Positions 1-64,000 of a stretch of DNA of 64,000 bases are shown here, piece by piece. The position numbers and the translations under genes are program-made. This DNA is from Fundidesulfovibrio magnetotacticus. Its GTDB lineage: Bacteria > Desulfobacterota > Desulfovibrionia > Desulfovibrionales > Desulfovibrionaceae. The notes under the pieces are model-generated. The model was given only the letters and a program-made list of their open reading frames with translations, had not been told where the DNA came from and did not search any database. Each line of letters begins with the position of its first letter. The stretch's first letter is position 1. The stretch is taken from assembly GCF_013019105.1 (NCBI RefSeq), contig NZ_BLTE01000001.1:372001-436000 (forward strand). Reading direction: 5' to 3'.

Positions 1-359
1 GTGGCCTTGACCTCCTGCGCCAGGGTACGCACGAAATGCTTGAGGAATTCCGGATCCTTGTTGACTTCCTCGCTGGTCCAGTCAACGCGGTTGTATTCGT
101 GGTCGACGGTCTGGCGGATGAGCGCGGCGTTGACCTTGGTCTCGTCCAGGAGCTTGTGGAACGCCAGGGAGGAAACGGCCCGGAACTGCGGGGCGCGGAT
201 GCCCTGGACCTGGCTGATGATGGCGGTGTTGTAGTTCTTGCCACCCACCACCAGTTCGGCCTCCTCGCCGATGGCCGCGATGTCGGCCCCGGTGAGGATG
301 AGCTTCTTGGTCAGTTCCTTTTTCTCCTTGGCGGGGGCTTTGGGAGCGGCTTTAGCCAT
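1..359 (-). CDS. PEP synthase / pyruvate phosphate dikinase-like protein (5' part, runs off the window)
   Basis: Only the first ~119 codons are present; the gene continues beyond base 1. The start is the ATG complementary to 357-359, with an AGGAGG ribosome-binding site about 8 bases upstream (near 365-370). The N-terminus has a Lys/Ala-rich leader (MAKAAPKAPAKEKKELTKK) followed by the segment LVVGGKNYNTAIIS, which resembles the start of the ATP-grasp (PEP/pyruvate-binding) domain in the ppsA-related proteins of Desulfovibrio. It lies just downstream of pyruvate carboxylase in the same direction, so both likely act on the pyruvate/PEP/oxaloacetate node. The assignment rests on this N-terminal stretch and on remembered synteny in Desulfovibrio (ppsA-like, pyc, birA). 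The catalytic His and C-terminal domains cannot be seen. Confidence 0.72.
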   Translation of the reverse strand, partial: MAKAAPKAPAKEKKELTKKLILTGADIAAIGEEAELVVGGKNYNTAIISQVQGIRAPQFRAVSSLAFHKLLDETKVNAALIRQTVDHEYNRVDWTSEEVNKDPEFLKHFVRTLAQEVKA

Positions 360-670
360 TCGATTCCTCCTGGGAAGTCCGAAGATGCTTGTGCGGCCGG
401 TTCGTCGCGGTTCGCGAGGGGTCGCGCGGGTCAGCCGGGGGGCCGCCGCCGGGTCCGGAGCGCGCGGCGGCTGGGGTTTCGTCGCGGGGCGGATTTTAGC
501 AGGAACAGGCGCGAGGGCTCCAGTATTTTCTTTCGCGGCCTTCGCGGGGCTCCCAACGCATACAATTCACATTTTCAGCAAACCACAGCCTCCCGCCCGG
601 CCCCGGCCGGAGGCCGGGAATCCAGGCGGGAAGCGGCCGGAGCCGGTTTTCCCGGCTCCGGGGTCGTTCG

Positions 671-3600
671 CTAATCCTGAGTATACTCCATGCCGTAGCC
701 GCACCAGGGGCAGTAGTGGAAATCCTCCGCTCCCAGGGGTTCCTTGCAGCCGGGGCAGGCTTTGCCCACGGGGGCCAGCTCCACCAGGAGCTCGCCCTCC
801 TTCACGGGCACCATTTTCTTGTCCTCGAAGTAGTCGGCGTTCTTGAGCACGCGCTTCACCACGCCTTCCACCTGGGCGAGGACCGATTTCTCCTGCTTCA
901 TCACAGAGATGTTGAACATCGCCTGGCCGGGCTTCACGAAGTCGCCGGGGGAGACGTGCATCACCCAGAGGTCGCCGTTGCAGGGCGCGGCCACATGGAA
1001 GGGATTGTTGGGGTCGGCCATGGGCAGGTCCTGCGCGCCCTTGCCGCCCAGGGCCTCGGCCACCTTCACCTGATGGGAGAGGATCTCCGAGTCCAGCACG
1101 TAGCGCACCACGCTCATGCCCTGGTGGTCCGGGGCGGAGATGTCGAGCAGCGTGAAGGTGTGGGGCTTGCCGCGCGAGTCCTCGAAGAAGAGCTCCTGTC
1201 CGGGTTCCAGGCCTTCGAACCACACGTCCAGGGGCAGGCGGTTGGGGTCGCCGAACTTGGTGCGGAACTCGATGGTCTTGAGCGCGTCGCCGGGGTGGTT
1301 CAGATACATCACGAACTCTTCCGGGGTGGGCTCGCGCTGGAGGCGCTTGGCCAAGGCCTTCTCCTCGGAGGGCAGGTCCACGTCCTTGAGCGAGGCCAGG
1401 GGCGAGTCGGTGGTGCGCTGTTCGATGGCGGCGCGCCAGTCCGGCCCGAAGGCGGACTCGTACACCCAGTCCGGCGGCCAGCCCAGGGGCAGCTTGCCGT
1501 ACTTGCCCAGGAGCAGCTGACGGAAGGCGTCGTTGGCGTCGGCGTAGAGCATGAGCCGGTCGGCCTTGCAGGCCTGGGTGACGCACTCGTCGGGGTGCAT
1601 GCTGGTGGCGTCGAGCACCTCGAGCATGTCGCGCACGGCGCGCTCCCCGCCGCGCTTGTAGGCCCCGGTCACGGCCAGGAAGGCCGTGTTCCAGGTGATC
1701 TGGGAGCCTGGCGTGACGTCGTGGTAGCGCACGATGCGCCGCGTTCCGGCCAGGAACTTGAGCATGTAGGGCAGCAGATGGATGTAGCCCTGCTTGAGCG
1801 CGCCCTCCTGGCTGGAGCTGGTGGCCCCGCCGGGCATGCCGTGCTCCACCACGTCGTAGTCGATGCCCTGGAAGTATGGGGCGGTGTAACGGTCGTAGTA
1901 AGGCATGACCTGCTTGAGCACGAAGCCGCAGGTGCGGATCATCTCCTTGTTCAGGCTGGTCTTCAGGCCCAGTTCGTCTTCCAGGTAGGCCGCCGTGGAG
2001 AGCACCTCGCCCTGGCCGTACCAGCGCACGCTGGCGCCGATGGCCGTGTCCACGATGTGCGCCCCGGCCTTGGCCGCCGCGCCCACGGCGGGCACGAAGA
2101 GGCCGTCGGTGTAGTGTCGGTGGTAGTCAACAACCAGGTCGGGGTACTTGTCGCGGATGGCCGCCACGAGGGCCGAGACGAAGCGCGGCGGGCACATGCC
2201 GGCCATGTCCTTGAGCGCCAGGATGATGATCTTCGAGACCTTCTTCTTGGAGAGCCCGGCCACCTTGGCGCAGCACTCCAGGATGTCTTCGAGCACGCCC
2301 ATGTAGTGGTGCACGTCGAAGCCCTTGGCCCAGGAGAGGGAGATGGCGGGCTGGAAGACGTTGCCCTTGGAATTGAGCGCCACCTCCGCGAAGGGCTGCA
2401 TGTTCTCGATGTGGTTCAGGAAGTCGAAGCAGCGGATGATGTCGTAGTGTTCGCAGATCATCTCGCCGGTCAGGCGCATGAGGTTGCGCGGCTGGGGCTT
2501 GTAGCCCAGCACGTTGGTGGAGCGGATGAGTATCTGCTTGCAGGTTTTGGGGGCGAAGCAGTTCCACTGCTCCCCTTCGGTGAAGGGGTAGGTCATGTTG
2601 GCCATCATGGCCACGTGGAAGTGCGCGCCGCCGCCGTTCTCCAGGGAGAGGAAGCCGCAGTTGTCCAGGTAGGGGCCGATTAGGGCGTCCTCGGCCAGGC
2701 GGAAGCGGTTGCCGGAGTTGGACTGGGTGATGTCGCGGGTGGTGGTGTCCACGAAATGGACGAGCCCCGAGTCGCGGATCTGGTCCAGCAGGGCCTGGCG
2801 GTCGCCCCTTGGGTAGGGAGGCTTCCAGGCCTTGCGGTCGAACACGGGCATGGCCGGGGTGAAGCGGCCGAGGCGTTTGTCGGCGCGGCCCCGGTATTCG
2901 CCCAGCTGCACGTGGGGGTTGTAGCCCTTGGCGGAGATTTCGCTCACCAGCTTGGAGAGGCGCAGGGCCTCGGGCTCCACGTCGTGGTATTCCAGGAGCT
3001 CGGGGGCGGTGGCGATGAAGTTGGTGTCGTAGTCGCCCGAGCGGAAGCGCGGGTGGTTGATCACCTGGAGGTGGAAGGGGATGGTGGTTTTGGGCCCGCC
3101 CACGATGTATTCGCGCAGCGCCCTGTCCATGGTGCCCAGCACCTTCTCCCAGGAGCGGCCGTAGGCCATGAGCAGCGCGCCGGCCGAGTCGTACTGGGAG
3201 GGGAATTCGTAGCCCGCGGAGATGCAGGAGTCCAGGCGCACGCCGGGGCCGCCGGGGGAGATGTAGCGCGTGATGAGCCCGGCGTTGGGGGTGAAGCCCT
3301 GGCGCGGGTCCTCGCAGTTGATGCGCACCTGCACGCACCAGTTGAAGGGCTTGGCGTTGGTCTTGCTGTAGCGAAGCTTCCCGCCGAAGGCCACGGAGAT
3401 CTGTTCCTCCACCAGGTCGATGCCGTAGCGGCACTCGGTGATGCCGTGTTCCACCTGGAGGCGGGTGTTCACCTCGATGAGGTAGGGGGTGCCGTCGGGC
3501 TCCACCAGGAATTCCACGGTGGCCAGGGAGTAGTAGCCCACGTGCTTGACGAGCTTCTCGGCCCACTCCTTGAGCTGTTCGCGCAGCTCGGCGGTCATGC

Positions 3601-4375
3601 CCTTCCAGGGGGAGGGGGTGATCTCCACGAGCTTCTGGTGGTTGCGCTGCACGGTGCAGTCGCGCTCGTCCAGGGCCAGGACGTTGCCGTGCTTGTCGGC
3701 GATGACCTGGATCTCGATGTGGCGCACGCTGCGCAGGTATTTTTCCACATAGAGGCGCGGGTTGCCGAAGCTGGCCTGGGCCAGGGCCGAGGCCTTGGAG
3801 AAGGCCTCCTCCAGCTGCTTGGGCTCGTGCACCACGTAGATGCCGCGCCCGCCGCCGCCGCCCTCGGCCTTGAGCATGATGGGGAAGGTGATCTGGCTTG
3901 CGATCTCGCGGGCCTCGGGCACGCTCACCGCGCCCTCGGAGCCCGGCACCACGGGGATGCCCAGATTCTTGGCCACGTTGCGCACGGCCACCTTGTTGCC
4001 CAGGAGGTTCATGGCCTCGGAGGTGGGGCCGATGAACACGATGCCGGCCTCGGCGCACTTGGCGGGGAAGGTGTGGTCTTCGGAGGCGAAGCCCCAGCCG
4101 GGATGGATGGCCGCGATGCGCCGGGCCTTTGCCTCACGGATGATAAGGTCGATGTCCAGGTAGGCCCTGGGGTCTTCGCCCAGGAGGATCAGTTCGCGGG
4201 CGCCGGCCACGGAGGGGGAGGTCATGTCCACCTTGGTGGCGGTGAGCACGGGCACGGCGTGGAAGCGCTCGCGGATGGAGCGCAGCACCCTGCGGGCCGT
4301 GATGCCCCGGTTGGCGACAAGAATCTTCTTGCCCTGGATTTCCTTGAGAACGTCGTTGAAGGTCTTAACGCCCAT
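671..4375 (-). CDS. pyc: Pyruvate carboxylase with C-terminal zinc ribbon
   Basis: 1234-residue biotin enzyme making oxaloacetate from pyruvate, ATP and bicarbonate. Domains in order: biotin carboxylase/ATP-grasp (about 15-480; NRGITARRV, KAEGGGGGRGIYVV, EVNTRLQVEHG), carboxyltransferase TIM barrel (about 545-850; DTTTRDITQSNSGNRFR, the carbamyl-Lys motif ALKDMAGM, and metal motif DYHRHYTDG), a PYC/OADA linker region, then a biotinyl domain with acceptor Lys at about 1160 in VMKQEK rather than the usual AMKM. After the biotinyl domain there is an extra four-Cys ribbon (CPGC at 1207-1210, CPWC at 1222-1225). The start at MGVKTFNDVL was chosen because it begins just before the biotin carboxylase fold; the frame stays open upstream but reads as non-coding. 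The biotin ligase gene lies 40 bases upstream in the same direction. Divergent carboxyltransferase motifs leave a small chance of a related 2-oxoacid carboxylase. Confidence 0.93.
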   Translation of the reverse strand: MGVKTFNDVLKEIQGKKILVANRGITARRVLRSIRERFHAVPVLTATKVDMTSPSVAGARELILLGEDPRAYLDIDLIIREAKARRIAAIHPGWGFASEDHTFPAKCAEAGIVFIGPTSEAMNLLGNKVAVRNVAKNLGIPVVPGSEGAVSVPEAREIASQITFPIMLKAEGGGGGRGIYVVHEPKQLEEAFSKASALAQASFGNPRLYVEKYLRSVRHIEIQVIADKHGNVLALDERDCTVQRNHQKLVEITPSPWKGMTAELREQLKEWAEKLVKHVGYYSLATVEFLVEPDGTPYLIEVNTRLQVEHGITECRYGIDLVEEQISVAFGGKLRYSKTNAKPFNWCVQVRINCEDPRQGFTPNAGLITRYISPGGPGVRLDSCISAGYEFPSQYDSAGALLMAYGRSWEKVLGTMDRALREYIVGGPKTTIPFHLQVINHPRFRSGDYDTNFIATAPELLEYHDVEPEALRLSKLVSEISAKGYNPHVQLGEYRGRADKRLGRFTPAMPVFDRKAWKPPYPRGDRQALLDQIRDSGLVHFVDTTTRDITQSNSGNRFRLAEDALIGPYLDNCGFLSLENGGGAHFHVAMMANMTYPFTEGEQWNCFAPKTCKQILIRSTNVLGYKPQPRNLMRLTGEMICEHYDIIRCFDFLNHIENMQPFAEVALNSKGNVFQPAISLSWAKGFDVHHYMGVLEDILECCAKVAGLSKKKVSKIIILALKDMAGMCPPRFVSALVAAIRDKYPDLVVDYHRHYTDGLFVPAVGAAAKAGAHIVDTAIGASVRWYGQGEVLSTAAYLEDELGLKTSLNKEMIRTCGFVLKQVMPYYDRYTAPYFQGIDYDVVEHGMPGGATSSSQEGALKQGYIHLLPYMLKFLAGTRRIVRYHDVTPGSQITWNTAFLAVTGAYKRGGERAVRDMLEVLDATSMHPDECVTQACKADRLMLYADANDAFRQLLLGKYGKLPLGWPPDWVYESAFGPDWRAAIEQRTTDSPLASLKDVDLPSEEKALAKRLQREPTPEEFVMYLNHPGDALKTIEFRTKFGDPNRLPLDVWFEGLEPGQELFFEDSRGKPHTFTLLDISAPDHQGMSVVRYVLDSEILSHQVKVAEALGGKGAQDLPMADPNNPFHVAAPCNGDLWVMHVSPGDFVKPGQAMFNISVMKQEKSVLAQVEGVVKRVLKNADYFEDKKMVPVKEGELLVELAPVGKACPGCKEPLGAEDFHYCPWCGYGMEYTQD

Positions 4376-4415
4376 GGGAGATGTACCTAACCTGGATGCT
4401 TGGGCGGTCACCCGT

Positions 4416-5357
4416 TCAGGCCCGCCAGATGCTGCCGGAGGTGAGAAGCCGTTCGCCCGCCCCGTCGGCGGGCTTGACCCGAAGCGCCCCGTCCGGGGCC
4501 AGGCCCAGGATGCGTCCCGTCCAGGGCGGCTCGGAGCCGTCGCGCACGAGAACCTCCTGGCCAAGCCAGCAAAGACGCGAGGACGTACGCGCCGCAGCCT
4601 GTCCGGGGCTTCCTTGGGAAAGTTCGTCAAGGTAGCCTGTTTTCACAAAATCCACAAGAGCGGACCACAGGGACACGGGCGTGGACGCAACCCCCAGCCC
4701 GGCCAGGGTCCCGGCGGGAACGGCATGGCCGTTGCGCAAAAACGACGGGTCCGGCGCGGCGTGCAGGTTCACCCCGATTCCGGCCAGCGTGACGCCCTTG
4801 CGTTCCTCCACGAGCATGCCGCAGACCTTGAGGCCGCCGCAGATCACGTCGTTGGGCCATTTCAGGCAGGCCTCCACGCCCAGCCCCGCGAGGAATTCGC
4901 ACGCCAGACGCCCCAGGATCAGGGGCGTGAGCGTGTCGAAGGCCTGGGGCACGGCAGGGAGCACCAGCGCGCCGTAGACGTTGCCGGGCGGGGAGTCCCA
5001 CGGACGGCGCAGCTGCCCGCGCCCGGACCACTGCGACACGGCAAGCACCGAGTCCCAGGGGGTGAGCAGTCCGTTTTCGGCCAGCGGGCGCGCCACGTCC
5101 AACGACGAGGAACACCGCCCGCAGACCACCACTGTCCCCTCGCAGCGCGCCCGCGAAACCCACCACGATTCCGCGTCGCACGTCGTGCACCAGGGGACCG
5201 ATTCCTCTTGCCAAGGCGCAAGTCCGCGCGCATCCTCGGCCCAGGCGGGGTGGCTGGCTGCCAGGCGCTCTGGATCGAGAGGACAGGCGAGATCCTCGCG
5301 TCCCTTGGCCCACAACAGAACGCCCGGCCCCGGAACGCGGGGACCTTGACATTGCAT
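4416..5357 (-). CDS. birA: Biotin--[acetyl-CoA-carboxylase/pyruvate carboxylase] ligase
   Basis: 313-residue biotin protein ligase that would biotinylate the neighbouring carboxylase through biotinyl-5'-AMP. The catalytic domain shows the adenylate-binding loop SGRGQLRRPW, the KWPNDV motif with the biotin-contacting Lys, and GLKVCGMLVEE, followed by the small C-terminal SH3-like domain (GRILGLAPDGALRV). The first ~100 residues lack a recognisable winged helix; instead there is a Cys cluster (CTTC, then a Cys, then CGRC) that looks like a zinc-binding module. This suggests a ligase that is not a DNA-binding repressor of the E. coli BirA type. The start at 5357 gives MQCQGPRV, only 18 bases from the divergent CCA-enzyme start, so each promoter must lie inside the other gene's 5' region. 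pyc is immediately downstream. Confidence 0.9.
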   Translation of the reverse strand: MQCQGPRVPGPGVLLWAKGREDLACPLDPERLAASHPAWAEDARGLAPWQEESVPWCTTCDAESWWVSRARCEGTVVVCGRCSSSLDVARPLAENGLLTPWDSVLAVSQWSGRGQLRRPWDSPPGNVYGALVLPAVPQAFDTLTPLILGRLACEFLAGLGVEACLKWPNDVICGGLKVCGMLVEERKGVTLAGIGVNLHAAPDPSFLRNGHAVPAGTLAGLGVASTPVSLWSALVDFVKTGYLDELSQGSPGQAAARTSSRLCWLGQEVLVRDGSEPPWTGRILGLAPDGALRVKPADGAGERLLTSGSIWRA

Positions 5358-5375
5358 CACGGAAGGGAAACCTCC

Positions 5376-6569
5376 ATGCGAATCCACCTGGTCGGCGGCG
5401 CGGTGCGAGACATCCTGCTCGGCAGGCCGCTGGCCGACCGTGACTATCTTATCGAAGACGCTGCCCAAAGCGACTTTCAGGGTCGGTATCCCACGGCCCG
5501 GCTGGTCGGCAAGTCCTTTCCGGTCTTCCTCCTGGACGGGGCCGAATACGCCTGGCCGCGCGGGGGCTCCCTGGAGGCCGACCTGACCCTGCGCGACCTC
5601 ACCGTCAACGCCCTGGCCCTGGACGAACGGGGCATGCTCCGCGCCCACCCCCGCGCCCTCTCCGACCTTCAGGCCCGGGTGCTGCGCCCCTGCTCGCCCA
5701 CGTCCCTCTCGGACGACCCCCTGCGCGTGTTCCGCGCCGCGCGTTTCGCGGCCCAGCTCACGGACTTCGCGCCCGCTCCGGAACTGCTCCAGCAGATGCG
5801 CGCCCTGGCCGGATCGGCGGCCCTTGGCGCGCTGGCTGCCGAGCGCGTGGGGCGCGAGGTGGTGAAGGCGCTCGCCGCGCCCAGGCCCTCGCGCTTCCTG
5901 GAACTGCTGGAGGCCACGGGCTGCCTCCTCCCGTGGATGCCCGAACTGGAGGCCTGCCGGGGGGTCCCCGCCGGGCCGCCCCGCTGGCACGACAAGGACG
6001 TGCTGGGCCACCTGCGCGACGTGATGGACCGCGCCGCGGGCGACCCCCTGGACGCCTGGATGGCCCTGACGCACGACCTGGGCAAGGCCGCCACGCCGGG
6101 CGACATCCTCCCAGCCCACCACGGACACGAGCAGGCCGGGGCCGACCCGGCCCGCGCCCTGGGCCTGCGCCTGCGCCTCTCCACGGCCTTCGTGGAGGCC
6201 GGCGAGACGGCCGCCCGCGAACACATGACCGCCCGGCGCTACCCCGAACTGCGCCCCGGCACGCGCGTGGACCTGCTCATGCGCCTGGAGGCCCGGGGCC
6301 TGACCACCCGGACCTTCCGCCTGGCCGAGGCCGACGCGGCGGGACGCCCCGGAGCGCCAGGGCCGGGGGAGCTGCTGCGCCTTGCCCGGCGCGACCTGCG
6401 GGCCGTCCGCAAGGTGACGCTCCCCCCCGAACTGCGCGACCAGGGAGAACGTTCCGGCGAGGCCCTGCGGCAGCTGCGCTGCGAGGCCCTGACCCGGGCG
6501 CGCCGACCCCACGCGGACGCCGCGTTGCCGGACGCCTCCGACTCGGCTACACTGCCTCCCGGCTCGTGA
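5376..6569 (+). CDS. CCA tRNA nucleotidyltransferase / HD-domain protein
   Basis: 397-residue class II nucleotidyltransferase expected to add or repair the CCA end of tRNAs. The N-terminus has the GGAVRD nucleotide-binding loop (residues 7-12) and the metal-binding Asp pair D21-x-D23, then RDLTVNAL, then the neck motif DDPLRVFRAARFAAQ. The C-terminal half carries an HD phosphohydrolase signature (H233-D234 in LTHDLGKA) as in multifunctional CCA proteins, so a 2',3'-cyclic phosphodiesterase or phosphatase activity is plausible. GGAAGGGA lies about 9 bases before the ATG. The gene is divergent from birA with only 18 bases between starts. It could in principle be a poly(A) polymerase of the same family; the motifs do not separate the two. 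Confidence 0.88.
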   Translation: MRIHLVGGAVRDILLGRPLADRDYLIEDAAQSDFQGRYPTARLVGKSFPVFLLDGAEYAWPRGGSLEADLTLRDLTVNALALDERGMLRAHPRALSDLQARVLRPCSPTSLSDDPLRVFRAARFAAQLTDFAPAPELLQQMRALAGSAALGALAAERVGREVVKALAAPRPSRFLELLEATGCLLPWMPELEACRGVPAGPPRWHDKDVLGHLRDVMDRAAGDPLDAWMALTHDLGKAATPGDILPAHHGHEQAGADPARALGLRLRLSTAFVEAGETAAREHMTARRYPELRPGTRVDLLMRLEARGLTTRTFRLAEADAAGRPGAPGPGELLRLARRDLRAVRKVTLPPELRDQGERSGEALRQLRCEALTRARRPHADAALPDASDSATLPPGS

Positions 6570-6598
6570 AGCCGACCACACCATTTCGGGGAGACCCC

Positions 6599-8323
6599 GT
6601 GGCGAAGGTATTCTTCGGCATTCTCCTGGCGTTGTGCTGCCTGTCGTCCGGCCCTGCCGGGGCTTCGGGCGCGGTCTACAAGGGAACCCTGCGACCCGGC
6701 GGCGGCGGACCGCCCATGGGGGTGGCGCTGGTTCTGGAGGGAACGGACTCCCTCCAGGGCTACCTGGCCCTGGAGGGCGGGCCGGTGCTGCACGCCCAAG
6801 GCCCGGGGCCGGGCGCGTTGCGGCTCACGCCCCCCTGTCCGTCTTCCATGGCGCCCGCCTGGGAGGCCAGCCTGGCGCGCGCGGGCGACGGCCTCAAGGG
6901 CTCGCTGACCGCCCTGCCCGGCGCGCCCTCGCCCTGCGGCGCGCTCCGCGTCCCCGGCGGACGCGTGGAATTCTCACCCGATCGCGACGCACCCGCCGAA
7001 GCCGTGGCGGAACGTCTGGCCCGGCGTTTCGCCGCCGAATCGCTGCGTCTGGCCGGTGAAGGGCTGCTCGCCCAGCGCGAAGCCGCCGCCTTCGACGCCG
7101 TGGAAAGCCTGGAGGCCGCCCTGGCCGTGGCGCGCCTGGCCTTCCCCGACGATCCGGCCCCCCTGGCCGTCTACGTGGAGCCCCTGGTGCGCGCCTACGT
7201 GCTGGCGGGCGACATCCCCTCGGCCAAGGCCCTGGCGGCTTCGTACGCCGAGCAGGCCGCCCTGCCCCCCCCGGCGGCCCGACGCCTGGAAGCCCAGGCG
7301 GAGCCCGCCCTGTCGCGCGGCGCCGCCGAGGAACGCCAGTACGACCTCGTGCGCGTGCATTACGCCACGGACCGCGAACGCACCGCCACCCAGGAGCCCA
7401 TGGGCCGCTTCGGCAGCGCCCCCGCCGCGGCCACTTCCTACGGCTACTGCGACGTGGCCGTGCCGCGCAGCCATACGCCGGGCGTCCTGGAAGGACCGTC
7501 CCTGACGAGCCTGACCCTTTCCTACGATCCCAGCCGGCACGTGACCGTCACCGCCGTGAAGGAGCAGCGGGCGGGCGAATTCTTCCGATCGATCCGCGAC
7601 AACGTGCGTGACGGCCGCAAGGACGTGCTGGTGTTCGTCCACGGCTATTCGGTGTCCTTCGACAGGGCCGTGCGGCGCATGGCCCAGATGGTCCACGACA
7701 TGCGCTTCGCGGGCACGCCCGTGGTCTACAGCTGGCCCTCGGAGGGCCTCGTGCAGCGCTACGCCCAGGACGCGGAGAAGACGGGCCTCTCCGTGCCCCG
7801 GCTTACGGCCTTCGTGGAGACCCTGGCCCGGGATGTCCAGCCCGCCAACATCCACATCATCGCCCACAGCATGGGCAACCGGGTGCTGCTGGGGGCGCTG
7901 GAGCGTCTGGCGGCCTCGCGCGGCGACGGCGCGGGGACCCTGATGCGCAACGTGATCCTGGCCGCGCCCGACGTGGACAGCACGGTGTTCCGCACCCGTA
8001 TCGCGCCGCGCATCGCGGGCGTGGCGCAGAACGCCACGCTCTACGCCTCCTCGCGCGATCTGGCCATGGTGCTCTCCAAACTCTACAACAAGGCCGCCCG
8101 CCTGGGCGACGCGCAGGAGCTGGTGGCCGTGCCGCCCCTGGACTCCATCGACGCCTCCACCGTGGACTCCGGGCTCCTGGGCCACAGCTACTACGGCCAG
8201 AACCACGCCGTCCTCGACGACATGCACCTGCTCATCCAGGGGCTCAAGCCGCCGCAGCGCCCGCTCCTGGTCCCGGCCAGAACCGCCGCCGGACAGGACT
8301 ACTGGAGGTTCAAGACGCCGTAA
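6599..8323 (+). CDS. Secreted/periplasmic DUF900-type alpha/beta hydrolase
   Basis: 574 residues, GTG start with GGGGAGA about 5 bases upstream. An N-terminal signal peptide (hydrophobic run FFGILLALCCLSS, then GPAGASG) indicates export. Residues ~25-240 have no domain I recognise and include an Ala-rich helical stretch. The C-terminal ~330 residues form an alpha/beta hydrolase of the DUF900 type: YDLVRVHYATDR, VLVFVHGYSVSF (oxyanion-hole region), PVVYSWPSEG, and the nucleophile elbow IIAHSMGNRV with Ser424. A catalytic Asp in LAAPDVDS and a His near the C-terminus (HAVLDDMH) are plausible. The substrate is unknown; family members are called esterases. It starts 29 bases after the CCA-enzyme stop, probably co-transcribed. 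Confidence 0.8.
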   Translation: MAKVFFGILLALCCLSSGPAGASGAVYKGTLRPGGGGPPMGVALVLEGTDSLQGYLALEGGPVLHAQGPGPGALRLTPPCPSSMAPAWEASLARAGDGLKGSLTALPGAPSPCGALRVPGGRVEFSPDRDAPAEAVAERLARRFAAESLRLAGEGLLAQREAAAFDAVESLEAALAVARLAFPDDPAPLAVYVEPLVRAYVLAGDIPSAKALAASYAEQAALPPPAARRLEAQAEPALSRGAAEERQYDLVRVHYATDRERTATQEPMGRFGSAPAAATSYGYCDVAVPRSHTPGVLEGPSLTSLTLSYDPSRHVTVTAVKEQRAGEFFRSIRDNVRDGRKDVLVFVHGYSVSFDRAVRRMAQMVHDMRFAGTPVVYSWPSEGLVQRYAQDAEKTGLSVPRLTAFVETLARDVQPANIHIIAHSMGNRVLLGALERLAASRGDGAGTLMRNVILAAPDVDSTVFRTRIAPRIAGVAQNATLYASSRDLAMVLSKLYNKAARLGDAQELVAVPPLDSIDASTVDSGLLGHSYYGQNHAVLDDMHLLIQGLKPPQRPLLVPARTAAGQDYWRFKTP

Positions 8324-8334
8324 GGGGGGGGGGG
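8324..8334 (+). repeat. Poly-G tract (11 G)
   Basis: Eleven consecutive G residues begin directly after the TAA stop of the hydrolase gene. The tract is outside the coding frame and about 50 bases upstream of the brnT -35 hexamer. Long G runs are prone to slippage and to sequencing-length error. Confidence 0.9.
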
Positions 8335-8385
8335 CGGGACAGACGCCGCCGTTCGATCGACATGGCCGGAGGAACCCGGCCTTGC

Positions 8386-8414
8386 TTGACGGCGTACGTA
8401 CGCAATCGTATGTA
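8386..8414 (+). promoter_or_regulatory. brnTA promoter with palindromic operator
   Basis: A sigma-70-like promoter: TTGACG (8386-8391), 17-base spacer, TATGTA (8409-8414). The spacer contains a perfect 12-base palindrome GCGTACGTACGC (8392-8403), placed where a bound dimer would block RNA polymerase. A related half-site, GTATGTAC, overlaps the -10. BrnA-type antitoxins carry an RHH-like DNA-binding domain and autorepress, so this is the likely BrnA operator. The ATG of brnT is 14 bases after the -10. Confidence 0.6.
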
Positions 8415-8428
8415 CAACAGGGAACAGG

Positions 8429-8710
8429 ATGCACTTCACGTGGGACGAGCGCAAGAACGCGCTCAACAAGGCGAAGCACGGCATCCGCTTCGAAACCGCC
8501 CTGCTGGCGTTCGACGACCCGCTGCACCTGAGCAGGCTCGAACGTGTCGTTGGCGGCGAGGAGCGCTGGCAGACCCTCGGCTCGGCAGGCGGCGTGGTCC
8601 TGATCCTGGTGGCGCACACCTACCGAGATCACGCCGGGCAAGAGTCCGTGAGGATCATTTCAGCGCGCAAGGCCACGGCCCACGAAAGGAAACTGTATGA
8701 GCAAGGCTGA
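8429..8710 (+). CDS. brnT: BrnT family toxin
   Basis: 93 residues. Family hallmarks are visible: WDERKNALNKAKHGIRFE at the N-terminus, the EERW segment, VLILVAHTYRD, and the C-terminal signature RIISARKATAHERK. BrnT toxins are small RelE-like ribonucleases that stop translation and are neutralised by BrnA. A GGGAACAGG purine stretch precedes the ATG. The gene overlaps brnA by 14 bases, so the two are translationally coupled, in the usual toxin-first order. Confidence 0.9.
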   Translation: MHFTWDERKNALNKAKHGIRFETALLAFDDPLHLSRLERVVGGEERWQTLGSAGGVVLILVAHTYRDHAGQESVRIISARKATAHERKLYEQG

Positions 8711-8963
8711 ATCTGGAAACAGAGAGGAACTCCAGTCCCTCGCCGCCCTCCCCGACGAGGCCGTCGACACCTCGGACATCCCCGAGGTTTCCGAATTCGA
8801 AGGCTCCGTGCGCGGGCGGTTCTTCCGCCCCCTCAAGAAGTCCGTGACCATCCGGCTGGACGCCGACGTACTGGAATACCTGCGCGCGATCGGACCCGGC
8901 TACCAGACCCGGATCAACAGCATCCTGCGCGACTACATGGCCGCGCGCGCCAGGTCCGCGTAG
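8697..8963 (+). CDS. brnA: BrnA family antitoxin
   Basis: 88 residues. An acidic N-terminal half (DEAVDTSDIPEVSEFEGS) is followed by the family's DNA-binding C-terminus: KKSVTIRLDADVLEYLRAIGPGYQTRINSILRDYM. The N-terminal part normally wraps BrnT and the C-terminal domain dimerises and binds the operator. The ATG sits inside the end of brnT, and the AAAGGAAAC stretch within brnT serves as ribosome-binding site. The likely operator is the palindrome at 8392-8403. The pair appears intact, with no stop or frameshift. Confidence 0.9.
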   Translation: MSKAESGNREELQSLAALPDEAVDTSDIPEVSEFEGSVRGRFFRPLKKSVTIRLDADVLEYLRAIGPGYQTRINSILRDYMAARARSA

Positions 8964-8987
8964 CCGCCTGCCCGCCGCTCCCCCGCC

Positions 8988-10646
8988 TCACCACCCTGCC
9001 TGGTCCACCCCGTAGAAGTCGCCGTGGCCGGGGAAGACCATGGCCCGGCGTCCCTTGCGGGCCTGTTGGGCCATTGTCTCGCGCATGAGCGCGCGCAGCA
9101 TGGCCATCTCGCGGTGGAAGAGCGCCGAGTCGGCGTTGGTGTTGGTCAGGAGCGACTTGTGCACCGAGAGGGCCTCGCGCTCGCGCGGGGAGAGGCTGGC
9201 CGGGTCCAGCAGGTAGTCTCCCGTGAAGAGCACGCCCTGCTCGGGGCCGTAATAGAACACCTGCCCCGCCACGTGGCCGCCCAGGCTCTCCAGCGCCAGA
9301 AGCTCCAGGTCCGCCAGGCGCACGCGCCCCATTACCCGCAGCCCTCCCGCCTCGGCCGGAGCGCCCTCCCCCGCCGCCTCGAAGGGCTCGATGCGCGCGG
9401 GCGGCGTCAACCCCGTGAGACGCCCCACGAGCCGCGTGAAGGAGCGGTTGATGGCCGCCAGGGCGCTGCGCCCCAGGGTGCGGTCCTCCAGGGCGAAGAC
9501 GCGCTCGCACTCGGGGTGCATGAACACCCTGGCCCCGTAGCGCTCCTGGAGGCGGCCCGCCCAGCCCGCGTGGTCGGCGTCGGGGTGGGTGGCCAGCACG
9601 GCGTCCACGCGCGCGGGGTCGAAGCCGTGGGCCGCCATCCAGGCCATCACGTCCTCGAAGAAGATGCCGAAGTTGGTGTCCAGGAAGGCCAGGCCGCCGG
9701 GGTGGCGCAGGAGGTAGCTGTTGGCGCCCTCCGGGCAGGCCAGCATGTAGAGCGATACGAGGGGCGTGAGCGGCACGGGGCCGGTGAGGCGCAGCGTGAA
9801 GTTGGGCCCCGTGGCCCCCACGGCCATGGCCGCCAGGCGCAGGATGTCCGCGAAGGTCTCCGAGGCGGCCAGGGCCTCGCCCGAGGCCCCCGAGGCCCGG
9901 CGGAACTCGGCCAGGGCCTGGCGCATCTCCCGCGAGGTGTTGAAAAGCTCCTCCAGCCCGCTCATGCGCTCGGGCGGAAGCACCGAACGCAGCTTGAAGA
10001 GGAAGGCCTCCACCTCGGAGAAGCCCAGGGCCGCGTCCACGTCGGCGTCGTCGCCGCCGCGCCAGAGCACGTGGTAGTGGTAGCCCGCCCGGGTCATCTC
10101 GCCCAGGAGTTCCGAGACGCGCCCCGCCCCGCGCAGCGACACCGAGGCCTCGGCCATCTCCGGCTCCTGCCCGGAGTCGTAGCGCAGGTGGATCACGTTG
10201 GCCTCCAGCGCCCGAAAGCGTTCGGCCAGCTCGGCCAGGGTTCCCGGCCGGTTGCGCAGGGCCACCTTGAAGCAGAGCACGCCGTCCAGGTCCGTGATGA
10301 GCGCGGGCTCGGCCTCCCGGTCCGCCGGGGCGTCCAGGTAGCCCCGGGCCGCCAGGCGGTCCAGGAGCTTGCCCGCGCGCTGGGCCTGGGGCAGGGACAC
10401 GGCCAGGTCCACACGGTGGGGGTGTTCGCCCCGGTCGTAGACCAGGCGTTCGATGTTGGCCCCCAGCGTCGAGGCCAGGCTGGCCAGATCGGCCAGCGCG
10501 CCCGGCCTGTCGGGCAGGTTCACGGCCAGCTCCGCCCGCCAGCGGCCCTCGCGGCGCGCCAGGAAGGAGTCCCCGGCCCGTGCCTCGGACTGGACGGGAT
10601 TGCACGCGTCCCCAGCCTGCGCTAACATGTTCTTTTGCACTTCCAT
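8988..10646 (-). CDS. ACT-ACT-metallo-beta-lactamase fold fusion protein
   Basis: 552 residues. Two ACT-like regulatory domains at the N-terminus (about 30-105, ELAVNLPDRPGALADLASL; about 115-195, FKVALRNRPGTLAELAERF) bind small ligands such as amino acids in other proteins. A helical linker follows. The C-terminal half is a metallo-beta-lactamase-fold hydrolase with the metal motif H354-P-D356-A-D358-H359, the variant with Asp in place of the second His that is also seen in ComEC-like proteins; later metal ligands are plausible in GGHVAGQVFYY, LFTGDYLL and FPGHGDF. The start at MEVQKN (GAGGG just upstream) is preferred; MLAQAG seven codons on is an alternative. It is divergent from the thioesterase gene. 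Substrate unknown. Confidence 0.78.
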   Translation of the reverse strand: MEVQKNMLAQAGDACNPVQSEARAGDSFLARREGRWRAELAVNLPDRPGALADLASLASTLGANIERLVYDRGEHPHRVDLAVSLPQAQRAGKLLDRLAARGYLDAPADREAEPALITDLDGVLCFKVALRNRPGTLAELAERFRALEANVIHLRYDSGQEPEMAEASVSLRGAGRVSELLGEMTRAGYHYHVLWRGGDDADVDAALGFSEVEAFLFKLRSVLPPERMSGLEELFNTSREMRQALAEFRRASGASGEALAASETFADILRLAAMAVGATGPNFTLRLTGPVPLTPLVSLYMLACPEGANSYLLRHPGGLAFLDTNFGIFFEDVMAWMAAHGFDPARVDAVLATHPDADHAGWAGRLQERYGARVFMHPECERVFALEDRTLGRSALAAINRSFTRLVGRLTGLTPPARIEPFEAAGEGAPAEAGGLRVMGRVRLADLELLALESLGGHVAGQVFYYGPEQGVLFTGDYLLDPASLSPREREALSVHKSLLTNTNADSALFHREMAMLRALMRETMAQQARKGRRAMVFPGHGDFYGVDQAGW

Positions 10647-10743
10647 GACCCTCGCTCGGCTTCCCCGATGCCCTCGACGGGCGTCCCGGACGGGGGCAGA
10701 CAGCGCCCCCGTCGCGCACGGAGGCCGCACCGGAGCACTCCCA

Positions 10744-11235
10744 ATGGACGATCGGCCCGCGCTTGGCAAGCCCGTCTCGGCCAGCCGCACGGAACTCTCC
10801 CTGGCCATGCTGCCCCAGGACGCCAACCCCTACGGCTCCATCCACGGCGGCGTGATCCTGAAAAACATGGACGCCGCCGCCGCCATGGCCGCCATGCGCC
10901 ATTGCCGGGGCAACGCCGTGACCGTGGCCATGGACGGCGTGAGCTTCCTGGCTCCCTCCCGCGTGGGCGAACTGGTCACCTTCCGGGCCCAGGTGAACCA
11001 CGTGGGCCGCACCTCCATGGAAGTGGGCGTACGCGTGGAGTCCGAGAACCTCTTCACCGGCGAGGTGCGCCACACGGCCTCGGCCTACCTGACTTTCGTG
11101 GCCCTGGACGTGTCCGGCAAGCCCTCCCCGGCCCCGCCCCTCGTGCTGGAGACCGACGACGAGCGCCGCCGCTTCGCCCAGGCCGAAGAACGACGCCGCA
11201 CAAGACGCTGCTGCGTGCTCCACCAGGGAGCCTGA
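10744..11235 (+). CDS. Hotdog-fold acyl-CoA thioesterase (YciA/BACH-like)
   Basis: 163 residues with the acyl-CoA thioesterase signature DANPYGSIHGGVILKNMD, in which the Asp/Asn and the Gly-rich loop build the active site at the dimer interface, followed by VTVAMDGVSFLAPSRVGE and TSMEVGVRVESE typical of the hotdog sheet. Enzymes of this class hydrolyse short- to long-chain acyl-CoA in the cytosol. The C-terminal ~35 residues are a charged tail. GGAG lies 8 bases upstream of the ATG. The divergent neighbour on the left starts at 10646, leaving a 97-base shared promoter region. Confidence 0.87.
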   Translation: MDDRPALGKPVSASRTELSLAMLPQDANPYGSIHGGVILKNMDAAAAMAAMRHCRGNAVTVAMDGVSFLAPSRVGELVTFRAQVNHVGRTSMEVGVRVESENLFTGEVRHTASAYLTFVALDVSGKPSPAPPLVLETDDERRRFAQAEERRRTRRCCVLHQGA

Positions 11236-11357
11236 CGGCCTGAGGGGCACCTCTCCGAAGGCGGGACCCGCCCGCCTTGCGGGCTGCCAGTGTCGCAGCC
11301 TCACAATCCGTCAACACGAATTGCCAAGGCAAGCATCGTAACTCGTTGATTTTAATT

Positions 11358-11383
11358 TTGAAAAACATCTTCATGTTTTTCAA
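11358..11383. repeat. AT-rich inverted repeat between convergent genes
   Basis: A perfect 11-base inverted repeat (TTGAAAAACAT / ATGTTTTTCAA) with a CTTC loop, in a strikingly AT-rich 158-base gap between two convergent genes. It may act as a bidirectional terminator, but no U-run follows the stem on either strand, so a protein-binding site is also possible. Confidence 0.5.
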
Positions 11384-11393
11384 GATCGCGACA

Positions 11394-12647
11394 CTAGGCG
11401 TCCTGGTCCCTGAGGATGTCGTAGGCGATGTTCAGAAGCTTGGCCCGTTCCGAAAACAGGGCCTGCACCTCCTCGCCAAGGGTGCTCGCCTGGTCCGGGT
11501 GGTTGGCCTTCATGCCCGCGATGTAGGCCTTGCGGACCTCGCCGGGCGTCGCGCCGGGGGGCACACCAAGGATGCGCCGCGCCCACTCCCGGTCCTTAAC
11601 GTCCCGCGAGCCCTCCAGGCCCGCGCCATCGCGCCCGGAGCCTCCCGTTCGGGAGGAGTCCGCGCGCGGCCCCTGCCCGTCGTTGCGCCGACGCTCTCCG
11701 GCCCGGCCGCGCTCCGCTTCGGCGCGGCGGCGTTCCGCCTCGGCGCGCAGGCGCTCCTCGCGCACTTCCTCCCGGCGCATGCGCACGAAGCGCTCCCTGT
11801 CGGCGCGCAGCCAGTCCTCGTCGGTTCTGCGCCTGACCTCCCGCTCGCGGACCTGCCGGGCGTCGTCCGGGGCGAAGCGCACGCGGTCGCGCTCCGGCGC
11901 GGCTTCGCCCCCCGCCTCGGAGGCAGCCACGCCCCGGCGCGCGCGCACGTTGGGCCTGGGCTGGCGCTTGCGCGCCCGCGCCAGCGCGGCCAGGGCCGCC
12001 ACGCCCAGGAAGACGGCCAGCATGGCCAGGGATTCGGGGCGCAGCGCCACGCGCAGGGCCTCGGGCAGGCGCGACGCCGGGCCCGGGGCCACGCCGGGGG
12101 GCGCAGAAGCCGGGGCCTGGGCGACCTCGCGCGGGGCTTCGCCCATGCGGGAGACCGGAACCCGGGACGCCCCGGCCGGATCGCCCGCGCCACCCTGGAC
12201 GCCCATGCGGCGTGGGTCGTCCGGGGCCATGGCCCCGGGCCGCTCCCATGGCCGCGAGGGGGCCGGAGGCGGCGCGGGACGCCGCCAGTCGCCCTGGGGA
12301 CCGGGAGGCGGCGCGAACGTCGGGCCGGGAACCTGGTCGGGCCGGGGACCGGGAACGGCGCGCGCTCCCGGAGCCATGCCCTCCGGCACGGGGCGTCCCG
12401 CGAGTCCCGGAGCGGGGGGGACGGGCCTTGGCCCCGACGGGCCGGGGCGCACCTCGCGCGGCGGCGGAGGCGGAGGTCCGAAAGGTCCTTCTCCGGGCGC
12501 GCCCCCGCCTCCGGGCAGGCGTCCCTCGCCGGGCCGCGCCTGGGCCAGGAGCACGGTCTCGCCGGGCTGGCTCCGGGCCGCCCCCGGGGACAGGATCAAC
12601 GCAGACGCCAGGGCGAGCAGCAGGGCGATGCGGACGCGCGGCTTCAT
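11394..12647 (-). CDS. Membrane-anchored J-domain protein (DnaJ-like, C-terminal J domain)
   Basis: 417 residues. The start MKPRVRIALLLALASAL gives a signal peptide; GAAAGGAC lies just before the ATG. Residues ~25-210 are a Pro/Gly-rich, low-complexity exported segment. A membrane helix follows (about 213-236, SLAMLAVFLGVAALAALARA), then basic residues (RKRQPRPNVRARRG), placing the rest in the cytosol. A Glu/Arg-rich predicted coiled coil leads to a C-terminal J domain (about 350-417) with the HPD motif at H383 (KANHPDQAS). J domains stimulate the ATPase of DnaK/Hsp70, so this protein probably recruits DnaK to the inner membrane. The client is unknown. It is divergent from the TtcA-like gene. 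Confidence 0.75.
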   Translation of the reverse strand: MKPRVRIALLLALASALILSPGAARSQPGETVLLAQARPGEGRLPGGGGAPGEGPFGPPPPPPREVRPGPSGPRPVPPAPGLAGRPVPEGMAPGARAVPGPRPDQVPGPTFAPPPGPQGDWRRPAPPPAPSRPWERPGAMAPDDPRRMGVQGGAGDPAGASRVPVSRMGEAPREVAQAPASAPPGVAPGPASRLPEALRVALRPESLAMLAVFLGVAALAALARARKRQPRPNVRARRGVAASEAGGEAAPERDRVRFAPDDARQVREREVRRRTDEDWLRADRERFVRMRREEVREERLRAEAERRRAEAERGRAGERRRNDGQGPRADSSRTGGSGRDGAGLEGSRDVKDREWARRILGVPPGATPGEVRKAYIAGMKANHPDQASTLGEEVQALFSERAKLLNIAYDILRDQDA

Positions 12648-12713
12648 GTCCTTTCGCGTACCATAATCCGCCGCGCCCGGCCATGGCCTCCCGGGGCCAT
12701 GCCGGAGCGGGCC

Positions 12714-12742
12714 TTGAGATCGGCGCCGGTTTGGACTAGAGC
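12714..12742 (+). promoter_or_regulatory. Candidate sigma-70 promoter for the TtcA-like gene
   Basis: TTGAGA (12714-12719), a 17-base spacer, and TAGAGC (12737-12742), seven bases before the ATG at 12749. The -35 is good, the -10 is weak, and the distance to the ATG would make the transcript nearly leaderless. It sits in the 101-base gap between two divergent genes. Confidence 0.25.
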
Positions 12743-12748
12743 CCGCCC

Positions 12749-13555
12749 ATGTCATTCCTGCGAGTTCGAGAGGAAAAGTCCACCTTCGCCCAGAAGGTCT
12801 GCGTGGGCCGCGTGGGCAAGCTCATGCGCCAGACCGCCATGATCGGCCCCGGGGCGCGCGTGGGCGTGGCCGTGTCCGGCGGCGTGGACAGCTTCGTGTT
12901 GCTCAACGTGCTGCGCCTGCGCCAGCGCATCGTGCCCTTCCGGTTCGACCTGCTGGCCCTGCACGTGAACCCGGGGTTCGATCCCGCTTCCCACGCCCCC
13001 CTGGCGGACTGGTGCGCCGGAAAGGGCCTGGCCCTGCACGCCGAAACCACCGACCACGGCCCCCGCGCCCACTCCCCGGAGAACCGCAAGGCCTCGGCCT
13101 GCTTCTACTGCGCCATGCTCCGGCGCACGCGCCTGTTCCAACTCTGCGAGGCCTACGGGCTCACCCACCTGGCCATGGGCCATAACGCCGACGACCTGGC
13201 CGCCACCTTTTTCATGAATGTCTTCCAGACCGGCAGGGTGCAGGGCCTCTCCCCCCGCGAGCCCTTCTTCCAGGGCAGGCTGGTGATGATCCGTCCCATC
13301 CTCACCGTGGAGAAGGACCACATCAAGCGCGCCGCCCGGCAATGGGGGCTCCCCATCTGGTCCAACCCCTGCCCCTCGGCGGGGGCCACGCGCCGCTCCG
13401 ACTTCGAGGACTGGCTCAAGGAGATGTATGCCCGGGACAAACGCTACCGGGCCAACGTCTTCGGGGCGCTCACGCGCTGGCAGGTTCCTGAGGGCCCGGC
13501 GGACGGCGCTCCTCGGGCCGCCGGACGGGAGCCGGACCACTCCGGCGAGGCCTGA
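12749..13555 (+). CDS. TtcA/TtuA-family tRNA 2-thiolation PP-loop ATPase
   Basis: 268 residues. The PP-loop SGGVDS (residues 43-48) binds and adenylates ATP-activated tRNA. A Cys pair in CFYCAML and a third Cys in NPCPSAG match the three-Cys [4Fe-4S] arrangement of TtcA/TtuA, which thiolates cytidine 32 or, in TtuA, ribothymidine 54 of tRNA. GHNADDLAATFFMN is the conserved ATP/tRNA segment. The protein lacks the N- and C-terminal zinc ribbons of typical TtuA, favouring the TtcA side, though it is shorter than E. coli TtcA. The last ~25 residues are a low-complexity tail. The next gene begins 96 bases downstream. Confidence 0.8.
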   Translation: MSFLRVREEKSTFAQKVCVGRVGKLMRQTAMIGPGARVGVAVSGGVDSFVLLNVLRLRQRIVPFRFDLLALHVNPGFDPASHAPLADWCAGKGLALHAETTDHGPRAHSPENRKASACFYCAMLRRTRLFQLCEAYGLTHLAMGHNADDLAATFFMNVFQTGRVQGLSPREPFFQGRLVMIRPILTVEKDHIKRAARQWGLPIWSNPCPSAGATRRSDFEDWLKEMYARDKRYRANVFGALTRWQVPEGPADGAPRAAGREPDHSGEA

Positions 13556-13651
13556 TCGCGCCCCGGCCGCCGCCTTCCTGCTCACCCCTGGACGGCCGCG
13601 CCGCGCCGTGGCAGAACGCCCGGAGCCACCCGCCAAGGACGGCCATCCGCC

Positions 13652-14569
13652 ATGCCCACGCCCTCACGCTTCGAAATCTTCCGCGACGACCACGGCCGCT
13701 ACCGCCGCGTGTCCCCCAGAAAGGGCCTGGCCCTGGCCGCCGTCGTCTTCCTGGTTCTGGTGGCGGCGGGCAACGTCTGGTGGTTCGCGGCATCGCTCAC
13801 CCGCCCCGCCCTGGAAGACGACACGGAGGAACGCCGCCGCCTGTCCTCCCTGCGCGGCCCATCCCTGGAACACATCGAGGCCCGCGCCCGGGAGATCGCC
13901 GAGGGAGTGGCGCGCCTCAAGGAGGGCGAGGAGAGGTTCGACGCCCTCGTCACCCTGGACAAGGAAGCCGCCAGGGCCATCCGGGAGGCCCGCGCCGCCC
14001 TGGGAGGGCAGCAGGGGGACGAAAGCCCGGGGGACATCCTCACGCGCATGGAGATGCGCGCGGCCTTCGCCAGGGCCATGAACCGCCCCGTGAAGCTCGC
14101 CGTGACCGACGGAACCGCCATCATGGCCCTGCTGCCCACGGGCGGGCAGCCCATGGGGGCCGCTCCCGACGCCTGGCCCGTGCGCGGCGTGCTCTCTTCG
14201 GAGTTCGGGGCGAGGCTCTCGCCCTTCGCCGGGCAGGAGGAGTTCCACAAGGGCGTGGACATCATGGCCCCGGCCGGATCGCCCGTGCGCGCGCCCGCGC
14301 CCGGGGTGGTCACCTTCGCGGGGCGCGACGCAGAGGGTTCCCTGGCCCTGGTGCTGGACCACGGCGGCGGCTACACAACGCTCTTCTCCCACCTCCAGGG
14401 CCTGGACGCCAAGGCCGGAGACCCCGTGCTCCGGGGCCAGGCCATCGCCTCCGTGGGCACCGAGGGGCGCTCCACCGGGCCGCACCTGCACTACGAGGTG
14501 CGCCTCTTCGGCGTTCCCGTGAACCCGGCCCCCTACCTGGGCCAGGCCCCCCGGGCCGCCCAGCCCTGA
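13652..14569 (+). CDS. M23-family peptidase (LytM-like), membrane-anchored
   Basis: 305 residues. The N-terminal ~20 residues and a membrane helix (about 25-47, LALAAVVFLVLVAAGNVWWF) anchor it in the inner membrane; a coiled-coil-like region (65-130) follows. The C-terminal M23 domain has zinc ligands H199 and D203 (HKGVD) and the H278-L-H280 motif (PHLHYEV), so it should be a catalytically competent peptidoglycan endopeptidase. An alternative is a regulator of cell-wall amidases like EnvC, but those lack the zinc ligands. It lies upstream of the flagellar operon, separated by 231 bases that hold no gene. Confidence 0.87.
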   Translation: MPTPSRFEIFRDDHGRYRRVSPRKGLALAAVVFLVLVAAGNVWWFAASLTRPALEDDTEERRRLSSLRGPSLEHIEARAREIAEGVARLKEGEERFDALVTLDKEAARAIREARAALGGQQGDESPGDILTRMEMRAAFARAMNRPVKLAVTDGTAIMALLPTGGQPMGAAPDAWPVRGVLSSEFGARLSPFAGQEEFHKGVDIMAPAGSPVRAPAPGVVTFAGRDAEGSLALVLDHGGGYTTLFSHLQGLDAKAGDPVLRGQAIASVGTEGRSTGPHLHYEVRLFGVPVNPAPYLGQAPRAAQP

Positions 14570-14773
14570 AGCCCCCTCCCTGCGGCCCCGATACGGCGCT
14601 CCACGAGGACGGGGGCGCGACTGCCGCTGCGGGCGGCAAACCGCCCCGCGCCGCGCCGCGCCTTCCAGGAGCGCACCGGGGCCTCCCCCGGCCTCGACGG
14701 AAGCCCCGAAGCGACCCCGGCCGGACGCTCCCGCGCGAACCGCTTCGCCCATGACGCCGCCCTGTCCGCCGTC

Positions 14774-14789
14774 TGGCCCGCCTCTTGCT
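14774..14789 (+). promoter_or_regulatory. Candidate sigma-54 promoter before fliR
   Basis: TGGCCC-N5-TTGCT matches the RpoN consensus (TGGCAC-N5-TTGCW) with correct GG-GC spacing of 12 (14775 and 14787). It is the only such match I see ahead of the flagellar operon. The predicted transcription start (~14800) falls right at the fliR ATG, so the transcript would be leaderless, which weakens the call. Confidence 0.35.
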
Positions 14790-14800
14790 AAGGTTGGGGC

Positions 14801-15586
14801 ATGGAACTCTTCAATCTCCAGGCCTCGCAGTTTTACGGGTTCATCCTCACGCTCATGCGCGTGAGCCTGGTGGTGTTCTTGCTGCCGTTCTTCGGCGCGG
14901 GCACGGTGCCCAACGCCATCAAGGGGGCCTTCTGCATGGTGCTCACCCTGGCGATCTTCCCCCGGCTGTCGTTTCCGGGTTCGCTCATGCCCCTCTCGGT
15001 GCTGGGCCTTTCGCTCATGTTACTGGGCGAGCTGGCCCTGGGCCTGGTGCTGGACATCATCATCCGCCTGCTCTTCGCCGCCGTGATGACCGGGGGGCAC
15101 ATGATGGGCTTCGCCATGGGATTCGCCATGATGAACGTGCTCGACCCCATGACGGGCCTCTCCGAATCGGTGACGGCCCAGTTCCTTTACCAGTGCACGC
15201 TCATGATCTTCCTGGGGCTCAACGGGCACCTCTTCCTGCTCACGGGGCTGGCCGAGAGCTTCGTGCTGGTGCCGCCGGGGGGGCTCTTCATCACGCCCGC
15301 CCTGGCGCAGTCCATGCTGGCCTTCTCGGCGCAGATCTTCGTGCTGGCGGTGAAGATCAGCGCCCCGGTGGTGGCCTCGCTCTTCCTGGTGGACCTGGCC
15401 CTGGCCCTGATCTCCCGCGCGGCCCCGCAGATGAACGTGATCCAGGTGGGCTTCCCGCTCAAGGTGGGCGTCGGTTTTTTGTTCTTCACGCTCACGCTCA
15501 CGGCGCTCTCCCACTTCGTGGGCGACTACATCGCGGAGCTGGGCCCCATGTACCACACCGTCATGAACCGGCCCCTGGCCAGGTAG
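14801..15586 (+). CDS. fliR: Flagellar biosynthesis protein FliR
   Basis: 261 residues, the usual length. It is an integral membrane component of the flagellar type III export gate (FliPQR core). Several hydrophobic helices alternate with short loops (LTLMRVSLVVFLLPFFGAG, LLGELALGLVLDIIIRLLFAAV, GGHMMGFAMGFAMM, and a C-terminal VGFLFFTLTLTALSHFVGDYI). The N-terminal R-V...P-F-F-G pattern is typical of FliR. It opens a run of nine same-strand genes with short gaps or overlaps; flhB begins 6 bases after its stop. An AGG with GGGG lies upstream of the ATG. Confidence 0.95.
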   Translation: MELFNLQASQFYGFILTLMRVSLVVFLLPFFGAGTVPNAIKGAFCMVLTLAIFPRLSFPGSLMPLSVLGLSLMLLGELALGLVLDIIIRLLFAAVMTGGHMMGFAMGFAMMNVLDPMTGLSESVTAQFLYQCTLMIFLGLNGHLFLLTGLAESFVLVPPGGLFITPALAQSMLAFSAQIFVLAVKISAPVVASLFLVDLALALISRAAPQMNVIQVGFPLKVGVGFLFFTLTLTALSHFVGDYIAELGPMYHTVMNRPLAR

Positions 15587-15592
15587 GCGACC

Positions 15593-16663
15593 ATGGCTGA
15601 GCGCGACCCGTCAAAAACCGAACGAGCGACCCCGAAACGCCGCAACGAAGCGCGCGACAAGGGGTCGGTGCCCAAAAGCCAGGAACTGCCAAAGATGCTC
15701 GTGCTCCTGGCGGGCATGGTGGCCTCCAGCATGGCCATCGGCGTCTACGAGCGCGAACTGCGAGACATCTTCCGCTTCTTCCTCTCCGAGGGCCTGCGCA
15801 TGGAGGTGACGCTCAACACCGCGCACAACCTCCTGCTGGAACTCTCCTGGCGTCTGGCAAAGATGCTCCTGCCCACCTTCCTGCTCCTGGCGGGCACGGC
15901 CTATGTGGTGATGCGCATCCAGGTGGGCCAGATCTGGGTGCTGCCGTGGCAGAACTTCCAGTGGAGCCAGTTCTTCAACCCCATGGCGGGCGTCCAGAAG
16001 CTCCTGCTGGACAAGCAGACCCTGATCCGCCTGGGCAAGCAGGTGCTCATGGCCCTGGCCATCGGCATCGCCCCCTACATCGTGCTCAAGCGCGAGTTCG
16101 GCAACATGCTGCCCCTGTTCTACACCGACGCCTACGGCATGGCGGCCTTCATCCTCTCCAACGCCATGAGCATGCTCTGGTACACCATGCTCCCCATGGT
16201 GATCATCGCGGCGGCCGACACCTGGTACACGCGCTGGGACTACGAGGAAAACCTCAAGATGACCAAGAGCGAGGTGAAGGACGAGCGCCGCAACGTGGAA
16301 GGCGACCCCGAAGTGAAGCAGCAGCAGCGCCAGAAGATGTTCCAGGTGATGGGCAAGCGCATGCTCAAGAACGTCCCCAAGGCCGACGTGGTGATCACCA
16401 ACCCCACCCACATCGCCGTGGCCCTGCAGTATAACCCCCTGTTCGCCCCGGCCCCCATCGTGTTGGCCAAGGGCGCGGACCACCTGGCCCAGAAAATCAA
16501 GGAAATCGCCCGGGAGAACGGCGTGCCCATCCGCGAGAACGTTCCCCTGGCACGGGCATTGTATAAGGAAGCGGACGTGGGGGAGACCATCCCCGAGGCT
16601 CTCTTCCAGGCAGTGGCCGCAGTGCTGGCCCAGCTGGACAAGTTCCGCAACCGCGGGCGTTAA
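15593..16663 (+). CDS. flhB: Flagellar biosynthesis protein FlhB
   Basis: 356 residues. FlhB is the export-gate subunit that switches substrate class from rod/hook to filament proteins. The N-terminus has the typical cytosolic lead (KTERATPKRRNEARDKGSVPKS), then four membrane helices, and a cytosolic domain with the self-cleavage motif N270-P-T-H (VITNPTHIAVAL), so autoproteolysis should be intact. The C-terminal part (ARALYKEADVGETIPEALFQAVAAVLA) matches the family. It lies between fliR and flhA. Confidence 0.96.
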   Translation: MAERDPSKTERATPKRRNEARDKGSVPKSQELPKMLVLLAGMVASSMAIGVYERELRDIFRFFLSEGLRMEVTLNTAHNLLLELSWRLAKMLLPTFLLLAGTAYVVMRIQVGQIWVLPWQNFQWSQFFNPMAGVQKLLLDKQTLIRLGKQVLMALAIGIAPYIVLKREFGNMLPLFYTDAYGMAAFILSNAMSMLWYTMLPMVIIAAADTWYTRWDYEENLKMTKSEVKDERRNVEGDPEVKQQQRQKMFQVMGKRMLKNVPKADVVITNPTHIAVALQYNPLFAPAPIVLAKGADHLAQKIKEIARENGVPIRENVPLARALYKEADVGETIPEALFQAVAAVLAQLDKFRNRGR

Positions 16664-16681
16664 GGGAAAGGTGTCAAAATC

Positions 16682-18778
16682 ATGGCCAAGTCACTCGCAG
16701 TGAATTTCGACTACGCCAAGTTCACCAAGCAGGGCGACGTGATGCTCGCCGCCGGCGTGGTGATCATCCTCTTCGTCATGCTGGTGCCCATGCCCACCAT
16801 GGTCATCGACCTGATGCTCACGCTTTCCATCTCCGTGAGCCTCGTGGTGCTGGTCACCTCCATGTTCATGACCTCGCCCCTGGAATTCTCCATCTACCCC
16901 TCCCTGCTGCTGGTGACCACCATGCTGCGCCTGGCCCTCAACGTGGCCTCCACGCGCCTGATCCTCATGCACGGCGACGAGGGCACCGGGGCCGCCGGAC
17001 AGGTGATCAAGGCCTTCGGCGAGTTCGTGGTGGGCGGCAACTACATCATCGGCGTGGTGGTGTTCCTGATTCTCTTCTCGCTCAACAAGACCGTCATCGT
17101 GGCGGGCACCACGCGCATCGCGGAAGTGGCCGCCCGCTTCACCCTGGACGCCATGCCCGGCAAGCAGATGGCCATCGAGGCGGACCTGAACGCCGGGCTC
17201 ATCGACGAGCAGGAGGCCACCACCCGCCGCGACACCATCCGCAAGGAGGCCGACTTCTACGGCGCCATGGACGGCGCGGGCAAGTTCGTTTCCGGTGACG
17301 TGAAGGCCACCATGCTCATCACCGTGATCAACATCGTGGGCGGCTTCCTCATCGGCGTGCTCCAGAAGGGCATGGACTGGAAGCAGGCCGCCGCCACCTA
17401 CACCATCCTGACCATCGGCGACGGCCTGGTCTCCATCATCCCCTCCATCGTCATCTCGGTGTCCGCGGGCCTCATCGTGTCGCGCGCGGCGGCCGAGGCG
17501 CGCATGGGCGAGGAGTTCATCGCGCAGCTTACCGGGCATCCCAAGGCTCTCACCCTGGTCTCGGGCATCCTCTTCGTCTTCGGCATCGTGCCCGGCATGC
17601 CCTTCGTGCCCTTCACCGTCCTGGCAGTGCTCATGTTCGCCCTGGCGCGCATCACCAAGCGCGAGCAGGCGGGCCAAGCCGAGAGTCAGGAAACCGACAA
17701 GGCCAAGCCCCAGGAGCTGGAGACCCCCGAAGAGGTCCAGCAGCTGCTGCCGCTCGACTCCCTCGAACTGGAAGTGGGCTACGGCCTCATCCCCCTGGTG
17801 GACGAAGACCAGAACGGCAACCTCCTGGCGCGCATCCGCTCCATCCGCCGCCAGTTCGCCCTGGACATGGGCGTGATCATCCCCTCGCTGCACCTGCGCG
17901 ACAACCTGCAGCTCAAGCCCGGCCAGTACGCCGTGCTCGTGAAGGGCAACGAGATCGCCTCGGCCGAGATCCTCATCGACCACTACCTGGCTATGGACCC
18001 TGGCGACGTGAAGCACCGCGTCCACGGCGTGGACACCCGCGAACCCGCCTTCAACCTGCCCGCGCTGTGGATTCCCGATGCGTCCAAGGAAGAGGCCATG
18101 CTCGCGGGCTACACCGTGGTGGACCCCGCCACCGTGATCTCCACGCACCTCACCGAGGTCTTCCGGCGCAACCTCCACGAGTTCCTGGGCCGCCAGGAAG
18201 TGCAGGCCCTGCTGGACAACCTGCACAAGCGCGCCCCCAAGGCCGTGGAGGAACTGGTGCCCGGCGTGCTCTCCCTGGGCCAGGTGCAGAAGGTGCTCCA
18301 GAACCTGGTGCGCGAGGGCGTCTCCGTGCGCGACATGCTCACCATCGTGGAGACCCTGGCCGACTACGGACACGCCAGCAAGGACCCCGACCAGCTCACC
18401 GAATACGTGCGCGCCAAGATGGGCCGCAGCATCGTGAAGCCCTTCCTCTCCACCGGCGGCACGCTGCCCATCTTCACCCTGGCCCCCACCGCCGAGGGCA
18501 TGGTGCAGGAATCCATCCGCCACACCGACCACGGCTCCTACCTGGCCATGGACCCGGGCTCCGCCCAGCAGCTCATCGCCAGCATCAACCAGAACATGGA
18601 ACGCGCCATCGTGGCCGAAGGCCAGCCCGTCCTGCTGGTCGCGCCCATGACCAGGCCCCACTTGGCCCAGCTCTTGAATAGGTTTCTGCCGGCGCTGCCG
18701 GTGATCTCCCAGGCCGAGATCCCGGCGGAAATCAAGCTGCAATCGTTGGCAACCATAGGACTCAGCCATGCGGGTTAA
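16682..18778 (+). CDS. flhA: Flagellar biosynthesis protein FlhA
   Basis: 698 residues, normal length. FlhA is the large export-gate subunit forming the nonameric cytosolic ring that docks chaperone-substrate complexes. About eight membrane helices lie in residues 20-320, with the conserved family segment ARFTLDAMPGKQMAIEADLNAG; the C-terminal ~340 residues are the cytosolic domain, with a linker rich in Glu/Gln. AAGGTG lies a few bases before the ATG. Its 3' end overlaps flhF by 11 bases. Confidence 0.96.
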   Translation: MAKSLAVNFDYAKFTKQGDVMLAAGVVIILFVMLVPMPTMVIDLMLTLSISVSLVVLVTSMFMTSPLEFSIYPSLLLVTTMLRLALNVASTRLILMHGDEGTGAAGQVIKAFGEFVVGGNYIIGVVVFLILFSLNKTVIVAGTTRIAEVAARFTLDAMPGKQMAIEADLNAGLIDEQEATTRRDTIRKEADFYGAMDGAGKFVSGDVKATMLITVINIVGGFLIGVLQKGMDWKQAAATYTILTIGDGLVSIIPSIVISVSAGLIVSRAAAEARMGEEFIAQLTGHPKALTLVSGILFVFGIVPGMPFVPFTVLAVLMFALARITKREQAGQAESQETDKAKPQELETPEEVQQLLPLDSLELEVGYGLIPLVDEDQNGNLLARIRSIRRQFALDMGVIIPSLHLRDNLQLKPGQYAVLVKGNEIASAEILIDHYLAMDPGDVKHRVHGVDTREPAFNLPALWIPDASKEEAMLAGYTVVDPATVISTHLTEVFRRNLHEFLGRQEVQALLDNLHKRAPKAVEELVPGVLSLGQVQKVLQNLVREGVSVRDMLTIVETLADYGHASKDPDQLTEYVRAKMGRSIVKPFLSTGGTLPIFTLAPTAEGMVQESIRHTDHGSYLAMDPGSAQQLIASINQNMERAIVAEGQPVLLVAPMTRPHLAQLLNRFLPALPVISQAEIPAEIKLQSLATIGLSHAG

Positions 18779-19862
18779 GACCTTCCGAGGCGCGAGCGCC
18801 GCCCAGGTGATGGCCCAGATCAAGAAGGAACTGGGGCCGGAAGCCGTCATCCTCTCCAACCAGACCAGGCGGGAGGACGGCAGGCAGATCTGCGAGATCA
18901 TGGCCGCGGTGGAACCCGCGCAGGAAGTTGGCGGCTTCCCCGGTCAGGATTCCGACGACCTCCCCGGCGCGGGCCCCGGCCCGCGCGGCGCGGGCTGGGA
19001 GCGCGAATGGCGCGAAATGAAAGACCACCTCTCGGCCCTGCTCAAGCCCCACATGAGCCTCGATGGCCTGGCCCCCCGCCAGCGCATGGCCATGGAATAC
19101 CTGGAGCGCGAGGGCGTGGACGAGGCGCATCTGGTGGGGCTGCTGCGCAAGCTCAAGGCCTCGCCCGGCGTCTCCATTCTGGCCGAACTGGGCAGGCTCG
19201 CCCGCGTGAAGCCCTACGGACAGTTTCACGAGCGCTTCCAACTGGCGGCAGGCCCCTCGGGCGCGGGCAAGACCACCGTGCTGGCCCGCATGGCCCTGGA
19301 GGCCCGGCGGCTCCATCCCGAAAAACGCATCGGCATCCTCAACTGCGACGGCCGGGGCGCTGGCGGGAAAGCCATCCTCAAACGCTACGCCGAGCTTTCG
19401 GGCATCACCTTCGCCGACGCCACCGAACCCGAGGACTTCAACAAGGTGCTCCTCGCCTGCCGAAATTTTGACACCATCTTCGTGGACCTGCCCTCCCTCC
19501 CCCAGGGCCGCACCCTGGCCCAATGGCTGGCCGAACGCTCCCTGGCGGGGCGCGACGACGTGGCCGTGCACCTGGTGCTGCCCCCCTACATGGCCCAGGG
19601 CCACTACGAATCCCTCTGGAAGCGCCACGCCTCCGACCTGGTGAAAAGCATCGTCTGGACGAAACTGGACGAAGCGGATAGCTTCGGGGCGCTGATCAAC
19701 GTGGGCCACATGACCGGACTGCCCGCTTCGGCGCTCTCCTACGGCCCCGGGGCGGCCGGGTCCATGTCCCCCGCCGACTCCCAGGCCCTCTGGCGGCTGG
19801 TGTTCTCCCACCAGATGCCCACCGCCCAAACCCCGTCCGGCTCGCAGGAGCAGGCCGCATGA
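18768..19862 (+). CDS. flhF: Flagellar biosynthesis GTPase FlhF (degenerate G3)
   Basis: 364 residues. FlhF is an SRP-type GTPase that places the polar flagellum. The N-terminal B domain begins MRVKTFRGASAAQVMAQIKKELGPEAVILSNQT, and the NG domain has an intact P-loop (GPSGAGKTT, about 162-170) and G4 motif TKLDEA. The G3 motif, normally DTAGR, reads DLPSLPQG (about 239-246), and the region corresponding to G2 (DTYR) reads NCDGRGAGG. These substitutions suggest that nucleotide binding may persist while hydrolysis or its activation by FlhG is altered. It overlaps flhA (11 bases) and flhG (4 bases). Confidence 0.9.
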   Translation: MRVKTFRGASAAQVMAQIKKELGPEAVILSNQTRREDGRQICEIMAAVEPAQEVGGFPGQDSDDLPGAGPGPRGAGWEREWREMKDHLSALLKPHMSLDGLAPRQRMAMEYLEREGVDEAHLVGLLRKLKASPGVSILAELGRLARVKPYGQFHERFQLAAGPSGAGKTTVLARMALEARRLHPEKRIGILNCDGRGAGGKAILKRYAELSGITFADATEPEDFNKVLLACRNFDTIFVDLPSLPQGRTLAQWLAERSLAGRDDVAVHLVLPPYMAQGHYESLWKRHASDLVKSIVWTKLDEADSFGALINVGHMTGLPASALSYGPGAAGSMSPADSQALWRLVFSHQMPTAQTPSGSQEQAA

Positions 19863-20695
19863 ACGACGCCCCCAACAGACTCCCCCTCGTGTTCACCGTC
19901 ACCTCCGGCAAGGGAGGGGTGGGCAAGACCAACATCTCCGTGAACCTGGCCCTCTCGCTTTCGCGCATGGGCCGCCGCGTGGTGCTCCTGGACGCCGACC
20001 TTGGCCTGGCCAACGTGGACGTGCTCCTGGGTCTGGCCCCGGACCTGAACATCTTCCACCTGTTCCACAAGGGCGTGAGCCTCAAGCAGGTGCTCTACAA
20101 GACGCCCTTCGGCTTCCATATCCTGCCCGCATCCTCGGGCGTGGCCGAGATGCTCTCGCTCTCAACGGGCCAGAAGCTCGACCTGCTCGAAGCCATGGAC
20201 TACCTTGAGGACCGCATCGACTACCTCATCGTGGACACCGGCGCGGGCATCGGCGACAATGTGCTCTATTTCAACATGGCCGCCCGGGAACGCCTGCTGG
20301 TCTTGACCACGGAACCCACTTCGCTTACCGACGCCTATGCGCTGGTGAAGGTGATGCACCTCAACCACGCGGTGAACCGCTTCCGGGTGGTGGTGAACAT
20401 GGCCCCCTCGGAAAAGGCGGCGAAACAGGTGTTCAGCAAGCTCTACGCCGCGTGCGACCACTTCCTCGATGGGATTTCGCTGGATTTTGTGGATTATATC
20501 CCGCATGATGCAGCCGTGAGGCAGGCCGTGATCCGTCAGGTTCCGTTCTGTCACATGGCCCCGGAAGCCCCCGCCAGCCTGAAAGTGGCGGATGTCGCGC
20601 GAAAAATCACCGGATGGGACTCGGACGCGCACCTCGATGGAAACATCAAGTTCTTCTGGAAAAAACTCCTCTTCCAAGAGCAGTCCGTGGCTTAG
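19859..20695 (+). CDS. flhG: Flagellar number regulator FlhG (FleN/MinD-like ATPase)
   Basis: 278 residues. MinD/ParA-type ATPase that limits flagellar number together with FlhF. The deviant Walker A KGGVGKT (18-24), Walker B-like VVLLDADLGLANVD and DYLIVDTGAGIGDNV are all present, followed by the family segment TTEPTSLTDAYALVKVM. The C-terminus (NIKFFWKKLLF) could form the membrane-targeting amphipathic helix. The ATG overlaps the flhF stop (ATGA). The fliA start lies inside its 3' end. The DQAIRF-type activation helix expected at the N-terminus of FlhG is not evident (MNDAPNRLPL precedes the first strand). Confidence 0.93.
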   Translation: MNDAPNRLPLVFTVTSGKGGVGKTNISVNLALSLSRMGRRVVLLDADLGLANVDVLLGLAPDLNIFHLFHKGVSLKQVLYKTPFGFHILPASSGVAEMLSLSTGQKLDLLEAMDYLEDRIDYLIVDTGAGIGDNVLYFNMAARERLLVLTTEPTSLTDAYALVKVMHLNHAVNRFRVVVNMAPSEKAAKQVFSKLYAACDHFLDGISLDFVDYIPHDAAVRQAVIRQVPFCHMAPEAPASLKVADVARKITGWDSDAHLDGNIKFFWKKLLFQEQSVA

Positions 20696-21431
20696 CTTCG
20701 AGGCCGGGGCCAGGCTCTGGCAGGACTTCGGTCAGTCCGAACGCCAGGAGATCGTGCGGCACTACTCGCCCAAGATCAAACTGCTCGCCCTGCGCCTCAA
20801 GGCCAAGCTGCCCCCCAGCGTGGAACTGGGCGAACTGCTCAGCGCCGGCGCCCTCGGGCTCATGGAGGCCCTGGGCCGCTACAAGCCGGAGCTGGGCATC
20901 AAGTTCGAGACCTTCGCCGAATCGCGCATCAAGGGCGCCATGCTCGACGAGCTGCGCAAGCTCGACTGGTTCAGCCGGGGCCAGCGCCACCGCGTGCGCA
21001 TCATCGACGACGCCATGCGCCGCATGGAGGCAGCCTCCGACAAGACCCCCAGCGCCGAGTCGCTGGCCCAGGCCACCGGGCTCACCGTCAAGGAAGTCAA
21101 CCAGGCCATGGAGGCCATGCAGAGCCAGCTCTGCCTGAGCCTGGACGCCATTTCCGAAAACCTCACCTCCTTCAAGCAGCAGCAGATCGACAACGAACCC
21201 TACAAATCGGCGGCGCTCAAAGAAATCGTTGACAAACTCGCGCTGCTTATTGATGAACTGACGCCAAGGGAGCAACTCGTGCTCTCCCTGTACTACGTGG
21301 AAGAACTCAACATGCGCGAGACCAGCGAGGTCATGGGCATCACCGAGGGCAGGGTCTCCCAGCTGCATTCCCAAGCCCTTGCCAAGCTGCGCGGCAAATT
21401 CCACGCGCAATACGGCATCGTAGACGCTTAG
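20637..21431 (+). CDS. fliA: Flagellar sigma factor FliA (sigma-28)
   Basis: 264 residues from METSSSSGKN. Sigma-28 directs late flagellar genes. Region 2 (RHYSPKIKLLALRLKAKLPPSVELGELLSAGALGLMEALGRY, and KFETFAESRIKGAMLDELRKLDWFSRGQR), region 3 (SAESLAQATGLTVKEV) and region 4 (LTPREQLVLSLYYVEELNMRETSEVMGITEGRVSQLHSQAL) are all complete. The start is ambiguous: an in-frame ATG at 20592 would add 15 residues; 20637 gives a length closer to other FliA proteins, with neither start having a strong ribosome-binding site. Either way it overlaps flhG by at least 59 bases, implying translational coupling. Confidence 0.93.
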   Translation: METSSSSGKNSSSKSSPWLSFEAGARLWQDFGQSERQEIVRHYSPKIKLLALRLKAKLPPSVELGELLSAGALGLMEALGRYKPELGIKFETFAESRIKGAMLDELRKLDWFSRGQRHRVRIIDDAMRRMEAASDKTPSAESLAQATGLTVKEVNQAMEAMQSQLCLSLDAISENLTSFKQQQIDNEPYKSAALKEIVDKLALLIDELTPREQLVLSLYYVEELNMRETSEVMGITEGRVSQLHSQALAKLRGKFHAQYGIVDA

Positions 21432-21465
21432 ACGCAAGCACAGGTAAAGCGTAAAGGAGACCATC

Positions 21466-21849
21466 ATGGCCGTGAACAAGGACATGCGCGTGCTCGTCGT
21501 GGACGACTTCTCCACCATGCGACGCATCATCAAGAACATCCTGCGGCAGCTCGGCTTCACCAACATCATCGAAGCCGACGACGGCACCACGGCCTGGGAG
21601 ACCCTCAACAAGGACAGGATCGACTTCGTCATCTCCGACTGGAACATGCCCAAGATGCCCGGCATCGAACTGCTGCGCAAGGTGCGCTCCAGCGAGGAAT
21701 TCGCCGCCATGCCCTTCCTGATGGTCACGGCCGAGGCCCAGCAGGAGAACATCATCGAGGCCGTCCAGGCCAAGGTGTCCAACTACATCGTCAAGCCGTT
21801 CACGGCCGAGACGCTCAGCCAGAAGATCGAAAAGATCTTCGAAAAATAA
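21466..21849 (+). CDS. cheY: Chemotaxis response regulator CheY
   Basis: 127-residue single-domain receiver. All active-site residues are in place: acidic pair D13/D14, phosphoacceptor D58 (VISDWNMPK), T88 and K110-P111. The sequence between (KMPGIELLRKVR, MVTAEAQQENI) is that of chemotaxis CheY rather than of a generic receiver. Phospho-CheY would bind FliM to reverse the flagellar motor. A strong AAAGGAGA sits 6-7 bases before the ATG. It follows fliA by 34 bases in the same operon. Confidence 0.94.
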   Translation: MAVNKDMRVLVVDDFSTMRRIIKNILRQLGFTNIIEADDGTTAWETLNKDRIDFVISDWNMPKMPGIELLRKVRSSEEFAAMPFLMVTAEAQQENIIEAVQAKVSNYIVKPFTAETLSQKIEKIFEK

Positions 21850-21853
21850 ACGC

Positions 21854-21873
21854 GGGCGGGGCCAGCCCCGCCC
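21854..21873 (+). terminator. GC-rich hairpin after cheY
   Basis: A perfect 9-base inverted repeat (GGGCGGGGC / GCCCCGCCC) with a 2-base centre starts 5 bases after the cheY stop. There is no T-run after it, so it more likely attenuates or stabilises mRNA within the operon than terminates it. Confidence 0.35.
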
Positions 21874-21900
21874 CGTTCACCTTCACCGGTCCTCCAGGCC

Positions 21901-22650
21901 ATGGTCCCTGCCCCTCCCCCAGACGATCCAGGTGCGACCGGTCCCCGTTCGCAGGCCTTCGTCGCGGAAGACTCCGAACAGACCAAGGCCAAGCTCGACG
22001 ACGCCGAACTCTCCACCACCGGCTCCCCGCGCGCCCTGCAGAAGGTGGAGTTGGACCTGGACGACGCCCCCTTTCTCGAAGAGGAAGAGGAACTTCCACC
22101 GCCGCCCGAGGAACTCCCCAAAGCCCCCGCGCCGCAACCGCTCGGCGATGTCCCCGTCAAACTGCCCCTGTGGAAAAACAAAAAGGTGATCCTGGGCGCG
22201 GCGGCGCTCCTCCTGATTCTCATCGGCTTCTGCGGCTGGTGGTTCTTCCTGCGCGCCGACGAGCCGCCGCCTCCTCCTCCGCCGCCGCCTCCCGTCGTGG
22301 AGCCCCCGAAACCGGTGGAACCGCCGCCGCCACCGCCGCCTGCGGACATCTTCGTGCCCATGGCCCCCTTCCTGGTCGAAAAATCCGACGAGAAAGGCGC
22401 CACCAAGATCCTTTCGCTGAAGGTGAAACTGGTCTACAAAGAAGACCCGCGTCTCGCACAGGAAATCCAGGCAAAAACCTTCTCCCTGCGAGACGGCCTC
22501 TACTACAACCTCAAGAATAAATCTTTCGCCCTGCTGACCGATAAGGATTCCGTGGAACAACTCCGCGACGAACTGCGAGGGGTGGTGAACAACTACCTCA
22601 ACACCGGACAGATCGATCAGATCCTTTTCGAAGAACTGCTGGTGAAGTAA
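21901..22650 (+). CDS. FliL-like flagellar basal body-associated protein
   Basis: 249 residues. An acidic, Pro-rich cytosolic N-terminus (about 1-95) is followed by one membrane helix (about 97-117, VILGAAALLLILIGFCGWWFF) and a periplasmic segment with two poly-proline runs (10 and 7 Pro). The C-terminal ~110 residues have the FliL pattern: APFLVEKSDEKGATKILSLKVKL-type strands, a conserved helix, and the terminal LFEELLVK. FliL forms a ring around stators and modulates motor torque. The poly-Pro runs should make translation EF-P dependent. Position after cheY in the operon fits. No strong ribosome-binding site is seen before the ATG. Confidence 0.8.
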   Translation: MVPAPPPDDPGATGPRSQAFVAEDSEQTKAKLDDAELSTTGSPRALQKVELDLDDAPFLEEEEELPPPPEELPKAPAPQPLGDVPVKLPLWKNKKVILGAAALLLILIGFCGWWFFLRADEPPPPPPPPPPVVEPPKPVEPPPPPPPADIFVPMAPFLVEKSDEKGATKILSLKVKLVYKEDPRLAQEIQAKTFSLRDGLYYNLKNKSFALLTDKDSVEQLRDELRGVVNNYLNTGQIDQILFEELLVK

Positions 22651-22979
22651 TGAGCGACATCAACATCGTCACCACCGTGGCCCAACTGCCCAATCTCCAG
22701 GGATTGGCCGGGGCCCAGCTGGCCCATCCCGAGGCGCAGCAGGTCTTCGCCGCGCAGATGACCCAGCAGATGCTCAAGGACCAGCACGACCAGGTGCAGA
22801 AAGTCGACAAGCAGGAAGGAAGCGACGCCGTCGACGAAGACAAGGAAGGACGCCAGGAAGCCAGACGACAGGCTTCAGGCCGCAGGAACGCGCCCCACCA
22901 CCAACCCGAGCCGGAGCCCGAGGCCCAGCCCGCCTCCTCCTCCCCCTGGCTCGGCCATCTCATCAACAGGAAGGTCTAG
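22650..22979 (+). CDS. Hypothetical flagellar-operon protein (109 aa)
   Basis: I do not recognise this family. The protein is soluble-looking: an N-terminal half rich in Gln (AQLPNLQGLAGAQLAHPEAQQVFAAQMTQQ), a charged middle, and a low-complexity Pro/Glu C-terminus ending SPWLGHLINRKV. Its ATG overlaps the fliL stop by one base, and the next gene starts three bases after its stop, so it is embedded in the operon and almost certainly translated. A motility-related adaptor or chaperone role is only inferred from position. Confidence 0.75.
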   Translation: MSDINIVTTVAQLPNLQGLAGAQLAHPEAQQVFAAQMTQQMLKDQHDQVQKVDKQEGSDAVDEDKEGRQEARRQASGRRNAPHHQPEPEPEAQPASSSPWLGHLINRKV

Positions 22980-22981
22980 CC

Positions 22982-23401
22982 TTGTCGCTCCAGGAATGGC
23001 TTCTCTTGTCGCTCACCGGCAGCGAACTGGTGCTGCTCATCCTCATCGTGGGCTTCTTTTCCCGGCTGCGCCGCTCCGAAGACATGCTCCAGTCCCTTCA
23101 GGCCAACCAGGCAGAACTCATGAGCAAACTCCAGAAGAGCGCCCTGCTCGAACAGGAGCTCCTGGAATCCTTCGAACAGCGCCAACGCGAACTCGTGCGG
23201 CTGGAAGACAAACTCGCCGTGCGCGAACGCGAACTCTCCAAACTCCTGCGCATGGCCGAGGAAGTCAGCCGCTCCCCGGATTTCCTGCGCCAGACCGTCC
23301 TGGCTGGCCTGAAGAAAGGCCAGACCACCCGCGAACTCGCCAAACTCACCGGCCTCTCCCAAGACGAAGTGGAACTCATCGCCTCCCAGAACCGGCGCTG
23401 A
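22982..23401 (+). CDS. Membrane-anchored coiled-coil protein, DUF2802-like
   Basis: 139 residues, TTG start with AGGAAGG about 7 bases upstream. One N-terminal membrane helix (about 9-27, LSLTGSELVLLILIVGFFS) is followed by a long coiled coil (30-95) and a C-terminal helix-turn-helix-like motif (KKGQTTRELAKLTGLSQDEVELIASQNRR). The last part resembles DUF2802 proteins that accompany flagellar/chemotaxis genes in proteobacteria; that family name is from memory. Function unknown. It is the last gene of the fliR operon, facing the CHAT gene. Confidence 0.7.
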   Translation: MSLQEWLLLSLTGSELVLLILIVGFFSRLRRSEDMLQSLQANQAELMSKLQKSALLEQELLESFEQRQRELVRLEDKLAVRERELSKLLRMAEEVSRSPDFLRQTVLAGLKKGQTTRELAKLTGLSQDEVELIASQNRR

Positions 23402-23521
23402 CCAGCACGACCCGACCCACACCACGCAACCACGCGACTGTCGGGGGAGGAGCCTCCTGCGGCCAGAGCCCCGCCCTGGAGGGGCGGGCAGGGGGAATCC
23501 CCGCCCGTCCTGCCGGTCGTG
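23402..23521. terminator. GC-rich hairpin cluster between convergent operons
   Basis: The 120-base gap between the flagellar operon and the convergent CHAT gene holds several short GC-rich inverted repeats (for example CCCGCC / GGCGGG around 23476-23492). It probably serves both operons as a termination zone, but no stem is followed by a T-run. Confidence 0.35.
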
Positions 23522-26488
23522 TCAGGGTTCGCCCAGATAAACGAAGGCTCCCCAGTAGTACGGGTTGTCGGATCCGTGCCGTTCGCGCACGATTGTCCGC
23601 TGTTCCTGCATGGCCTGGCGCAGGGCCTGTGGCCGGGTCATCTTGCCGGTGGCGAGGTTGCGGTAGAAGGCGGCCATGAGTTCGCCGGTTTCGCGGTCGG
23701 GGACGCTCCAGAGGCTCATGACGAGGCCTTGCGCTCCGGCCTGGAGCAGGGCGCGGCGCAGTCCGAAGACGCCTTCGCCGTTTTTCACGTCGCCCAGTCC
23801 GGTTTCGCAGGCGGAAAGCACCACGAGTTCCGTGCCGTTGAGGTTGAGGCTCAGGAGTTTTTCCGCGGTGACCACTCCTTCGCTGCCGCCCTGTTTGATG
23901 GCGCTGTTGGCGCCCGCCAGGAGCACGCCGGAGCGCAGGAGCGGGTTTTCGCTTTCGGGGCCTGCCGCGCGCGTGGGCAGGATGCCGGAGCGTTGGCCTT
24001 CGGCCTCGCCGCCCTCCAGGAAGAAGCCGTGGGTGGCCAGGTGGAGCACGCGCGGCCTCTTGAGCGTGAGAAGCGCCTCTTCCAGGGCGCTGGCGCCCAG
24101 GAACACCTGGGCATCCGCCAGTTGTCCCTTGATGGCCCGGACTTCCGTGGCCGTGCCCGGCAGCCTGCGGAAGCTCTGGCCGCGCAGCGCCCGGGAGACG
24201 TTGCCTCCGCGCGTGGGCTCGTAGCCCATGCTTTTGGCCTGGACGGCGAGTTCCTTCAAGCCCAGGTTGAAGTCCGGGTCGCCGAAAAGGGCGGGCTTGC
24301 CTGTCCCGGCGGCGGCGTTGGAGAGGCCCTGGGCGTCGAAGGCCAGCATGTCGCGCCCTGCGGAGAGATAGGAGAAGGAGAATTCTTCCAGGAGGGGTTT
24401 GCCGCCCTGCGGGGTGAGGATCTCGAAGGGGAAGAGGTTCAGCGCGCCGTCCGGCGAGAGGAACACCTGGCGGGCCTGGGCCAGGGAGGCGCGCAGGGGT
24501 TTGAAGACCAGATCGTGAAGGGCCGTGGTGTAGCGCTGGGTCTCCTGTTCGGCGGGTTTCCCGGAGTTGGCCGCGTCGCGCACGCTCTTCACGAATCCCG
24601 CGGCGGCCTCGTCGATGGGCTGGGCCGGTCCCAGGTCCACCATGGACGGCGTGGCGTTGCCCGAGGCGAGCACGAAAGCAAGATAGCGATCAGGCTGATT
24701 GGCGCGTTTGGCGAAGTCGTAGCCCCGGAAGCGGCTGAACTCCACCAGGGCCGAGCCCTTGGGCAGGGCCTGGGCCAGTGTGGCGGTGGAGACTTCGGCG
24801 GCGCGCTTCTGTTTGGCGAAGCCGCGGCTCAGGGAGGCCAGCTTGTTTTCAAGTTCGGCCTTGCGGGCTTCCAGGCGGGCGATTTCCTTCTGCGCGCCCT
24901 CGCCTCCGCCTGCGGCCATGCTCAGGGAGGCCAGGCGGGAGCGTACCGAGGAGAGTTCTTCGTACTGTTTGCGCACCTCGGGGGTCGCGTCCACCACCAA
25001 GGCTTCCTGGAACTGCTTCTGGGCCTCCAGCACCGCGCCCTTGCGGCGCAGCCAGAGATTCATGGCCTCGGAGCGGACGTTGCCGTCCTGGCGCAGGTGA
25101 TCCAGCGCCAGCGAGAGGAAGGCGTCCACGCGGTAGCGGTTGCCCTGGAGGTAGGTGAGCTTGTTCTGATCGGTGGCGAAGCCCATCACTCGGTCGATGA
25201 GGGCGTCGTCGGCCTCCTGGCCCTCGCGGAGGGCTTCCAGGGCAGGTTTCCAGGCTTTGCGGTCGGCCTCGAGGAGACCGCGCATGTAGCAGGTGTCGGA
25301 ATAGTATTCGCTGGTCTTGCCCAGAGCGGCAGCGCTGATGGCCTTTGCGCGCTCCAGGAGCTTGAGGCCATCCTGAACGCGTCCGGCCATGTAAAACAGC
25401 CCCGCCTGGTTGTTGAGAAGCTGCGCCAGCGTGGGATGGTTGGGGCCCAGGGTGCGCTCCACGATGCCCACGGCCTGTCCCATGAGTTCCGTGGCCTTGG
25501 CGATGTCTCCCGTGGCGAAGTGGTCCACGGCCATGTTGTTCAGCCGCAGGGCCATGTCGGGGTGCTCCGCGCCCTGGGTCTTGAGGGTGGACTCCATGGC
25601 CTGGGTGGAGAATTTGAGGGCCTCGGCCTGGCGTCCGGTATTCTGGTAGACGAAGGAGAGGTTGTTGCGCAGCGAGGCGATATGGGGATGGTCCGGCGGC
25701 AGGTTCTTCTCGAGCACGCCCATGGCCTTGAGGCTGTATTCCTCGGAGCGCTGGTAGTCCTTGAGCTTGGCGTAGAGCACGGCCAGGTTGCCGTAGGAGA
25801 TGGCGGTGTTGATGTTGCCCGGCCCCCAGAGCTTTTCGCGGGTGGCCTTGGCCATCTCCAACTGGTCGCGGGCGCAGGCCAGATCCTCCATGCCCATGCA
25901 GACCTGGGACATCGCGGTGCGCACGGCGGCAACGATCTCCGAGCCGGCGCCGTCCGTTTTGATGAGAATGGCCAGGGCGCGCTCGGCCTCGCCCTTGGCC
26001 TCGGCGAAGCGCCCCTGGTCGGCGTGGATGGTGGCCAGGTTGGCCAGGCATTTGGCAAGGGTCTGATCGTTGGGGCCGCCAACCTTTTCGGCCTGCGGGA
26101 CCAGTTCCTTGAACAGGGCCTCGGCCTTGGCGAAATCGCCTTTATGATAGGGGATTTCCGCCACCATGTAGCGCACGAAGAGCACGTTCTTGCCGTTCTC
26201 CCCCTCCTTGCGAAGGAAGATGCCCAGGGCCTTGTCGAGGGTCAGCCGCGCCTTCTCGTATTCGCCCAGGCGACGGTACGTCTCGCCCAGGATCACGGCG
26301 TCGTAGCCCACCAGGGTGGAATCCGGGCCGTAGGACGCCTCGTGCTCGGCCAGGGCCTTTTCGGCCAGGGGCAGGGCCTCCTGGGGTTTCTCGTCGCGCA
26401 GGAGGGTGAAGGTCTTGTAGGTGGAGCAGCCGCATGACAACAGCACGGCGCACACGGCCAGGGACGCCAGGAAGCGGACGCCGGACAT
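23522..26488 (-). CDS. TPR-CHAT lipoprotein (caspase-like protease domain)
   Basis: 988 residues. The N-terminus carries a signal with a likely lipobox (VLLSC, Cys19), indicating an exported lipoprotein. Residues ~30-420 contain at least seven tetratricopeptide repeats of the kinesin-light-chain type (for example NLAVLYAKLKDYQRSEEYSLKA-like units). A helical linker (about 430-590) follows. The C-terminal CHAT domain (about 620-988) has both catalytic residues of the caspase-like dyad: H820 in LHLATHGFF and C894 in VVLSACETG. AGGAGG lies 9 bases before the ATG. It is the last gene of a three-gene operon after ydbH-like and ydbL-like genes, 60 bases downstream of the latter. The target is unknown. 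Confidence 0.88.
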   Translation of the reverse strand: MSGVRFLASLAVCAVLLSCGCSTYKTFTLLRDEKPQEALPLAEKALAEHEASYGPDSTLVGYDAVILGETYRRLGEYEKARLTLDKALGIFLRKEGENGKNVLFVRYMVAEIPYHKGDFAKAEALFKELVPQAEKVGGPNDQTLAKCLANLATIHADQGRFAEAKGEAERALAILIKTDGAGSEIVAAVRTAMSQVCMGMEDLACARDQLEMAKATREKLWGPGNINTAISYGNLAVLYAKLKDYQRSEEYSLKAMGVLEKNLPPDHPHIASLRNNLSFVYQNTGRQAEALKFSTQAMESTLKTQGAEHPDMALRLNNMAVDHFATGDIAKATELMGQAVGIVERTLGPNHPTLAQLLNNQAGLFYMAGRVQDGLKLLERAKAISAAALGKTSEYYSDTCYMRGLLEADRKAWKPALEALREGQEADDALIDRVMGFATDQNKLTYLQGNRYRVDAFLSLALDHLRQDGNVRSEAMNLWLRRKGAVLEAQKQFQEALVVDATPEVRKQYEELSSVRSRLASLSMAAGGGEGAQKEIARLEARKAELENKLASLSRGFAKQKRAAEVSTATLAQALPKGSALVEFSRFRGYDFAKRANQPDRYLAFVLASGNATPSMVDLGPAQPIDEAAAGFVKSVRDAANSGKPAEQETQRYTTALHDLVFKPLRASLAQARQVFLSPDGALNLFPFEILTPQGGKPLLEEFSFSYLSAGRDMLAFDAQGLSNAAAGTGKPALFGDPDFNLGLKELAVQAKSMGYEPTRGGNVSRALRGQSFRRLPGTATEVRAIKGQLADAQVFLGASALEEALLTLKRPRVLHLATHGFFLEGGEAEGQRSGILPTRAAGPESENPLLRSGVLLAGANSAIKQGGSEGVVTAEKLLSLNLNGTELVVLSACETGLGDVKNGEGVFGLRRALLQAGAQGLVMSLWSVPDRETGELMAAFYRNLATGKMTRPQALRQAMQEQRTIVRERHGSDNPYYWGAFVYLGEP

Positions 26489-26548
26489 GGCGGGACCCTC
26501 CTCGCATTCTGTTGGCGGGCCGGTACGCAGGCCCCGGAAACGCGAACG

Positions 26549-27088
26549 CTACTTCTTGGACCAGCTGCCGTCCTCGGCCTGCACCCACCAGCCGGGGCGG
26601 GCGTTGTCGCGCCAGGCCTTGGCGTAGATGGTGCCGATGCGCGGCACGTCGGCCTTGCGGACCTTGAGGTCGGCGGCCAGGGCTTCGTAGAGGGCCTTGC
26701 GGTCGGCGTTGTCGTCGCCCACGAGGGCCTTGGTCAGGTCGGCCTGCTTGGCGCAGGATTCGGCGCCGGGGCGCAGGGAGAGGTAGCCGTCGCTGCCGAT
26801 GCCCACGCAGCCCTCGTCGTACAACGGTTTGAGGCTGGCCTGCCGGCCCAGGATGGCCTCCATGGTGGACTTCACCGCGGGGTTGGGCACGGAGTCGATG
26901 CGCAGGGTCTGGCCCGGGCCGCGCGTGGCCACCATGTTACGCGTGGCGAAGGCGTCGGCCACCAGCAGGTCGGCGCTCTGGGCCACCTCGCTGGCCGGGA
27001 AGTTGACGTTCACCGTGGCGCACGCTCCGGCCAGCGCCGCCAGGAGGACCATAGCCAGGTACGTCTTTCGGGCCGCGATCATGATCAT
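26549..27088 (-). CDS. YdbL-like DUF1318 protein
   Basis: 179 residues. The N-terminal signal (AMVLLAALAGACATV) supports export, either as a lipoprotein at Cys23 or by signal peptidase I after ACA. Next is VNVNFPASEVAQSADLLVADAF, the DUF1318 hallmark, and a C-terminal half with VGIGSDGYLSLRP and the Lys/Glu-rich segment ADRKALYEALAADLKVRKADVPRIGTIYAKAWRDNARPGWWVQ. In E. coli, YdbL acts with YdbH and YnbE in inter-membrane phospholipid transport. The ATG overlaps the stop of the ydbH-like gene by 4 bases, so a separate ynbE does not fit between them. Confidence 0.85.
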   Translation of the reverse strand: MIMIAARKTYLAMVLLAALAGACATVNVNFPASEVAQSADLLVADAFATRNMVATRGPGQTLRIDSVPNPAVKSTMEAILGRQASLKPLYDEGCVGIGSDGYLSLRPGAESCAKQADLTKALVGDDNADRKALYEALAADLKVRKADVPRIGTIYAKAWRDNARPGWWVQAEDGSWSKK

Positions 27089-30000
27089 TCCCTCGCTTTG
27101 GGTACGTTGCCTTCAGGTCCGGCGGCCTTGCCCGGCGGAGCGGGCGGATGGGGCAGCTCGAACCTCACCTTCGTCTCAATCCTCTTATTAATGATATTCA
27201 GGATACGGGCAAGCAGGTCCGCAAAGGGAATGGCATTTTCCGCGTTGCCGATCACCACGTCCACGCCCGTGAAGCCGGACCGCCGCAGGACATACTCCAC
27301 GCCGTTCTCGTGGTGCAGGCCGCGCACGGTGCACCACTTGCCCTTGAGCCCCACCATGAGACCGAGCTTGCGGTAGCCGAAATCCCCGAAGAGCTTGAGG
27401 GCCGTCCGGGCCGCGAAGCCCGGGTCCACGGCGCGCCCGGCCGAGACCTCCGTGAGGGAGTTCACGGCCCCCAGGCTGATGCGCTGTTCCACACCCGGCG
27501 TCTCCACGGTCTCCACGCGCAGCGTGAAGGACAGTGGCAGGAAACCCGCCACGCGAAACTCCGAGAGTGTGACGTTGACGCGCCCCGTGACGCGCCCGCC
27601 CCCGGTCATGGCGCTCAGGCGCTCCAGGTCCGCGCCCAGGAGCCCGGCGTGCAGGCGCACCTGGCGGTCTTTTTCCAGGGGCTTGGCCACCATGACGCCC
27701 TTGACCACGGCCCGCCCCCCGAAGGCCTCGGCGGCGAGCTCCCCGTCCAGGGTGAGCATCTCCCGCGTGAGGGTCACTTTGGGCCAGTGCCCGGAGAGGG
27801 GGGCGTCCACGCGGCCCCTGGTGAGCCCCTTGAGCGGCACGTCGCGCAGCGTGGCGGAGGCGCTGGCCGCGAAGCCCTGCCCGAAGGGGTCGCGCACCTC
27901 GGGATGTTCGATCTCCAGCACGCCGCCCAGCACCCCCAGGGAGAGGCGCGGTGAACGCTCGTCCCAGAGGCGCAGCAGGCCCTTTTCCAGGACCACCGGG
28001 ATGCGCAGGTCCTTGGCCGTCACGCCCTGGGGCACCTCCAGCGAAGCCAGGTCCACCGCGCCCGCGCCCGTAAGGTCCGCCGGGGCGAAACCGCCGTTCA
28101 AGCGGAACTTCAACTCCGCGCGCCCGGCGAGCCGGGGCAGAGCCGTGCCCGGAGGCGCGGCCAGCATCGCGGCCTGGGCGATGTCCGCCACCTCCGCGCG
28201 GGCTTCCAGGGAGGGGGTCCAACCCGACCGCGCGCGAGCCAGAGCGCCCCGGACGCGCAGGATGAGCATTTTGGCCAGGGAGGCCCGGGCGTCCAGACCG
28301 ATGCGGCCCCCGTCCTGCTCGATCGACGCCTCGCCCTGAAGGCGCAAGGGCAGGCGCGCCAGATCGACGCGGCGTCCCTGCCCCTCCAGGAGACCGGACC
28401 CGGCGTCGGCGGAAAGATCGACGCGCGGCGTCGCGCCCGGGTGCAGCCTCACCTGAAAGCTCGCGCCGACTCCCCGCGCCTTGGCGTCGCCCGGCAGGTC
28501 CAGGGCGAGGCTCCTGAGCGCCCCTGTCACGTCCAGGGTTTGGGAGTCCGCTTCCTGCTTCGCCTCCAGGCGGCAGACGCCCGCAGGCTTCAAAGCCTGG
28601 ACCGACCGGGGCGTCAGGCGCGCAAGCCCTGGCAGGGAGACCTCGGCCCGGGCGGACTCCAGGCGGACCCACTCCAGGACGGCAGGAACGGGCGCGCCGC
28701 GCTCCGACGGCTCGCGGCCGGGCGCTTTCGAGCCCTGCGCCTCGTGGTCCGGCGATTTCCGGACCGGCGACTTCCTGTCCCGCGTTTCCTGGCCCGGCGC
28801 TTTCCGGACCGGGACGGGCCTGCCCAGGCCCAGCACGGCTTCTGCCTCGCCAACGCCCGCCAGGCGCCCGCGCAGGTTCAGACGCCCGGAGGGCAGGCCG
28901 TCCGACAGATCGAACAGGCCCTCACCCCCGGCCTCCAGGGCGGGCAGAACCATGTCGTGGACCGCCGTCCCGGCCGGGACCGACACCGACAGGCGCTCCA
29001 GGCGCAGCGCCCGGGGCAGGTCGAGGCCTCGTGCGCCAGCTCCTGGTTCGCCCGCGAGCGTCGCCTGGACCCGCGCTTCCGGCAGGCGCAGGCCCGGGCG
29101 GTCCAGCGCGCCCAGGACGGATACCGAGGCGGCAAGCCCGGACTCCGTACGGGAGGCCTCCGCGCTCACCACGCCCGAGACGCCCAGGGAAGGACACGAC
29201 ACCGCCAGCCCGGGCATCCGGGCCGTGCCGGAGAGCCCGGCCAGCCCCTCGCGATCAGGGTCCATGGCGGCCCGCAGCTCCACGGGGCCGGAGAGGGAGA
29301 GGTCGGCGGGCCAGCCGGGCGCGAAGGCCGCCGCCAGGGGCGTCAGCAGGGCCGCGTCCGCCACGCTGGCGCGCAGGGCGACTTGCGGTCGGCCGCCCTC
29401 CCCTGCCGTGAGGCTGCCCGAGGCGTCCAGGAGCCCCGGCACGGCCAGGGAATCCACCTCCAGGGCCGCACGCCCGCCCGAAAAGCTCCCCGAGGCCTTG
29501 AGCCGGGCAGTGAGGCCCCCGGGCAGCGCGGCAAGGGCCCGGGCCGCGACCTCGGGAACGTCTCGGGGGGCGTCCTCCACGGCCAGCGCGGGCACGTCCA
29601 GCACCAGTCCCGTGACCCGTACCGCGTCTTCCGCCACGTCCGCTTCGCCCGAGGCCGCGAGCGACGCCCGCAGCCATGCGGCGGAGGCCTCGCCACGCTC
29701 CAGGCGGAAGGCGGCGCGCAGGGAGCGCGCGTCGAGGTCGAAATTCCCGTCCAGTGCGATGTCGCTTTCGGCCCGGACGGTATCCGGCGCTTTGAGGCCC
29801 GTCCGGATCATCGCGCCGCATCGACTCGTCAGGGAGAACGCCCCCGTGGAGGCGGCGTCCAGGCTGAGCCCTGAGGCCCAGGCCTCGCCCTGCGGCAGGG
29901 CGAGGCGCATCGCGCCGTCGGAGACCAGCACGCGCAGGCTGCCAAGGGCCATGGGCGGCTGGGGCGGGCGCTCCCGGGGCCCCTCGGAGGCCTTGCGCCC

Positions 30001-30378
30001 CGTGAGCGTCACGGACACGCGCGGGGACTCCACGCGCACAAGCCAGTGGCTGCCGCCCGGGGCGTCGCGGCGCTCGAAGACGCAACGCGCGGCCCGGATG
30101 TCCACCTCCATGTCGGGAAAGGAGCGGCGCAGGCGCACCTGGTGGAGTTCCGCGCGGGGCGGGTCCACGGAGAGCACGGTGTCGTCGGCGGAGGCCTCCA
30201 CGCCCAACGCGGCCAGGGAGGCGTTGAGCGCCTGGGTGCGCGACGGAGCGTGGGCCAGGAAGGCGCCGAGCGCCAGCACGGCCAGCACGGCCAGCACGGC
30301 CGCTGCGGCCAGCGTGCGCCCGGCGCGTCCGCGCCTTGCAGGCCTCGCCGCCTCGCCGTCGCCTGATGCTGCACGCAT
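27085..30378 (-). CDS. YdbH-like AsmA-family inter-membrane transport protein
   Basis: 1097 residues, starting at MRAASGDGEA with a GGGGGA purine stretch upstream; in-frame ATGs farther upstream (30414 and 30498) would add basic, non-conserved sequence. An N-terminal membrane helix (about 22-45, TLAAAAVLAVLAVLALGAFLA) is followed by a very long periplasmic region of beta-strand-rich repeats typical of AsmA/TamB/YdbH bridges, with LDLPGDAKARGV- and LNGGFAPADLTGAGAVDLASL-type segments. The C-terminus resembles YdbH (VEYVLRRSGFTGVDVVIGNAENAIPFADLLARILNIINK) and is followed by a short Pro-rich tail. Such proteins form a groove for phospholipids between the inner and outer membranes. It is longer than E. 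coli YdbH (~880). Confidence 0.8.
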   Translation of the reverse strand: MRAASGDGEAARPARRGRAGRTLAAAAVLAVLAVLALGAFLAHAPSRTQALNASLAALGVEASADDTVLSVDPPRAELHQVRLRRSFPDMEVDIRAARCVFERRDAPGGSHWLVRVESPRVSVTLTGRKASEGPRERPPQPPMALGSLRVLVSDGAMRLALPQGEAWASGLSLDAASTGAFSLTSRCGAMIRTGLKAPDTVRAESDIALDGNFDLDARSLRAAFRLERGEASAAWLRASLAASGEADVAEDAVRVTGLVLDVPALAVEDAPRDVPEVAARALAALPGGLTARLKASGSFSGGRAALEVDSLAVPGLLDASGSLTAGEGGRPQVALRASVADAALLTPLAAAFAPGWPADLSLSGPVELRAAMDPDREGLAGLSGTARMPGLAVSCPSLGVSGVVSAEASRTESGLAASVSVLGALDRPGLRLPEARVQATLAGEPGAGARGLDLPRALRLERLSVSVPAGTAVHDMVLPALEAGGEGLFDLSDGLPSGRLNLRGRLAGVGEAEAVLGLGRPVPVRKAPGQETRDRKSPVRKSPDHEAQGSKAPGREPSERGAPVPAVLEWVRLESARAEVSLPGLARLTPRSVQALKPAGVCRLEAKQEADSQTLDVTGALRSLALDLPGDAKARGVGASFQVRLHPGATPRVDLSADAGSGLLEGQGRRVDLARLPLRLQGEASIEQDGGRIGLDARASLAKMLILRVRGALARARSGWTPSLEARAEVADIAQAAMLAAPPGTALPRLAGRAELKFRLNGGFAPADLTGAGAVDLASLEVPQGVTAKDLRIPVVLEKGLLRLWDERSPRLSLGVLGGVLEIEHPEVRDPFGQGFAASASATLRDVPLKGLTRGRVDAPLSGHWPKVTLTREMLTLDGELAAEAFGGRAVVKGVMVAKPLEKDRQVRLHAGLLGADLERLSAMTGGGRVTGRVNVTLSEFRVAGFLPLSFTLRVETVETPGVEQRISLGAVNSLTEVSAGRAVDPGFAARTALKLFGDFGYRKLGLMVGLKGKWCTVRGLHHENGVEYVLRRSGFTGVDVVIGNAENAIPFADLLARILNIINKRIETKVRFELPHPPAPPGKAAGPEGNVPKARE

Positions 30379-30518
30379 GCCCGATCCCCCGCGCTGAGGA
30401 TGGATGAACCTCATGCATTCTACCATGCGCCGCTGGCTGCGTAAACTGCGGCGGCTTGCGCGCCGGGCGCGCCTGGGCCATGATGGGACGCCCGGCACGC
30501 TCCGGGCAAGGAGTGCCC

Positions 30519-30992
30519 ATGCTCGACGACGCCCACCACGCGCGCTTCATGGAAATGCAGGTCGCCCGAAGGCCCGGGCGCATCCGCGACGTCATGGAAT
30601 TCCGGCTGCTCCTGGAGCCCGAGGTGGCCGCCCTGGCCGCCCGTCGGCGCACGCCGGAAGATTTGGAGCGGCTGCGCCGCGTTCTGGAGGAGCAGGATCG
30701 CTGCGCCGACGCCGATTTCGCCGGGCTGGACGCGCGCTTCCACATGGCCCTGGCGCGCTGCACCGGCAACGAGGTTGTCTGGGAGACGGCCGCCATGCTG
30801 CGCGATCTCGTTTCCGAGAGCCGTGCGGCCCCGCTCATCACCGAAGCCCGTCGCGCGGGCTCCCTCCACGACCACCGGCTCATCCTGGAGGCCCTGGAAC
30901 AGGGCGACCCCCGGGCCTGCCGCGAGGCCATGCGCGAACACCTGCTGCACACCGGCGAAGAGGCCGGACAGGCGGCCGCCCGCAAGGGCTGA
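30519..30992 (+). CDS. FCD-domain protein lacking a winged helix (GntR/FadR-type remnant)
   Basis: 157 residues from the ATG at 30519, preceded by AAGGAG (8 bases away). The whole protein is an FCD ligand-binding domain: RDVMEFRLLLEPEVAALAARRRTPEDLERL, a DARFHMALARCTGNEVV stretch with the metal-ligand Asp/His positions, and HDHRLILEALEQGDPRACREAMREHL with the paired His. In FadR-type regulators this domain follows an N-terminal winged helix; here the region between 30378 and 30519 is too short to encode one. It may be a regulatory partner, or a decayed regulator. Divergent from the ydbH-like gene; convergent with the nuo operon. Confidence 0.75.
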   Translation: MLDDAHHARFMEMQVARRPGRIRDVMEFRLLLEPEVAALAARRRTPEDLERLRRVLEEQDRCADADFAGLDARFHMALARCTGNEVVWETAAMLRDLVSESRAAPLITEARRAGSLHDHRLILEALEQGDPRACREAMREHLLHTGEEAGQAAARKG

Positions 30993-30997
30993 GCACG

Positions 30998-31030
30998 AAA
31001 AAAGCGGGACCGGCCCAAGGCCGATCCCGC
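30998..31030 (-). terminator. Rho-independent terminator of the nuo operon
   Basis: A 12-base-pair stem with one mismatch (GCGGGACCGGCC / GGCCGATCCCGC, 31004-31030), loop CAA. On the minus strand it is followed at once by six T (30998-31003 complement). It lies 58 bases after the nuoN stop. Confidence 0.85.
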
Positions 31031-31087
31031 GTCCGGTTGTCCGTCCTTTCCTCCCCGCGCCCTGGCGAGGCGCGGCAAGGGCGCGCG

Positions 31088-32515
31088 TCAGGGCGTCGCC
31101 AGGCGCGCGGCCGCCAGGGCCATGTCGAAGAGCGGCGCGGGATAGAGCCCCGCCGCCAGGAGCAGCGCCGCCAGGGAACCGCCAAGCCAGGCGCGGGGCC
31201 TGGAGAGCAGCGCCGGTTCGGGCGCTCCGGCCGGAACCTCGGCGGGCTCGGCCGTGTAGGCGTGGCGCACCATGTTCAGATAGTAGTAGATGGCCACGGC
31301 CGTGTTGAGCACGGCCACGATCACCAGCCAGTCGTGCCCCCTGCCCCACAGCGAACCCAGCAGGAAGAACTTGCCCGTGAACCCGGCCGTGGGCGGCAGG
31401 CCCACCAGGGAGAAGGCCGCCACCAGCAGCACGAAGGCCGAACCCGGCGAGCGTTTGGAGAGTCCGTCCAGGCTCTCCAGGGTGGGGTTCTCGCCCGCGA
31501 AGTCCAGGCGGCAGATCACGAAGAAGGCCGCCAGGTTCATGAGCAGGTAGCAGGCGGCGTAGAACGTGGCCGAGGCCAACCCCTCGGGGCCGCCCGCCAC
31601 GAGGCCCATCACGGCGAAGCCCGCGTGGGAGACGCTCGAATAGCCCAGCATGCGCTTCAGGTCCCGCTGCACCAGGGCCGAGAGGTTCCCGGCGGTCATG
31701 GAGAGCGCGGCCAGCACCGCCAGGGTGGAGGCCAGCTGCCCGTTCATGCCGATCTCGCCCACCAGGCGCACCAGCACCGCCACGGCCCCCAGCTTGGGCA
31801 GGGTGGAGACGAAGGCCGCCGTCTCGTTGCCCACGCCCTGGTACACGTCCGGGCACCAGAAGTGGAACGGGAACAACGCCAGCTTGAAGAGGAATCCGCA
31901 CAGGTAGAGCGAGAGCCCCAGCACCGCCAGGGGGGCCTGGGCCACGCTCCAGGGCTTGGTGGCCAGCTCCGCCAGATACGTGGTGTGCTGGGCGGCCATG
32001 ACGAGCGAGAGCCCGTAGAGCGCCAGCGCCGTGACCATGGCCCCGTAGAGGATGTACTTCACGCCCGCCTCCGCCGCCGCGCGGCTGCCCGCGCGCAGCG
32101 GGGCCACGGCGTAGAGGCTCAGGGACGCCAGTTCCAGCGACAGGTACATGGTGGTCAGTTCGGCGGACGAGGCCAAGAGCATCAGGCCCAGGGCCGAGAC
32201 GGCCAGCAGCATGAAGTAGTCCGGCCGCTTGTCTTCCTCCACCGAGGCCGGGCGCGGCCCCATGGCCGTCACCACCGCGAAGCCCAGGGCCACGGCCAGC
32301 TTGAAATACTGCGAGAGGGCGTCCACCACGTAGACCCCGGAGAAGAGGTTGCCGCGCGCGCCAAGCGCCAGGAGCGCCAGCAGGGCCACGCCCCCGGCCA
32401 TCCAGACCATGGCCCCGCGCAAAGGCTTGAGCGCCTGATAGCCCAGGGTTTCCAGGAAGAAGGCCAGGGCCAGGAGGGCCATGCCGATCTCGGGAGCCAG
32501 GAGACAGGCGTTCAT
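31088..32515 (-). CDS. nuoN: NADH-quinone oxidoreductase subunit N
   Basis: 475 residues, about 14 membrane helices, one of the antiporter-like proton-pumping subunits of complex I. Conserved features include GLILRA-free NuoN core LRAGSRAAAEAGVKYILYGAMVTALALYGLS, FKLALFPFHFWCPDVYQG, and VLVRLVGEIG...RDLKRMLGYSSVSHAGFAVMG with the pump Lys. Last gene of the operon; its ATG overlaps the nuoM stop by 4 bases. Confidence 0.94.
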   Translation of the reverse strand: MNACLLAPEIGMALLALAFFLETLGYQALKPLRGAMVWMAGGVALLALLALGARGNLFSGVYVVDALSQYFKLAVALGFAVVTAMGPRPASVEEDKRPDYFMLLAVSALGLMLLASSAELTTMYLSLELASLSLYAVAPLRAGSRAAAEAGVKYILYGAMVTALALYGLSLVMAAQHTTYLAELATKPWSVAQAPLAVLGLSLYLCGFLFKLALFPFHFWCPDVYQGVGNETAAFVSTLPKLGAVAVLVRLVGEIGMNGQLASTLAVLAALSMTAGNLSALVQRDLKRMLGYSSVSHAGFAVMGLVAGGPEGLASATFYAACYLLMNLAAFFVICRLDFAGENPTLESLDGLSKRSPGSAFVLLVAAFSLVGLPPTAGFTGKFFLLGSLWGRGHDWLVIVAVLNTAVAIYYYLNMVRHAYTAEPAEVPAGAPEPALLSRPRAWLGGSLAALLLAAGLYPAPLFDMALAAARLATP

Positions 32516-34101
32516 CGCGTCACCTCCACGTACTGGGCCAGGGCCCGCGGCGGGGCGTGCCCGAGGGTTGCGCCTTCAGCCGGGACCATGGCCGAAGCGG
32601 GGAGGACGGGCCTGCGCGTCTGCGCGTCCACGCGGACCTGCTGCCCGTGCACGCCCGCCAGCAGACGCTCCAGGGCGGGCTCGATGGTGCGGATGGCCAG
32701 CCCGGGCGCGAAGCCCAGATAGAGCACCAGGGCGGCCAGGGGGGCCAGCGCCGACCATTCGCGGCGGTTCAGATCCGCCCAGTTCCTGGCCGTGGAGGGA
32801 GCGCCCCAGGCCATGGAGCGCGTGGCGCGCAGCATGTAGGCCGCCGCCAGCATGGCCCCGGGGATGGAGAGGAACGCGGCCCAGAGGTTGGCCGAGAAGG
32901 CCCCCGTGAGCACCAGCAGTTCGCCCACGAAGCTGTTGGTGCCGGGGAAGGCCAGCGAGGACAGGGCGAAGAGCCCCCAGAGCCCCATGAATCCGGGCAG
33001 GTACTTGCCCATGCCCAGGTGGTCGGCCATCTCGCGGCTGTGGCTGCGCTCGTAGACGGCCCCGAGCATCATGAAGAGCCCGCCCGTGGTGATGCCGTGG
33101 TTGAGCATCTGCATGAGCGCCCCGGCCAGCCCCTTGGTGTTGAAGAGGAAGATGCCCAGGGTGACGAAGCCCATGTGCCCCACAGAGGAGTAGGCCACCA
33201 TGCGCTTGAGGTCCGTCTGGCCCAGGGCCGTGTAGCCGCCGTAGAGGATGGAGGCCACCGAGAGCGCGATCATGAGCGGCGCGAAGTAGACGCTGGCCTC
33301 CGGGGTGAGCCCCAGGCAGAAGCGCATGAAGCCGTAGGTGCCCATTTTGAGCAGCACCGCCGCCAGGATCACGCTGCCCGCGCTGGGGGCCTGCACGTGG
33401 GCCGCCGGCAGCCACGTGTGGAACGGGAACATGGGCACCTTGATGGCGAAGGCCAGGGCCATGGCCAGGAAGGCCCAGCGCTGGAAGCTCTCGGAGAAGC
33501 GCAGGCCCAGGAGCTCCGGGATGGCGAAACTGCCGCCCGAGGCCCGGAAGGCGATGATCGCCACCAGGAGCAGCGTGGAGCCCGCCAGGGTGTACAGGAA
33601 GAACTTGAGCGAGGCGTAACGCCGGTCCGGACCGCCCCACACCGCGATGAGCAGGAACATGGGCACCAGCATGGCTTCCCAGAACACGTAGAAGAGCACC
33701 AGGTCCAGGGCCGAGAACACGCCCACGCAGGCCGCGGTCATCACCAGGAGGCAGATGTGGAACTCTTTGATCCTCTTGGAGATGTAGGTCCAAGAGCAGA
33801 GCACGCACAACGGCAGCAGGAGCACCGAGAGCATCACCATGAAGAGCGAGAGGCCGTCGAGCCCCAGGTAGAAGCTCATGCCCCACTGGGGGACCCATTC
33901 GTGGCGCTCCACGAACTGGAAGCCCGGCAGCGAGGGGTCGAAGGCGTAGAGCGGGATGGAGAGCAGTAGCTCGGCCAACCCGGCCGCCAGGGTGACGCGC
34001 CGGACGGTCAGGTCGCTCTTCACCGGCAGGAGCGCGCCCACGGCCGCCAGGGGCAGGAGCATCAGGCACGTCAGGAGGGGGAATCCGCTGGAACCGGTCA
34101 T
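32512..34101 (-). CDS. nuoM: NADH-quinone oxidoreductase subunit M
   Basis: 529 residues, antiporter-like membrane subunit of complex I. Diagnostic stretches: FYLGLDGLSLFMVMLSVLLLPL, FYVFWEAMLVPMFLLIAVWGG (with the conserved Glu of the proton channel), FPFHTWLPAAHVQAPSAGSVILAAVLLKMGTYGFMRF and LKRMVAYSSVGHMGFVTLG. About 14 helices. The length is somewhat greater than E. coli NuoM (509), the extra residues being a C-terminal Pro/Ala-rich tail. Starts 17 bases after the preceding stop. Confidence 0.95.
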   Translation of the reverse strand: MTGSSGFPLLTCLMLLPLAAVGALLPVKSDLTVRRVTLAAGLAELLLSIPLYAFDPSLPGFQFVERHEWVPQWGMSFYLGLDGLSLFMVMLSVLLLPLCVLCSWTYISKRIKEFHICLLVMTAACVGVFSALDLVLFYVFWEAMLVPMFLLIAVWGGPDRRYASLKFFLYTLAGSTLLLVAIIAFRASGGSFAIPELLGLRFSESFQRWAFLAMALAFAIKVPMFPFHTWLPAAHVQAPSAGSVILAAVLLKMGTYGFMRFCLGLTPEASVYFAPLMIALSVASILYGGYTALGQTDLKRMVAYSSVGHMGFVTLGIFLFNTKGLAGALMQMLNHGITTGGLFMMLGAVYERSHSREMADHLGMGKYLPGFMGLWGLFALSSLAFPGTNSFVGELLVLTGAFSANLWAAFLSIPGAMLAAAYMLRATRSMAWGAPSTARNWADLNRREWSALAPLAALVLYLGFAPGLAIRTIEPALERLLAGVHGQQVRVDAQTRRPVLPASAMVPAEGATLGHAPPRALAQYVEVTR

Positions 34102-34118
34102 GCGTTCTCCTTACACTC

Positions 34119-35912
34119 TTACAGGAACCACACCAGGGCGAACACCAGCACGGCGATGGCCAGGGAGGCCCCAAGATAGGTCTGGAGCCTGCCCGTCTGG
34201 GCCGATGCGGCCAGACGCCCGGCCCCGGCCGTGGCGTAGGCCGCGCCGTCCACCACGGTGTCGATGCCCTTGCGGTCGAAGATCGCGGCCGCGTCGGCCT
34301 GGGCCATCACGCCGCGCAGGCCCACGGTGCGGTAGACCTCGCTCCACACGCCGTCCACCGCCGCCAGGGGCGTGGAGACGGCCCGGTAGAAGGCGCGGCC
34401 CACCAGGGCGTAGAGGCGCTCGAAATCCGCCAGCCTGCCGGGAAGCGGCGCCCAGAACCTGCGGGTGAGCGCCAGGGCCAGTCCGCCGAAGGCCGTGAGC
34501 GACAGGGCCTGGAAGACGCTCCAGCCCGAGTAGGGATGGAAGTCCACGGGGTTGGGCAGGATGGCGTACACCGCGCCGGGGAACGCGCCGATGCCCAGGC
34601 ACAGGAGCGCGGCGGCGGCCATGGCCAGTTTGCGGTTGGCCGCCACGGGGGCGACGGGCTCGGGGGCCTGCCCCTGCCCGAAGAACACCAGCCAGGGCAA
34701 GCGGATGCCCACGGCCAGGATGGCCGCCAGCGCGCCAAGTTCCAGGGCCAGACCCAAGGGCTGGGAATACTCGAAGGCCGCCGTGATGGTCATGGACTTG
34801 GTGGTGAAGCCCGAAAAGAGCGGAAGGCCCGATGTGCTGGCCGCCGCCGCCAGGTAGCAGACCAGCACGAAGGGCATCTTCGCGGCCAGCCCGCCCAGGC
34901 GGTCCATGCGCATGGTGCCGCAGGCCGTGAGCACCGCCCCGGCGGCCATGAACATGAGCCCCTTGTACACCACGTGGGCCACGGCGTGGGCGCAGGCCCC
35001 GTTGATGGCCATGGCGCTGCCCACGCCCACCCCCGCCACCATGAAGCCCACCTGGGCGATGGTCTGGTAGGCCAGGGAGCGGCGCACGTCGTTCTCCACC
35101 AGGGCGTAGAGTCCGGCGTAGAGGGTCATGGCCGCTCCCAGGGGCGCAAGGGCGTCCAGGCCCGCGAAGCCCCGGGCCAGCACGTAGACGGCGGTTTTGG
35201 TGGTGAAGGCGCAGAGGTACACCGCGCCCATGGCCGAGGCCTCGGGGTAGGCGTCGGAGAGCCAGGCGTGCAGGGGCACCACGGCGGCGTTCACCGCGAA
35301 GCCGCCCAGGATGAGCCAGTCGTAGTAGGCCAGCTCGCTCCCGGAGCCCAGATGCCCGAAGGCGAAGCTCCCGGTGGCCTTGGCCCGCAGGATCAGCCCG
35401 AAGAGCAGGAGCACGCCGCCGAAGATGTGGAAGAGGAAGTAGCGGTAGCCCGCCGCGATGGCCGCGTCCGTGCGCCGAAGCCAGATGAGCAGCGTGGAGC
35501 CCAGGGTGGTCACTTCCCAGAAGATGAAGAGCGTGATGAAGTCGCCCGCGAACAGGCAGCCAAGGGCCCCGCCCACGTGGAGCGCGGCCGCCGCCGGTTC
35601 CGCCGGGGTCTTGGAGTCCATGGCGTACACCGCGCCCACCAGGGACTGCACCGCGAAGACCCAGGCGAACACCAGGCAGAGCTTGTCCACGCGGCCGAGC
35701 GAGAGGGCCGTGCCCATCCACTCGAAGCGAGAGAGTTCCAAGGCGTGGCCGTTCAGGGCCAGGGTCAGCGAGGCGGCCGTGAGCACCGCCAGGGCGGGCG
35801 GCAGGAGCGTGAGCGCCCGCCAGCCCGGCACGCGCGACAGAAACGGCAGCGCCATGGCCAGCAGGATGAAGGCCCAGGCCGGATTGACGAAGAACACCTG
35901 ATCAGCCGTCAT
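34119..35912 (-). CDS. NuoL/MrpD-like proton-conducting membrane subunit
   Basis: 597 residues with about 15 helices. Core antiporter motifs: FIFWEVTTLGSTLLIWLRR (channel Glu), VVPLHAWLSDAYPEASAMGAVYL, VENDVRRSLAYQTIAQVGFMVAGVG, and AHVVYKGLMFMAAGAVL. The C-terminal part (AAIFDRKGIDTVVDGAAYATAGAGRLAASAQTGRLQTYL) resembles the NuoL C-terminus with its lateral helix, so this subunit probably fills the NuoL position; the core is closer in style to MrpD/HyfB. Its ATG lies 11 bases inside the stop of the 79-residue protein gene. Cation (H+ or Na+) specificity cannot be told. Confidence 0.85.
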   Translation of the reverse strand: MTADQVFFVNPAWAFILLAMALPFLSRVPGWRALTLLPPALAVLTAASLTLALNGHALELSRFEWMGTALSLGRVDKLCLVFAWVFAVQSLVGAVYAMDSKTPAEPAAAALHVGGALGCLFAGDFITLFIFWEVTTLGSTLLIWLRRTDAAIAAGYRYFLFHIFGGVLLLFGLILRAKATGSFAFGHLGSGSELAYYDWLILGGFAVNAAVVPLHAWLSDAYPEASAMGAVYLCAFTTKTAVYVLARGFAGLDALAPLGAAMTLYAGLYALVENDVRRSLAYQTIAQVGFMVAGVGVGSAMAINGACAHAVAHVVYKGLMFMAAGAVLTACGTMRMDRLGGLAAKMPFVLVCYLAAAASTSGLPLFSGFTTKSMTITAAFEYSQPLGLALELGALAAILAVGIRLPWLVFFGQGQAPEPVAPVAANRKLAMAAAALLCLGIGAFPGAVYAILPNPVDFHPYSGWSVFQALSLTAFGGLALALTRRFWAPLPGRLADFERLYALVGRAFYRAVSTPLAAVDGVWSEVYRTVGLRGVMAQADAAAIFDRKGIDTVVDGAAYATAGAGRLAASAQTGRLQTYLGASLAIAVLVFALVWFL

Positions 35913-36141
35913 GTCCGTCCTCCTCCCAGCGGGTCAGGGGCCGCAGGGCCAGGCCCCCGGCCAGGGCGAGCGCCGTCCCGCCCAGGAGCCCGAACAGGGG
36001 CCAGAAGCCGTAGAGTGACTCGGCCGCGAAGTGCGGGTGGTGCGGGTGCACGAAGAGCCCGGCCACCACCAGGACGCCCAGCACGGCCCCGAGGGCCGCC
36101 CAGCGGCGGGTGAGACGTGCGGTTCTGTTGTCGCTGGCCAT
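35902..36141 (-). CDS. Small two-helix membrane protein of the complex I operon
   Basis: 79 residues. Two predicted helices (about 14-30, WAALGAVLGVLVVAGLF, and 44-66, GFWPLFGLLGGTALALAGGLAL) are separated by a short periplasmic loop rich in His (VHPHHPHF). The C-terminus is acidic (RWEEDGHDG). I do not know the family. It lies between two antiporter-like subunits, with 1 base after the upstream stop and an 11-base overlap with the downstream gene, so it is surely translated with them. A role as an accessory subunit of the pump module is inferred from position; two-helix organisation is reminiscent of small Mrp subunits. Confidence 0.75.
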   Translation of the reverse strand: MASDNRTARLTRRWAALGAVLGVLVVAGLFVHPHHPHFAAESLYGFWPLFGLLGGTALALAGGLALRPLTRWEEDGHDG

Positions 36142-36142
36142 T

Positions 36143-37627
36143 CTAATAGCCTCCGAAGACCTGCGCGAAGCGCAGGAAGGTGTCGGGGAACACGCCCAGG
36201 TAGAGCGAGATGAGGGCCGTGGCGGAGAGGGGGATCACCATGGTCAGGGGGGCCTCGCCGTGGTGATGGTGCTCCGACCCCTCGGGCGCGGGCTTGAAGA
36301 AGGCCCGGTAGATGATGGGCGTGAAGTAGGCGGCGTTGAGCACCGTGGACGCGCCCAATGCGATGAGGATCACCAGCTTGTCGGCCTGGAGCGCGCCCCC
36401 GGCCAGGAGCCACTTGGTGGCGAAGCCGCAGGAGGGCGGCACGCCGATCATGGAGAGGCTCGCGATGGCGAAGGCCGCGAAGGTGAAGGGCATCTGGCGT
36501 CCCAGGCCGTCCATGAGGCTGATCTTCTTCAGGTGTGCGGCCACGTAGATGGCCCCGGCGGCGAAGAAGAGCGTGATCTTGGAGAAGGCGTGGTGCGCGA
36601 TGTGGGCCAGCCCCCCCTGCACCGCCATGGGCGTGAGCAGGGCCACGCCCAGGATCACGTAGGAGAGCTGGCTCACGGTGGAATAGGCCAGCCGGGCCTT
36701 GAGGTCGTCCTTGTTGAGGGCGATCACCGAGGCGGCCACCAGGGTGAAGGCCGCCAGGTAGGCCGTGGCCATGCCCATGCCCAGGGAGTTCATGGTCTCC
36801 ACGCCGAAGCCCGAGAGGATCACGCGGGCCAGGGAGAACACGCCCGCCTTGACCACCGCCACCGCGTGCAGCAGGGCCGAGACCGGCGTGGGGGCCACCA
36901 TGGCCCCGGGCAGCCAGTTGTGCAGGGGCATGATGGCGGCCTTGGCCAGCCCGAAGAGGTAGAGGAAGTAGGTGACGCGCACGAGCGTGGGGTCGGCGTC
37001 GGGCGGGAAGATGCCGTGCACGGCGTCGGAGAGGTTGAAGTCGAGCGTTCCGGCCAGCACGTAGGTGAGCGTCATGGCGGGCAGCAGGAAGAGCTTGGAG
37101 GAGCCCATGAGGTACACCATGTACTTGCGCGCGCCCGCGAAGCCCTCCTCGTCCTGGTGGTGGGCCACCAGGGGGTAGGTGAAGACGGTGATGAGCTCGT
37201 AGAAGAGGTAGAGCGTGAACACGTTGGCCGAGAAGGCCACGCCCAGGGCCCCGAAGATGGCCACGGCGAAGCAGAAGAAGTAGCGCGTCTGGGCGTGCTC
37301 GTTCAGCGAACGCATGTAGCCGATGTTGTAGCTGGTGGCGAACATCCAGAGGAAGCAGGCCACCAGCGCGAAGATCAGCGCCAGGCCGTCGGCGCAGAAG
37401 CTCACCGTCACGCCCGGCAGGAGCGTGAAGAGCGTGAACTTGAGCACCTTGCCCGAGAGCACCGCCGGAGCGAGCCACAGCGTGGAGGCGAAGGCCAGGA
37501 ATCCTGCGACGAAGCTCGCGCCCTCGCGCCGGTTGGGGTTCGCGCCCAGCTTCCACACGGCCAGGGGGGCCAGGAACGTGATGGCCAGGGGCAGGAGCAT
37601 CCTGGGGCTTTCGATGGTTTCCAGCAT
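36143..37627 (-). CDS. MrpD-like proton-conducting membrane subunit
   Basis: 494 residues, about 14 helices, a second antiporter-type subunit. Motifs: LYLFYELITVFTYPLVAHHQ (channel Glu), IMPLHNWLPGAMVAPTPVSALLHAVAVVKAGVFSLARV, LNKDDLKARLAYSTVSQLSYVILG, AHHAFSKITLFFAAGAIY. A His-rich loop (EGSEHHHHGEAP) precedes the last helices. The profile is that of MrpD or the membrane subunits of group 4 hydrogenases rather than of NuoL, so the operon codes for four antiporter-like proteins in total (this one, the NuoL-like, NuoM, NuoN). Starts 2 bases after the nuoK stop region. Confidence 0.85.
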   Translation of the reverse strand: MLETIESPRMLLPLAITFLAPLAVWKLGANPNRREGASFVAGFLAFASTLWLAPAVLSGKVLKFTLFTLLPGVTVSFCADGLALIFALVACFLWMFATSYNIGYMRSLNEHAQTRYFFCFAVAIFGALGVAFSANVFTLYLFYELITVFTYPLVAHHQDEEGFAGARKYMVYLMGSSKLFLLPAMTLTYVLAGTLDFNLSDAVHGIFPPDADPTLVRVTYFLYLFGLAKAAIMPLHNWLPGAMVAPTPVSALLHAVAVVKAGVFSLARVILSGFGVETMNSLGMGMATAYLAAFTLVAASVIALNKDDLKARLAYSTVSQLSYVILGVALLTPMAVQGGLAHIAHHAFSKITLFFAAGAIYVAAHLKKISLMDGLGRQMPFTFAAFAIASLSMIGVPPSCGFATKWLLAGGALQADKLVILIALGASTVLNAAYFTPIIYRAFFKPAPEGSEHHHHGEAPLTMVIPLSATALISLYLGVFPDTFLRFAQVFGGY

Positions 37628-37629
37628 GG

Positions 37630-37938
37630 CTACCCCTTGAGCTCGGAGACTGCGTCGGCCGACGCGCTCCCGAAACGGCCCCGGACCACGTAGACGATGG
37701 CCAGCACCAGGGTTGATTCGGCGGCCGCGAGACCCATCACGAAGAGCGTGGTGGACTGGGCCAGGGCGTCGGGCATGGGCGTGAGCTGGCCGGCCGCCAC
37801 CACCGCCAGTCCCGCGCCGTTGAGCATCAGCTCCACGCTGATGAGCATGCCCACCAGGCTGCGGCGCGCCAGGAGCCCGAAGATTCCCACGCCCAGGAGC
37901 CCGAAGGCCACCAGTTGATAGAGCGAAAGCGCGTTCAC
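37630..37938 (-). CDS. nuoK: NADH-quinone oxidoreductase subunit K
   Basis: 102 residues from a GTG start preceded by AGGAGG. Three membrane helices: YQLVAFGLLGVGIFGLL, LVGMLISVELMLNGAGLAVVAAG (with the conserved Glu in VELMLN), and TTLFVMGLAAAESTLVLAIVYVV (second conserved Glu). Part of the proton path connecting the quinone site to the antiporter subunits. Overlaps nuoJ by 4 bases. Confidence 0.95.
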   Translation of the reverse strand: MNALSLYQLVAFGLLGVGIFGLLARRSLVGMLISVELMLNGAGLAVVAAGQLTPMPDALAQSTTLFVMGLAAAESTLVLAIVYVVRGRFGSASADAVSELKG

Positions 37939-38447
37939 GCCCCTTTCCTCCTTTCGAAGGCCAGGAGCACCGCCCCGGCCATGGCCGCGAAGAGCACCAC
38001 CGAGATCACCTCGAAGCCCAGCAGGTACTGCCCCAGGAAGGTCTCGCCCAGTTGCGCGGGGGAAACCTCCGCCGCCGTGCCCACCAGGGCCGGGCCGTGC
38101 TTGAGGCAGGCCGCCGCCAGAAGCCCCGCCACCGCCAGCCCAACGGCCCCGGAGCGCAGGAGCCTGCCCCGGTCGCCCGGGCGGGCCTCCTCGGCCTCGG
38201 CCTGGGCGCGCGTGAGCATGATGGCGAAGAAGATGAGCACCACCACGGCTCCCACGTAGATGAGGATCTGCATGAGCGCCACGAACGGCGCGGCGATGAG
38301 CACGTAGAGCGCCGCCACCCCCATGAGCGAGATGGTCAGGCCCAGCAGCGCCCGCACCAGGCTCTCGGCCGTGACGGCCCACACCGCGCCCCCCAGCGTG
38401 ATGAGCGCGTAGAGGGCGAACGACGCGTTGACGACGAACTCTTTCAC
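37935..38447 (-). CDS. nuoJ: NADH-quinone oxidoreductase subunit J
   Basis: 170 residues from a GTG start. Five membrane helices; the conserved MQILIYVGAVVVLIFFAIML segment (helix 3) is present. It sits between nuoI and nuoK, with 4-base overlaps at both ends. Confidence 0.93.
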   Translation of the reverse strand: MKEFVVNASFALYALITLGGAVWAVTAESLVRALLGLTISLMGVAALYVLIAAPFVALMQILIYVGAVVVLIFFAIMLTRAQAEAEEARPGDRGRLLRSGAVGLAVAGLLAAACLKHGPALVGTAAEVSPAQLGETFLGQYLLGFEVISVVLFAAMAGAVLLAFERRKGA

Positions 38448-39007
38448 GGCTTGCCCCCTTCTCTGCCCGACTGCCTGCGCAGCCTGGCCATGAGGTCCAG
38501 CTCGAAGGTTTCCCGGGCTTCCCCGGCGAAGTAGACGTTGGAGGAGAAGCGGATGGACCCCGCCGGGCAGTTCTGCACGCACAGGCCGCAGAGGCTGCAC
38601 GTGTGGTAGGTGAGGTGGTAGCCCAGGAGCTTGCGCGCCACCGGGGCCTGGCTGGGCGGCGCGGCCCGGAACTTGGGCGTGGGCATGAGCAGGTCGCTCA
38701 TGGTGTGCGCCACGGAGGGCGGGGCCTCGGCCGGAGGCGGGTCCTCGGCCTCCACGCGGATGCAGCGCGAGGGGCACAGCTCCATGCACAGGCCGCAGCC
38801 CACGCAGCGGGCCAGGGCCGGATCGTCGTCGGTCCCCACCAGTTCGATGTGCCCCCGGAAGGTGGCCAGCGCATCGCGCGGCACCTCCTGACGGGGATAG
38901 TGGACGGTCTCCTGGGGCCGCAGGAAGTTGGTCCCCGTGACCTTGAGGCCCACCACCATGCTCTTCAGGCCCGAAAGGGCCTCCGAGAACGCGGCTACCA
39001 GTCCCAT
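38444..39007 (-). CDS. nuoI: NADH-quinone oxidoreductase subunit I (2x[4Fe-4S])
   Basis: 187 residues. Two complete 4Fe-4S motifs, CVGCGLCMELCP and CSLCGLCVQNCP, carry electrons to the N2 cluster in NuoB. The loop between them is long and Pro-rich (EDPPPAEAPPSVAHT and PTPKFRAAPPSQAPV). Because nuoE, nuoF and nuoG are absent from the operon, this subunit may be the entry point for an external donor such as ferredoxin; that is inference. Starts 1 base before the nuoH stop region. Confidence 0.95.
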   Translation of the reverse strand: MGLVAAFSEALSGLKSMVVGLKVTGTNFLRPQETVHYPRQEVPRDALATFRGHIELVGTDDDPALARCVGCGLCMELCPSRCIRVEAEDPPPAEAPPSVAHTMSDLLMPTPKFRAAPPSQAPVARKLLGYHLTYHTCSLCGLCVQNCPAGSIRFSSNVYFAGEARETFELDLMARLRRQSGREGGKP

Positions 39008-39008
39008 C

Positions 39009-39992
39009 TTACGCGCCCCCCCACAGTTTGACGCAAAAGGCCGTGAGCACCAGGTTCACCAGGGCCAGGGGCATGAGCCAACGCCAGTTGAGGTTGAGAA
39101 GCTGGTCGAAGCGCACGCGGGGATACGTCCAGCGCATGAAGATGATGAGCGTCACCAGGGCGTACATCTTGGCCAGGAACCACCACGGCCCCGGGGCCCA
39201 CGGCCCGGCCGCGCCGCCCAGGAAGAGCACCGTGGCCACGCAGCTCACCACGAGCATGTTGGCGTATTCGGCCAGGAAGATGATGCCGTTGCCCATGCCG
39301 GAGTATTCGGTGTGCACGCCCGCCGTGAGTTCGGACTCGGCCTCCGCCAGGTCGAAGGGGGCGCGGTTGGTCTCGGCCACGGCGCAGACGAAGTAGATGA
39401 AGAAGGCCAGGGGCTGCACGAAAACGTTCCACTGCCAGGGCCAGGCGCCCTGGTGGGCGGCCACCTCGCGCAGGTCCAGGCTGCCGGTGAGCATGGCCAC
39501 GGCCAGCACGGAGAGGAGCAGCGGGATCTCGTAGGCCACGGCCTGGGCCACCGCGCGCGCCGCGCCCAGGAGCGACCACTTGTTGTTGGAGGCCCACCCG
39601 GCCAGGCAAAGGGCCAGCACGTTGAAGCCCGCGAAGGAGAGGATGAGCACCAGCCCCAGGTCCGTGCCCAGGCCCCAGAGGTTTTCGCTGAAGGGCATAG
39701 CGATGAACATGAGCGGCACGGGCATGAAGGCCATGAGGGGGGCCGTCCAGAAGAGCAGCGCGTCGGCCCCCCTGGGGGTGGCCAGTTGTTTGCCCACCAG
39801 CTTGCCCGCGTCGGCCAGGGCCTGGAGCAGGCCGTGGGGGCCGACCTCGAAGGGGCCGGGGCGGCGCTGCACGTGGCCCGCCACCTTGCGCTCCACGTAG
39901 AGCAGGGCCATGCCGTTGGCGGCCACGAAGCCCATGATGGCCACCAGGGCCAGCACCAGCCGGACGAATTCGGGTGCGAAGAAGTCGCTCAT
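39009..39992 (-). CDS. nuoH: NADH-quinone oxidoreductase subunit H
   Basis: 327 residues, eight membrane helices, forms the quinone-binding chamber with NuoB and NuoD. Characteristic stretches: YVERKVAGHVQRRPGPFEVGPHGLLQALADAGKL and the acidic loop RAPFDLAEAESELTAGVHTEYSGM. The start MSDFFAPEF overlaps the nuoD stop by 4 bases. Confidence 0.96.
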   Translation of the reverse strand: MSDFFAPEFVRLVLALVAIMGFVAANGMALLYVERKVAGHVQRRPGPFEVGPHGLLQALADAGKLVGKQLATPRGADALLFWTAPLMAFMPVPLMFIAMPFSENLWGLGTDLGLVLILSFAGFNVLALCLAGWASNNKWSLLGAARAVAQAVAYEIPLLLSVLAVAMLTGSLDLREVAAHQGAWPWQWNVFVQPLAFFIYFVCAVAETNRAPFDLAEAESELTAGVHTEYSGMGNGIIFLAEYANMLVVSCVATVLFLGGAAGPWAPGPWWFLAKMYALVTLIIFMRWTYPRVRFDQLLNLNWRWLMPLALVNLVLTAFCVKLWGGA

Positions 39993-41164
39993 CGGTCGAT
40001 CTCCGGGATGACGAGGTCCAGGCTGCCCAGGATGGCCACGGCGTCGGAGAGGAGCGTCCCCCTGGCCAGTTCGGGGAAGAGGCTCAGGTTGGAGAAGCTG
40101 GGGGAGCGCAGCTTCACGCGGTAGGGGATCTCGGAGCCGTCGCTGGCCAGATAGACGCCGATCTTGCCGCGCGCGCCCTCCACGGCGAAGTAGCTCTCGC
40201 CCGCGGGGGGCTTCCACTTGCCGCGCGGGGCGTCGGGGTGCAGGTGGTGGCCTTCGGGCAGGCCGTCCAGGGCCTGGCGGATGATGGCCAGGGAAGCCTC
40301 GATCTCGTCCATGCGCACCAGGTAGCGGGCCATGGAGTCGCCCTCCTCGCGCGTGGGCACGGGGAAGTCGAAGAGGGGGTAGGCCCCGTAGGGCTCGGCG
40401 CGGCGCACGTCGTAGGCCACGCCGGAGCCGCGCAGCACGGGGCCGGTGGCCCCGTAGCGCCGGGCCATCATCCTGTCGATGACGCCCACATCCTCCAGGC
40501 GTCCGCGCAGGATCACGTTGCCGCTCACCAGCTGGCGGTACATCTCCAGGCGCTCGGGCATGCGGTCCAGGAAGGCGTAGGCGTCGCGGACGAAGCCGGG
40601 CGTCACGTCGGCGCAGAACCCGCCGAAACGGAAGGCGGCGTAGGTGAGACGCGACCCCGTGATCTCCTGGAGCATGTCCATGACGATCTCGCGGTCCTCG
40701 AAGGCGTACATGATGGGCGTCACGGCCCCCAGGTCCAGGAGGTAGGCCCCCCACCAGAGCAGGTGGGAGTTGATGCGGTTCAATTCCGTGACGATCACCC
40801 GGATGAACTCGGCGCGCGCTGGCACCTCGATCCCTGCCAGGCGCTCCACGGCCCCTGCCCAGGCCCAGTTCCAGGCCAGGGCGTGGAGGTAGTCCACGCG
40901 GCCCATGTTGGGGAAGAACTGCACGTAGGCGCGGTTCTGGGCCATGGCCTCGTGCATGCGGTGGATGTAGCCCAGCACCGGCTCGGAGCGCACGATGTAC
41001 TCGCCGTCCATCTCCAGGAGCACGCGCAGCACGCCGTGGGTGGAGGGGTGCTGGGGGCCCATGTTCAGGATGAGGGTGTCGTCGCGCGCCTCCAGGGCGA
41101 AGTGGCGGGCGTAGAAGTCGCCCTCCAGGCCCTGGCAGGGATCGGCGGCGGGGATGCGGGTCAT
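39989..41164 (-). CDS. nuoD: NADH-quinone oxidoreductase subunit D
   Basis: 391 residues, the 49-kDa-type subunit derived from the [NiFe]-hydrogenase large subunit; binds quinone with NuoB. Motifs: GPQHPSTHGVLR, the quinone-site His/Tyr region (LGYIHRMHEAMAQNRAYVQ, GRVDYLHA), and the C-terminal PSFSNLSLFPELARGTLLSDAVAILGSLDLVIPEIDR. The hydrogenase Cys pairs are absent, as expected. The start MTRIPAAD overlaps the nuoC stop by 4 bases. Confidence 0.96.
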   Translation of the reverse strand: MTRIPAADPCQGLEGDFYARHFALEARDDTLILNMGPQHPSTHGVLRVLLEMDGEYIVRSEPVLGYIHRMHEAMAQNRAYVQFFPNMGRVDYLHALAWNWAWAGAVERLAGIEVPARAEFIRVIVTELNRINSHLLWWGAYLLDLGAVTPIMYAFEDREIVMDMLQEITGSRLTYAAFRFGGFCADVTPGFVRDAYAFLDRMPERLEMYRQLVSGNVILRGRLEDVGVIDRMMARRYGATGPVLRGSGVAYDVRRAEPYGAYPLFDFPVPTREEGDSMARYLVRMDEIEASLAIIRQALDGLPEGHHLHPDAPRGKWKPPAGESYFAVEGARGKIGVYLASDGSEIPYRVKLRSPSFSNLSLFPELARGTLLSDAVAILGSLDLVIPEIDR

Positions 41165-41715
41165 GACCGGCCCTCCTCGTGGCCGTCTGGGCGTGCGGCC
41201 TGTTCTTCCTCTTCGGGGCCGCACACGGCCATGAGCTCCTCGGCCAGGGCGTGGCCCCTGGCGGAGCCGATCCATTCGCCGTGGGGCCAGAGCTGGTTGA
41301 TGGACATGCGCGCCACCGGGGCCTTCACCAGGGGCGGCGGGTCCAGGCGCTCGGCCAGGAGCAGGGGCGTGTCGTTGGCCGCGCCCTCGAAGCGTATGCC
41401 GAAGAAGTCGGCGGTTTCGCGCTCGTGCCAGGAGGCCCCGGGGTAGATGCCCTCGATGGAGGGGCAGACGGGCGCGTCGTGGGGCAGCAGCACGCGCAGC
41501 ACCACGCGTCCCGGGCGGGTCCAGTGGGCGAAGTGGTAGAGCACGGCCATGCCCTCGGCCACGTCGAGGCCGCAGACGTCCTCCAGGAACCAGTCCTGGC
41601 AGAGCAGGCGTTCGGCCACGCGGCGCAGGTCGCCGGGCTCGATGACCAGGGCGGCCTCGCGTCCGCTCTGGCCCGGCGGCAGGGACAGGCCGAGGCGTGC
41701 GGTGAGTTCAGGCAT
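41161..41715 (-). CDS. nuoC: NADH-quinone oxidoreductase subunit C
   Basis: 184 residues, 30-kDa-type peripheral subunit. The conserved segment YPGASWHERETADFFGIRFEGAAND is unmistakable, followed by LLLAERLDPPPLVKAP. The C-terminal ~25 residues are acidic. It is separate from nuoD rather than fused. Confidence 0.93.
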   Translation of the reverse strand: MPELTARLGLSLPPGQSGREAALVIEPGDLRRVAERLLCQDWFLEDVCGLDVAEGMAVLYHFAHWTRPGRVVLRVLLPHDAPVCPSIEGIYPGASWHERETADFFGIRFEGAANDTPLLLAERLDPPPLVKAPVARMSINQLWPHGEWIGSARGHALAEELMAVCGPEEEEQAARPDGHEEGRS

Positions 41716-41718
41716 GGA

Positions 41719-42246
41719 TCACTCCTCCACCAGGGCCGGAACGGGCCAGAAGCGTTTGCCGGTCAGCTTGGCCTGCAGCCGGAAGATGCCCTCCATGAGG
41801 GCCTCGGGCCGGGGCGGGCAGCCGGGCACGTAGACGTCCACGGGAATGAGATTGTCCACGCCCTCCACCACGCCGTACTGCCCCGGGTACTTGAAGGGGC
41901 CGCCGGAGATGGCGCAGTTGCCCATGGCCAGCACGAACTTGGGGGCGGGCATCTGCTCGTAGAGGGTGACGAGCGCCGGGGCCATCTTGCGGGTGACCGT
42001 GCCCGCCACGATCATCAGGTCGCTCTGGCGGGGCGAGGGGCGAAACACCTCCGCGCCGAAGCGGGAGAGGTCGAAGCGGGGCATGGTCACGGCCATCATT
42101 TCGATGGCGCAGCAGGCCAGGCCGAAGGTCATGGGCCACAGGGACATGGCCCGGCAGAGGTCGAAGACCTGCCCCGGCAGCTTGAAGTCCAGCCTGGGAG
42201 GCAGAACCTCGTCGGAGCGCGGCGTTATCGGATGCGCCTGGGCCAT
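41719..42246 (-). CDS. nuoB: NADH-quinone oxidoreductase subunit B
   Basis: 175 residues carrying the N2 [4Fe-4S] cluster: tandem Cys in [12 protein letters not shown], Cys in [12 protein letters not shown] and Cys in [16 protein letters not shown]. Donates electrons to quinone at the interface with NuoD/NuoH. The start at MAQAHPI was chosen because it sits just inside the nuoA end (22-base overlap). Confidence 0.96.
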
Positions 42247-42602
42247 GAGAACACCCCTTTTTTCTGGAAGTAGGCCATGGCGAGCCCCAGCACGGCCACG
42301 AAGGCCAGCACGGCCACGAAGGGCTCCCAGCCCGGGCTCTGGGGATAGCGCGCCGCCACCGGGAAGAGGTAGAGCACGTCCACGTCGAAGGAGAGGAAGA
42401 TGAGGGCGTAGAGGGCGTAGTTGATGCCGAACCGCGTCCAGGCCTGACCGCGCGGGATCATGCCGCACTCGTAGGGTTCGGCGAAGGCCCCGCCCCGGGT
42501 GCGCGGGGCCAGGAGCCACGACGCGCCCAAAGGCCCCGCCGCGAAGGCGACGCCCGCCGCGAGACAGAGAAAGACCGCCACGTTGAGCCAGCTGAAGACC
42601 AT
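42225..42602 (-). CDS. nuoA: NADH-quinone oxidoreductase subunit A
   Basis: 125 residues, three membrane helices. Family signature: [40 protein letters not shown]. First gene of the nuo operon; AGGTG lies 6 bases before the ATG. The 5' region is the AT-rich stretch 42603-42790. Confidence 0.95.
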
Positions 42603-43009
42603 TGTTCACCTGCCAGCCGAAATTGTGCGAAACCTTACCAAGCCGTAACCAGCGTATGTCTGAACCGGCGATATTTGTCCAGAAAAAACAGTATTGTGTG
42701 CGTTTTTTCCCAATATGGAACCGCTTCGGTTGAGTATGCGCACCGCCAGAAACGCGTTTTCAATAGGCACTATCTATTGCTTTACAACAATCGATCGATG
42801 CCACCGCTTTCCCGTCCATGGGACAGGACGCCGCGCGTGGATGTCCGAAGACGCTCGGACGCCGCCCGAAGAGGCTCGGCGGCCCTTGGCGGGAGCCTTC
42901 GGGCGGCTGCTGCCGCTCGCAGGCCCGACAGGGCGCGGGGCGAGACATTCGCTGGCGGTACGCGAAGCCGGAAGCGGCGCGGCCCCCCGCCGGGCGCAAC
43001 GGCGCGCGC
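42603..43009 (-). other. nuo upstream region and histidine kinase 3' region; no gene seen
   Basis: 407 bases. The half next to nuoA (about 42603-42790) is much more AT-rich than its surroundings and carries two inverted repeats (42682-42709; CAATAG / CTATTG at 42761-42779), so it is probably the nuo control region. The other half (42800-43009) is GC-rich, with only short non-convincing open frames. Confidence 0.6.
42653..42709 (-). promoter_or_regulatory. Candidate nuo promoter with adjacent inverted repeat
   Basis: On the minus strand TGGACA (42681-42676) and CATACG (42658-42653) are spaced by 17 bases, about 50 bases before the nuoA ATG. Immediately upstream of the -35 is an 8-base inverted repeat, GAAAAAAC / GTTTTTTC (42682-42709, 12-base centre), further flanked by ATATT / AATAT. 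The -10 is weak, so an activator binding the repeat is plausible. Confidence 0.35.
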
Positions 43010-45586
43010 TCAGTCGGCGGAGTGGGAGGCGGAGGGGGCCGCCTCCAGGGGAAGGCGGATCACGAAGCGGCAGCCCTGACCGGGCTGGGAGAGCACGAAG
43101 ATGCTGCCGCGATGGGCCGAAACGATGAAGAAGGAGACCGAAAGCCCGAGCCCGGTGCCCTCCCCGGGCGGTTTGGTGCTGAAGAAGGGCTCGAAGGCCT
43201 TGCGCCGGACCTCTTCGCTCATGCCGGGTCCGTTGTCCTCCACTTCCAACACGGCCATGTCGGCCTCGCGGCGCAGTCGCAGCATCAGGCGCGGCGGAGC
43301 GCCCTGAGCCGGATGCGATCCCATGGCCTGGGCCGCGTTGCGCAGAAGGTTCAGGATCACCTGTTCGATCTCCATGGGCGAGCACGGCACCTTTGGCATG
43401 TCCGGTTCGTATTCGCGCACGATCTCGATCCTTTTGAAGTCGTACTTCTTTTTCAGATCGTAGTCCGTGGCGGCCAGCTCCAGGCTGTTCTCCAGCAGTT
43501 CCTCCAGGCTGGACGGGACGCCGGGCGACTGGGAGCGCCGCGAGAACCCCAGCATGTTTCCCACGATGCGCGCGGCACGCTCGCCGGATTGCCGGATGGA
43601 ATCCAGGAACTCCAGCACGCCCCGCAGGCGGAAATAGTCCTGCATGGCGGCGAGATCCACGCCCGCCTCCCGGGCCGCGGCCTTGTTGGCGGCCAGCTCC
43701 GGGGAGAGCCTGCGCCGGATGTTCTGCACGCCCTGAAGGATGCCGCCCAGGGGGTTGTTGATCTCGTGGGCCATGCCCGCCGCAAGGCCGCCCACGCTCA
43801 TCATCTTCTCGGTCTGGACCATCATCTCTTCCAGGCGCAGCTTGTGGGTCACGTCGTCCACGCGCAGCACCGCGCCCTGTTCGCCGTCGGTGAGCAGGGG
43901 GTAGACCATCACGTCGTAAAAGCGCGGCTGGCCGCCGTCTTCCGGGCGCACGGTCTCCACCAGGAGCCTGCGCTCTCCCTGGGCGCTCTCCAGGGCGGGG
44001 CGGGCCTCCCGGTCCAGCCAGTCGCAGACCCGGGAGAGCGGGCTGCCCAGGGCCTTGGGGGCCTCCTGCCCGCAGAGTTCCCCGGCGCCCTTGTTCCAGT
44101 GGGTCACCATGCCCCTGGCGTCCAGGCCGATGATGGCCGAGGGCATGGACTCCAGGATGTTGTTGAAGAGGTTGCGCGTCTCGCGCAACGTGCGCTCGAT
44201 GGCCTTGTAGTCCGTGACGTCGCGGATGGACTCGATGGCCCCGACCACCTCGCCCCGGCTGTCGTAGAGAGGCGCGGCCACGCCCCAGAGGGCCGTGGGC
44301 ACGCCGCGCACGGGGGCGGTGGTTTCGGCCACCACGCGGTCGCCCACGCTGCGCACGAAGTCGTATTCGCGCCTCACCTGCTCGTCGGGGAGAAACACCA
44401 GATCGATGAGCATGGGGCGGCGCTTGCCGTAGATGGGCAGGGAGTATTCGTGGTCGCCCTTGCCGAGCATGTCGGCGGCCTTGACCCCGCTCATCTCTTC
44501 CATGGCCCTGTTCCAGGCGATCACCCGCCCCTGCCGGTCGATGACGAACGTGGCGTCGGGGGCGAAGTTGAAGATCTCGGAGGCGCGCTGTTCCGATTCG
44601 CGCAGGGCCTCCTCGGCCTGTTTGCGGGTGGTGATGTCGCGGAAGATGCCCTCCACGCCCAGCACCTCGCCCTCATCGTCGCGGTAGAAGGCGCTGCTGG
44701 TGGAGACAACCACGGGGGAGCCGTCCTTGCGCACCAGGGTGACCTCGTAGTCGCGCACCTCGCCTGTTCGCGCCAGGGTGGCAAGAAAGTTGTCGCGTTC
44801 ATGGGGGTGGGCGTAGAAGCTCGAGGCGCTGCGGCCGAGCATCTCTTCCACCGAGGCGTAGCCCAGGAGACTGGCCCCGGAGGGGCTGAACATCACGAGC
44901 GATCCGCCTTTGTCGGTGCGGTAGTAGACGTCGGAGATGTTGTCGAGCACGGAGCGGTAGCGGGCCTCGCTTTCACGCAGGGCCTCCTCGTCGTGTCGGC
45001 GCTGGGTGATGTCGCGCCCGGAGACGATGGCCACGTCGCGTCCGTCCAGGATGGCCCGGCGGATGGAAACCTCCAGCCAGAAGAGCAGGCCGTCCCTGGT
45101 CCTGGCCCTCCAGGGGGTCACCACGGTCTCACCGGCGGCGGCGCGGCGCAGGAGCGCCTGGGCCCCGGCCTGCGTGTAGGGGGCTTCGCCGGAGCTGAGC
45201 TGTTCCACGCTTCGGGAAAGCATCTCGTCGCGGGCGTAGCCGTAGGTGTCCAGTGCGCGGCGGTTCACGTCGAGGATGGCACCGTCGGAAACGTCGAGGA
45301 TGAAGAGCACGTCGCTCACGGAATCGAAGATGGTGCGGAAGCGTTCCCGGCTGTCCTCGATCTCGGCCAGGTGGGCCTTCACGCGTTCGTCTCCGCGCCG
45401 GATCACCACGAGGATCAGCGCCGCCGAGAGGGAGACGAAGAACCACCCCTTGAGCGTCTGCGCCCAGTGCAGGCCATCGGGCGAGCCGGAAAAGAGCGAA
45501 CTGACGACCGCGTCGGAGAACACGATCCAGAGCACGCTCAGGATCAGATACATCAAGGCGACTTTCGCGGCCCGAGACTGGATCAT
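43010..45586 (-). CDS. PAS-domain sensor histidine kinase (4 PAS)
   Basis: 858 residues. The start MIQSRAAK has GGAAGG about 10 bases upstream. Two membrane helices (about 8-30 and 48-66) flank a short periplasmic loop, then four PAS domains (about 80-195, 205-325, 335-460, 470-585), each ending in the typical RDIT/DVT motif. The HisKA H-box is MAHEINNPLGG with phosphoacceptor H607; the ATPase domain has N-box NLLRNAAQA, G1 VEDNGPGM, and G2 GTGLGLS. All catalytic motifs are intact. No response regulator is adjacent, so it is an orphan kinase here. It lies downstream of the SulP gene, 198 bases away with a hairpin in between. The PAS ligands are unknown. Confidence 0.92.
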   Translation of the reverse strand: MIQSRAAKVALMYLILSVLWIVFSDAVVSSLFSGSPDGLHWAQTLKGWFFVSLSAALILVVIRRGDERVKAHLAEIEDSRERFRTIFDSVSDVLFILDVSDGAILDVNRRALDTYGYARDEMLSRSVEQLSSGEAPYTQAGAQALLRRAAAGETVVTPWRARTRDGLLFWLEVSIRRAILDGRDVAIVSGRDITQRRHDEEALRESEARYRSVLDNISDVYYRTDKGGSLVMFSPSGASLLGYASVEEMLGRSASSFYAHPHERDNFLATLARTGEVRDYEVTLVRKDGSPVVVSTSSAFYRDDEGEVLGVEGIFRDITTRKQAEEALRESEQRASEIFNFAPDATFVIDRQGRVIAWNRAMEEMSGVKAADMLGKGDHEYSLPIYGKRRPMLIDLVFLPDEQVRREYDFVRSVGDRVVAETTAPVRGVPTALWGVAAPLYDSRGEVVGAIESIRDVTDYKAIERTLRETRNLFNNILESMPSAIIGLDARGMVTHWNKGAGELCGQEAPKALGSPLSRVCDWLDREARPALESAQGERRLLVETVRPEDGGQPRFYDVMVYPLLTDGEQGAVLRVDDVTHKLRLEEMMVQTEKMMSVGGLAAGMAHEINNPLGGILQGVQNIRRRLSPELAANKAAAREAGVDLAAMQDYFRLRGVLEFLDSIRQSGERAARIVGNMLGFSRRSQSPGVPSSLEELLENSLELAATDYDLKKKYDFKRIEIVREYEPDMPKVPCSPMEIEQVILNLLRNAAQAMGSHPAQGAPPRLMLRLRREADMAVLEVEDNGPGMSEEVRRKAFEPFFSTKPPGEGTGLGLSVSFFIVSAHRGSIFVLSQPGQGCRFVIRLPLEAAPSASHSAD

Positions 45587-45741
45587 CCGGAGACCTTCCA
45601 CGTTTCCATACCTGTAGCGTGTAGCGGGCGCGAAGACAACACGCGCGGTGATCATCGGGAAAGGATTCATGCCGAAACGGCGGCGAACGGGTTCGCGCGG
45701 ACGCTGATTCCGGGGCGAATCCCTGCGCGCCGCCATCCGTG

Positions 45742-45776
45742 GTGTCCGGCCTCCCCCGCGCGGGGAGGCCGGACAC
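45742..45776 (-). terminator. Strong hairpin after the SulP gene
   Basis: A perfect 15-base-pair stem (GTGTCCGGCCTCCCC / GGGGAGGCCGGACAC) with a 5-base loop begins 8 bases after the SulP stop on the minus strand. No T-run follows, so termination may need Rho or be partial. Confidence 0.6.
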
Positions 45777-45783
45777 ACGTGCG

Positions 45784-47532
45784 TCAGATCCTGTAGGGCA
45801 CCTTTTCGGCGGCCTGGATGGCCTCGATGACGCTGTTGTAGAGGTGGTCCGGCCCGATGAGGTCGTCGGTGCCGAAGCGGTGCATGGTGGTCAGGAAGTG
45901 GGGGCGCGCGCCCACCAGGAAGAGTTCGATCTTGCGGTGGCGGCATTTGCGGATGAACCCCTCCAGGGCGTTGACGCCCGTGGAGTCGATGGTGGGCGTG
46001 TGGGTCACGTCCAGGATGAACACCCGGGGCTTGCCCTTCACCACGTCCAGGATGTCCTGGAAGCGGTCCGCGATGCCGAAGAAGAAAGGCCCGTCGATCT
46101 CGTAGACCTGGATGGAGTCGTCCCCGGCCACGTTGCCGCTGGGCAGCGGGCAGGATTCGTAGTCTCCCGGTCCGTCGGAGCGCCCGGCGAGGCTCATGGG
46201 GGCCTCGTCCTCCTCCTTGTCGTTGCCGGGGAGCTTCCAGGTGCTGATCTCGGTAAGTTCGCTCATGCGGCGCATGAAGAGCAGAGAGGCCAGCAGCACG
46301 CCCACGTACACGGCCACGGTGAGGTCCACCAGCACGGTGAGCGAGAACGTGGCCAGCAACACCGACACGTCGGAGCGCGGGGCCTTGAGGAGCCTTGCGA
46401 AGCGGCGGTATTCGCTCATGTCGAAGGCCACCACCAGGAGCACGGCGGCCAGGCTCGCCAGGGGGATGGCCGAGGCCAGGGGCGCGGCGAAGAGCACGAA
46501 GAGCACCAGTGTCAAGGCGTGCACGCAGCCCGCCACGGGCGAGACCGCGCCGCTCTTGATGCTGGTCACCGTGCGGGCGATGGCCCCGGTGGCCGGAATG
46601 CCCCCGAAGAGCACGGAGGCGATGTTGGCCGTGCCCTGGGCCATGAGCTCGGCCGAGGAGTCGTGGCGGTCGCCGGTCATTCCGTCGGCCACCACGCAGC
46701 ACAGCAGCGACTCGATGCCCGCCAGCAGGGCGATGGTCATGGCGTCGGGCATGAGCCCCTTCACGGAGGACCAGTCCAGCGTGGGCGGCGTGAAGGCGGG
46801 CAGCGCGGAGGGGATGCCCCCGAAGCGGGTGCCGATGGTCTCCACGGGCAGGAAGAAGGCGGCGGCGGTCACCGCGCCCACGGCCACGCCGAACACCGGG
46901 GCCGGGATGATGGGGAAGAAGCGCCGGGCCAGCAGGATGGCCCCCAGGGAGACCAGCCCGATGGCCGAGGTGGCGGGGTCCACCTTGTCCAGGGAGGAGG
47001 CCAGCAGGGCCACCTTGGGCAGGAACTCCGAGGGCACGTGCGCGAGCTTCATGCCGAAGAACTCGGTGAGCTGGCTGAAGAAGATGAGCACCGCGATGCC
47101 GCTGGTGAAGCCGGTGGTCACGGGATAGGGGATGAACTTGATGAGCTTGCCCAGGCGGGCCGCGCCCATGAGCAGGAGCATGGCCCCGGCCAGGAGGGTG
47201 GTCAGCACCAGGCCGTCGTAGCCGTGCCGGTCCACCACGCCCGCGATGATCACCACGAACGCGCCCGTCGGCCCGCCCACGGCGAAGCGCGATCCGCCCA
47301 GGAAGGAGATCAGAAAGCCCGCGACGATGGCCGTGAAAATGCCCCGCTCGGGGGGCACGTGGGAGGCGATGGCGAAGGCCATGGCCAGGGGCAGGGCCAC
47401 CACGCCCACGGTGAGCCCGGCCAGCACGTCCTTGGTAAGATCCCTGAGGCCCAGACCCCTGCGCAACACCCGGAACAGCTTGGGCACGGGCCAGCCTGTG
47501 GCCTCGCGCCCCGCGAAAGATGCCTCTTCCAA
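45784..47532 (-). CDS. SulP family anion transporter with STAS domain
   Basis: 582 residues from a TTG start with GGGGAGAGG upstream. The N-terminal ~430 residues form the SulP membrane domain (DVLAGLTVGVVALPLAMAFAIASHVPPERGIFTAIVAGFLISFLGGSRFAVGGPTGAFVVI is diagnostic). A linker and a C-terminal STAS domain (about 470-582, with VFILDVTHTPTIDSTGVNALEGF) follow. SulP proteins carry sulfate, bicarbonate, or dicarboxylates. Sulfate uptake would suit a sulfate reducer, but bicarbonate cannot be excluded. It is 206 bases downstream of otsA in the same direction, with an AT-rich stretch in between that may hold its own promoter. Confidence 0.9.
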   Translation of the reverse strand: MEEASFAGREATGWPVPKLFRVLRRGLGLRDLTKDVLAGLTVGVVALPLAMAFAIASHVPPERGIFTAIVAGFLISFLGGSRFAVGGPTGAFVVIIAGVVDRHGYDGLVLTTLLAGAMLLLMGAARLGKLIKFIPYPVTTGFTSGIAVLIFFSQLTEFFGMKLAHVPSEFLPKVALLASSLDKVDPATSAIGLVSLGAILLARRFFPIIPAPVFGVAVGAVTAAAFFLPVETIGTRFGGIPSALPAFTPPTLDWSSVKGLMPDAMTIALLAGIESLLCCVVADGMTGDRHDSSAELMAQGTANIASVLFGGIPATGAIARTVTSIKSGAVSPVAGCVHALTLVLFVLFAAPLASAIPLASLAAVLLVVAFDMSEYRRFARLLKAPRSDVSVLLATFSLTVLVDLTVAVYVGVLLASLLFMRRMSELTEISTWKLPGNDKEEDEAPMSLAGRSDGPGDYESCPLPSGNVAGDDSIQVYEIDGPFFFGIADRFQDILDVVKGKPRVFILDVTHTPTIDSTGVNALEGFIRKCRHRKIELFLVGARPHFLTTMHRFGTDDLIGPDHLYNSVIEAIQAAEKVPYRI

Positions 47533-47738
47533 AGCCCTCTCCCCTTTTGCCAGATAAAAAACACTGCAAATCTGAGCAGTTACAAATTGAAAAGCTTGCG
47601 AAATGCGTTTGCGACGCTACGCCCTTTCCCAGGGGATTCAAGCAAAAAATGTTGCACCTCCGCGCCGCGTGCGGGGGCTTCACCACCGCGCCGACATGCG
47701 GCGCGGCGGGGGTCTCTTCAAGGGGCGGGGGCGGGCGA

Positions 47739-49274
47739 TCAGGGGGTGGGCGTTTCGTCCAGGCTCCAGGGTTCATCCCAGGGCGGACCCATGCGATCCT
47801 GCACGGTGAGGTAGAAGTCGCCGTCCTTGGTGGGGAAGTCGCCCAGGCGCTTGGAGAAAGCGGCCATGAGGAAGGAATCGACCCATTGGAACACGTCGAA
47901 GCGCCGCAGGATGTCGCGCAAGGCGCGCATGTGCCTGCGCCTGACGGCCGCCGGGGTGTCCATGGCCTCGCGGATGGCCCGGGCCACCCCTTCCACGTCG
48001 AAGGGATTGATCATCGCAGCGTGGCGGTGGAACTCCATGGCCGCGCCGGCGAATTCGCTCAGGCAGAGCGTGCCGGTGAGCGCGGCGTTGCAGGCCACGT
48101 ATTCCTTGGCCACCAGGTTCATGCCGTCGCCCAGGCTGGTGACGAGGCACATGTCGGCGGCCATGTAGTAGGTGATGAGCTCCTCGCGGGGCAGGTTGCG
48201 GTAGATGTAGTTCACCGGAGTCCAACCCGGCGTGGCGAAGCGGCCGTTGATGCCGCTGACCAGGCGTTCGACCTGCGCGAGCATGTCGCGGTACATGGGC
48301 ACCTCCTCGCGGCTGGGAACGGTCACCTGGATCAGGCAGACCTTCCCGTGCAGCTCCGGCGAGGATTCCAACAGATGAGCGAAGGCGTTGAGCCGCTCGG
48401 GGATGCCCTTGGAATAGTCCAGCCGGTCCGCGCCGAAGAGCACGAAGCGGTTGCCGAATGCCTCGCGAAGCTTCCTTGCTGCGGCGACCGCCTCCTGGCG
48501 CGCGGCGTCGCGGACGAAGCTCTGGAAATCGATGCTGATGGGGAACCCGCCGATCCTTGTCTGACGCCCCCTGGAGGACACGGAGACGACCTGCCCCCTG
48601 CCCTTTCGTCTGCTGCCAGGGTAGAGGCGGCGGACGGACTCCGCGAAATTCACGCGGTCCTTGAGGGTCTGGAAGCCCACCAGGTCGAACTCCAGGAGGG
48701 CGTCCACCACCTGCCGCCTCCAGGGCAGGCGCAGGAAAATGTCCGCCGGGGGGAAGGGGATGTGCAGAAAAAAGCCCACGCGGAAGCTCTTGCCCATCTC
48801 CTTGAGCTGCTTGGCCATGAGCATGAGGTGGTAGTCGTGCACCCAGATGAAGTCGTCCGGGCGACCGGCCGCGGCCACGGCCGCCGAGAATTTGGCGTTT
48901 GCCCGGCGGTAGGCCTCCCAATAGGTGGGCAGAAAGTTGCACGGCAGCATGAACTCGTGGAACAGGGGCCACACGATCTCGTTGGAAAAGCCCTGGTAGA
49001 AACCGGCGACGTCTGCGTCGTCCAGTTCCACCGGGCGCAGCAGATACCCGGCGTCCTTGGAGAACTGGCGGCACACGGCGTTGAGCCCCGGCCCCGTGGC
49101 GCCGGGCCAGCCCACCCACAGGCCGCCTCTGTCGCGCAGCACCGGGGCTAGGGCGGTCACCAGCCCTCCCGCGCCCTGCCGGATGCGGAGCTTCCCCTCC
49201 TCGTGCGTCACCCGCACGGGAAGGCGATTGGACACGACGATGAGCCGCCTGGCGTCATGTGTTGACTGTTCCAC
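47739..49274 (-). CDS. otsA: Trehalose-6-phosphate synthase
   Basis: 511 residues, GT20 glycosyltransferase that joins UDP-glucose and glucose-6-phosphate. Motifs: SNRLPVRV, GGLVTAL, WVGWPGA, FIWVHDYHLMLMAKQLK, FFLHIPFPP, GADRLDYSKGIPERL, and SLGDGMNLVAKEYVA. The sugar-donor site is therefore intact. The C-terminus is short. Glucosylglycerol-phosphate synthase belongs to the same family, but the otsB neighbour favours trehalose. Overlaps otsB by 20 bases. Confidence 0.92.
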   Translation of the reverse strand: MEQSTHDARRLIVVSNRLPVRVTHEEGKLRIRQGAGGLVTALAPVLRDRGGLWVGWPGATGPGLNAVCRQFSKDAGYLLRPVELDDADVAGFYQGFSNEIVWPLFHEFMLPCNFLPTYWEAYRRANAKFSAAVAAAGRPDDFIWVHDYHLMLMAKQLKEMGKSFRVGFFLHIPFPPADIFLRLPWRRQVVDALLEFDLVGFQTLKDRVNFAESVRRLYPGSRRKGRGQVVSVSSRGRQTRIGGFPISIDFQSFVRDAARQEAVAAARKLREAFGNRFVLFGADRLDYSKGIPERLNAFAHLLESSPELHGKVCLIQVTVPSREEVPMYRDMLAQVERLVSGINGRFATPGWTPVNYIYRNLPREELITYYMAADMCLVTSLGDGMNLVAKEYVACNAALTGTLCLSEFAGAAMEFHRHAAMINPFDVEGVARAIREAMDTPAAVRRRHMRALRDILRRFDVFQWVDSFLMAAFSKRLGDFPTKDGDFYLTVQDRMGPPWDEPWSLDETPTP

Positions 49275-50076
49275 CGAGCATCCTCCTTTGCATCCCGAGG
49301 GAGGCCGCGAAGCGCCCCAGCAGGATAAGCAGTTCCTGGGGCGCGCCGATGCGGTAGGCGGCCCGCGACGGACGCGGCCGTTCGTTCACCAGCACCCCGA
49401 TGCCGCGCCCCTCCAGCGCGCGGAAGGCGTCCTCGTCGGTCTTGTCGTCTCCGAGGTACAGGACCAGGGCCCCGGGATTCTCCTGGAGCAGCGCCTTCAC
49501 GGCCGTGCCCTTGTCCACTCCGGGCAGCCTGAGCTCCAATCCTCCGTCGAAGGCGTGAAGCTGGAACCCGGCCTCGTCGGCCAGACCGCGTAGCGGGGAC
49601 TTCAGGCGCGCCTCAAGGGCATCACGCTCAACCGGGGACAGGCCGCGCCAGTGTACGGCCAGGCCGCAGGGCTTGCGCTCCGCCAGGGCGGGATCTCCGA
49701 TCAGAGCCTCGGCGCGCTCCAGGGCAAGTGTCTGGGCGGCGTCCAGGAGTTCGAGCCTGGGCTCCATGCCGGGAAGCGCGCGTTGCGCCCCGTGGCAGCC
49801 CCAGATCTCCGGGGTGGGGTGAATGCCCAGCAGCCTCGCCAATTCCCCGGCCTCCCGGCCGCTTACGAGCACCATGCGGCTGGGACCGGCGGGGGGGAGG
49901 CGCTCCAGCACGTCGCGTACGCCCGCGTAAGGTTGGGCGTGATCTCGCGCGGGCCGGAAGGGGGCGAGAGTGCCGTCGTAGTCCAGGGCCAGGATCCAGG
50001 TTCTGCGGCCGGAAAGGGCCTCCACCATCTCCGGCGCTTCCAACAGGTGCCGCAGACCGGGCAGTTGAACGCTCAT
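49255..50076 (-). CDS. otsB: Trehalose-6-phosphate phosphatase
   Basis: 273 residues, HAD-superfamily phosphatase. The nucleophile motif is LALDYDGTLAPF, with LVSGREAGEL, the substrate-cap segment GLAVHWRG, and the acidic metal motif GDDKTDEDAFRAL. It removes phosphate from the OtsA product. Its start overlaps the treS-mak stop by 4 bases and its end overlaps otsA, making a tight three-gene unit. Confidence 0.92.
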   Translation of the reverse strand: MSVQLPGLRHLLEAPEMVEALSGRRTWILALDYDGTLAPFRPARDHAQPYAGVRDVLERLPPAGPSRMVLVSGREAGELARLLGIHPTPEIWGCHGAQRALPGMEPRLELLDAAQTLALERAEALIGDPALAERKPCGLAVHWRGLSPVERDALEARLKSPLRGLADEAGFQLHAFDGGLELRLPGVDKGTAVKALLQENPGALVLYLGDDKTDEDAFRALEGRGIGVLVNERPRPSRAAYRIGAPQELLILLGRFAASLGMQRRMLGGTVNT

Positions 50077-53000
50077 GGGAACACCTTCAGATAAGAATCG
50101 ACCATATCCATGTACATGTCAGCCTCGTCGGGCCGCTCCCAGGCTTCGCGCATCACGCGCCCCAGGAGCTGCTCCAGCAGGAATATTCTTAGAAGTCCCA
50201 GCGTTTCTTCCCGAGCGCCGGGCAACTGTCCGGAGGGTTCCGCGTGCTCCAGGTAGCTCTTCAGGAAGGCGTGCCCGGCGGCGCGACGCCATAACGCGCG
50301 CCAGGCCGCCAGCCGGGTCTGGTCCGCCGGGTGTTGGCCGGGATCGGAACGGCTTGCGCGGGACACGGCCCTCTCGATGGAGACCAGCATGTTGGCCACG
50401 TCGCGCAGCGGCGAGCGTTTGATGGCGCGCTCGCCCAGTGGCAGCCGCACGTCGCCGTCGAAATCCACGATGCACAGCTCCGGCCCCCTGCGAAGAATGT
50501 TCACCAACCGGAAGTCGCCGTGGATGCGGATGCGCAGCCCGGAGGGCGGTATGGCAAGCAGGCCCGCCAGCCTGTCGCGCACCTGGGCCAGCGGCAGCCG
50601 CCTGGCCGTGCGCCCGGCTTCCTGGGCCGCGCGCCGCACCGCGCTGTCGGCACGGTGCGCCAGGTTGCGCATGCTCTGGTAGATGGAGCGCTGATAGAGC
50701 TTGTTGAAGGGCTCGGGCTCGAAGGCCGCCCCGGGCTCGCGCCCCAGGGCCGCGTGCAGGGATGCCGCCCGTTCGCCCAGGCGGCGGAAGAAATCCAGCA
50801 CGTGTTCGCCCAGCACTCCGCGCTGGGCCTGGGTGAGCGCGGGCGCGGCGAGCAGCGGCTGCGCGACGGGGTCTCCGACGGGGCAGTCGGTGGCCAGGGC
50901 GAGTTCGGCCATGTGCCGCAAGGCCTGGTCCGCGAAGTCCCTGCCGTTCTCCGCGCCCGGGAGAAACTCCACGATCACGGCCAGCGTCATGCCCTGACTG
51001 CCCGGCCGGCGGTAGTCCAGCTCGGCGATGAGTTCCGGCACCCCCTCGAAGCCCTGACGCTTCAAGGCTTTGAGCAGCTCCGGCTCGTGATGGGCGCCCT
51101 CCTCCGGATGCCGGTAGATCTTGAGCAGCCCCTCATTGCCCAGCGACCAGCAGGCCGAATGCCTGGTGGAGCGCAGCAGGCGGCAGGCCTCGGACGCCAC
51201 GGCCAGTTCGGCGCGACGCGCCCGCGGCAGAAGAACCTTGGCCGACCACTCGCTCTCCCGCGAACGCCGGGTGAATCCTCCGGTCATCTGGGCGGCCAGA
51301 AGATGCGCGGTGCGCGCGTCCTCCAGGCCGTCGATCAGCCCCGTGACCCTTGCGCCGTCCTTCAGGCGGGCCAAGACGGCCTCGGGCCGCGTCTCCTCCA
51401 GGTGGCGCAGGGATTCGCCGTGTTTGAAGCCGGGCATGGCCAGACAGAACGCCGCAGGCTCCTGCCCCGCTCCGGCGTCCACCAGGGCCAGCACGGGGGC
51501 ATCGTCGCCGTGCCCCAGCACGAGATGGTCCAACAGACGCGCCGGACGCTGGGGCGCTCCTTCCTGCTGAAGGGCCGGCTGCGTCAGGAGTTGGGGGAAA
51601 CGGGACACCACGCGGGCTATGATGTCATACCCCGGGACCTCGGAGGCGTCGTCCTGCAGGCCCCGCAGCACCACGCCCTCCGGGGCGCACGCCGGGGCCC
51701 GCTGGTCCTCCAGCACGAGCCAGAAATGGTCGTGCGGCCCGAGCGTCACCACGTAGGGGGCCTTGCCCACCTGCGGGAAGCGCGAACCGCCGAACACCTC
51801 CACCGGCGTGGTCCCGGCCAGTTCGCCCAGTTCCAGTTCGGCCACCTGGGCGTGGCGCGAGAGGTTCACCAGCACCAGCAGACGTTGGGATTCGTGCTCG
51901 CGCAGAAAGCTCAAAACCTTCGTGTTCTCGCTGCGCACGAAGCGAAGGGAGCCTTTGCCCAGCGAAGGCAGGGACTTGTACATGGCTATCAGGCGGCGCA
52001 TCCACCACAGGAGCGAGGTCTGGTTGCGCTCCTGCGTCTCCACGTTGACGACCTGATAGTGGTATTCGGGATCCACCACCACGGGCGGATAGATGCTTTG
52101 GGGGTTTGCCGTGGAGAAGCCCGCATTGCGGTCCGGGCTCCACTGCATGGGGGTGCGCACGCCGTGGCGGTCGCCCAGGTGGTAGTTGTCGCCCATGCCC
52201 AGCTCGTCGCCGTAGTAGATGATGGGCGTTCCGGGGAAGGAGAACAGCAGGAAGTTGATCACCTCGATGCGTCGCCGGTTGTTCTGCATCAGCGGGGCGA
52301 GCCTGCGGCGGATGCCCATGTTGATACGCGCGCGGGCGTCGCTTGCGTAGGCGCGGACCATGTAGTCCCGCTCCTCGTCGGTGACCATCTCCAGCGTCAG
52401 CTCGTCGTGGTTGCGCAGGAAGAGAGCCCACTGGCAGACCTCCGGGATGGGGGGCGTCTGCTCCAGGATGTCCACCACTGGGTAGCGGTCCTCGGTCCAC
52501 AGGGACATGAAGATGCGCGGCATCACGGGAAAGTGGAAGGCCATGTGGCATTCGTCGCCCCGGCCGAAGTAGCTCACGGCGTCCTCTGGCCACTGGTTGG
52601 CCTCCGCCAGGAGCATGCAGCCGGGGTGGCGGGCGTCCACATGAGAGCGCAGCTCCTTGAGGAACTCGTGGGTTTCGGGGAGGTTTTCGCAGTTGGTGCC
52701 GCTGCGTTCGATCAGGTAGGGCACGGCGTCCAAGCGAAGGCCGTCCACCCCCATCCCCAGCCAGTGGTCCACCACCTTGATCATGGCCTTGCGCACGGCG
52801 GGGTTGTCGTAGTTGAGGTCGGGTTGGTGGGAGTAGAAGCGGTGCCAGTAATGAGCCTTGGCCACGGGGTCCCAGGTCCAGTTGGAGTGCTCGAAGTCGT
52901 TGAAGATGATGCGCGCGCCCCGGTACTTCTCGGTGGTGTCGCTCCAGACGTACCAGTCGCGTTGGCGCGAACCCGGCGCGGCGCGCCTTGCGCGCTGGAA

Positions 53001-53321
53001 CCAGGCGTGCTGGTCCGAGGTATGGTTGAGCACCAGTTCGGTGATGACCTTGAGGCCTCGGGCGTGCGCCTCGTGAAGAAAGCGGCGGAAGTCGCGCAGG
53101 GTTCCGTAGACGGGGTTGATGGAGTCGTAGTCGGCGATGTCGTACCCGTCGTCGCGCAGGGGGGATGGGTAGAACGGGAGCAGCCAGACGGCCCCCGCCC
53201 CCAGGCGTTGCAGGTAGTCCAGCTTGCCGATGAGACCCTTGAAGTCGCCCACGCCGTCACCGTCGCCGTCGGCGAAGGAGCGCACGTGCAACTCGTAGAT
53301 GATCGTTTCTTTGTACCACAT
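50073..53321 (-). CDS. treS: Trehalose synthase fused to maltokinase (TreS-Mak)
   Basis: 1082 residues from MWYKETIIYELHVRSF. The N-terminal ~540 residues are a GH13 trehalose synthase interconverting maltose and trehalose: FADGDGDGVGDFKGL, VLNHTSDQHAWF, GLRLDAVPYL (nucleophile Asp), LLAEANQWP (acid/base Glu) and LRNHDELTLEM. The C-terminal ~500 residues match maltokinase (Pep2/Mak): an ATP-binding N-lobe with SEWSAKVLLP and the catalytic loop IHGDFRLVNILRR followed by CIVDFDGDVRL. Such fusions phosphorylate the maltose made by TreS to maltose-1-phosphate. No glgE is in this window to use it. GAAGG lies upstream of the ATG. Confidence 0.93.
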   Translation of the reverse strand: MWYKETIIYELHVRSFADGDGDGVGDFKGLIGKLDYLQRLGAGAVWLLPFYPSPLRDDGYDIADYDSINPVYGTLRDFRRFLHEAHARGLKVITELVLNHTSDQHAWFQRARRAAPGSRQRDWYVWSDTTEKYRGARIIFNDFEHSNWTWDPVAKAHYWHRFYSHQPDLNYDNPAVRKAMIKVVDHWLGMGVDGLRLDAVPYLIERSGTNCENLPETHEFLKELRSHVDARHPGCMLLAEANQWPEDAVSYFGRGDECHMAFHFPVMPRIFMSLWTEDRYPVVDILEQTPPIPEVCQWALFLRNHDELTLEMVTDEERDYMVRAYASDARARINMGIRRRLAPLMQNNRRRIEVINFLLFSFPGTPIIYYGDELGMGDNYHLGDRHGVRTPMQWSPDRNAGFSTANPQSIYPPVVVDPEYHYQVVNVETQERNQTSLLWWMRRLIAMYKSLPSLGKGSLRFVRSENTKVLSFLREHESQRLLVLVNLSRHAQVAELELGELAGTTPVEVFGGSRFPQVGKAPYVVTLGPHDHFWLVLEDQRAPACAPEGVVLRGLQDDASEVPGYDIIARVVSRFPQLLTQPALQQEGAPQRPARLLDHLVLGHGDDAPVLALVDAGAGQEPAAFCLAMPGFKHGESLRHLEETRPEAVLARLKDGARVTGLIDGLEDARTAHLLAAQMTGGFTRRSRESEWSAKVLLPRARRAELAVASEACRLLRSTRHSACWSLGNEGLLKIYRHPEEGAHHEPELLKALKRQGFEGVPELIAELDYRRPGSQGMTLAVIVEFLPGAENGRDFADQALRHMAELALATDCPVGDPVAQPLLAAPALTQAQRGVLGEHVLDFFRRLGERAASLHAALGREPGAAFEPEPFNKLYQRSIYQSMRNLAHRADSAVRRAAQEAGRTARRLPLAQVRDRLAGLLAIPPSGLRIRIHGDFRLVNILRRGPELCIVDFDGDVRLPLGERAIKRSPLRDVANMLVSIERAVSRASRSDPGQHPADQTRLAAWRALWRRAAGHAFLKSYLEHAEPSGQLPGAREETLGLLRIFLLEQLLGRVMREAWERPDEADMYMDMVDSYLKVFP

Positions 53322-53823
53322 GGTGTCGTGCCTTCGTGTTCCGGTCGGCGGCGGTCCGGTCCGGGCGAACCCGACGCGCCGGCGGCGCATCGCGGCGGAC
53401 CCCATGCGTGAGCCTTCCCGGCCTGCGACGACTTGGAAAGAACGCATCCCGGATGCCATGAAGTTGTTCGGAACGTTATGCAGCACCTGAATGGCCAGCT
53501 CCGCCTTCAACGGCGATCTGAACGCTGCATCGTGTTAGATAATTCAAGAAAAATACAAACGTCAGAAAGAAAACAGCAATCAATCTCGCTTGTTCATGAA
53601 TACTCAATGGATACACAGCCGTCAACGCAGCTGGAATACTGTCCAATAATGACACTTATCAAAAGATTACGGATTGATACGGCTAGCATACAATGGTGCG
53701 CAACATGAAGTTTTGTCCATCTTCAGGAGTGATGAGGGGTTGCGGAAACAGGCAGCCCCAACGCGAAACGGCCCGGAACCTCGCGGTTCCGGGCCGTTTC
53801 GCCTCGTAGGGCCTTCAGGGCGA
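53322..53823. other. Trehalose operon control region and prfA 3' region; no gene seen
   Basis: 502 bases. 53322-53470 is GC-rich leader of treS-mak. 53480-53730 is conspicuously AT-rich for this genome and holds only a 91-codon plus-strand frame (53433-53708) with no recognisable protein. A weak minus-strand promoter candidate is CTGACG (53565-53560), 18-base spacer, TATCTA (53541-53536). The right end holds the large hairpin at 53763-53802. Confidence 0.5.
53763..53802 (-). terminator. Long perfect hairpin after prfA
   Basis: A perfect 18-base-pair stem (GCGAAACGGCCCGGAACC and its complement) with a TCGC loop, starting about 20 bases after the prfA stop on the minus strand. It is positioned as the prfA operon terminator, though no separate T-run follows. 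Confidence 0.65.
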
Positions 53824-54897
53824 TCAGGCGTTGTCGGCCTGGGCCTTGAGGGCTTCGGTCTGGTAGTGGCTGATGAGGGCGTCCATCATCTCGTCGATGT
53901 CGCCGTCCATGAGCCGGTCGAGGCTGTAGAGCGTCAGGTTGATGCGGTGGTCGCTCATGCGGCCCTGGGGGAAATTGTAGGTGCGGATGCGCTCGGAGCG
54001 GTCGCCCGAGCCCACCTGCTGGCGGCGGGTGGCTTCCACCTCCATGCGCTGCTTCTCCTGCTCCTGCTGGAGCAGGCGCGAACGCAGCACCTTGAGGGCC
54101 TTGGCCCGGTTCTTGTGCTGGCTCTTCTCGTCCTGGCAGATCACCACCAGCCCCGAGGGGATGTGCGTGACGCGCACAGCCGAGTCGGTGGTGTTCACGG
54201 ACTGTCCGCCCGGGCCGCTGGAGCGGTAGACGTCGATGCGCAGGTCGTTGGGGTCGAGCTGAACGTCCACCTCGTCGGCCTCGGGGAGCACGGCCACGGT
54301 GGCGGCCGAGGTGTGGATGCGCCCCTGGGACTCGGTGGCGGGCACGCGCTGCACGCGGTGCGTGCCGGACTCGTACTTGAGGCGGCTGTACACCTTCTCG
54401 CCCGCGATGCTCAGGATGATTTCCTTGTAGCCGCCGGTGTCGGAGGGCGATTCGCTCATCACCTCCATCTTCCAGCGCTTGCGCTCGGCGTAGCGCACGT
54501 ACATGCGGAAGAGGTCGGCCGCGAAGAGGGCCGCCTCCTCGCCGCCGGTGCCCGCGCGGATTTCCAGGAGGATGTTCTTGTCGTCCAGGGGGTCCTTGGG
54601 CAGCAGCAGGAGCTTGAGCTCGTCCTCCAGCTTGGGCATTTCATCCTGGATGGCGGCCACCTCGGCCTTGGCCAGGTCGCGCATGTCGGGGTCGGCGTCC
54701 TCCAGGAGGAGCTTGTTCTCCTCCAGGTCGTCCCGGAGCTTCTTGAAGCGGCGGTACACGGCCACCACATCGCCCAGGTCGGCGTGGGCCTTGGTGAGCT
54801 TGCGGTAGCGCTCCTGGTCGGAGAGGGCGTCGGGGGAGGAGAGGTCCTTCTCCAGGGTCAGGTACTTCGATTCGATGCTTTCGAGCTTGGCGAACAT
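53824..54897 (-). CDS. prfA: Peptide chain release factor 1
   Basis: 357 residues. RF1 reads UAA/UAG and triggers peptide release. The GGQ motif is at 230-232 ([20 protein letters not shown]), and the stop-codon-reading tripeptide region [17 protein letters not shown] has PAT as in RF1 rather than SPF of RF2. N-terminal helical domain and C-terminal segment are complete. It follows the DUF1385 gene by 12 bases, so the two are co-transcribed. Confidence 0.97.
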
Positions 54898-54909
54898 GAT
54901 GGCGTCCGT

Positions 54910-55857
54910 TTACCGCTGGCCCAGCGCGCCCTTGAGGGCGGCGATGGCCACCTCGATCTGGGCGTCGTCGGGTTCGTGGGTGGTGAGCATCTGCATGGCC
55001 ATGCCGGGACAGGAAAGGGCCTTGCAGAGGATGCTCTTGTGGAATTTACCGGAAAATTTAATGATCTCGTAGGAGATGGCGCTGATGGGGATCATGAGCA
55101 CGAACTTGACCCCGATGATCCAGGCCTGCTTGAGCACAGCGTTCTGGGGCGACCAGAGCTGGATCAAGAGCGGCACCAGGAACGTGAAGAGCACGATGGA
55201 CACGGCCAGCACGAAGAGCAGAAACGTGGTGCCGCAGCGCGGGTGCAGGCGCGAGAAGTCGCGCACGGCCTGGGGCGAAAGCTCCACGGAGTTCTCGTGC
55301 GCCCAGATCACCTTGTGCTCGGCCCCGTGGTACTGGAACACGCGGCGGATCTCCGGGATGAAGGAGATGGCCAGGATGTAGCCCACGAACATGAGCAGCT
55401 TGAACAGGCCGTCCCACATGTGGAACGAGAGCGCCTCGGCGTCGCCCGAGAGGCCCAGCCAGTTCATGCCCAGCGAGAAGAGGTGCGGGGCCACCACGAA
55501 GAGCAGCAGGGCGAAGCCGATGGCCCCGGCCATGGTCAGGGCCATGGCCCAGGGGGATATCTCGCCCTCCTCCTCGTCCAGGGACTGCTGGGCCGAGAAG
55601 TTGAGCGCCTTGATGCCGTTGACCAGCGTCTCCAGCAGCACCGGGAAGCCGCGCAGGAAGGGCTTGCGCAGGCACACGGGCGTCATGCTGAACCAGGGGC
55701 GCGTTTCCACGAAAATCTCGCCCGAGGGTTTGCGCACGGCAATGGCCAGGCAGTCCTTGGAACGGATCATCACCCCTTCCATGACGGCCTGCCCGCCAAC
55801 GGTGTCGTTGGGGCCGGATGCCAGGAGGGACACGGACTTCAGGATGCGGCGGATCAT
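54910..55857 (-). CDS. DUF1385 membrane protein
   Basis: 315 residues. The N-terminal GGQAVMEGVMIRS and the middle YHGAEHKVIWAHE and RLHPRCGTTFLLF motifs are the DUF1385 hallmarks. About five membrane helices (near 103-125, 140-160, 195-225, 240-260). The conserved His/Glu/Cys suggests metal binding, but the function of the family is not known. rpmE-DUF1385-prfA order fits a recurrent genomic neighbourhood. Confidence 0.9.
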   Translation of the reverse strand: MIRRILKSVSLLASGPNDTVGGQAVMEGVMIRSKDCLAIAVRKPSGEIFVETRPWFSMTPVCLRKPFLRGFPVLLETLVNGIKALNFSAQQSLDEEEGEISPWAMALTMAGAIGFALLLFVVAPHLFSLGMNWLGLSGDAEALSFHMWDGLFKLLMFVGYILAISFIPEIRRVFQYHGAEHKVIWAHENSVELSPQAVRDFSRLHPRCGTTFLLFVLAVSIVLFTFLVPLLIQLWSPQNAVLKQAWIIGVKFVLMIPISAISYEIIKFSGKFHKSILCKALSCPGMAMQMLTTHEPDDAQIEVAIAALKGALGQR

Positions 55858-55866
55858 GGCAGCCCT

Positions 55867-55889
55867 GGCGGCGCGGCGGTCGCGCCGCC
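55867..55889 (-). terminator. Hairpin between rpmE and the DUF1385 gene
   Basis: Perfect 9-base inverted repeat (GGCGGCGCG / CGCGCCGCC), 5-base loop, in the 232-base gap between rpmE and DUF1385 and ending 9 bases before the DUF1385 ATG. It may attenuate read-through or mask that start. The rest of the gap is GC-rich, with no gene. Confidence 0.3.
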
Positions 55890-56089
55890 CAAGTGAAAGA
55901 TTCGTCGGGGCATGGAGCCCGTGGCGAACGACGCCAGGAGCCCGGCCGTCGGCAATTCCGGCGGCCCGGGGATGGATCGGCCCTGCGGACGGCCGCGGGC
56001 CTCGCCCGGGGCCGTGCGCCCCGCCGCCCGGCGGCAGGCCGCCACCCGGCGCGGACGCGGCCCCGCGAGGCGCGCCAAGCCTTTGCGGG

Positions 56090-56308
56090 CTAGGCCTTCT
56101 TGTCTTCGAACTTGGCGTACTTCTTCCGGAAGCGGTCGATGCGCCCGGCGGTGTCCACGAAGCGCTGCTTGCCGGTGTAGAAGGGGTGGCAGTTGGAACA
56201 GATTTCCACGCTCACCGTCTCGCCCTTGGTGGAGATCGCTTCGGACTGGTAGCCGCAGTTGCAGACGATCTTGGACTTGAAAGTCTTGGGATGGATGCCG
56301 CTCTTCAT
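56090..56308 (-). CDS. rpmE: 50S ribosomal protein L31 (zinc-binding type)
   Basis: 72 residues from [16 protein letters not shown] 6 bases before the ATG. Zinc-type L31, with Cys in VCNCGY and [12 protein letters not shown]. In many bacteria the zinc form is replaced by a Cys-free copy under zinc limitation; no second copy is in this window. Divergent from thiC, with 195 bases between starts. Confidence 0.96.
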
Positions 56309-56503
56309 AAAATGCTCCTTGCTCAAATCGAAGACGGGCTCTATACACTCCCGCCAGCCGGGTGGCAAGCGAAATCCCGCGCTTTCGCGCGCCGCCCCGC
56401 CGTGCTAAACGCTTCGGCACGAACGGACCCGGATCCCCCGCGCGCCCGCATCCGGCCGCGCTCCCCCAGCCCGTCGCGCAAACAACCCATCGAGGACCTA
56501 GTT

Positions 56504-57802
56504 ATGTCTCTCACCGAAAAAAACGCCGTCGTCTCGCGCCTGCTCGCCTCCCACGGCGAGGAGATCGCCGCCCACGAACACCTCACTCCCCAGGACATGG
56601 CCAGGGGCCTGGACGCGGGCCGCATGGTCCTCTTGGCCAACCCCGCCCATAAGAATGTGTCGCCCACGCTCATCGGTCAACCCGCCCGGGTGAAGGTGAA
56701 CGCCAACATCGGCACCTCGCCCATGATCAACGACGTGGCCATGGAGCTCAAGAAGCTGCGCCTGGCCGAGCAGGCCGGGGCGCACACCGTCATGGACCTC
56801 TCCACCGCCGGAGACCTCGACCAGGTGCGCCTGCGCATCCTGGAGGCCTCGCCCCTGCCCCTGGGCACCGTGCCCCTCTACTCCGTTGCCCAGCCCTACG
56901 TGGCCAAAGGCCAGGACCCCAGCGACTTCACCGCCGAGGAACTCTTCGAGGAGATCGAGAAGGAAGCCGAACAGGGCGTGGACTTCATGACCCTGCACTG
57001 CGGCGTCACCGCGCGCGCGGCGGCCATGGCCTCCGACGGGCGGCGCATCCTGGGCATCGTCTCGCGCGGCGGGGCGCTCCTCGCGCGCTGGATGAAGCGG
57101 CGCAACGCCGAAAACCCGCTCCTGGAGCACTACGGCCGCCTGCTCAAGATCTGCCTCAAGCACAACGTGACCATCAGCCTGGGCGACGGCCTGCGCCCCG
57201 GCGCGGGCGCGGACGCCGGAGACGCCGCCCAGTGGGAGGAGGTCTCCGTGCTGGGCGACCTGGCCCGCCAGGCCCTGGACCACGGCGTGCAGACCATGAT
57301 CGAAGGCCCCGGCCACGTGCCCCTGCACCTGGTCCAGGCCCAGATCCAGGGCATCAAGCGCCTCACCAACAACGCGCCCCTCTACGTGCTCGGCCCCCTG
57401 ACCACCGACGCCGCTGCAGGCTACGACCACATCGCCGGGGCCATCGGCGGCGCCCAGGCCGCATACCACGGGGCCGACTTCCTGTGCTACCTCACCCCGG
57501 CCGAGCACGTCACCCTGCCCGGACCCGAGGACGTTTGGGACGGCGTGAAGGCCAGCCTCATCGCGGCCCAGTCCGCCGAAACCGCCCTGGGCCGCCCCTG
57601 GGCCGTGGAGCGCGACCTGGCCATCTCCCGCGCCCGCGCCGCCCTGGACTGGGAGGCCATGGCCGACAACGCCCTGGACCCCCACACTCTGCGCAAGCGC
57701 CGCAAGGACTTCCACAAGGAAAAGGAGTGCGCCATGTGCGGCGCGTTCTGCGCCATCCGCATGCTGGAAGGCGCGGAGCACGGCGTCTGCGACAAGGGCT
57801 GA
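56504..57802 (+). CDS. thiC: Phosphomethylpyrimidine synthase ThiC
   Basis: 432 residues. Radical SAM-type enzyme that rearranges aminoimidazole ribotide to the thiamine pyrimidine. Family stretches: KVNANIGTSP, HTVMDLSTAGDL, PLGTVPLYSVAQ, DFMTLHCGVT, SRGGALLARWM, SLGDGLRPGAGADA, QTMIEGPGHVPL, YVLGPLTTDAAAGYDHIAGAIGGAQAAYHGADFLCYLTPAEHV. The C-terminal Fe-S motif is C409-x2-C412-x3-C416, one residue shorter than the usual CX2CX4C, as sometimes in the 5-hydroxybenzimidazole synthases (BzaF) that are close paralogues; that alternative is not excluded. GAGGA lies about 9 bases upstream. No TPP riboswitch is visible ahead of it. Confidence 0.88.
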   Translation: MSLTEKNAVVSRLLASHGEEIAAHEHLTPQDMARGLDAGRMVLLANPAHKNVSPTLIGQPARVKVNANIGTSPMINDVAMELKKLRLAEQAGAHTVMDLSTAGDLDQVRLRILEASPLPLGTVPLYSVAQPYVAKGQDPSDFTAEELFEEIEKEAEQGVDFMTLHCGVTARAAAMASDGRRILGIVSRGGALLARWMKRRNAENPLLEHYGRLLKICLKHNVTISLGDGLRPGAGADAGDAAQWEEVSVLGDLARQALDHGVQTMIEGPGHVPLHLVQAQIQGIKRLTNNAPLYVLGPLTTDAAAGYDHIAGAIGGAQAAYHGADFLCYLTPAEHVTLPGPEDVWDGVKASLIAAQSAETALGRPWAVERDLAISRARAALDWEAMADNALDPHTLRKRRKDFHKEKECAMCGAFCAIRMLEGAEHGVCDKG

Positions 57803-57826
57803 GCCCTCTTCGCCCGTGAAAAGACA

Positions 57827-57866
57827 GGCCCCGCGCGACGCAACGTCACGCGGGGCCGTTCCTTTT
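57827..57866 (+). terminator. Rho-independent terminator of thiC
   Basis: A 14-base-pair stem with one mismatch (GGCCCCGCGCGACG / CGTCACGCGGGGCC), loop CAA, followed by GTTCCTTTT. It lies 25 bases after the thiC stop and separates thiC from gpmA. Confidence 0.8.
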
Positions 57867-57919
57867 GCAGCCCGAACGTGTTATGAGGGGCCATCTTCCC
57901 CACCGACCCCGGAGGCCCC

Positions 57920-58669
57920 ATGCACAAGCTCGTGCTCGTCCGCCACGGCCAGAGCCAATGGAATCTGGAGAACCGCTTCACCGGCTGGACCGACGTGCCC
58001 CTCTCGCCCCTGGGCGTCCAGGAGGCCCAGGCCGGGGCCAAGGCCCTTATGGACGCCGGGCTCGACTTCGACCTCTGCCACACCTCGCTGCTCAAGCGCG
58101 CCGTGAAGACCCTGGACATCATCCTGGAGGCCATGGACCGCATGTGGCTTCCCGTCGTCAAGGACTGGCGGCTCAACGAGCGCCACTACGGCGCGCTCCA
58201 GGGACTGAACAAGGCCGAAACGGCCGCGAAATACGGCGACGCACAGGTGTTCGAGTGGCGCAGGAGCTACGACGTGCGCCCCCCCGCCCTCGATGCCGAC
58301 GACCCCCGCCACCCCCGCTTCGACCGGTGCTACGCGGCCCTCTCCCCGGACCAACTCCCTGCCGTGGAATGCCTCAAGGACACCGTGGCCCGCGTGATGC
58401 CCTGCTGGCACGAAGAGCTGGCCCCGGCCGTGCGCTCCGGCAGCCGCTTGCTGGTGGCGGCCCATGGCAACTCCCTGCGCGCCCTGGTGAAATACCTCGA
58501 CGGCATCAGCGACGAGGCCATCGCCCAGCTGAACATCCCCACGGGCGTGCCTCTGGTCTACGAACTCGACGAGAACCTGAAGCCCCTCACGCACTACTAC
58601 CTGGGCGACCCCGACGAGATCGCCCGGCAGGTGCAGGCCGTGGCCGACCAGGGCAAGGCGCGGGCCTGA
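57920..58669 (+). CDS. gpmA: 2,3-bisphosphoglycerate-dependent phosphoglycerate mutase
   Basis: 249 residues, glycolytic 3-PG/2-PG interconversion. [20 protein letters not shown] places the phosphohistidine at H9, with [23 protein letters not shown], and [14 protein letters not shown] completing the active site. Length is that of E. coli GpmA. The thiC terminator lies just upstream, so it likely has its own promoter in the 53-base gap. Confidence 0.96.
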
Positions 58670-59038
58670 GTCCGCGCCCGATTGGCCAGCCTAACAGCGT
58701 GAACTTCCTGCGCGGACGGCCCCGAACGCCCTCTACCCGAGGGCGGAGCGCGCGGGAGGCCGGCGCGCCCGCGACGACGCCCTTGCTTTCTGCTCCGGGA
58801 TCGTGTCCGTCGCCCCCCGCCGGGCGGAGAATCATTCCTTCCTGGCACAGGAGAGCAAAAGACTCGCTGGACGCCCGTCGCCACTGTTGATAATGTTTGG
58901 GAGGGGAGGGTTTTCCAGGCATACCCTCCCCTCCCGCAGCGGCGCTCCTGGTCGCGGAGCCCGGCGGCGGCTCCCGGTTCACCGTGGCGTTGTAGTAGCC
59001 CGCACTTTTTCCACTTTCAAAAGGGTTGTTGGTCGACC
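58670..59038 (+). other. gpmA-wecB intergenic region; hairpins, no gene seen
   Basis: 369 bases. It holds a small hairpin (58727-58745, CGCCCTC / GAGGGCG) soon after gpmA and a large perfect 13-base stem (58899-58935, GGGAGGGGAGGGT and complement, 11-base loop). Either could be the gpmA terminator. The last 50 bases before wecB are more AT-rich and may hold its promoter. No convincing open frame on either strand. Confidence 0.5.
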
Positions 59039-60202
59039 ATGAAGAAACTTCGGATCGCCGTCGCTCTCGGCACGCGCCCGGAGGTTGTGAAACTGGCCCC
59101 GGTGGTCAAGGTCCTGCGTTCGCAGCCCGAAACCTTCGAGGTGTCCGTGCTTTCCACCGGACAGCACCGCCAGATGCTCGATCAGGCCCTGGCCCCCTTC
59201 GGGCTGGAGGTGCAGACAGACCTGCGCCTCATGCGCGAGAACCAGACCCTGCCGGACCTCACGGCCCTGGCGCTCACGGCCGTCACGGGCGCGCTGGCCT
59301 CGCTGCGCCCGGACATGCTCCTGGTGCAGGGTGACACCACCACGGTGCTGGCGGCCTCCCTGGCGGCCTTCTACGCCCGCGTGCCCGTGGGCCACGTGGA
59401 AGCGGGGCTGCGCAGCCACGACATGGCCAACCCCTTCCCCGAAGAGGCCAACCGCAGGCTCACCAGCGTGCTGGCGGAACTGCACTTCGCCCCCACGCCA
59501 GGGGCCGGGGCCGAACTCCTGCGCGAGGGCGTCGCGGCAGACCGGGTGGTGATCACGGGCAACACGGTGGTGGACGCCCTGCTGGAGCTGTCCGCCAGGC
59601 CTTTCAACCCGGTCGGGACTCCCCTGGAGGGCCTGCCCCTGGAGGGCAAGCGCGTGGCGCTGGTCACGTCGCACCGCAGGGAATCCTTCGACGGCGGCAT
59701 AGAGCGCATCTGCCTGGCCCTGGCCGAACTGGCCCGCGCCTTTCCCGATCTGGCCGTGGTCTACCCCCTGCACCTCAACCCCAACGTGCGCCGCGCCGCA
59801 CGGAGCATTCTGGAAGGCTGCCCCGGGGTGCACCTCACGGAGCCCCTGGACTACCCTTGCATCGTGCACCTGATGCGCCGCGCAGAGCTCATCCTCACGG
59901 ACTCCGGCGGCATCCAGGAGGAGGCCCCGACCTTCGACACCCCGGTGCTCGTGCTGCGCACGGTCACGGAGCGCCCCGAAGCCAGCCAGCGCGGCCAGGC
60001 CGTGCTGGTGGGCACGGACAAGGACCTCATCGTGGCCACGGCCTCGCGCCTGCTCACCGACCCCGCCGCCCGCGCGGCCATGACCGGCAAGGGCAACCCC
60101 TACGGCGACGGCCGCGCCGCCGGGCGCATCGCCCGGGCCATCCAGGGCTGGGCCGGGGGGCAGACGCCCCCGCTGCCGCCGGAGCTTCAGTTCGTTCCGT
60201 AG
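59039..60202 (+). CDS. wecB: UDP-N-acetylglucosamine 2-epimerase (non-hydrolysing)
   Basis: 387 residues. Makes UDP-ManNAc from UDP-GlcNAc. Motifs: ALGTRPEVVKLAPV, STGQHRQMLD, LLVQGDTTTVLA, HVEAGLRSHDMANPFPEEANRRL, VTSHRRESFD, PLHLNPNVRR, and LTDSGGIQEEAPTFDTPVLVLRTVTERPE, with catalytic Asp/Glu/His positions conserved. The ribosome-binding site (AAAGGG) is distant. No other ManNAc-using genes (wecC, wecA) are adjacent; the next gene is a membrane glycosyltransferase only 10 bases downstream, so the epimerase probably feeds it. In E. coli this enzyme is also known as NfrC from its role in phage N4 adsorption. Confidence 0.94.
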   Translation: MKKLRIAVALGTRPEVVKLAPVVKVLRSQPETFEVSVLSTGQHRQMLDQALAPFGLEVQTDLRLMRENQTLPDLTALALTAVTGALASLRPDMLLVQGDTTTVLAASLAAFYARVPVGHVEAGLRSHDMANPFPEEANRRLTSVLAELHFAPTPGAGAELLREGVAADRVVITGNTVVDALLELSARPFNPVGTPLEGLPLEGKRVALVTSHRRESFDGGIERICLALAELARAFPDLAVVYPLHLNPNVRRAARSILEGCPGVHLTEPLDYPCIVHLMRRAELILTDSGGIQEEAPTFDTPVLVLRTVTERPEASQRGQAVLVGTDKDLIVATASRLLTDPAARAAMTGKGNPYGDGRAAGRIARAIQGWAGGQTPPLPPELQFVP

Positions 60203-60212
60203 CGAGTGCGCC

Positions 60213-62483
60213 ATGTCGACGTTCGATCTCTCCATCCCCTACGCCCTGCTCGGGCTCAAGCTGTTGCTCATCCTGCTCTCGCTGGTGTTCTTCGTCAGCG
60301 GCATCGACGAGCTCTTCTTCGATTGCGTCTACCTGGTGCGCCGCATCTACAGGAAGCTTTTCATCCTGCCCAAATACGAACCCCTTACGGAAGAGAAGCT
60401 CCTGGCCGTCCCGGAAAAGCTCATCGCGGTGATGATCCCCTGCTGGGACGAGTCTGCGGTGATCCGCAAGATGCTCACCAACACCATCCGCAGCGTCAAC
60501 TACTCCAACTATTACATTTTCGTGGGCACCTACCCCAACGATCAGGCCACCCAGCGCGAGGTGGAGCTCGCCCGGGAAAGCTTCGACAACGTCCAGCGCA
60601 TCGTCTGCCCCAAGGACGGCCCCACCAACAAGGCGGACTGCCTCAACTGGGTTTACGAGGGCATCAAGGTCTTCGAGAAGGACCACGGCCTCACCTTCGA
60701 GATTTTCGTGATGAACGACTCGGAGGACATCGTGCACCCGCTCTACCTCAAGCTCTTCAACTACCTCATCCCGGCCAAGGACATGGTGCAGCTGCCCGTG
60801 TTCCCCCTGCCCGGCGTCTGGTGGAACCTCACGCGCGGGCACTACCTGGACGAGTTCGCCGAGAACCACTCCAAGGACATGACCGTGCGTGAGGTCCTGA
60901 GCCGCAGCGTGCCATCGGCGGGCGTGGGCAGCGCCTACAGCCGCCGGTCCCTGGACACCCTGGCCGCCGAGACGAACCATCAGCTCTTCAACATCAATTC
61001 CCTCACCGAAGACTACGATTTCGGCATGCGCCTGGGCAAACACGGCTTCAAGCAGATCTTCGTGCGCCACGCCATCCGCCGCACCGTGAAGAAGCGCAGG
61101 CTCTTCGGCGGCATGCGCGAGGTGGAAACCCGCGAATACGTGGTGATCCGGGAGCTTTTCCCCGGAACGCTCAGCACGGCCGTCCGCCAGAAGTCGCGCT
61201 GGGTCATCGGCATCGCGCTCCAGGGCTGGGCCTCCATCGGCTGGCAGGGGGGGTTCTGGTCCTGCTACATGCTCGCGCGCGACCGCAAGTCGCTTCTCAC
61301 CAACCAGGTGAACATGCTGGGCAACATGCTGGTGCCCGTCATCGGCGGCTTCTGGCTCTGGAAGACGCTCAACCCCGACGGCTACCGCTATCCGCCGCTG
61401 GTGGTGGAGAACACCCCCCTCTGGACGCTGCTGATCATCAACATGTTCTTCCTGGTCTGGCGCATGCTCTGGCGCGCCGTGTACACCGCGCGCATCTACG
61501 GCCCCCTGCAGGGCCTGCTCTCCGTGCCCCGGCTCTTCTGGGGCAACCTCATCAATTTTTTCGCCACCCTGCGCGCCATCCGCATGTATGTGCGCTACCT
61601 CATCACCGGCAAGATCATCGCCTGGGACAAGACCGCCCACGTCTACCCCAGCGAGGACGAACTGCGCGCCTACCGCCGACGCCTGGGCGACCTGCTCCTG
61701 GACAAGCGCTACGTCACCGTGCAGCAGCTCGACGAGGCCCTGGAACTGCAGAAATCCACCGGACAGTCCCTGGGCGAGGTGCTCCTGGCCAGGGGGCTCA
61801 TCGGGGAGGACGACCTGGTGCAGACCCTCGGTCTGCAGTTCCGCCTGAACACCTCCCGGATCGACCCCTATGCCGTGCCCGAGGACGTGCTGGAGCTCAT
61901 CCCCAGGGAGGTCGCCCAGGCCAACGACATCTTCCCCCTGGGCCTGGAACCAGCGGGGGCGCTGCGCATCGCGGTGCTCACCCCCCTGGCCGGGCCGGAG
62001 CTGCGCCGCCTGGAAGAGGCCCTGGGACGCCCCTTGGAGATGGTGCTCGCCTCCAAGAGCGACATGGCCTTCGCCCTGCGACGCGGCTACGAAAGGCTCG
62101 ATGCCCCGGACCCCGCCCAGGCCACGCCCCTGGGCGAACGCCTGGTCAAGGGCTGCGTGATCACCCCGGACCAGCTCGACGACGCCCTGCGCACCCAGCG
62201 GCGCGGCTACTCCCGCCTGGGCGACATCCTCGTTCTGGAAGGTTCGCTCCCTGCCGGGAAGCTCAACAAGGCCGTGGCGGAGTTCTACAAGGGAACGGGC
62301 GCTCACGGCCGTTTCGGGGACTTCCTGGTGGAGAAAGGCTACGTCACGCAGGCCCAGCTGGACGCGGCCCTGCGCATCCAGGCCAAGAGAGCACGCTTCC
62401 TGGGCGACATCCTCTCCGACATGGGCGTCCCCGCCGGGGACATCGACGCTGCCCTCAACGGCAAGGGGGCGTCCCGGTGCTGA
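60213..62483 (+). CDS. NfrB-like membrane glycosyltransferase with MshEN-type C-terminal array
   Basis: 756 residues. One N-terminal membrane helix (about 12-30), a GT2 catalytic domain (about 65-335) with VMIPCWDES, the metal/nucleotide motif MNDSEDIVHP (near 169), TEDYDFGMRLGKHGF (base region, near 266), and the processive-synthase motif QKSRW (near 326-330), then membrane helices about 360-385 and 405-430. The C-terminal ~270 residues contain repeated MshEN/GspE-N modules: RLGDLLLDKRYVTVQQLDEAL (near 490) with its partner SLGEVLLARGLI, a second near 639 (PLGERLVKGCVITPDQLDDAL, RLGDILVLEG), and a third near 698 (RFGDFLVEKGYVTQAQLDAAL, FLGDILSDMG). MshEN modules bind c-di-GMP. The architecture is that of E. 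coli NfrB. Spacing to wecB is 10 bases. Confidence 0.85.
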   Translation: MSTFDLSIPYALLGLKLLLILLSLVFFVSGIDELFFDCVYLVRRIYRKLFILPKYEPLTEEKLLAVPEKLIAVMIPCWDESAVIRKMLTNTIRSVNYSNYYIFVGTYPNDQATQREVELARESFDNVQRIVCPKDGPTNKADCLNWVYEGIKVFEKDHGLTFEIFVMNDSEDIVHPLYLKLFNYLIPAKDMVQLPVFPLPGVWWNLTRGHYLDEFAENHSKDMTVREVLSRSVPSAGVGSAYSRRSLDTLAAETNHQLFNINSLTEDYDFGMRLGKHGFKQIFVRHAIRRTVKKRRLFGGMREVETREYVVIRELFPGTLSTAVRQKSRWVIGIALQGWASIGWQGGFWSCYMLARDRKSLLTNQVNMLGNMLVPVIGGFWLWKTLNPDGYRYPPLVVENTPLWTLLIINMFFLVWRMLWRAVYTARIYGPLQGLLSVPRLFWGNLINFFATLRAIRMYVRYLITGKIIAWDKTAHVYPSEDELRAYRRRLGDLLLDKRYVTVQQLDEALELQKSTGQSLGEVLLARGLIGEDDLVQTLGLQFRLNTSRIDPYAVPEDVLELIPREVAQANDIFPLGLEPAGALRIAVLTPLAGPELRRLEEALGRPLEMVLASKSDMAFALRRGYERLDAPDPAQATPLGERLVKGCVITPDQLDDALRTQRRGYSRLGDILVLEGSLPAGKLNKAVAEFYKGTGAHGRFGDFLVEKGYVTQAQLDAALRIQAKRARFLGDILSDMGVPAGDIDAALNGKGASRC

Positions 62484-64000
62484 ACCCGGCCCGATCCTCC
62501 CCCGGCCGCCTCCGACGGGGCCTGACGGTCCTGGCGGCCCTCTTCGCGCTGGCCTCCTGCCCGGCGTGGCGGGGCATGGCGCTGGCGCAGAGCGTGCCGG
62601 ACTCCGTGACCCTGGAGGGCAACTGGTTCCAGCGCGAGCTCACGCGGCTCAAATCCTTCCCGCACCTGGACAAGGCGTACCGCCTGCTCGCCCAAGGCAA
62701 CCGGAGCGAGGCCGTCAGGGAATTCCAGAGCTATCTGGCCCTGGTTCCCGGCGACACCAAGGTGCAGGAACTCCTGGCGGGCCTGCTGGCCGAGGAAGGC
62801 CGCGCCGAGGAGGCTCTGCGCCAGGCCGAGGCCGTGCTGGCCGAGCGCCCCGGCCTGCCGCGCATGCGCCTGATCCGGGCCAACCTCCTGGTCCGCCTGG
62901 GCCGCGACGACGAGGCCGCCAAAGACTTCGAACAAGCTCTCGCGGATGGCGGCCAGGACCGGGAGCTTGCCCTCCAAGCCGCCTCGGGTCTGGCCGGAAT
63001 CCGCCTGCGTCAGGGCCGTCCCGCCGAGGCCCTGGCCCTGTTGGAGGCCCTGGACAAGCCCGTTCCCGTCACCTCGCCCGTGGCAACGCTCCTGCGCGCC
63101 CAGGCCCTGGTGGCGCTGGGTCGTCCGGTCGAGGCCCAGGCCCTGCTGGCAAAGTCCCTGGAGGCTGCCGCCACGCCCCAGGACAAGGCCGAAGTGCTGG
63201 ACCTCTGGGCCAAGGCCCTCGAAGACCAGGGGGACCTGGAGGGCGCGCGCGAGCGCCTGCTGGAGAGCCTGCGCACGGCCCCGGGCAGGGCCGCCGCCCT
63301 GCGCGCCCTGGCCGAGAACGCCATCCGGCGCAAGGCCCCGGAGGAGGCCGTGGAATACGCGCGGCAAGCCGAGGCGGCAGAGGCCTCCCCGGCCGCGCGG
63401 GAGCTCGCGGCCAACGCCCTGCTCCTGGCGGGACGCCCCCGCGAGGCCGCCCAACTGCTCGAGAAGATGGCCGCCGAAACCGCCGCCCAAGTGGAGCGCG
63501 ATCGCCTGACCCTGCGCGCCGCCAACGCACTCGCCCTTGCCGGCGACGACGCGGCTGCCGCCGAAGCCTACGCGCGCGCCGCACAGAGCGGCCGCGAACC
63601 CGGCGCTCTGGAAGGGCTGGCTGCGGCCTTCGAGCGCCTGGGCCGCTTCCAGGAAGCCGCCGACGCCCTCCAGAAGGCCCTGGACGCCTTCCCCTCCGGC
63701 GAGCGTCTGCTGCGCCTGGCCGGGCTGCGCAACAAGGCGGGAGACCCCACGGCCGCCGCACGGCTGGTGGAGCGGGCCCTTGCCGGGGAGCTGGCCCAGG
63801 AGGCGCGGGCCATGGCCTTGGAGGAACTGGGTCTCCTTCAGGAAGAAGCCGGGAAGAACGCCGAGGCGGCGGAGGCATGGAAACAGGCCCTCGCCTCGCG
63901 ACCGGGCGATCCCACGCTGCTCGCCCGGCTGGCTGCCGTCAGCCAGCGCATGGGGGACATCCGGGCCGCCCTGGGCTACGCCCGGGCCGCGCGCGACGCC
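62477..64000 (+). CDS. Exported TPR protein, NfrA/PgaA-like (5' part, runs off the window)
   Basis: 508 codons are present with no stop before base 64000. The GTG start overlaps the nfrB-like stop (GTGCTGA) and has AGGGGG upstream. A signal peptide (residues ~14-38, LTVLAALFALASCPAWRGMALAQS) precedes a nearly continuous array of about 13 tetratricopeptide-type repeats (for example LDKAYRLLAQGNRSEAVREF, LRRAGR-like RPAEALALLEAL units). Proteins of this build, such as NfrA and PgaA, end in an outer-membrane beta barrel that exports the polysaccharide made by the adjacent synthase. The barrel would lie beyond the window, so the assignment rests on position and architecture. Confidence 0.75.
   Translation, partial: MLNPARSSPGRLRRGLTVLAALFALASCPAWRGMALAQSVPDSVTLEGNWFQRELTRLKSFPHLDKAYRLLAQGNRSEAVREFQSYLALVPGDTKVQELLAGLLAEEGRAEEALRQAEAVLAERPGLPRMRLIRANLLVRLGRDDEAAKDFEQALADGGQDRELALQAASGLAGIRLRQGRPAEALALLEALDKPVPVTSPVATLLRAQALVALGRPVEAQALLAKSLEAAATPQDKAEVLDLWAKALEDQGDLEGARERLLESLRTAPGRAAALRALAENAIRRKAPEEAVEYARQAEAAEASPAARELAANALLLAGRPREAAQLLEKMAAETAAQVERDRLTLRAANALALAGDDAAAAEAYARAAQSGREPGALEGLAAAFERLGRFQEAADALQKALDAFPSGERLLRLAGLRNKAGDPTAAARLVERALAGELAQEARAMALEELGLLQEEAGKNAEAAEAWKQALASRPGDPTLLARLAAVSQRMGDIRAALGYARAARDA

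Follow-up and report, generated by a model that had tools for sequence, protein, structure and literature searches.

The window, the whole 64,000-nucleotide stretch of Fundidesulfovibrio magnetotacticus DNA analyzed in this study, ends in the following genes and gene parts, among them a synthase with c-di-GMP motifs at its C-terminus:

59039..60202, + strand: wecB-like UDP-GlcNAc 2-epimerase gene, upstream of nfrB (PF02350, E = 7.5e-111; TIGR00236, E = 6.4e-127)
60213..62483, + strand: nfrB-like gene for a 756-aa GT2 synthase that carries c-di-GMP motifs at its C-terminus (NF012033)
60423..61211, + strand: GT2 catalytic region, aa 71-333 (PF13641, E = 3e-33)
62477..64000, + strand: start of a TPR gene, 1015 aa, which extends beyond the window (TPR matches)

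In a profile search, the open reading frame at 60213-62483 (+) scored 675.6 bits against NF012033, above the cut-off of 537, and 644.1 bits against the NfrB equivalog model NF008411, below its curated cut-off of 1170. The GT2 core contains DxD-like, TED and QxxRW motifs (DSED from aa 169, TEDYD from aa 265 and RQKSRW from aa 325), an MshEN domain lies C-terminal to this core, and nfrA, wecB and ybcH-family genes are all linked to nfrB at the locus. The 756-aa protein is an NfrB-type glycosyltransferase in the broad sense. The wecB-like gene likely serves UDP-ManNAc supply, and the 1015-aa TPR protein encoded downstream of nfrB probably represents the periplasmic portion of an NfrA divided in two. 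The TPR gene is followed by a gene for a 462-aa protein with an NfrA_C domain (PF13283), which starts inside an ATGA overlap of 4 bases (L069:478-3525 and 3522-4910, that is, from window position 62477 onward and beyond). A DUF4434 gene lies downstream of the NfrA_C gene, past the window end; E. coli ybcH, the 3' neighbour of nfrA in that organism, also encodes a DUF4434 protein. Because wecB, nfrB, the TPR and NfrA_C genes and a DUF4434 gene like that of E. coli ybcH adjoin, the gene set observed here (wecB, nfrB, a two-part nfrA and a ybcH-family gene) is an Nfr-type exopolysaccharide operon. Fundidesulfovibrio agrisoli likewise has a split nfrA (L038:6789-9884 and 9881-11245, 4-base overlap), and in both genomes a separate TPR/NfrA_C part follows a long TPR protein, which in L038 also has an AMIN domain. 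F. agrisoli was the closest named relative found (73% identity), which we take to point to the order Desulfovibrionales. The 55 GGDEF matches listed for the genome all lie outside the window and the 14 kb that follow it, so that no diguanylate cyclase was found near nfrB within this range.

The published MshEN motif is 24 residues long and occurs as two copies 5 residues apart (PMC5013675, accessible part). According to the accessible parts of the papers on MshE, PilF GSPII-B and PilF GSPII-A, c-di-GMP is contacted at motif positions 1, 2, 3, 17, 21 and 24, in the numbering from 1 to 24 that was set up for this analysis. Six c-di-GMP half-motifs, which form three pairs (at aa 490, 639 and 700), can be read directly in the last 277 residues of the 756-aa protein; they are given below with their residues at positions 1, 2, 3, 10, 17, 21 and 24 in brackets:

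61680..61751, + strand: half-motif 1a, aa 490-513, from the homologue alignment (R L G R L L Q)
61767..61838, + strand: half-motif 1b, aa 519-542 (S L G G L L Q); 1a and 1b are the sole fully preserved pair (NF053729, 60.7 bits)
61839..62108, + strand: MshEN_C subdomain of unit 1, about aa 543-632 (PF05157 at aa 549-628; model against 5htl, Z 16.6, 138 residues)
62127..62198, + strand: half-motif 2a, aa 639-662 (P L G C L L Q); Gln24 present, Cys at position 10
62214..62285, + strand: half-motif 2b, aa 668-691 (R L G G L V F); Val21, Phe replacing Gln24 (pair 2, NF053729, 47.7 bits)
62310..62381, + strand: half-motif 3a, aa 700-723 (R F G G L L Q); Phe at position 2, remaining named positions intact
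62397..62468, + strand: half-motif 3b, aa 729-752 as aligned (F L G G D N G); 1 residue short, without Gln24 (pair 3, NF053729)

The spacers measure 5 residues inside each pair (1a-1b, 2a-2b, 3a-3b) and 8 residues between 2b and 3a. NF053729 is a curated model of the 53-residue motif pair with a cut-off of 38 bits. In a search of the whole 4.46 Mb genome, the three pairs reached 60.7, 47.7 and 47.9 bits, the last covering profile positions 1-40; all exceed the cut-off and together they account for 3 of the 6 matches with E ≤ 0.001. Pairs 2 and 3, which make up the tail of the protein, were also recognized by a profile of the homologues' unit 1 from which the window's row had been removed (40.2 and 37.5 bits, compared with at most 8.1 bits when the sequence beyond aa 545 was shuffled 5000 times). 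Pfam PF05157 has a single match in the protein, at aa 549-628, and MshEN_C is absent from units 2 and 3, as just 8 residues lie between 2b and 3a and 4 follow the aligned 3b.

For the comparison with homologues, 41 open frames were extracted; L038, whose match statistics are identical to those of L011, was removed as redundant, and 40 were aligned. The tallies cover 23 same-phylum rows (the window's included), 4 E. coli-type rows and 5 other Pseudomonadota rows, the Pseudomonadota being represented by E. coli and plasmid-borne genes only; the eight aligned fragments or tail-less sequences (L039, L042, L043, L044, L063, L065, L067 and L068) stand outside the tallies. Unit 1 has R1, L2, G3, L17, L21 and Q24 in both of its 24-residue motifs, which are separated by 5 residues, except for Ser1 in 1b. 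The five residues L2, G3, L17, L21 and Q24 are all present in 1b of 23/23 same-phylum rows, and at least four of them in 1a of 23/23. In units 2 and 3, the key residues are incomplete (Pro1 in 2a; Val21 and Phe24 in 2b; a short 3b without Gln24). G3 is found in all six half-motifs of the 756-aa protein. Among the tail half-motifs, neither adjacent nor nested pairing brings two Gln24 together; the one combination that would do so is 2a with 3a. As aligned, Gln24 is missing from 2b and from 3b in all 23 same-phylum rows. Position 24 of 2b is aromatic (Phe or Tyr) in 19/23 same-phylum and 7/9 Pseudomonadota rows, and this conservation indicates a kept substitution and not plain decay.

A non-binding PilF domain gave measurable binding only once Gln24 had been introduced in both motifs and Arg1 in motif II, and an engineered PilF construct with Ser lost binding (PMC12002112, accessible part); half-motif 1b of the 756-aa protein starts with this residue. 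As 2b and 3b lack Gln24, this requirement in PilF does not lead us to predict two or three equal sites. E. coli NfrB has Arg at position 24 of 1a, and its residues 414-745 bind c-di-GMP with a Kd of 1 µM (PMC8669469, accessible part). Since this C-terminus binds despite Arg24, the absence of Gln24 is no proof of non-binding, and since the construct also held the tail, the measurement does not by itself assign the binding to unit 1. A Gly at position 10 was considered as a mark of activity and rejected, because it is absent from 1a in 23/23 same-phylum rows and in E. coli, whose C-terminus binds; in the accessible part of the MshEN paper (PMC5013675), it is not among the named ligand contacts.

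An earlier note on this DNA had proposed three motif pairs at the C-terminus of one glycosyltransferase, and this count holds, with half-motifs at aa 490, 519, 639, 668, 700 and 729. The first copy, which the note doubted, has L2, G3, L17, L21 and Q24 in both halves and is the only one followed by MshEN_C. Its Arg at position 10, where the note expected Gly, is the usual residue of 1a (Arg in 21 of the 23 same-phylum rows, His in 2). That the other copies keep a Gly at this position is true of 3a and wrong for 2a, where position 10 is Cys and a Gly stands one place earlier. One degenerate and two active sites, as the note suggested, do not fit pairs 2 and 3, whose second halves lack Gln24 (Phe in 2b, none in 3b). 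The reading as three MshEN modules is correct in so far as three pairs exceed the NF053729 cut-off, but only pair 1 is complete and pairs 2 and 3 are without MshEN_C. The profile search recommended by the note gives a result that differs by model, one match with PF05157 (aa 549-628) versus three with NF053729.

NfrB-like genes were uncommon in the genomes surveyed, occurring in 20/348 genomes of the order, in 8/395 of the phylum sample and in 4 of the 7 genomes listed for the genus; among 200 genomes of the class to which the Sulfuricurvum genome belongs, that genome was the single positive. Three NF053729 stretches were observed in all 13 same-phylum homologues tested (22 were available besides the window's), and three matches above the cut-off also in the three other same-genus genomes with the gene. 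Elsewhere, one stretch was found in L057 and L061, two in L058, L059 and L064, and three in L060 and E. coli, whose NfrB yielded two from the full protein and three from the C-terminal part. Three pairs are a trait of the sampled same-phylum NfrB clade and not peculiar to the 756-aa protein. Gly3 is kept in the 23 same-phylum rows in 1a (22), 1b (23), 2a (15), 2b (22), 3a (21) and 3b (14), and in the nine Pseudomonadota rows in 3a (9), 2b (7), 2a (0) and 3b (0). A 2b-3a profile scored 20.8-34.7 bits in eight of the nine Pseudomonadota tails and 11.6 bits in the ninth (best shuffle 8.9), the match in one of the nine extending over half the length only. With 2a-2b and 3a-3b profiles, these tails gave mostly one-half matches, E. 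coli 3a-3b being the exception. As the 2b-3a profile exceeds the shuffles in 9/9 Pseudomonadota tails, no part of the tail is retained more widely than this inner pair, and 2a and 3b would either have been added in the window's clade or been lost elsewhere. The C-termini also form a natural length series: L043 and L067 have no motif pair, L044 and L063 have the unit-1 pair without MshEN_C, and L039, L065 and L068 (homologues or fragments) end after MshEN_C, L068 beside a Tn3-family transposase gene.

An AlphaFold2 model of aa 480-756, built from three sequences (pLDDT 76.6, pTM 0.55), matched MshE with c-di-GMP (5htl; Z 16.6, 2.8 Å, 138 residues) and PilF GSPII-B (8pfa; Z 15.6, 2.5 Å, 135 residues), in both cases over unit 1. 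This fold match was observed directly, and in the model unit 1 (pair 1) appears as the only complete MshEN domain of the 756-aa protein. A shallow tail-only model from two sequences (pLDDT 77.1, pTM 0.48) matched PilF GSPII-B residues 161-218 (Z 10.2, 1.4 Å, 58 residues, model residues 1-119) and MshE residues 7-65 (Z 9.0, 2.6 Å, 59 residues, model residues 34-95), at Z values that, by the tool's own warning for helical proteins (below about 13), are possibly of little meaning. Crystal structures of PilF GSPII-B with bound c-di-GMP superposed on this shallow model at 1.2-1.5 Å over 54-58 residues (Z 7.8-10.2), and ordinary helical proteins came next at Z 3.6 and lower. The alignments of the tail were judged from their end points only. 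As 58 aligned residues span 119, the GSPII-B match most simply joins the tail ends, 2a and 3b, and the MshE match would be 2b with 3a; the two matches hint weakly at a nested pairing in the model.

The tail as two ordinary neighbouring MshEN pairs is not the sole reading, because 2b-3a is the surviving pair in most Pseudomonadota tails. The spacers (5 residues in 2a-2b and 3a-3b versus 8 in 2b-3a) favour the ordinary pairing. In the E. coli tail, the 3a-3b profile (24.0 bits, positions 2-43) exceeds the 2b-3a profile (20.8), and in the L059 tail the two tie (22.8 and 23.1 bits). Gly3 of 2a and 3b is kept in both in 13 of 31 rows, in neither in 17 and in one of the two in 1 row. On supported branches, this co-loss reduces to 3 independent pairs, of which 2 point in the same direction and 1 is without difference, and with just these 3 pairs it gives no significant indication of nesting. 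A more speculative view, which we consider doubtful, is that the MshEN half-motif is a repeat without fixed neighbour pairing and that the tail nests, with an outer 2a-3b site over 2b-3a that was lost or never present in the E. coli branch, so that number and affinity of c-di-GMP sites would change by gain or loss of half-motifs. The structure modelling suggested by the earlier note bore out unit 1 (Z 16.6 against MshE) and gave a weaker result for the tail (Z 7.8-10.2, shallow model). The comparison of module number that the note proposed gave three NF053729 matches in 13/13 same-phylum homologues and an eroded version in E. coli, and the module boundary that the note drew within the tail is crossed by the surviving 2b-3a pair of most Pseudomonadota tails, which straddles pairs 2 and 3.

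Across six homologue pairs, dN/dS of the tail was 0.13, 0.45, 0.18, 0.21, 0.35 and 0.40, the values being rough in the two pairs with a tail dS of about 1; the same pairs gave 0.05-0.16 for the GT region and 0.04-0.29 for unit 1. The tail is constrained, less so than the core.

We consider it probable (roughly 0.6) that the C-terminus combines one canonical c-di-GMP switch, unit 1, with an MshEN_N-like tail, degenerate in part, that serves packing, docking or tuning. By analogy, the NfrB-like protein would be a glycosyltransferase of the inner membrane whose product is probably a ManNAc-based glycan polymer, with UDP-ManNAc from the adjacent epimerase as the presumed substrate. Binding of c-di-GMP to the canonical unit 1 (aa 490-632), behind the catalytic region, would switch the enzyme on, and the glycan would be exported through the TPR and NfrA_C proteins. 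In E. coli, N4 plating is reduced or abolished when the catalytic region or unit 1 of NfrB is mutated (accessible parts of PMC8669469 and PMC8669472), and by analogy we infer both enzyme activity and c-di-GMP activation of the 756-aa protein. The last 124 residues contain four MshEN half-motifs without MshEN_C, which probably fold as MshEN_N-like helix pairs. Because neither adjacent nor nested pairing puts Gln24 on both sides, the tail is predicted to bind c-di-GMP weakly or not at all, and its predicted role is most likely packing, docking or tuning.

The main rival places two c-di-GMP sites on the protein, unit 1 and a second, weaker tail site of other affinity, which would create a two-threshold switch as in Thermus PilF. 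Such an arrangement is possible, if rather unlikely: 2a and 3a retain Gln24, G3 and both leucines, G3 is present in all six half-motifs, and the tail model superposes on c-di-GMP-bound PilF GSPII-B, but only the pairing of 2a with 3a would bring Gln24 to both sides, the tail is without MshEN_C and a shared fold shows no ligand. Three working sites with graded or cooperative control, as would be suggested by the three matches above the curated cut-off in the 756-aa protein and in three other same-genus genomes, are very improbable given that 3b is 1 residue short, that 2b and 3b as aligned are without Gln24 in every same-phylum row, and that, of these 23 rows, 8 have no Gly3 in 2a and 9 have none in 3b. 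Alternatively, the tail could be what remains of an old duplication that is decaying and has no function today. Its dN/dS exceeds that of the GT region in 6/6 pairs, 2a and 3b are without Gly3 in 9/9 Pseudomonadota rows, and five homologues or fragments stop within or just after unit 1 (L039, L044, L063, L065 and L068), one of them beside a transposase gene. However, dN/dS of the tail is well below 1 in all six pairs, the 2b-3a profile exceeds the best shuffle in all nine Pseudomonadota tails (in one over half the length), and the aromatic residue in 2b is conserved, which makes a mere leftover distinctly unlikely. One switch in unit 1 with an accessory tail is the reading we prefer.

Further MshEN-type motifs occur elsewhere in the same genome. 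Open frames on contig C6 (L070-L078 and L003) carry about four MshEN half-motifs each, mostly with a 29-residue period; their starts are not fixed, in most of them further sequence without a clear family follows the half-motifs, and the one frame searched against Pfam reached no family cut-off. On contig C9, L006 resembles a CheA histidine kinase by eye and has one c-di-GMP motif pair (NF053729, 42.2 bits).

The receptor of phage N4 is a product of NfrB, which serves as a model for how c-di-GMP controls a polysaccharide synthase locally. The two 2021 NfrB papers (PMC8669469, PMC8669472), in their accessible parts, present the C-terminus as a single MshEN domain, which one of the two papers places next to 'a domain of unknown function', and the C-terminal mutants they name lie in unit 1. 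The accessible parts of PMC8669469, PMC8669472, PMC5013675, PMC11731258, PMC12002112, PMC9765702 and PMC12943098 describe no second MshEN unit in NfrB. A tail of further half-motifs, reduced in Pseudomonadota, would add a further part to the NfrB family, and the natural series of no pair, one pair, one plus a tail pair, and three pairs offers a way to ask what extra MshEN units do.

Among known systems, E. coli NfrB of the NfrBA-YbcH system (N4 glycan receptor) shares with the 756-aa protein the GT2 active-site residues at D169, D267 and W330, an MshEN unit at the same place, the nfrA and DUF4434 partners and traces of the same tail. It differs in that its 2a is hardly recognisable and its 2b and 3b are without Gly3, and nfrA is one gene there versus two here, where wecB lies beside nfrB. 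Plasmid-borne variants from Caballeronia, Paraburkholderia, Nitratireductor and Pseudomonas (L060-L062, L064 and L066) have the GT core, unit 1 and 2b-3a, whereas 2a and 3b are absent. A BcsB or 'cellulose synthase' gene stands beside nfrB in L061, L062, L064 and the tail-less Variovorax L063, in the plasmid loci L061-L064 between wecB and nfrB (L060 and L066 are unannotated), which suggests a cellulose-type partner in this Pseudomonadota branch. The N-terminal domain of Vibrio cholerae MshE (MshEN) has the fold and the motif pair with 5-residue spacer of unit 1, but as a single pair on an ATPase. That several MshEN-type domains can occur on one protein is already known from Thermus thermophilus PilF, the best match of the 756-aa protein's C-terminus among solved sequences: as far as the accessible parts of the PilF papers go, GSPII-A, -B and -C are three tandem MshEN-type domains of unequal motif quality, as here, but on a pilus ATPase, in an N-terminal array and with domains of 137-173 residues in place of the bare 53-residue tail pairs.
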